NCBI GenBank assembly: GCA_013152945.1
Contig: JAADFL010000124.1
Location: forward strand, 1-19,931
DNA length: 19,931 nucleotides
Direction: 5' to 3'
Source of the DNA: Deltaproteobacteria bacterium
Lineage (GTDB): Bacteria > Myxococcota_A > JAADFL01
In this document: positions 1 through 19,931 of the stretch, piece by piece
How positions within the stretch are numbered: position 1 is the first letter of the stretch
How the letters are laid out: each line of letters opens with the position of its first letter
Position numbers and translations under genes: made by a program
The notes under the pieces: model-generated
What the model saw: only the letters and a program-made list of their open reading frames with translations
The model's database searches: none
Told to the model about the DNA's origin: nothing

Positions 1-89
1 GCTACCTGGGTGCGTAGGTCATACGAGTTCGGGGTGAAAACCCGTGTCATAACCGGCAGTTGTGTCATTGTCGCGGTAAACTCGGGCTA

Positions 90-112
90 GGGGCTATTAT
101 GCCCCCTTTCTT
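90..112 (+). terminator. Short GC hairpin followed by a T-rich tail
   Basis: GGGGC (90-94) and GCCCC (101-105) form a 5-bp stem around a TATTAT loop, followed by CTTTCTT. This resembles a weak rho-independent terminator for a transcript entering from the left edge. The 89 bases before it hold another small hairpin (CGGG/CCCG near 30-44) but no open frame I trust, and I could not match them to a known RNA family. The stem is short and the T tract is interrupted, so this is tentative. Confidence 0.3.
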
Positions 113-447
113 AGGTGTCCACAAAATCGGGGCAGAGACAGCCTTCTGCCACGGCGCCACAGCCTGTAACGAACATCTCCCACATCGCTTCTGCCGGACA
201 CTATGCTCCCCATCATGCGGCCAACCTGCACCTGGATATCTCCTGCAACAAGCTGCAACATATCAACCCATACCGGCGTGCCACCAAGGTCAAGGCCGTA
301 CACCACGTTGCCCATCACAAGCAGGTCGCTTACAGGCCTTATGCTGAACGCACGGGATACCACCTTGATGTCGCCAGGATCGCTGGCATCCACAAGGCTG
401 ATGCCCCTTCTCTCTGCAACAACAACATAGCTGCCTGCAGTGTCCAT
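97..447 (-). pseudogene. Fragment of an LVIVD-repeat beta-propeller protein
   Basis: The first ~60 residues of this minus-strand frame (about 262-447) read like LVIVD/beta-propeller repeats: a Tyr-Val-Val-Val-Ala strand, a Gly-Ile-Ser-Leu-Val-Asp-Ala-Ser-Asp-Pro-Gly segment, then Val-Met-Gly-Asn-Val-Val-Tyr-Gly-Leu. That is the 'VYVAD..G..VIDVSDP..P' rhythm typical of the family. Intact members carry many such repeats, a signal peptide and several hundred residues. Here a TGA lies 12 codons upstream of the first ATG, there is no Shine-Dalgarno, and the last ~50 residues lose the repeat pattern and become Arg-rich. It is best read as a relic. The alternative, a short real gene, is unlikely. 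Confidence 0.4.
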
Positions 448-494
448 TGACCTGGCTCGCCTGAAAACACGCCTCTTTCAACTTCACATACCCT

Positions 495-524
495 TTGGCT
501 GCGCTTCTATACTGTTTATATAAT
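495..524 (+). promoter_or_regulatory. Candidate sigma70-type promoter for the four-gene CNB operon
   Basis: A perfect TATAAT at 519-524 is preceded by TTGGCT at 495-500 (4/6 match to TTGACA) with an 18-base spacer, inside an AT-rich patch. Transcription would start near 531 and leave a leader of about 270 bases before the first gene at 804. The -10 is strong and the -35 is poor, so this is a prediction only. Confidence 0.35.
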
Positions 525-530
525 AAATAG

Positions 531-803
531 TAGATAAATATTAAACAAAGTCAAGCCTGTTCAGAGTCCCTGTAGCGCCCCGCCCCATGATAGGGCCAAC
601 CCACTGTGGTTGCCCGCACCTCCTTGTAATGACAAGCAACGTCGTCAACCCGGGCACCATCTCATTTTTCACCGCCCATGAAGTGGAATTACAAATCTTG
701 CTTACCAGCACGCAGTCATGATAGGTATTCCTCAAAGACAAGCCATTCAAACACCGGCTCTGCGGCAAGAGCCGTGGAGGAAAAAGGGGGCGTGGAGGAA
801 AAA
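531..803 (+). other. Long non-coding leader with two hairpins
   Basis: No credible gene lies here. If the promoter at 495-524 is real, this is a 5' leader. It contains a bulged hairpin at 593-615 (GGGCcAACC against GGTTGCCC) and a strong one at 755-774 (CGGCTCT, six-base loop, AGAGCCG). The second can be extended by a C-A/T-G pairing at 752-753/775-776 and so folds against the first copy of a duplicated Shine-Dalgarno. I compared it with the GEMM (c-di-GMP) and cobalamin riboswitch cores from memory and found no match. It could instead be eroded sequence continuing from the relic at 97-447. Confidence 0.35.
773..803 (+). repeat. Exact 13-bp direct repeat duplicating the ribosome-binding site
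   Basis: CGTGGAGGAAAAA occurs at 773-785 and again at 791-803, separated by GGGGG. The second copy places GGAGG six bases before the ATG at 804. The first copy places GGAGG 11 bases before an in-frame GTG at 792, so an alternative start adding four residues is conceivable. The upstream hairpin (755-774) ends inside copy one. Confidence 0.85.
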
Positions 804-1217
804 ATGAAATCAAACAGGCGGCCTTTAATAACGGCAGGATTACTTGTCCCGGCATTTTTCATCTTCTTGTTTACATTCGAGCCCGCATTCGGAGCCGACG
901 ATTGCGATCCCTTGCCGTCATGCGGCGGGATCCCGGAATGCATGACTGCAAACGACTGCAAGGCCAAAACCTGGCCTCTTACCTGCCCGGAAGAAAATGG
1001 ATGGTGGCAGTGTTGTAACGGCATAGAACGCAACGAACGCTGCTGTGTTCCACACTGCCCGGACACCAAGGATGCAGAAGCCGACGCGGAAACAGAGACA
1101 AATCCTTCAAACAATAGTTCCGGAGGATGCGCTACAACCACCGGAAACCCGGAAATAATATGGGCTGTCATGATGCTCGGCCTTTTCTCTTTTTTACACA
1201 GGAAGCCCAAAGCATAG
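804..1217 (+). CDS. Small secreted Cys-rich protein with MYXO-CTERM-like C-terminal anchor
   Basis: A 137-residue protein. Start chosen at the ATG at 804 because GGAGG lies six bases upstream; the frame is open further upstream to 678 but without a ribosome-binding site. Residues 1-29 are a classical signal peptide (basic SNRR, then a Leu/Phe-rich core ending in Ala-Phe-Gly-Ala). The mature part has ten cysteines in about 50 residues, including two CC pairs, suggesting disulfide bonding outside the cytoplasm. An acidic Asn/Ser-rich linker follows. The C-terminus has the pattern Gly-Gly-Cys, a hydrophobic helix, then a basic RKPKA tail, as in MYXO-CTERM/Synerg-CTERM sorting signals. It is probably anchored to the membrane or processed by a rhombosortase/myxosortase-like enzyme. 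First gene of the CNB operon; the next start is 17 bases downstream. The function of the Cys-rich domain is unknown to me. Confidence 0.75.
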   Translation: MKSNRRPLITAGLLVPAFFIFLFTFEPAFGADDCDPLPSCGGIPECMTANDCKAKTWPLTCPEENGWWQCCNGIERNERCCVPHCPDTKDAEADAETETNPSNNSSGGCATTTGNPEIIWAVMMLGLFSFLHRKPKA

Positions 1218-1234
1218 GCCGGAAGGAAACAACG

Positions 1235-1699
1235 ATGCCAGATAAACAATACACTAACCCGTCCGATTCCCTGACCGGGGCGGTCCGTGACAGCTACCTC
1301 TTCAAGACCCTTTCCGACCGGGAAAGGAGTCTTTTGCTGCAAACCGGAGAAGAAGTTACCATTGCCGAAGGGGATATCATCTTGTCCCAGGGCGAGGAGG
1401 GAGATTGCTTCTTCCTGGTTTTGGACGGAAAAGTCAGGGTTTCCACCAACAGGGGGACGGATGTAGTGCCGCTTGCAGAGCTTGGACGTGGGGCCCTTTT
1501 GGGAGAAGTAGCGGTCCTGAACAGGGGGAAGCGTACAGCCACTGCCGTGGCCCTCACAGAGACCAGGCTCGTAAAATTTCCGAGGGATTCTTTTCTCTCC
1601 CTCCTCGACGGCAATCCGAAATTAAAGGCTCTAATCAAAAAAGTGGTTGCCCGCAGGGCGGAAGATACGATTGAGAAGACCTTGAAAACAATGACATGA
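1235..1699 (+). CDS. Single-domain cyclic-nucleotide-binding (CNB) protein
   Basis: A 154-residue cytoplasmic protein. The start at 1235 has GGAAGG about nine bases upstream; the open frame reaches back to 1127 but that would overlap the previous gene by 90 bases. Nearly the whole protein is one CNB (CAP effector) domain, residues ~20-130: LFKTL at the start, 'GEEGDCFFLVLDGKV' beta-roll at 53-67, and a phosphate-binding cassette at 89-103 with Gly90-Glu91 and Arg100-Thr101-Ala, the residues that normally hold the cyclic phosphate and ribose. No helix-turn-helix follows, so it is not a CRP/FNR transcription factor; a short basic helix ends the protein. It probably acts as a ligand-responsive partner or adaptor. 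Its stop overlaps the next start (ATGA, 1696-1699), implying translational coupling. Confidence 0.85.
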   Translation: MPDKQYTNPSDSLTGAVRDSYLFKTLSDRERSLLLQTGEEVTIAEGDIILSQGEEGDCFFLVLDGKVRVSTNRGTDVVPLAELGRGALLGEVAVLNRGKRTATAVALTETRLVKFPRDSFLSLLDGNPKLKALIKKVVARRAEDTIEKTLKTMT

Positions 1700-2550
1700 G
1701 ATTAGTCTTGAGAAAACAGGCTGAAAAAGGGATTTCACTATTTTTTCTCACCTGCCTTTCCCTGGGCATCATATTCATATCCCCTGTAACCCACAGCCGT
1801 GAACCACCCGAGGCTGAAATTTGGAGCATCAAGGTTGAAGGCCCTGTTCCCGGCAGTGCTTGTGTAATGACACAGCCAGACAAAAATACAATCCATATTT
1901 TCAGAAACCTCACCCCGGGCGGCGGAAAATCGTGCGACCTCCAGCACCTGTACCTACTAAAAGAGAAAGACGGTGATCTTGAAGGTAAACTGGTGGTGCG
2001 CCTTACCGGATGCAATGATCAAACCGACTTTCTATTCCTGAGGAATGTAAAAGGCAAATTGCTTGGGGAAGACCATATTGATATTGATTCAATTTCAATG
2101 CGGAAACCGGCTCAGGCCAAAGCCGATGCAACGGTCAGCACGAAGTCATCACTACCTGCAAATACCAGCCTGATAAAAGGAGAAAGCACCCGGTCCTTGT
2201 GCCAACAGGCCCGGGCGGCGATTTCCGATTTCGAGCAGGATTTTCCCGTGAATCCCTTGCAGGACCTCCGTAACAGGCGGGTATCCGAGTTGATTGGTCT
2301 TTATCAAAGCCATCTCCGAAAAAAGGAACCGGCCCAAGCCCTGCTGGAAATACTTGCAGCGTTCAAGGTGGACAATTACAGGATCGATCTCCTGGATAAA
2401 ATCGCCAAGCTTGCCCTGAGATTGAACAAGCAGGACCTGGCCATGGCTGCATTGAGACGGGTTCTGATCTATGACCCGGAAAATGCCGGGCTCACGGCGT
2501 TGCTCTCCGGCATCCTTGCCGGAAACCGGCCCAAAGGAGAAAAGAAATGA
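1696..2550 (+). CDS. Secreted protein with C-terminal TPR-like helical repeat, function unknown
   Basis: A 284-residue protein not matched to a named family. Residues 1-34 form a long signal peptide (basic RLVLRKQAEK, then a Leu/Phe/Ile core to about Thr32-His33-Ser34), so the rest is predicted periplasmic. Residues 40-135 look beta-rich with three cysteines (56, 80, 106). A Lys/Ala/Ser linker follows. Residues ~195-275 are amphipathic helices with TPR character (EPAQALLEIL, then DLAMAALRRVLIYDPENAGL, the typical 'A..AL..A...DP' pattern). The start overlaps the upstream CNB gene by ATGA and its own stop overlaps the downstream CNB gene by ATGA, so an exported protein sits translationally coupled between two cytoplasmic ones. 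This suggests a scaffold or envelope partner of the same system; that role is inferred. Confidence 0.7.
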   Translation: MRLVLRKQAEKGISLFFLTCLSLGIIFISPVTHSREPPEAEIWSIKVEGPVPGSACVMTQPDKNTIHIFRNLTPGGGKSCDLQHLYLLKEKDGDLEGKLVVRLTGCNDQTDFLFLRNVKGKLLGEDHIDIDSISMRKPAQAKADATVSTKSSLPANTSLIKGESTRSLCQQARAAISDFEQDFPVNPLQDLRNRRVSELIGLYQSHLRKKEPAQALLEILAAFKVDNYRIDLLDKIAKLALRLNKQDLAMAALRRVLIYDPENAGLTALLSGILAGNRPKGEKK

Positions 2551-3887
2551 AAATTTTCCAACTATATGGGGAACTCTCTTCCAAACGGGCAACCAAAGAT
2601 CATCGAAGGGTCCTGGAACTGGGTATAGCATTGGTCAACACCATTCCAGATGATCCTTCCATCCGGCTTGCAGTGGCTGATTCTCTTGTCGAACTGGGCA
2701 AGAAAGACGAGGCTGCCCGAGTATACAAGGCAGTGGTATGGCACTGCTCCAAGGCAGGTTTTCCCCTGGCCGCGGTTGCGGCCGCAAAACTCCTGGGCAA
2801 CCTGGAACCCGGAATGATCGAGGACGCACTCGAAGTAATAGTAGGTCTGTACAGCAAGAATTCCGATCGAATCGGACCGCCGGGCCTGCCTTTCAGGCCC
2901 ACCCAGGGGCCTGAACGCAATCTTGAAATACAAGCTGTTCCGAACAACGTGTTGTCCATGGATGAACTCGTCCAAATGGCGGCCGAAACCTGCGAATCTA
3001 CAGAGGGCACCATGCCGTACCCTGAAAAACTACCTGCCATTCCCATGTTTTCGAGGCTGGACGAAGATGTTTTCCTGGAAATACTGGACACCATGCAAGT
3101 CACCAAGGCTGCAAAAGGAGAATGCGTAATAGAGCAAGGTGAGCCGGGAGATTCCTTGTTCCTGGTTGCAGACGGCAGGCTGGAGGCTGTAAAGACCACT
3201 GACAGAGGTGAGCGTATCCGGCTCGGCGTACTTAACGAAGGTTCGGTATTCGGGGAGATGTCGGTGATAACAAACGAGCCGAGAACCGCATCGGTTGTCG
3301 TTTCAAGGGATTCCCTGCTGCTGAAGATTACAAGGGACAAGCTTGTATCCATGGCTGACAAGGCCGAACCGGTCGCCCTGGCGCTCGAAGGTTTTAGAAG
3401 GGAAAGACTGGTTTACAACCTCATGTCGATTTCCCCTTTGTTCATGCCGCTGGACCGGGAAGAGAGATTTTCCCTGCTCGAACAGTTTGGAACATACGAG
3501 ATCAAGGCCGGTACCGCTCTCCTGGAACAGGGCAAACCCGGCCGGGGATTATATCTCGTGCTGCATGGCGAATGCGAAGTGACCAAAGACCATGAAAAAG
3601 TCGCCACGCTCAAAGAGGGCGATGTATTCGGCGAAATATCCCTTATAAAGGAAACACCCGCCAATGCGACAGTGGCAACCGGCAAGGACAGTGTCATACT
3701 CTTCCTTGCGCGAGAGGCATTCTCCCGGGTCAAAGAAACCCACCCGGAAATCTCGAGCGTGCTGGACCAACTCGCGGAGCAACGGGTCAGGGGAGAAATG
3801 CCGCCGCGCCTGCCGGCAGGCGCAGGTGAACCGGTGGAAGACACAAAAGAATCCGAAGAGCCGGACGAACACAAGATCCTGGTCTGA
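2547..3887 (+). CDS. N-terminal helical-repeat protein with two tandem cyclic-nucleotide-binding domains
   Basis: A 446-residue cytoplasmic protein without signal peptide. Residues 1-105 are TPR-like helices (SIRLAVADSLVELGKKDEAARVYK). CNB1 is at ~167-270 with an intact phosphate-binding cassette, FGEMSV (235-240) followed by PRTASV with Arg246. CNB2 is at ~297-400 with FGEISL (361-366), but the Arg position reads PANAT (371-375), so Asn373 replaces the phosphate-binding Arg and CNB2 may not bind cyclic nucleotide in the usual way. The last ~35 residues are acidic and probably disordered. No output domain such as HTH, kinase or cyclase is visible, so it most likely signals by protein contact through the TPR. 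The ATGA overlap at 2547-2550 couples it to the previous gene. Last gene of the operon. Confidence 0.85.
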   Translation: MKIFQLYGELSSKRATKDHRRVLELGIALVNTIPDDPSIRLAVADSLVELGKKDEAARVYKAVVWHCSKAGFPLAAVAAAKLLGNLEPGMIEDALEVIVGLYSKNSDRIGPPGLPFRPTQGPERNLEIQAVPNNVLSMDELVQMAAETCESTEGTMPYPEKLPAIPMFSRLDEDVFLEILDTMQVTKAAKGECVIEQGEPGDSLFLVADGRLEAVKTTDRGERIRLGVLNEGSVFGEMSVITNEPRTASVVVSRDSLLLKITRDKLVSMADKAEPVALALEGFRRERLVYNLMSISPLFMPLDREERFSLLEQFGTYEIKAGTALLEQGKPGRGLYLVLHGECEVTKDHEKVATLKEGDVFGEISLIKETPANATVATGKDSVILFLAREAFSRVKETHPEISSVLDQLAEQRVRGEMPPRLPAGAGEPVEDTKESEEPDEHKILV

Positions 3888-4043
3888 TTAAGAGCATAAA
3901 ACATAAGCGGCCAACACCACGATATGGAAATTATTGGGTATAATGGGATGCCAAAACAGGGATAGATGATCTCATTCTTTTGAAATAATAGGCAATTTTA
4001 AAAACAGCGTGGCCAATAAATATCGGCCGGTGACATCAAAGCA

Positions 4044-4078
4044 GGGGACAAGGCTCAGATAGAGCGCCCTCCCCTTTT
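4044..4078 (+). terminator. Candidate rho-independent terminator after the CNB operon
   Basis: GGGG (4044-4047) pairs with CCCC (4071-4074), and an inner GGCTC pairs with GAGCgCC around an AGATA loop; TTTT follows at 4075-4078. It lies 157 bases beyond the operon stop, in the convergent gap 3888-4094. The interior has mismatches. A TATAAT at 3939 in the same gap has no -35 partner. Nothing else in this gap looks functional. Confidence 0.4.
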
Positions 4079-4094
4079 GACATCGGCGATCGAT

Positions 4095-5330
4095 CTAATA
4101 GTACCGGTCGGTTCTCCAGTACCTGACAGGGCCTTCAGGAACATCCGGGGGCAGTGTCTTCTTTCCTGCCAGGTATTCCATGGCCTTTTCAAGGCCGTCC
4201 AGTGTCAGCTCGAACATGGGGAACAGCTCGGCTATCCTGATCACGGTAGGATGTCTCCACAAGTGAAGCCGCATGGGATTCAACCACACCGTGCGTTCGA
4301 AATGATCGTTCAACTGCTCGAGCCGGTAAATCCCGGGCTGCTCGTTCCGATGGTAGTAATCTATGGCTCCGTACCTGGACAGCAGCTCGGACGGCGCCAT
4401 GCTGGCGTCGCCTACCATGACCAGCCTGTAGGAACCGTCCAGTGTTTTCAGCATTTGTTCCACATCCACGCCCTTCCACCGGCTCATGTCTTCGAAAACC
4501 TGCTCGTACACGCAATTATGGAAATAATACGCCTTGAAATCCTTGAAATGAGAGGCCTTGCTCGCTGCCGAGAAAAGCCTTTCCACCAGCCTCGCATAGG
4601 GCTCCATGGACCCGCCTGCATCCATGAGCAAGAGCAGTTTCACGCTGGCCACCCGTTCCGGTTTCTCTATGACACAGATATCCCCTGCGTTCCTGGCAGT
4701 CTGGATAATCGTCTCATCAAGGTCCACCTCCATTCTTGCGCCTTCCCTTGCAAACCTGCGGAGCTTTCTCAAAGCTGTTCCTATTTGCCTCGTATCCAGC
4801 ACGCGGTCGGAACGATAGTTTCGAAACGCCCGCCTGGCAGCAATCTGGGCAGCCATTCCGCCCGTGCCATGTCCCCCTACCCGGAGTCCTCCCGGGTGTA
4901 CGCCGGAATGTCCGAAAGGTGAGGTTCCTCCTGTTCCTATCCACTTGTTGCCGCCGTCGTGGCGCTCGTCCTGTTCTTTAAGCCTTTGTTCGAATTGTTT
5001 GCGAAGCTCTTCCAGGTCCACGGCCTGCCTGAACCTCTCAAGGTCCTTTTCACCAAGGCCGGCCGGCAATACAGGGTTTTCGAGCCAGCTCCATATCTCT
5101 TCCCTGATATCAAGCGGAGTCTCTATGCCTTTGAAAACAGACAACCATGCCTGGTCGAATGCGTCGTACAGGGTCTCGGACTTCACACACAGGGCCCGTG
5201 CAAGGTGGTACATTCTTACAAGGTCTGAAAACGCAAGTCCCATTACAAGGGCTTCCATGAAGGAAAGCCACTCGAGCGGTGTGACCGGAACACCCCTGCT
5301 CCTAAGTTCGTAGAAGAAATCCAGAAACAT
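4095..5330 (-). CDS. CoxE-like VWA-domain protein, partner of MoxR ATPase
   Basis: A 411-residue protein of the VWA CoxE-like family. Residues 1-120 are the helical N-terminal part, followed by a Gly-rich, basic linker (~125-160, including GGNKWIGTGGTSPFG and HPGGLRVGGHG). The VWA domain occupies ~225-390 with the metal-site motif DAGGS (237-241), FHNCVYE (269-275), VGDASMAP (306-313) and WLNP (349-352). Gly at the third DAGGS position, instead of the usual Ser, is as I recall a feature of this subfamily, not a defect. Family members act with a MoxR AAA+ ATPase as a chaperone-like pair that remodels or inserts metal into client proteins. The MoxR gene lies just upstream, its stop nine bases before this start, which argues for coupling. 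The client is not apparent from the neighbours. Confidence 0.9.
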   Translation of the reverse strand: MFLDFFYELRSRGVPVTPLEWLSFMEALVMGLAFSDLVRMYHLARALCVKSETLYDAFDQAWLSVFKGIETPLDIREEIWSWLENPVLPAGLGEKDLERFRQAVDLEELRKQFEQRLKEQDERHDGGNKWIGTGGTSPFGHSGVHPGGLRVGGHGTGGMAAQIAARRAFRNYRSDRVLDTRQIGTALRKLRRFAREGARMEVDLDETIIQTARNAGDICVIEKPERVASVKLLLLMDAGGSMEPYARLVERLFSAASKASHFKDFKAYYFHNCVYEQVFEDMSRWKGVDVEQMLKTLDGSYRLVMVGDASMAPSELLSRYGAIDYYHRNEQPGIYRLEQLNDHFERTVWLNPMRLHLWRHPTVIRIAELFPMFELTLDGLEKAMEYLAGKKTLPPDVPEGPVRYWRTDRYY

Positions 5331-5339
5331 TTCTTCAGA

Positions 5340-6173
5340 TCACCAGTGATTTGATCGCATGGCGCGATTCACCTTTTCGAGGTCGTCTTCGTGCTTTACC
5401 AGGGTTCCAAGGAACGGCAGTTCCTTTCGAAGCACCTTTTCACTCACGCCTCCTGCAAGCAACGCGGCTATCCAGTCTATCAATTCGGATGTACTCGGTC
5501 TCTTTCTCATCGAGTCAATGCCCCGCAACCAGTAGAACCTCTCCAGGCATTGCCCGGCAAGTTTCTTTTCTATATCAGGGTGATGGACCCTCACAATTCT
5601 CTCCATGAGATCCTTGCCCGGAAACTCTATGAAGTGGAACACGCAACGGCGCAGAAAAGCGTCCGGAAGCTCCTTTTCATTGTTCGAGGTTATCACCACG
5701 ATGGGCCTGTTCTTTGCCTTAAAGGTTTCGCCGGTTTCAGGAATGTAGAAGCTCATCTCATCGAGTTCACGGAGCAGGTCATTTGGAAACTCGAGGTCTG
5801 CCTTGTCGACTTCGTCAATCAGCAACACGGTTCTCTCGTCAGCGGTCAGGGCCTTACCCAGGGGACCAAGTTCGATGTACTGCCTGATATCCCTTACGTC
5901 TTTGTCGCCGAACCTCGAGTCGTACAACCTCGCGACCGCATCGTATACGTACAGGCCGTCGGTCGCCTTGGTGGTCGATTTCACGTGCCATGTCAAAAGA
6001 GGCATGGACAACCCCTTGGCGATACTGTACGCAAGCAGTGTCTTTCCCGTTCCTGGTTCGCCCTTGACCAGCAGAGGCCTTTCCAGCGCAGCCGCCACAT
6101 TAACGGCATCACAAAGAGCCGGTGAGGCTATGTAATCCCTGGTTCCCTTGAAGATAAAGAAATTCTTTGCCAT
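5340..6173 (-). CDS. MoxR-family AAA+ ATPase
   Basis: A 277-residue cytoplasmic ATPase. The start at 6173 is supported by AGGAGG (6180-6185) six bases upstream; the frame opens at 6194 but without a good signal. Walker A is GEPGTGKT (38-45), Walker B is VLLIDEVD (116-123), sensor 1 is TSNNEKELP (162-170), arginine-finger candidates are Arg175-Arg176, and a sensor 2 helix follows KRPSTSELIDW (224-234). This is the usual short MoxR layout. MoxR proteins form hexamers that use ATP to remodel partners together with VWA proteins, and the next gene encodes such a protein. First gene of a two-gene operon. Confidence 0.93.
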   Translation of the reverse strand: MAKNFFIFKGTRDYIASPALCDAVNVAAALERPLLVKGEPGTGKTLLAYSIAKGLSMPLLTWHVKSTTKATDGLYVYDAVARLYDSRFGDKDVRDIRQYIELGPLGKALTADERTVLLIDEVDKADLEFPNDLLRELDEMSFYIPETGETFKAKNRPIVVITSNNEKELPDAFLRRCVFHFIEFPGKDLMERIVRVHHPDIEKKLAGQCLERFYWLRGIDSMRKRPSTSELIDWIAALLAGGVSEKVLRKELPFLGTLVKHEDDLEKVNRAMRSNHW

Positions 6174-6198
6174 ATCCTGCCTCCTAAAATGCACGTGT

Positions 6199-6227
6199 GT
6201 AATAGCATGACTTTTCCGGCTTGAAAA
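6199..6227 (-). promoter_or_regulatory. Candidate promoter for the moxR-VWA operon
   Basis: Read on the minus strand: TTTTCA (6222-6227), a 17-base spacer, then TATTAC (6199-6204) preceded by TG as in extended -10 promoters. Transcription would begin near 6192 and give a ~20-base leader carrying the AGGAGG at 6180-6185, which fits the chosen moxR start. Each hexamer matches consensus at about 4/6. Confidence 0.35.
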
Positions 6228-6344
6228 CCTGTTGGAACAGAGAAATTAAAAATCCCCACTGTGCCTGTGTATCGACTGTTAATTAATCATTGGCAACGGC
6301 TCCAAAGCCTTGTTACAGTGAAAAACAAATTCGGGATAGACAAC

Positions 6345-7982
6345 ATGGATGATTCGGCGACCAATTACAAGATACTGCCGCGAACACCCGGTGGAGGTAA
6401 TTTGCGCCAGCTTTCTTTCGAATACAGTGCCCCCAAGCCAATCTCGGAACGACGTAAAAACCTCGCGAGCAAAGGTATTACCGACGACAGGCTGAACGGC
6501 CGTGTGTACACGCCCATGCCTACGGCTGTCGCAATGCTCGAAAGACTTCCATGGCCTGATGGTGAAAAGACTATCCTGGATCCGTCCTGCGGGGATGGCG
6601 TATTCCTTGAAGCCGCAATTCGCAAACTGGCCGTAAGCGCACGGACAAAGGCGCAACTCGAAGCCGGCATCAAGCGAATATACGGATGGGACATCGATCC
6701 AAAAGCGGTGGACGCAAGCAGGGAGAGAGTTGAACGGGTTTGTGCAGAACTAGGTGTCACCAATGTGGTTCCAATTGTCAGGCATTGTGATGCACTCGAA
6801 AAGACGGATGAAAAATTTGATATTATAGCAGGCAATCCGCCGTATCTCGAAGCCAAGCGAATGCCCACAAGCTTGAAAAAACGTATAAAGTCAAATTTCC
6901 CTGTCGCAGCAAAGGGTTCATTCGATCTTTACGCGGCATTTGTCGAACTCTCGGCCAGGCTTCTCAATCCCGGCGGCACCTTGTCGTTCCTCCTACCAAA
7001 TAGAATCCTCGTAACAAAGTCCGGTTCAAACCTAAGGCACTGGCTACTCGAACAAGGATCAGTAAGAATCGCGGACTTGTCCGACTCTGGAATCTTCGGA
7101 AAAACCGCTGCCGTGTATCCGGTGGTGTTCGAGTTTCACTTAAGTGACGAGCACCATTATTCGGTCCAAGATCTTGGCGCCCGTGACGGCATGGAACTCC
7201 CGTCCAGTGTCGTGATCGAGCGCCTGGACTGTATAATGCCTGCGCCACCTGCCCATAAAAGCAGCGCGCCTTTGCTGGAAAGGGTATTGACCAGCGCCGA
7301 CAACAAGAGACTGGATGAGCTTTTCCAGGTACGATGGTGTGTGTCATTCCACAAAACAGGGGTACGGGATGGTTATATCTTTCCCGAATTCCCCAAAAAT
7401 GCCGTGAATCCCAGGCGATTTCTCGGAGGAGGACGATTTCATGGCAACAGGGAGGTCGAACCCTTCAGGATTTCCTGGGCTGGTCATTGGATCGATTATG
7501 ACGTAGAACGCTCCAGGCGCGAACACAACATTTTACCTCCAATGAGTATTTTTACCGGTCGTAAGGCGGTGATTTGCCAAAATGCGCGCAGGGGACGCGC
7601 AGCCCTGGATGAAAACGGCTTCATTCTCAAGGACACGTTTATTTGCGTGCTCCCAAGACCGGGCATCACCAACAATCCAGGCCGGCTCGAATGGCTCGTC
7701 ATCCTGCTCAATAGTGATTTCTTTCACTACATGTACGAACAATTGTACGGTGGCACCCGCAAGTCCGGACGGTTCCTGCAGTTCCTGGGAAACTACTTGA
7801 AGCCATTCCCAATCGCTGTACCGCGCCATTTCAGCCAAGTCATAAGACTTCACACTGCCCTGGTCGCCAACCCAAAGGACCAGTCAACAAGAAATCAGGC
7901 TGAAGAATTCATTCGGCGTACCTATGGCGTGACTACAGACGAAGCGGCACTACTGGACCAATATGAATATCCTGCTTTTTGA
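6345..7982 (+). CDS. TaqI/Eco57I-like adenine-N6 DNA methyltransferase, solitary
   Basis: A 545-residue protein from the ATG at 6345; a GTG at 6261 extends the frame by 28 residues but has no ribosome-binding site, and neither start has a strong one. Methyltransferase motifs run in gamma-class order: YTP of motif X (55-57), LDPSCGDGVFL (78-88, AdoMet binding), GWDIDPKAV (114-122), CDAL (148-151) and catalytic GNPPY (163-167). The C-terminal half resembles the TaqI-like target-recognition domain, ending in GTRKSGRFLQFLGNYLKPFPI. It should methylate adenine N6 in a specific DNA site. No restriction endonuclease, specificity subunit or phage gene is adjacent, so it looks like an orphan methyltransferase (regulatory or remnant of a restriction system). 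It ends two bases from the stop of the opposing operon. Confidence 0.88.
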   Translation: MDDSATNYKILPRTPGGGNLRQLSFEYSAPKPISERRKNLASKGITDDRLNGRVYTPMPTAVAMLERLPWPDGEKTILDPSCGDGVFLEAAIRKLAVSARTKAQLEAGIKRIYGWDIDPKAVDASRERVERVCAELGVTNVVPIVRHCDALEKTDEKFDIIAGNPPYLEAKRMPTSLKKRIKSNFPVAAKGSFDLYAAFVELSARLLNPGGTLSFLLPNRILVTKSGSNLRHWLLEQGSVRIADLSDSGIFGKTAAVYPVVFEFHLSDEHHYSVQDLGARDGMELPSSVVIERLDCIMPAPPAHKSSAPLLERVLTSADNKRLDELFQVRWCVSFHKTGVRDGYIFPEFPKNAVNPRRFLGGGRFHGNREVEPFRISWAGHWIDYDVERSRREHNILPPMSIFTGRKAVICQNARRGRAALDENGFILKDTFICVLPRPGITNNPGRLEWLVILLNSDFFHYMYEQLYGGTRKSGRFLQFLGNYLKPFPIAVPRHFSQVIRLHTALVANPKDQSTRNQAEEFIRRTYGVTTDEAALLDQYEYPAF

Positions 7983-7984
7983 CC

Positions 7985-8863
7985 TTAATAACAAAGTGCA
8001 TTCAAACTTGCCACTGCATCTGAAGACAAGCATTCAGCTCCATTCACAATAATTCGCACCGGCTCCAGGCCTTGAATCCTCAAGGCCAGGTCACGAGAGA
8101 TTTTAATGGGTGGAATAATAATAATTCTACGAAGTAAACAATTTTTGTTGAACCAATCTATGAAGTCCCATTTTATATCCCGGGCACTATTGACCCTGAA
8201 ACGAACAATATCTGCCTTGCTTTGAGCAAGCCAAACCAAGCTCTCCCTGTTTGGTTTGCCTGGAAGTTCAATTATCAAGGGAAACAAAGCAGGTCTCCTA
8301 GACATTTTCCGGGCCAAACCCAAATCCCTGAGATCATCTTTCCCCGGTTTTACCAGGATGTTGACCCTCTTCAGGTTCTTGGCTATCAGCCAGAATTCCC
8401 TGGACCCGGCAATCTGTGGACTTGTTTTCAGCGTAATTTGCACAGGTCCGAACCTGTGAATCAGGTTGAGCATGTTCCGGTCTGAAAGAAACCGGTCACC
8501 TACCCGGATTTCAATGCCGGCTTGGCCCAGGTACCGGGCCTGGCGGATATGACTGGGCGTTATTCTATCATTCATGGATAACGTGAAGGTTTGATGTCTA
8601 ACCTCCTTCAATAACTGGATCAATGTCCCCTTCAGGTAGTTTTCTTGCCCCATGTCTATCTTGATAGTCGCATTCTTGACCTGGTCCAGGAAAAATAAAG
8701 CTCTTGGGCCCACATTCTTGGAGATGACAAGCTCTTTTCTGATTGGCCTGCAAGGCAGGCGCACCTGGGCCAGAGATGCCACCAAAAATGAGTCTCCAAT
8801 CGATAGTAACAGCACAAACAACATAGTAGTCTTTGCTTTGTTCAACAATTGGGCCCAATCCAC
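7985..8863 (-). CDS. Secreted protein of unknown function with repeated beta-alpha-beta units
   Basis: A 292-residue protein I do not recognise. The start is GTG at 8863, five bases after the upstream phosphoesterase stop; an internal ATG at 8824 is an alternative and neither has a clear Shine-Dalgarno. Residues 1-32 form a signal peptide (NKAKTT then MLFVLLLSIGDSFLVASLAQ). The rest shows a recurring ~28-residue pattern of strand, helix, strand: ~66-91, 92-121, 142-171, 196-224 and 246-274, each opening with a run such as TFTLS, QITLK, LIIEL or RIIIIP and closing with IEIRV, VNILV, VRFRV or VRIIVNG. This suggests a beta/alpha solenoid or barrel; the fold is my inference. Last gene of the envelope operon. 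Confidence 0.65.
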   Translation of the reverse strand: MDWAQLLNKAKTTMLFVLLLSIGDSFLVASLAQVRLPCRPIRKELVISKNVGPRALFFLDQVKNATIKIDMGQENYLKGTLIQLLKEVRHQTFTLSMNDRITPSHIRQARYLGQAGIEIRVGDRFLSDRNMLNLIHRFGPVQITLKTSPQIAGSREFWLIAKNLKRVNILVKPGKDDLRDLGLARKMSRRPALFPLIIELPGKPNRESLVWLAQSKADIVRFRVNSARDIKWDFIDWFNKNCLLRRIIIIPPIKISRDLALRIQGLEPVRIIVNGAECLSSDAVASLNALCY

Positions 8864-8868
8864 AAAAT

Positions 8869-9936
8869 TTACTCGAATTCCCTATCCACGGTTGATTTTC
8901 CAAGCCATTCCTTCAAGATGGCCCTGGCCTTGCCGTTTTCCCGTTCCACGAGGGCATAAGTAAGGCACGACCTGGCACCCAGGCTGCCCGGATCCAATGA
9001 TATTATCTTGTTCCACGTGCCGGTATTGATGTAACTCCTGCCAGGTCCCAATCTCAGGAAAACCGGCTTATGAAAATGCCCGAGGATTACCGTGTGAACA
9101 TCAGGTCTCTTCAGGATCTTCCTTGCAGCTCTCTGGTCCGGGTCTCTTCCCGCAAGGCCCAGGCCCATGAAGAGTTTCAGGGTTGCCAAAAAACCCGGCA
9201 ATGCGCCTCTCGGGCTCAAAAGGCTTGCAAGAAAGAAAGCTCCTGCCCTGAACCTTGTCCAAAGTCCCCACCAGAAATCGTTCAAGAGTGACCACCTCAT
9301 GTACAGGCCGAAAGGCTTTACCAGGTCTATGTACGGTCTTTCTTCCTTTATCCTGTTTACGAACCTGATCAGGAAATAACTACCCCATGGCAGGTTCAAG
9401 ATAGGTTCCGCCAGGCCCTTGGTCAATAAAAGCCTGTTTGGTTCATGCCGATTGAATGGATCGTATTGGTTGCCGTGCTCGATGAAAACACCATCTTCCA
9501 GCCGGGGATCGATGGAAAATTCCCAGTTTCCGGGAATCCTTTGCTGCACCCGTTTCTTAACAGCATCGAAGATCAGGCCGGGATCATGGTTGCCCAGCAT
9601 GCAAAAGACTTTCCTTTTGGGCATGGAAGCAAATGCTGAAAGCGCTGCGAACAACTCCTTGTGTCCCTCAATCACCCTGTCGAGCATTTGCACGGCGCGC
9701 TTTTCGCTGATTCGTGTTGGTTTTGGTTCCTCGTAACCGATTTGCAGCAGGTTGAAGAAATCGCCGTTCAATACAAGCTCGATTTTTCCCGGTCCCACGG
9801 TGTCCGACGAATAATGCTCCAGGAACTCAATAAACCTCTTGTCCTCATGGAACACCTCGAGAGGATTGGGCGTGCCGTCGGCCAAATAACGACCGGCACC
9901 AACGTGGAAATCACTTACAACCAGGGATACTTGCAT
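8869..9936 (-). CDS. Calcineurin-like metallophosphoesterase (LpxH/UDP-diacylglucosamine hydrolase-like)
   Basis: A 355-residue cytoplasmic or membrane-peripheral hydrolase. The start is the ATG at 9936; it shares one base with the upstream stop (TGATG), and a TTG immediately before it gives a one-residue alternative. All dinuclear-metal motifs are visible: SDFHVG (Asp9, His11), NGDFFN (Asp59), GNHD (Asn116, His117), EHGNQYD (His154) and GHFHKP (His287, His289). The hydrophobic stretch at 180-260 is a long insert relative to the ~240-residue LpxH and may form a membrane-associating cap. The operon encodes envelope proteins, so a lipid or nucleotide-lipid phosphoester substrate is plausible, but the exact substrate cannot be read from sequence. 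Confidence 0.88.
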   Translation of the reverse strand: MQVSLVVSDFHVGAGRYLADGTPNPLEVFHEDKRFIEFLEHYSSDTVGPGKIELVLNGDFFNLLQIGYEEPKPTRISEKRAVQMLDRVIEGHKELFAALSAFASMPKRKVFCMLGNHDPGLIFDAVKKRVQQRIPGNWEFSIDPRLEDGVFIEHGNQYDPFNRHEPNRLLLTKGLAEPILNLPWGSYFLIRFVNRIKEERPYIDLVKPFGLYMRWSLLNDFWWGLWTRFRAGAFFLASLLSPRGALPGFLATLKLFMGLGLAGRDPDQRAARKILKRPDVHTVILGHFHKPVFLRLGPGRSYINTGTWNKIISLDPGSLGARSCLTYALVERENGKARAILKEWLGKSTVDREFE

Positions 9937-11090
9937 CAAGACTTGTCGGTGTCCGGGGCCTTACTCTCAGTAGTCTCGAGGGCCTGCGTCTCCCCGGATT
10001 GCCCTGTAAACGCCGGGGAAGCCCGCCACCAGTCAGCGGCTTCCTGCAGTAGCACGTTGATTGCAGCGGTCGCAGGAACCGCGATGAGTACACCCAGAAA
10101 ACCGAAAAGCTGGCCAAAGGCAAGCAATGCAATAATCACCACAACAGGCTTGAGACCCACTCGATCGCCCACCACCTTGGGCGTGATGAACAGGCCATCC
10201 AAAGTATTACCTGCTGCAAACACTGCAACGACTCCGACAACCTTCCACCAGGACGTGAAGTTCAATAGTGACATCAACACTCCGAGCAACAGCCCTGTGC
10301 TCACTCCGAGGTAAGGCACGATATTCAACAATCCGGCCGTGACACCGATGAACACCGACATCTCCAGGCCTATCATTGAAAGGCCTATACTGTACATGCC
10401 GGCCAGGATGAAAACCACGGTTACTTGTCCCCGTACGAAAGAGGCAACCGCCCTGTCCACCCTGGACGCAATCCTAAACACGTTCTTCTGCTTGGCAGGA
10501 GGCACGAGTGTCTTGGCTCTATCGATGATCCTCGGATAGTCATATGCGAAATAGATTGCGAACACAGGGATGAGAAGCAAGGAAAACAAGGCGAACAAAA
10601 AAGACATGGTTCCACTGAATGCTGTTCCGAGGAACTTGCCTGCTGCTGAAAAGGCTTGTGGAGCGCTTGCCTTCAACGTGTCGAGGTACTCGTCGAAAAT
10701 AGCCTTCACGTCTTCCGCCGTATCCACCTTGAACCATTCCTGCAAGGTAGGCATCAGGCTTTTTTCGATACGTTCCCTGTACTGGGGCACCCTTCCTGCC
10801 AAGTCCCTGAATTCCTGGTCTATCCTTGGTACAAGTATCATGAGAAATATTGCCAGCGCCAGCAGGAATGCCATGAAAATCAGGGTAATCGCCAGCCAAC
10901 GGGGAACCTTTCTCCTTGTCAGGCCATCGACCGCAGGATGAAGGAGATAGGCCAGGGTAAGCCCCAGCATGGCCGGGATTGCCACACCCCTGACCAAGTA
11001 CAAGAGATAGACGAGGAACACGAGGCCCGCCAGAACCAATAGGAGCCTGGCCACCGGCGAAGACCGGATTGTCGCCTTGTGTTCAGCCAT
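9936..11090 (-). CDS. AI-2E/PerM-family inner-membrane permease
   Basis: A 384-residue polytopic membrane protein of the AI-2E (UPF0118/PerM) family. Two hydrophobic hairpins lie near 14-75, followed by a soluble amphipathic segment (~85-150, RIDQEFRDLAGRVPQYRERI onward). A bundle of membrane segments covers ~158-350, including the family-typical 'FVRGQ' (Arg-Gly-Gln), 'LLNIVPYLG' and 'ITPKVVGDRVGLKP' motifs. The tail is hydrophilic. Members act as transporters or sodium/proton antiporters; the name does not prove autoinducer transport. The start lies nine bases after the FecR-domain gene, with no strong Shine-Dalgarno, consistent with coupling. It overlaps the downstream phosphoesterase by one base. 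Confidence 0.93.
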   Translation of the reverse strand: MAEHKATIRSSPVARLLLVLAGLVFLVYLLYLVRGVAIPAMLGLTLAYLLHPAVDGLTRRKVPRWLAITLIFMAFLLALAIFLMILVPRIDQEFRDLAGRVPQYRERIEKSLMPTLQEWFKVDTAEDVKAIFDEYLDTLKASAPQAFSAAGKFLGTAFSGTMSFLFALFSLLLIPVFAIYFAYDYPRIIDRAKTLVPPAKQKNVFRIASRVDRAVASFVRGQVTVVFILAGMYSIGLSMIGLEMSVFIGVTAGLLNIVPYLGVSTGLLLGVLMSLLNFTSWWKVVGVVAVFAAGNTLDGLFITPKVVGDRVGLKPVVVIIALLAFGQLFGFLGVLIAVPATAAINVLLQEAADWWRASPAFTGQSGETQALETTESKAPDTDKS

Positions 11091-11099
11091 TCATATCAG

Positions 11100-11828
11100 T
11101 CAGGGTAAAGACTGGTCCCGTTCCTGGTTCCATGCCACCCAATCATCCTTGTCTTCATCTGCGGTAAAGGCCCTGGGCTTGGAGATCTCTCCCTTTGCCG
11201 ACACCCTCACCTCTTGCATGGCCTTTGCCACGTATTCTTCCCACTGTTTCCTGGAAATCTCGTGCGGACCGGCTACTTCCACTCTCTTGCCACCCTTTGT
11301 CTTCCGGGCATATACCGGCGCATTGGAAACGGCAACGACACCACTGTACACCCGTACAAGGGTGGATGTATCCTTTGCCACATCCACTCTGAACACAGTG
11401 CCCCTCACACCTGCAACCGCATTCCGCGTCTTTACCTCGAACGAAGAATCATTCCCGAACAAGCTCGTAACCCTGGCCCATGCCTTGCCTGCAACCAGCT
11501 TGGCCTTGTATACCTTCTTGTTCTTTTTCTTGCTGTATACCAGGTTCTCCAGGTGGATTATTGTGTCTGCGGCCAGTCGTAACACGCTCTTGTCGGCAAG
11601 CTTGAGTTCCAACCTCGTGTCCGCTGCTGTCTTGACCCACCACTTGTCATGTACAGCTTGACCCTTCTTCAATTTCTTCCATGGGCCTTTCTTGGTTTTT
11701 GCCCAATGAGCGGCGCCGGACAGGAAGCTGACCCTTGCCTTCGCCTTGGCGGCATTCGCATCGAATCCCGATACCATCATGAAGGCGGCCAGCAATACAG
11801 CCAAAATCAAACCAGGTTTTCTTGTCAT
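11100..11828 (-). CDS. Secreted FecR-domain protein
   Basis: A 242-residue protein. The start at 11828 puts the GGGGAG signal nine bases upstream; an ATG two codons earlier (11834) would leave only three, and the frame opens at 11885. Residues 1-26 are a signal peptide ending Ala-Asn-Ala. The FecR domain covers ~30-170: a basic beta-rich region (GAAHWAKTKKGPWKKLKKG), LRLAADTIIHLE (83-94), and the signature VKTRNAVAGVRGTVFRVDV (132-150). Here the domain is free in the periplasm, with no anti-sigma N-terminal helix bundle and no adjacent sigma factor or TonB receptor. This is the stand-alone FecR type common in deltaproteobacterial envelope operons, not the iron-dicitrate regulator. Lys-rich throughout; an acidic segment lies near the end. 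Confidence 0.85.
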   Translation of the reverse strand: MTRKPGLILAVLLAAFMMVSGFDANAAKAKARVSFLSGAAHWAKTKKGPWKKLKKGQAVHDKWWVKTAADTRLELKLADKSVLRLAADTIIHLENLVYSKKKNKKVYKAKLVAGKAWARVTSLFGNDSSFEVKTRNAVAGVRGTVFRVDVAKDTSTLVRVYSGVVAVSNAPVYARKTKGGKRVEVAGPHEISRKQWEEYVAKAMQEVRVSAKGEISKPRAFTADEDKDDWVAWNQERDQSLP

Positions 11829-11902
11829 GTTCATCTTCTCCCCTTGAACCATCCGGTTCCAACCAAGTTCCGTACGATACGACATGCCATCGCAAGTATT
11901 GC

Positions 11903-13090
11903 TTATGGCTTGAGCTGCACCTTGACCAGGTTGGCCTCCACCTTCAATACCTTAACCGAAAACTTGCCGAAATTTTTAGTGGACAGTTCCTTTGCAAAAT
12001 GGCTGGCAGTGCCTGCGAGCCTCACATCCAACTCGGCTACACCGCCGTCAACGCGCCTCTCGACAACGCTCTTAACGCCGCGCACTATTTCCCCGAGCTT
12101 GCTCTTGAACTTCAGCAAGAGGTTGTAGTCGCCAACACCGGCCACAAAAAGCCTTATTCTCTTGGCTGTGGCTACGTCCTTCTGCCATTTATCCAGGATC
12201 TTCGTTGCAAGGTCCTCGGCCGCCTTTTGGGCCACTTTTTTCAAGGCTTCCGTGCCGGCTGTCGTCGGATCGATGTGTACCGCAGCCTGGTGCTTCGTGG
12301 AAGTAGCTATTACATCGCCGTTGCTGGTATTTACCGCCCGTACACTGATGTTGGCCTGGGCACTGTTCATGGATGTCCCCCTGATGGTTCCTGCATTCTT
12401 TGCAATCGCCTGGCCCACGATAACCACCTGTGCATCCGTCAGGTTGGCAATCTCCTTGGCCTGCTGATTGTTGGGTGTGGCCGAGATACTGAATGCCTTG
12501 TTCACCTTGATCTTACCTGCCAGAGTCTGGTGATCCACGAATTCGAATCCCTTCTTCTGCAAGACCTCGATCATGGTGTTTTCCACGATATTCATGGAAG
12601 ATTGGGCCGCTGATGCACCCCACCAGTACGACATATACTCCTGGCCGATGTTCTGTTCTGACACGAGGATCATTATCCTTGGATTCTCCATCTGCTGGAG
12701 TAGAATCCCAATGGCCTCCAACTGGTTCGTCAATTTTCCGGTTCCCACCGTGGCCTGGACCTTCACGGTCACCACGTTCCCGTCTTTCTTGGAAGACAGG
12801 ACCTTGTAGTTGGAAATGAATCCCTTGGCCTTGGTGTAAATCTTGTCCTCCAGGAGCTGGTAGTTCTGCACGACCGACTCGGAAGACACCTGGGTTCCCA
12901 CCACTTGCTCCACAGCTTTGCGAAGCGCATCCTCGATGGCCTTGTCTCTGGCCATTGCCGCGTCACCGTTGATTATAACGCCTTGGCCCTCGACCACCAC
13001 GGTCTTGTCCTGACCTGCCTGGGCCTGTCCGACAAAGGCAAAGGAAAAGGTCATTGCCGCAAGGGCGCTTAAAAAAACCGACTTTTTCAT
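11903..13090 (-). CDS. FlgT-like periplasmic protein (flagellar assembly protein T, N-terminal domain type)
   Basis: A 395-residue exported protein. The start at 13090 has AGGAGC seven bases upstream; the frame opens at 13126. Signal peptide 1-25 ends Ala-Gln-Ala. Residues ~30-115 match the FlgT N-terminal domain: VVVEGQGVIINGDAAMARDKA, then DALRKAVEQVVGTQV, QNYQLLEDKIYTKAKGFISNYKVL and a VVTVKVQATV strand. The middle (~135-290) resembles the TolB-N/CsgG-like region (PRIMILVSEQNIGQEY, a Gly/Ala/Thr-rich set of strands). The last ~90 residues form a KxKSKLGEI...V...RRVDGG module that ends with alternating strands. In Vibrio, FlgT builds the H-ring of the flagellar basal body. No flagellar gene is present here, so an outer-membrane or periplasmic assembly role is more general than 'flagellar'. 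Confidence 0.85.
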   Translation of the reverse strand: MKKSVFLSALAAMTFSFAFVGQAQAGQDKTVVVEGQGVIINGDAAMARDKAIEDALRKAVEQVVGTQVSSESVVQNYQLLEDKIYTKAKGFISNYKVLSSKKDGNVVTVKVQATVGTGKLTNQLEAIGILLQQMENPRIMILVSEQNIGQEYMSYWWGASAAQSSMNIVENTMIEVLQKKGFEFVDHQTLAGKIKVNKAFSISATPNNQQAKEIANLTDAQVVIVGQAIAKNAGTIRGTSMNSAQANISVRAVNTSNGDVIATSTKHQAAVHIDPTTAGTEALKKVAQKAAEDLATKILDKWQKDVATAKRIRLFVAGVGDYNLLLKFKSKLGEIVRGVKSVVERRVDGGVAELDVRLAGTASHFAKELSTKNFGKFSVKVLKVEANLVKVQLKP

Positions 13091-13132
13091 AATAGAAGCT
13101 CCTTTTTGAAGTCTCCCTGATTTCATATCGAA

Positions 13133-13942
13133 CTACTCCGCATCCGTGACGATCATTACGCGACCGTAACCAAGGAAGCTCAAGTCTTGCTTCCTTGCCT
13201 TGAGCTTTTTTACATCTTTTGAACTCAGGATGATATCGCATCCCCCCGGTTTCTTTGCAGCTTTTGCCTTTATGATAAGCGGGTTGCCTGAAACACGAGG
13301 GTTGTTCTCGGCCTGGTCCAGGTCTCTTGCATACCCGGCTATTCCGTTTGCTTCGATCCCTTCGGGTGTAACCACGGAAGGTCCGTATACTTCATTACCC
13401 TTTTCATCAAGGATTCTTGGCGCCAATGCAGGTGCAATCTTGAGCCCCCTTGCATCTACTATGAGCCCTGTATGCATCTTGGACGCAATCTTTTTCTTGG
13501 CGCCGGATTTTGGCGGAAGCAGGGCTTTTGTAAGCGGCCCGTCGAGCCTCATCCTGACAATGACGTCCACGCCGCCGTCACTGAAATATTTTGTATCCAA
13601 TACCTCAAAATTCTTGACGATGCCCTCAACACGGGTCTTGATCTTCCTGTCCTTCATCTTGTCGCCCACAGAGGATCCGGAATCCACCTTTACCCCTTTC
13701 AGGGCCTCGATGATGTTCCTCCATGCATCGATCTTGGCAGCCCTCTCGGCCCCCAGCCTGGCTGCAGCGACATTGGCTGCTTTAAGATTAGGGGCAGCCG
13801 TCCCCCTGGCAATTATCACCTTGTTCGCCCAGTCGATCTTGACCTTTCCGTGACCCGGGTCGTTCTGGGCCGAGGTACAAGGCGAATAAGCAAGGGACAT
13901 AATTGCCATGCCCAAGGCAGTGTAAGATAAAAAACTTCTCAT
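13133..13942 (-). CDS. LPP20-family exported protein
   Basis: A 269-residue protein. AGGAGG lies about nine bases before the ATG at 13942. Signal peptide residues 1-25 end Thr-Ser-Ala; Cys22 is not in a proper lipobox, so signal peptidase I cleavage is likelier than lipidation despite the family name. The LPP20 core is clear: KVIIARGTAAPN, then an Ala-rich helix (AAARLGAERAAKIDAWRNI) with the family's 'R..A..DA.R.L' pattern, a VEGIVKNFEVLDTKYFSDGG segment and a VDVIVRMRLDGPL strand. The C-terminal part, with GNPLIIKA and GGCDIILSSKDVKKL, resembles the companion domain often found behind LPP20. First gene of the six-gene envelope operon. It is followed after 42 bases by the FlgT-like gene, whose N-terminal domain has a related design. 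Confidence 0.82.
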   Translation of the reverse strand: MRSFLSYTALGMAIMSLAYSPCTSAQNDPGHGKVKIDWANKVIIARGTAAPNLKAANVAAARLGAERAAKIDAWRNIIEALKGVKVDSGSSVGDKMKDRKIKTRVEGIVKNFEVLDTKYFSDGGVDVIVRMRLDGPLTKALLPPKSGAKKKIASKMHTGLIVDARGLKIAPALAPRILDEKGNEVYGPSVVTPEGIEANGIAGYARDLDQAENNPRVSGNPLIIKAKAAKKPGGCDIILSSKDVKKLKARKQDLSFLGYGRVMIVTDAE

Positions 13943-14147
13943 CTCTTTATTCCTCCTCCTGTTGAAAGGTATGAACCGGGACCATTAGCCCTCTTTATAT
14001 TTTTTCTCTCTTTTTACCCCATTAATATTCACTTTTCTCACTTTTCTCGCTTTTCTCATGTATATACGTAACCTTCAATCGAAATATTCATTCAAAAAAA
14101 TTTTTTTCAAGGAATTCTCCAAAATGAGCAACCAATCAGCAGGTATT
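13943..14147 (-). promoter_or_regulatory. AT-rich intergenic region upstream of the envelope operon
   Basis: This 205-base gap separates the end of the DnaE-like gene from the LPP20-like gene and must hold the operon's control region. It is strongly AT-rich with an A7T7 tract at 14094-14107 (intrinsically bent DNA), three tandem 9-mers at 14031-14057, and several A/T hexamers that could serve as -10 elements. One weak option on the minus strand is TTGAAA followed 16 bases later by AATATT. I see no convincing single promoter and no terminator with a good stem. Confidence 0.4.
14031..14057 (-). repeat. Three tandem 9-bp repeats GAGAAAAGY
   Basis: On the minus strand the 9-mer reads GAGAAAAGC, GAGAAAAGT, GAGAAAAGT in direct succession, differing in one base. 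It sits about 90-115 bases upstream of the LPP20-like start. The ~9-10 bp spacing puts copies on one face of the helix, so it could be a regulator site or an UP-like element, or slippage in a purine tract. Confidence 0.7.
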
Positions 14148-17100
14148 TTATGTATTTCCTGGCTCCTTGTCCAGGCTCCATGTGCCCTCGCCTAATATTT
14201 CTTCTATTTCCTTGAATAATTCGTCGCCCGGATGTACCCGAACATCTTCGGGCAGTTCCACTGTAACCCTTGTCTGGTCTTCCGTGCCGACTTCAAGCCT
14301 GACCAGGGCGCTTCCAGGATGATTGATGAAAATTCGACGTAATCTTTTCAAAATGTGCGGATCCGCCTTTAACCCGGCTACTTCAACCTTCAAGACACGG
14401 AAATCTCCGTGGCTCCGGTGTTCCACGATTCGGGCATCCTGCAGACACGCAGCTCCAGGCCCCAGTTTACCCTGAATCGTCACCATGTTTTCAGCACAAG
14501 ATGGCAAGGGATCAATAATATCAGCCTCGAGCAGGCCTGTTCCATCCCATATCACTAATGATTCAGTGTCCGCAGCTTTTCCAAGGCCGGATTTTCTGCT
14601 GATAACCTCGCCCGAACATGTGACTTCGCTGCCGGGTTCCATGAACTGCGCCTCGGCAATGTTCATCGTCTCTTTTCCACAGGTATCGAGAATATGTGCC
14701 AAGTCAAATCCCATTGACTCGATCCACCTGTTGCCGGCTAGTTCAACCGGTACTGCATGTCTGGACTCTGTTGGGAAAAGATCGGTTTGGTGACCTTCCC
14801 TGGAAACATTCCTGCCTGTCCAGGACAAGAGCATGGACAACATTTCTTCCAGGCTTTCAATGAGTTCTTGTTTCCCACTCTTGCTTCCACTCTTGCTTCC
14901 CAATATTTCACATGCACCTGCAAGCACAAGATTCTTGAGGGCATCACGGGCGACGATGGGCGGTCCTATCCTTTCAAGGAGATCCTGAAATGATGAAAAA
15001 ACGCCCCTTTGCTCTCTCTCCTGAACCAGCAGACTACCTGCCTGTTCACCGACCCTTTTTACCTGTGCCAATCCAAGTCTCAACCTGCCCTTGTCCAACC
15101 TGGGCTGAAGCCCGCTGAAATTTACGTCGGGACCAAGAATTGTAAGCCCATCTGCTACAGCTTCGGACAAGATACGCTCCACTTCACTTGCGGAAGTCCC
15201 CATAATAGATAGCAAAGCAGCAGTGAATTCAGGCCTATAACTCGCCTTTACTCCTGCAATATGCATAGCCAATTCAGCCCGTGAAAGAGCCTCGGCCCTG
15301 GTCAGGCCCTGCTTTGGAAAATACATGAAGCTCCTGAAAATATCCTCGGCCACACCGGAATCGATCTTCCTTTTTTTCAGGCCATCAATAAAATTTTTTT
15401 TCTGCGAGACGATCCCGGCTGTATTCCCATTCTTGATTGCCGAAAGGAGCGCATCTGCCCTGGGCCTTGAAAAACCGGCGATGGTAGTCGCCAGCTCCAG
15501 GACCTGGTCCCTGAATAACACCAGGCCGAACGTCTCGGCAAGCAATTCGTCGACATCCTTACCGAGCTGCGGCACAATCTCCTGGCCCGTAGCACGCCTC
15601 GCATACACCTTCGGCACTTCTCCCTGGTTCACGAATTCATGCCTATTGAGTGCTATCAAGGTCGCAACCTCTTGCAACGAAGAAGGAGCGAGTTCCTTGA
15701 GGCTCATTGTTCCACGCCCCTGGTCCAGGGAAGGAATTCCAATCGTGCTTCCCCTGGCAATCAGCTTGATACCCGCGGGATTTTCAGGCCCGAAAGTGGA
15801 TTCGGGGTCATGCCCCCTGAAATCCCTTACCTGGTCCATGGTAATGGTAAGCACGTCCAAAGCTCTCGAAACACCCGGCTCGAATGAAAATGCTCCAAGG
15901 TCGCCCAGGTACCTCGAGTCAACCATTGCCTCGAACAATCCGTCGTCTCTTTTTTTAAGCGGCATGGTTTCCACCAACGGCCTGTTTGAAAAAGCTACTG
16001 CAACTGCCGCTTCATCAAAGCCTTTTGCCAATCCGACGAGTACCTGGGCTGTCTCTTCGAACCGGCCCGGCTCCAACTCCCCTTCCATCGACAATTCTTT
16101 CAAAGCCTGCCTCTGGTACAACACCTGAATGGACGGAACAAGGCAAGCCTTGACTTCGTGAAAGTTCCCCTCGATCCCACCTAACTTGTAAACCATGGCC
16201 TTAAGCAAATCCTGTTTTTTTTCAGAGCCTATTGTCACGTGGAGCCTGGCCTTCCTCCCGACAAAAGAAACCCGATGCAGCACGGGATCAACGTCGGTCA
16301 AGCCCATTGCAAAGGCCATCACGCTGCCGGCAACTTCACTATCGTATAGGGAAATGTGTGCGCCCACTGATTCCGCTGCATTGCCTGCCAAGTAACACAG
16401 CAGGAAACGGTATGCATCATCGCCCAACTCGTCCAATTCGGCATTTAGCCTCCTGAAATAGACCTCGGGCTGGGATTCGGCCGGAATCTTTTGCTCCAGG
16501 TTGTCCCATGCTATCTTTTTCAGTAAGTCGTGGTTGCTTACTTTTTTTTCAGGCGTGGTTTCGACCTGTTTTCCCGGTTCGAACTCCACACCCGAAAAGT
16601 TGAATACTTGCCTTGAAGCCGGCGGCTCCCATGTTTTACACATACCGGCAACCAACATGGTATTGTCAAGGGCATCCTTGAAATTGGAAAACCGTTCTTG
16701 AAGGTTGTTTCTCGAACACAGCGAAAAATCGCCGTCATAATTATACAGACTTTGCAGATCTTCTCTGGATCTCCATAGAGCGCGGATAGCCCTCTTGGAC
16801 ACCCGGTCATGCCACCTGCAATCATTGGTTGCAACCAATTTCAGGTCGAGTTCATTCGCTATTCGTGCAAGATCCGATACCTGTTTTCCATCCCCGGGCC
16901 TCAAGTGATCTTGTACTTCCACGAAGAGCCTGTCTCCTTTGAACACCTCCTTCAGTCGCACTATCCTATCCAGGTAATCATGAGCCGGATTTTCGGACAG
17001 GCCGGTCCCGACAGATCCATTATGGCAGCCCATTAAAGCTATCAGGACTTTTGAAAACTCCTCAATCCACTCCAACCTGCAACATTGCAAACGCGGTTTA

Positions 17101-17516
17101 TTGCTCTTTTCCCCGATCGCAGGCTGTTCAGTGGTTTGTTTGAAGCCATTGTCGATATTTTGCGATTCGTTCTCTTCCACCGCCTGCTCATTTGCTGCCA
17201 TCGAAAGCAGTTCGCACAATGCAGAGTACCCGGCTCTCCCGTCAGCGAGCAGGATCAGGTGATACGATTCAAGGCCATTGTCCGGACCGACAAGCACCTC
17301 GCTGCCTATGATCGGTTTTACCCCTGCCTTCAAGGCCGCGGCCCTAAACCTGGGCGCACCTGCTACCGACATCCGGTCTGTCAGGGCTACTGCAGGTTGC
17401 CTATGCCCGGCGGCAGCCTGAACAAGTGTTTCAACGGACAATGCGCTGGACAATGTGCTTCTGAAAAAAGTGTAATCCGAATGAACATGCAGATGAACGA
17501 ATCTCTCGTGCCTCAA
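14148..17516 (-). CDS. DnaE-like C-family DNA polymerase III alpha homologue with degenerate active site (predicted non-catalytic)
   Basis: A 1122-residue protein; E. coli alpha is 1160. The TTG start at 17516 is supported by GGGGG a few bases upstream, and the PHP domain begins at once. Domains: PHP (~1-240) with HLHVH (8-12) and GSE (71-73), but Arg48 replaces His in ALTDH and Arg234 replaces His in NDCHY; palm (~370-560); fingers and tandem HhH (~575-870); clamp peptide QTDLF (910-914); OB fold (~960-1030); C-terminal domain (~1036-1113). In the palm, GLTDVDP (405-411) is kept, but the PDFDVDF block aligns without gaps to A423-R-L-H-V-T-I429, so all three Asp are lost. The third catalytic Asp (in KFDFLG) aligns to Ser544. 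GRGSAAGS reads YDSEVAGS (391-398). The frame is intact, so this is a selected gene, not a decayed one. An acidic/polar insert lies at ~108-142 and a 12-bp slippage repeat encodes GSKSGSKSG. It lies 28 bases after guaA. Confidence 0.9.
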   Translation of the reverse strand: MRHERFVHLHVHSDYTFFRSTLSSALSVETLVQAAAGHRQPAVALTDRMSVAGAPRFRAAALKAGVKPIIGSEVLVGPDNGLESYHLILLADGRAGYSALCELLSMAANEQAVEENESQNIDNGFKQTTEQPAIGEKSNKPRLQCCRLEWIEEFSKVLIALMGCHNGSVGTGLSENPAHDYLDRIVRLKEVFKGDRLFVEVQDHLRPGDGKQVSDLARIANELDLKLVATNDCRWHDRVSKRAIRALWRSREDLQSLYNYDGDFSLCSRNNLQERFSNFKDALDNTMLVAGMCKTWEPPASRQVFNFSGVEFEPGKQVETTPEKKVSNHDLLKKIAWDNLEQKIPAESQPEVYFRRLNAELDELGDDAYRFLLCYLAGNAAESVGAHISLYDSEVAGSVMAFAMGLTDVDPVLHRVSFVGRKARLHVTIGSEKKQDLLKAMVYKLGGIEGNFHEVKACLVPSIQVLYQRQALKELSMEGELEPGRFEETAQVLVGLAKGFDEAAVAVAFSNRPLVETMPLKKRDDGLFEAMVDSRYLGDLGAFSFEPGVSRALDVLTITMDQVRDFRGHDPESTFGPENPAGIKLIARGSTIGIPSLDQGRGTMSLKELAPSSLQEVATLIALNRHEFVNQGEVPKVYARRATGQEIVPQLGKDVDELLAETFGLVLFRDQVLELATTIAGFSRPRADALLSAIKNGNTAGIVSQKKNFIDGLKKRKIDSGVAEDIFRSFMYFPKQGLTRAEALSRAELAMHIAGVKASYRPEFTAALLSIMGTSASEVERILSEAVADGLTILGPDVNFSGLQPRLDKGRLRLGLAQVKRVGEQAGSLLVQEREQRGVFSSFQDLLERIGPPIVARDALKNLVLAGACEILGSKSGSKSGKQELIESLEEMLSMLLSWTGRNVSREGHQTDLFPTESRHAVPVELAGNRWIESMGFDLAHILDTCGKETMNIAEAQFMEPGSEVTCSGEVISRKSGLGKAADTESLVIWDGTGLLEADIIDPLPSCAENMVTIQGKLGPGAACLQDARIVEHRSHGDFRVLKVEVAGLKADPHILKRLRRIFINHPGSALVRLEVGTEDQTRVTVELPEDVRVHPGDELFKEIEEILGEGTWSLDKEPGNT

Positions 17517-17544
17517 ACGCTTTCCCCCGGCCTCGATTTAAAGA

Positions 17545-19095
17545 TCATTCCCACTCGATAGTAGCGGGAGGTTTGGAAGAGATGTCATACACTACACGGT
17601 TCACCCCCTCCACCTCATTGATGATTCGGTTTGATATACGCATGAGCAAGTCAGCCGGAAGGGGTGCCCAATCCGCGGTCATGCCGTCCATCGAGGTCAC
17701 AGCCCTGATGGCGACGGCGTTCTCATATGTCCTCTCGTCTCCCATCACACCCACTGATTTCACGGGTAGTAATACAGCAAAACATTGCCACAATTCCTCG
17801 TAAATGCCTGCTCCCCTCACTTCTTCTTCCACTATGACATCGGCATTCTGTAAAACCTTGACACGCTCCACCGTAACTTGGCCAAGTATACGCACTGCAA
17901 GTCCGGGACCTGGAAACGGGTGGCGATACAATATCCTTCTGGAGAGTCCGAGTTCAGCGCCCACGGCCCTGACTTCATCCTTGAAAAGTTCCCGCAAGGG
18001 CTCAACGAGCCTAAGATTCATGTTCTCGGGCAGGCCGCCGACATTGTGATGGCTCTTGATCTTGGCGCTGGGGCCTTTGAACGAAATGCTTTCTATCACA
18101 TCCGGATACAAGGTGCCCTGGGCGAGGTACTCGACGCCTTTCAATTTCGACGCCTCTTCCTCGAAAACCGCTATGAATTCTTTTCCGATTACCCTTCTCT
18201 TTTCCTCCGGATCATCAACGCCTCCGAGCTTTGAAAGAAATCGCTCCCGTGCATCCACGGCCTTCAGATTAATCTTGTAATGGTCTCTGAAGAGCCTGAT
18301 CACACCCTCGGCCTCGCCCTTTCGAAGCACGCCGTTGTCAACGAATATACAGGTCAGTTTGTCACCCACAGCCCTGTGCACAAGTACGGCTGTGACCGAC
18401 GAATCCACTCCACCGGACAGGCCGCAGATGATCCCCTTGTCTCCAACCTTTTGTCGCACATCCCGGATTGTCCTCTCCACAAAGCTGTGGGTTGTCCACG
18501 TAGGCCTTACGCCGCATATCCTGAATAGAAAATTGGAAAGGATTTCTTCGCCCCTTGGAGTATGTACTACCTCGGGATGAAACTGCACACCAAACAAGTT
18601 ACGCTCACTATCCGCCATGGCTGCGCAAGGCGAATTTACACTCCTTGCGATGGCTCCGAATCCTTCGGGCGGCTTGGCGACCCTGTCGCCATGGCTCATC
18701 CACACGGGAATCTCTTCTTTTCTCTTGAAACCGTGGAATAATTCCGAGCCGCCGATTTCAAGCACGGCCCGGCCGTATTCCCTCCTATTGCTCTTTTCCA
18801 CTTCCCCGCCGAGCAACAACGCCATGAGCTGCATTCCATAACATATGCCCAATACGGGAACACCGTATTCGAACAGGCCGGTGTCTATTTTCGGTGCACC
18901 CTCATCGTGAACACTCGACGGCCCCCCGGAAAGAATTATTCCCCTTGGTTTCCAGGAACGAATATCTTCCATGCTCATGTCATACGGATGAATCTCGCAA
19001 TATACTCTTTGTTCCCGGATCCTTCGGGCTATCAGCATGGTATATTGGGAACCGAAATCCAGTATGAGAATCCTGCTTTCGTCTGTTTCGCTCAT
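17545..19095 (-). CDS. guaA: GMP synthase (glutamine-hydrolysing)
   Basis: A 516-residue cytoplasmic enzyme that converts XMP to GMP with ATP and glutamine. The start at 19095 has AGGAGA about five bases upstream and yields the normal length; the frame opens at 19179 but those 28 residues are not family-like. The glutaminase domain carries GICYG with catalytic Cys85 and QFHPE with His173/Glu175. The ATP pyrophosphatase P-loop is SGGVDSS (227-233). The C-terminal dimerisation domain contains [12 protein letters not shown] (391-402) and ends in the invariant KPPATIEWE. All catalytic residues are present. The DnaE-like gene follows after 28 bases and is probably co-transcribed. Confidence 0.98.
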
Positions 19096-19206
19096 CTCGT
19101 CTCCTGTATTTTGTCTCCCCCATTTTTCTACCGCAACAAGACGGAATATGACATTAACAACATCATGTCCTGCAATCAACCGTATAACCGGATTACCGGA
19201 TTGGCC

Positions 19207-19740
19207 TTATTTTCCGGCGGCCAGACGCAAAGCCTGATTTTCGGTTATCACCCTGCCGATCTCATTGCTCCACCTTGCCCGGTTGGACAGCAATTTCAGG
19301 CCCAAATCAAGGTTGGTTTCAAACTTGAGCATTTCGCAAAACAGGGTCCCACGCATGCGTACTGACTTTACCTTGTCCATGAACATCTCGGCCAATAAGT
19401 GATCCCTTTGGAGTTCCGCACTCTTTTTTACGTATAAAGCGCCTGCACCCGGCAGTATTATCAGTTCCAAAGGCACGGGCCCTTTTCCAGGTTTCCAGTC
19501 TTTCCTTACTTTTGAAATGAAAGAAAAGGTATTCCAGTAAGAGTCGAGTGAAACACCCAGCCTGAGCTTCTTGACATTCGTGTAATAGTAGTGAATGCCG
19601 ATATCGTACCCGCCCTTTTCGTGGACGAAATCCAAGGCCGAATCAAAATCGCTGTATGAATGGACTTCATGTTCTCCCTTGTATAATTGTATCAAGTCCG
19701 GTGAGCCACCCCGCCTGTCCATAACAAGAAATCGGGCCAT
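19207..19740 (-). CDS. Unrecognised cytoplasmic protein, possibly a degenerate receiver-like domain
   Basis: A 177-residue protein with an excellent ribosome-binding site (GGGGAGG, eight bases before the ATG at 19740); the longer frame to 19800 is ignored. There is no signal peptide. The N-terminal ~55 residues (RFLVMD strand, helix, EVHSYSDFDSAL, then YDIGIHYY) resemble the first half of a response-regulator fold, with 'EVHSYSDFDSALDFV' in the position of the usual second strand and helix, but no phospho-acceptor Asp follows the third strand. The centre has LELIILPGAGAL; the C-terminal 70 residues are helical and charged. I assign no function. It has its own promoter and precedes guaA by 111 bases on the same strand. 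Confidence 0.7.
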   Translation of the reverse strand: MARFLVMDRRGGSPDLIQLYKGEHEVHSYSDFDSALDFVHEKGGYDIGIHYYYTNVKKLRLGVSLDSYWNTFSFISKVRKDWKPGKGPVPLELIILPGAGALYVKKSAELQRDHLLAEMFMDKVKSVRMRGTLFCEMLKFETNLDLGLKLLSNRARWSNEIGRVITENQALRLAAGK

Positions 19741-19771
19741 TTCAATATCCTCCCCGAAAAAGATTAAGAAT

Positions 19772-19800
19772 AGTCTATTACCATGCCTGGTGCCGGTCAA
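19772..19800 (-). promoter_or_regulatory. Sigma70-type promoter for the 177-residue protein
   Basis: Read on the minus strand: TTGACC (19795-19800, 5/6), a 17-base spacer, then TAGACT (19772-19777, 4/6). Transcription would start near 19765, leaving a leader of ~25 bases that contains the GGGGAGG ribosome-binding site. Spacing and leader length both fit. Confidence 0.5.
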
Positions 19801-19857
19801 ACGTCAAACGCCCCCACCCAAGTTGATTTTTCATGTTTCACTTTTTTTAGGGCCGAA

Positions 19858-19882
19858 TTAATACATGGCATGCATGTAATAA
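19858..19882. promoter_or_regulatory. 25-bp near-perfect palindrome, candidate operator
   Basis: Arms TTAATACATG and CATGTAATAA flank GCATG; the inner six bases of each arm (TACATG/CATGTA) pair perfectly and the 10-base arms have one mismatch. The site lies about 60 bases upstream of the promoter at 19772-19800 and in front of whatever begins beyond the right edge. The rest of 19801-19931 contains no gene I can support. Confidence 0.45.
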
Positions 19883-19931
19883 CCTGCAAAATGGGTTATA
19901 TTGTTGATTTGGATGAAAGGTTTTCAGCACC

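Follow-up and report, generated by a model that had tools for sequence, protein, structure and literature searches.

A DnaE1-type paralogue that has probably lost DNA synthesis occupies the guaA-dnaE1 locus of a deltaproteobacterial draft genome

Results

A dnaE-like gene directly after guaA

The window analysed here, 19,931 nucleotides long, makes up the whole of contig C124 in the draft genome of an uncultured Myxococcota-like bacterium (4.84 Mb, 218 contigs, 94% complete, 0.5% contamination). Judged by DnaE1, the named genomes closest to it are MAGs of Myxococcales and Deltaproteobacteria, with at most 53% identity. All window coordinates given below are on the minus strand. An intact open reading frame of 1122 amino acids (14148..17516) confirms the full-length DnaE homologue described in an earlier note on this DNA, and we refer to it as pseudo-DnaE. 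The frame opens with a TTG codon 28 bp past guaA (17545..19179), the sole GMP synthase gene of the genome, and the purine-rich stretch GGGGGAAAG precedes this start. One Myxococcota clade, sampled at 22 loci, and Deltaproteobacterium RBG_16_54_11 carry guaA immediately upstream of a working dnaE1 on the same strand, with 8-121 bp between the two genes in all but two loci; pseudo-dnaE occupies the place that dnaE1 has there. The conserved pair, often only a few bases apart, recurs across loci L175-L207 and L071 of this large clade and RBG_16_54_11; an apparent GuaA-DnaE fusion in L190 and L178 was rejected, as the open frames merely overlap. Genomes G377 and G378 are among the nearest relatives of both the window GuaA and the genome's own DnaE1, and they carry no dnaE after guaA.

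The three genes that follow pseudo-dnaE (11100-13942) resemble LPP20, FlgT/FlgO and FecR, a set of surface or flagellar type with no relation to replication, and a VWA (CoxE-like) protein is paired with a MoxR-like AAA ATPase at 4095-6194. No genomic link from pseudo-dnaE to repair genes was found.

Pseudo-DnaE retains the domain order and the predicted fold of Pol III alpha

The N-terminal PHP domain (residues 8-204, 16905..17495; Pfam, 104 bits) keeps seven of its nine metal ligands by position. The two others are ligand histidines replaced by arginine, Arg48 (TDH to TDR, 17373..17375) and Arg234 (DCHY to DCRW, 16815..16817), and it is at these residues that the protein departs from the nine-residue motif of active PHP exonucleases, HHDHEH[C/H]DH (PMC12926913). 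The Pfam palm model PF07733 is matched in its first third alone (16263..16526, profile positions 2-90 of 260, 24 bits). The finger domain (residues 553-716, 15369..15860; PF17657, 78 bits) has lost most of its invariant residues, keeping 14 of 37. A tandem HhH DNA-binding domain (residues 790-874, 14895..15149; PF14579, HhH_6, 68 bits) precedes QTDLF (residues 910-914, 14775..14789), a predicted sliding-clamp-binding motif at the position of the DnaE clamp motif, where the genome's own DnaE1 has GQGNLF and the E. coli protein GQLDLF. AlphaFold confidence is low around this motif, with pLDDT under 50 for residues 901-948. An OB-fold region (residues 949-1032, 14421..14672) was recognised by matching the model to solved OB folds, and the OB/C-terminal part keeps three of seven invariant residues.

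Superposed on E. coli alpha (2hnh), the AlphaFold model gave a Z score of 37.0 and an rmsd of 5.0 Å over 838 aligned residues; as modelled, the alpha fold is retained, and the PHP, palm, finger and HhH folds of a C-family polymerase are all present. The protein nevertheless scores below the NCBIfam cut-offs for DnaE (364 of 1002 bits for NF004226, 348 of 434 for TIGR00594). It also falls below the cut-off of the error-prone DnaE2 model NF004225 (218 of 939 bits) and does not belong to DnaE2 (ImuC). Its length is of the DnaE1 type, the match to NF004226 reaching position 1140 of 1146. Nor is it an ImuB, having C-family domains only and a guaA neighbourhood.

The polymerase active site is dismantled

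Residues 390-446 (16179-16349) cover the critical part of the palm, where GLTDVDP is kept, as the earlier note had observed. The nucleotide motif GRGSxAGS is degenerate (residues 390-399, L-Y-D-S-E-V-A-G-S-V, 16320..16349), with Y391-D-S-E394 in place of GRGS. The position of PDFDVDF reads A423-R-L-H-V-T-I429 (16230..16250) and that of HAGG, also correctly noted as gone, reads A503-A-V-A506 (15999..16010), while S544-F-E546 (15879..15887) stands at the position of K553-F-D555. Some seven residues (FLNPERV-like) are absent before the PDFDVDF position, and the thumb is shortened.

The register across PDFDVDF deserves comment, as there is a rival. The A423-I429 register was given by ten of 16 alignment sets of one series (all of at most 20 sequences) and by all five further sets, some of which included DnaE2 and a second dead family described below; alignment A3 gave it as well. 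The PSSM score of the first segment favours it (-16 versus -38), and AlphaFold assigned residues 421-440 a pLDDT of 68-78 (pTM 0.59) under this register versus 26-35 (pTM 0.53) when the motif was skipped, a comparison limited by the different alignments on which the two models were conditioned. A MAFFT alignment with 84 DnaE proteins, and sets of 24-30 sequences, instead place PDFDVDF in a gap of about 37 residues. This deletion of the whole motif is disfavoured by the former alignment sets, the PSSM scores and the AlphaFold confidence. The replacements D401 to R424, D403 to H426 and D405 to T428 are therefore probable, not certain. The earlier note had the motif aligned gaplessly over A423-I429 and onwards through E-K-K...G446; the register is the favoured one, but it is gapless only inside the motif.

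Under either register the catalytic aspartates of PDFDVDF are absent from the sequence, as claimed. The third aspartate had been read as Ser544, an assignment that we reject: every alignment inspected pairs D555 with Glu546 (GLVKFDF/GAFSFEP), and Ser544 replaces Lys553. The catalytic metals are bound by D401, D403 and D555, which are reported to be absolutely conserved across the family (PMC3919608); here the places of these residues are taken by R424, H426 and E546, or the first two are deleted. A scan of the other reading frames for a hidden motif or compensating frame-shifts found none. Judged from its sequence, pseudo-DnaE is almost certainly dead as a polymerase.

The genome carries an ordinary DnaE1 and DnaE2

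Three C-family open reading frames are present in the genome, and the palm is lost solely in pseudo-DnaE. An ordinary DnaE1 of 1149 aa (contig C168; 1491 bits to NF004226) has intact PHP metal ligands, and an ordinary DnaE2 of 1072 aa lies on contig C161 (1200 bits to NF004225). A canonical dnaE thus exists elsewhere and, with metal, nucleotide and finger residues lost jointly in pseudo-DnaE, the earlier proposal of a pseudo-polymerase is well supported. Genes imuA and imuB lie together on contig C110 (L143:1863-4013), the ImuB being a dead Y-family polymerase; dnaE2 (L060:86-3304) is on a different contig, and the imuA-imuB/dnaE2 cassette looks split. A DinG-like helicase gene follows imuB on the other strand. 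No RNase_T/DnaQ-type exonuclease domain (PF00929) was found across the 94%-complete genome, and proofreading therefore presumably rests on the intact PHP domain of DnaE1.

In trees the branch of pseudo-DnaE measures 2.6-2.9 substitutions per site; its IQ-TREE placement carries no bootstrap values, and long-branch attraction to DnaE2 is expected. A position inside the crown clade of guaA-dnaE1 is not supported, since at 33 signature sites the protein shows three guaA-clade states versus 11 other states. The gene nonetheless probably descends from the dnaE1 of the guaA locus, as it immediately follows guaA, the site of a working dnaE1 in 22 sampled relatives.

Losses fall mainly on the polymerase core

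Invariant positions were defined as columns at least 97% identical in 84 DnaE proteins and were mapped through the A423-I429 register. Pseudo-DnaE keeps 27 of 104 such positions in the polymerase core versus 18 of 24 in the PHP and HhH/clamp regions (Fisher p=2e-5), PHP being its best kept domain with 13 of 16. No such skew is seen in the control, the genome's own DnaE2, which is remote from DnaE1 with its motif intact (74 of 104 and 14 of 24, respectively). The frame runs over 1122 codons with no stop in a protein that shares about 25% identity with any DnaE, while in a neutral simulation 0.02 substitutions per site produced about four stops and 0.5 produced 40. The base composition by codon position resembles that of the genome's other genes. 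Since so divergent a gene has kept its frame intact and its losses are non-random by domain, we infer that pseudo-dnaE is kept under selection, which lends the earlier note's statement to this effect an indirect support.

No orthologue came to light: nothing but ordinary DnaE at 25-32% identity was returned from 377 genomes of the phylum (in a sample where this genome is the only one of its class), the 22 nearest named MAGs, viral contigs, plasmids and phages, and a scan by pattern across 84,980 species, which picks up close relatives only.

A second dead DnaE family in the phylum

A palm-domain survey of 54 genomes of the phylum gave just over 100 C-family matches. Contig-end fragments aside, a broken palm was found in two genes: pseudo-DnaE and a protein of 949 aa (G002:C367; L215:5210-8059, minus strand) in which GRLRLDL replaces PDFDVDF and Glu replaces D555. 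In one Myxococcota family, four genomes out of six carry relatives of the L215 type at 49-70% identity, some of them split over contigs (loci L215, L221, L222, L223, L226 and L227), beside ordinary DnaE1 and DnaE2 genes. Their pairwise dN/dS is 0.24-0.53, with synonymous sites partly saturated. A conserved family with such values indicates that C-family pseudo-polymerases can be maintained. The L215 protein is not close to pseudo-DnaE, and the two losses therefore look independent. Another oddity is genome G029, which besides DnaE1 and DnaE2 has two extra short DnaE proteins of 871 and 811 aa (L216:1178-3793 and L217:2761-5196) with PDFDIDF intact that end after the fingers.

Discussion

What might a DnaE without an active site do? 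The best explanation of the sequence data is that pseudo-DnaE is a paralogue of the replicative Pol III alpha subunit, of the DnaE1 type, that would not synthesize DNA. Most likely, dnaE1 was duplicated or replaced: catalysis was lost from the copy left at the old guaA-dnaE1 locus, and the other DnaE1 would carry out replication. The retained PHP fold, HhH domain, QTDLF motif, OB fold and C-terminal region might allow pseudo-DnaE to dock on DNA and the sliding clamp. Bound there, it could serve as a non-synthetic adaptor or competitor, modulating access by DnaE1 or DnaE2. As a whole, we rate this account slightly better than an even bet. The clamp-bound regulatory role by itself is more tentative and somewhat doubtful: it is a first guess because the remaining parts serve DNA and clamp contact, and the clamp-binding motif that an ImuB-like adaptor would use is at hand as a prediction.

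Two other readings appear unlikely, and to a similar degree. In the first, a redundant old copy of dnaE1 is drifting towards death, its frame open by chance or through recent release. The very long branch would suit a dying gene, as would the want of an orthologue in the phylum (377 genomes), among the closest named MAGs and in the 84,980-species pattern scan. However, 1122 stop-free codons at about 25% identity sit poorly with the stops simulated under neutrality at even 0.02 substitutions per site, and such a gene would hardly show losses that are non-random by domain, a codon-position composition like that of the genome's other genes and a retained start signal and operon position. The second reading makes pseudo-DnaE a C-family counterpart of ImuB, an adaptor in a damage-induced assembly that would be either the translesion complex ImuA-ImuB-DnaE2 or a different one. 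The genome does possess imuA, imuB and dnaE2, the dead polymerase ImuB acts as a clamp-bound hub in mycobacteria (PMC10421592), and pseudo-DnaE has QTDLF; but a dead ImuB already holds that place, pseudo-dnaE lies with guaA and not in a cassette, and a by-eye comparison recognised no upstream motif common with imuA or dnaE2. The likeness to ImuB raised by the earlier note hence stands as a concept, with no tie to SOS or mutagenesis found.

Improbable, too, is a working PHP phosphoesterase or nuclease carried by a dead polymerase part. No domain is better kept than PHP and the genome yielded no DnaQ-type exonuclease, yet two of nine metal ligands are arginine (R48 and R234) and DnaE1, with its intact PHP ligands, could proofread alone. 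A working but unusual polymerase is less probable still. It would have a precedent in archaeal PolB2, filed as inactivated and then shown to be active (PMC8764526), and Glu546 keeps one acidic group; in PolB2, however, the missing residue is a single Asp other than the metal ligand, while pseudo-DnaE has lost D401, D403, D405, GRGS, K553 and HAGG all at once, along with most of the invariant residues of the fingers. Finally, an assembly or binning artefact, conceivable in a draft of 218 contigs where the window is one whole contig, is scarcely credible: contamination is unlikely because the single-copy guaA sits on this contig, GuaA and DnaE1 have common nearest relatives, there is no frame-shift signature or hidden motif, and the changes are scattered along the whole protein.

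If pseudo-DnaE is a dead DnaE1 paralogue, what are the implications? The Y family (ImuB) and the B family (Pol epsilon, poxvirus F12) provide known examples of dead polymerases with a new role, while the C family comprises the bacterial replicases. The C family has been surveyed (PMC3919608, PMC12926913), and our literature searches found no report of a C-family pseudo-polymerase. With two cases in a single phylum that look independent, the idea that bacteria use an alpha subunit at the clamp that does not copy DNA can be put to the test. We speculate, at somewhat less than even chances, that bacteria can keep dead C-family polymerases as non-synthetic subunits of the replisome or of repair, that this arose at least twice in Myxococcota, and that here the former dnaE1 of the guaA locus became a clamp-bound regulator while the other DnaE1 replicates.

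Pseudo-DnaE shares with DnaE1 the order PHP-palm-thumb-palm-fingers-HhH-clamp motif-OB-CTD, the fold (Z 37) and the guaA-dnaE1 locus of relatives. It differs in having lost Asp 401/403, GRGS, K553 and HAGG, in the change of D555 to Glu, and in its identity of about 25%, under the NCBIfam cut-offs. With ImuB, which works as a hub (PMC10421592), it has in common a polymerase fold stripped of catalytic residues and a clamp-binding motif; ImuB, however, belongs to an unrelated polymerase family and a damage-induced cassette, and this genome already has one. The inactivated B-family proteins, the C-terminal half of Pol epsilon and poxvirus F12, have likewise lost the polymerase site and kept the fold (PMC2669801, PMC4304020, PMC2527604), but in the B family rather than the C family, and archaeal PolB2, once so classed, proved active (PMC8764526); the loss in pseudo-DnaE is far wider than in PolB2. 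In the L215 family PDFDVDF is also changed (GRLRLDL), D555 is also Glu and GRGS is also lost, though its 949-aa protein ends after the OB region, shows no QxxLF that we could see and is not close to pseudo-DnaE.
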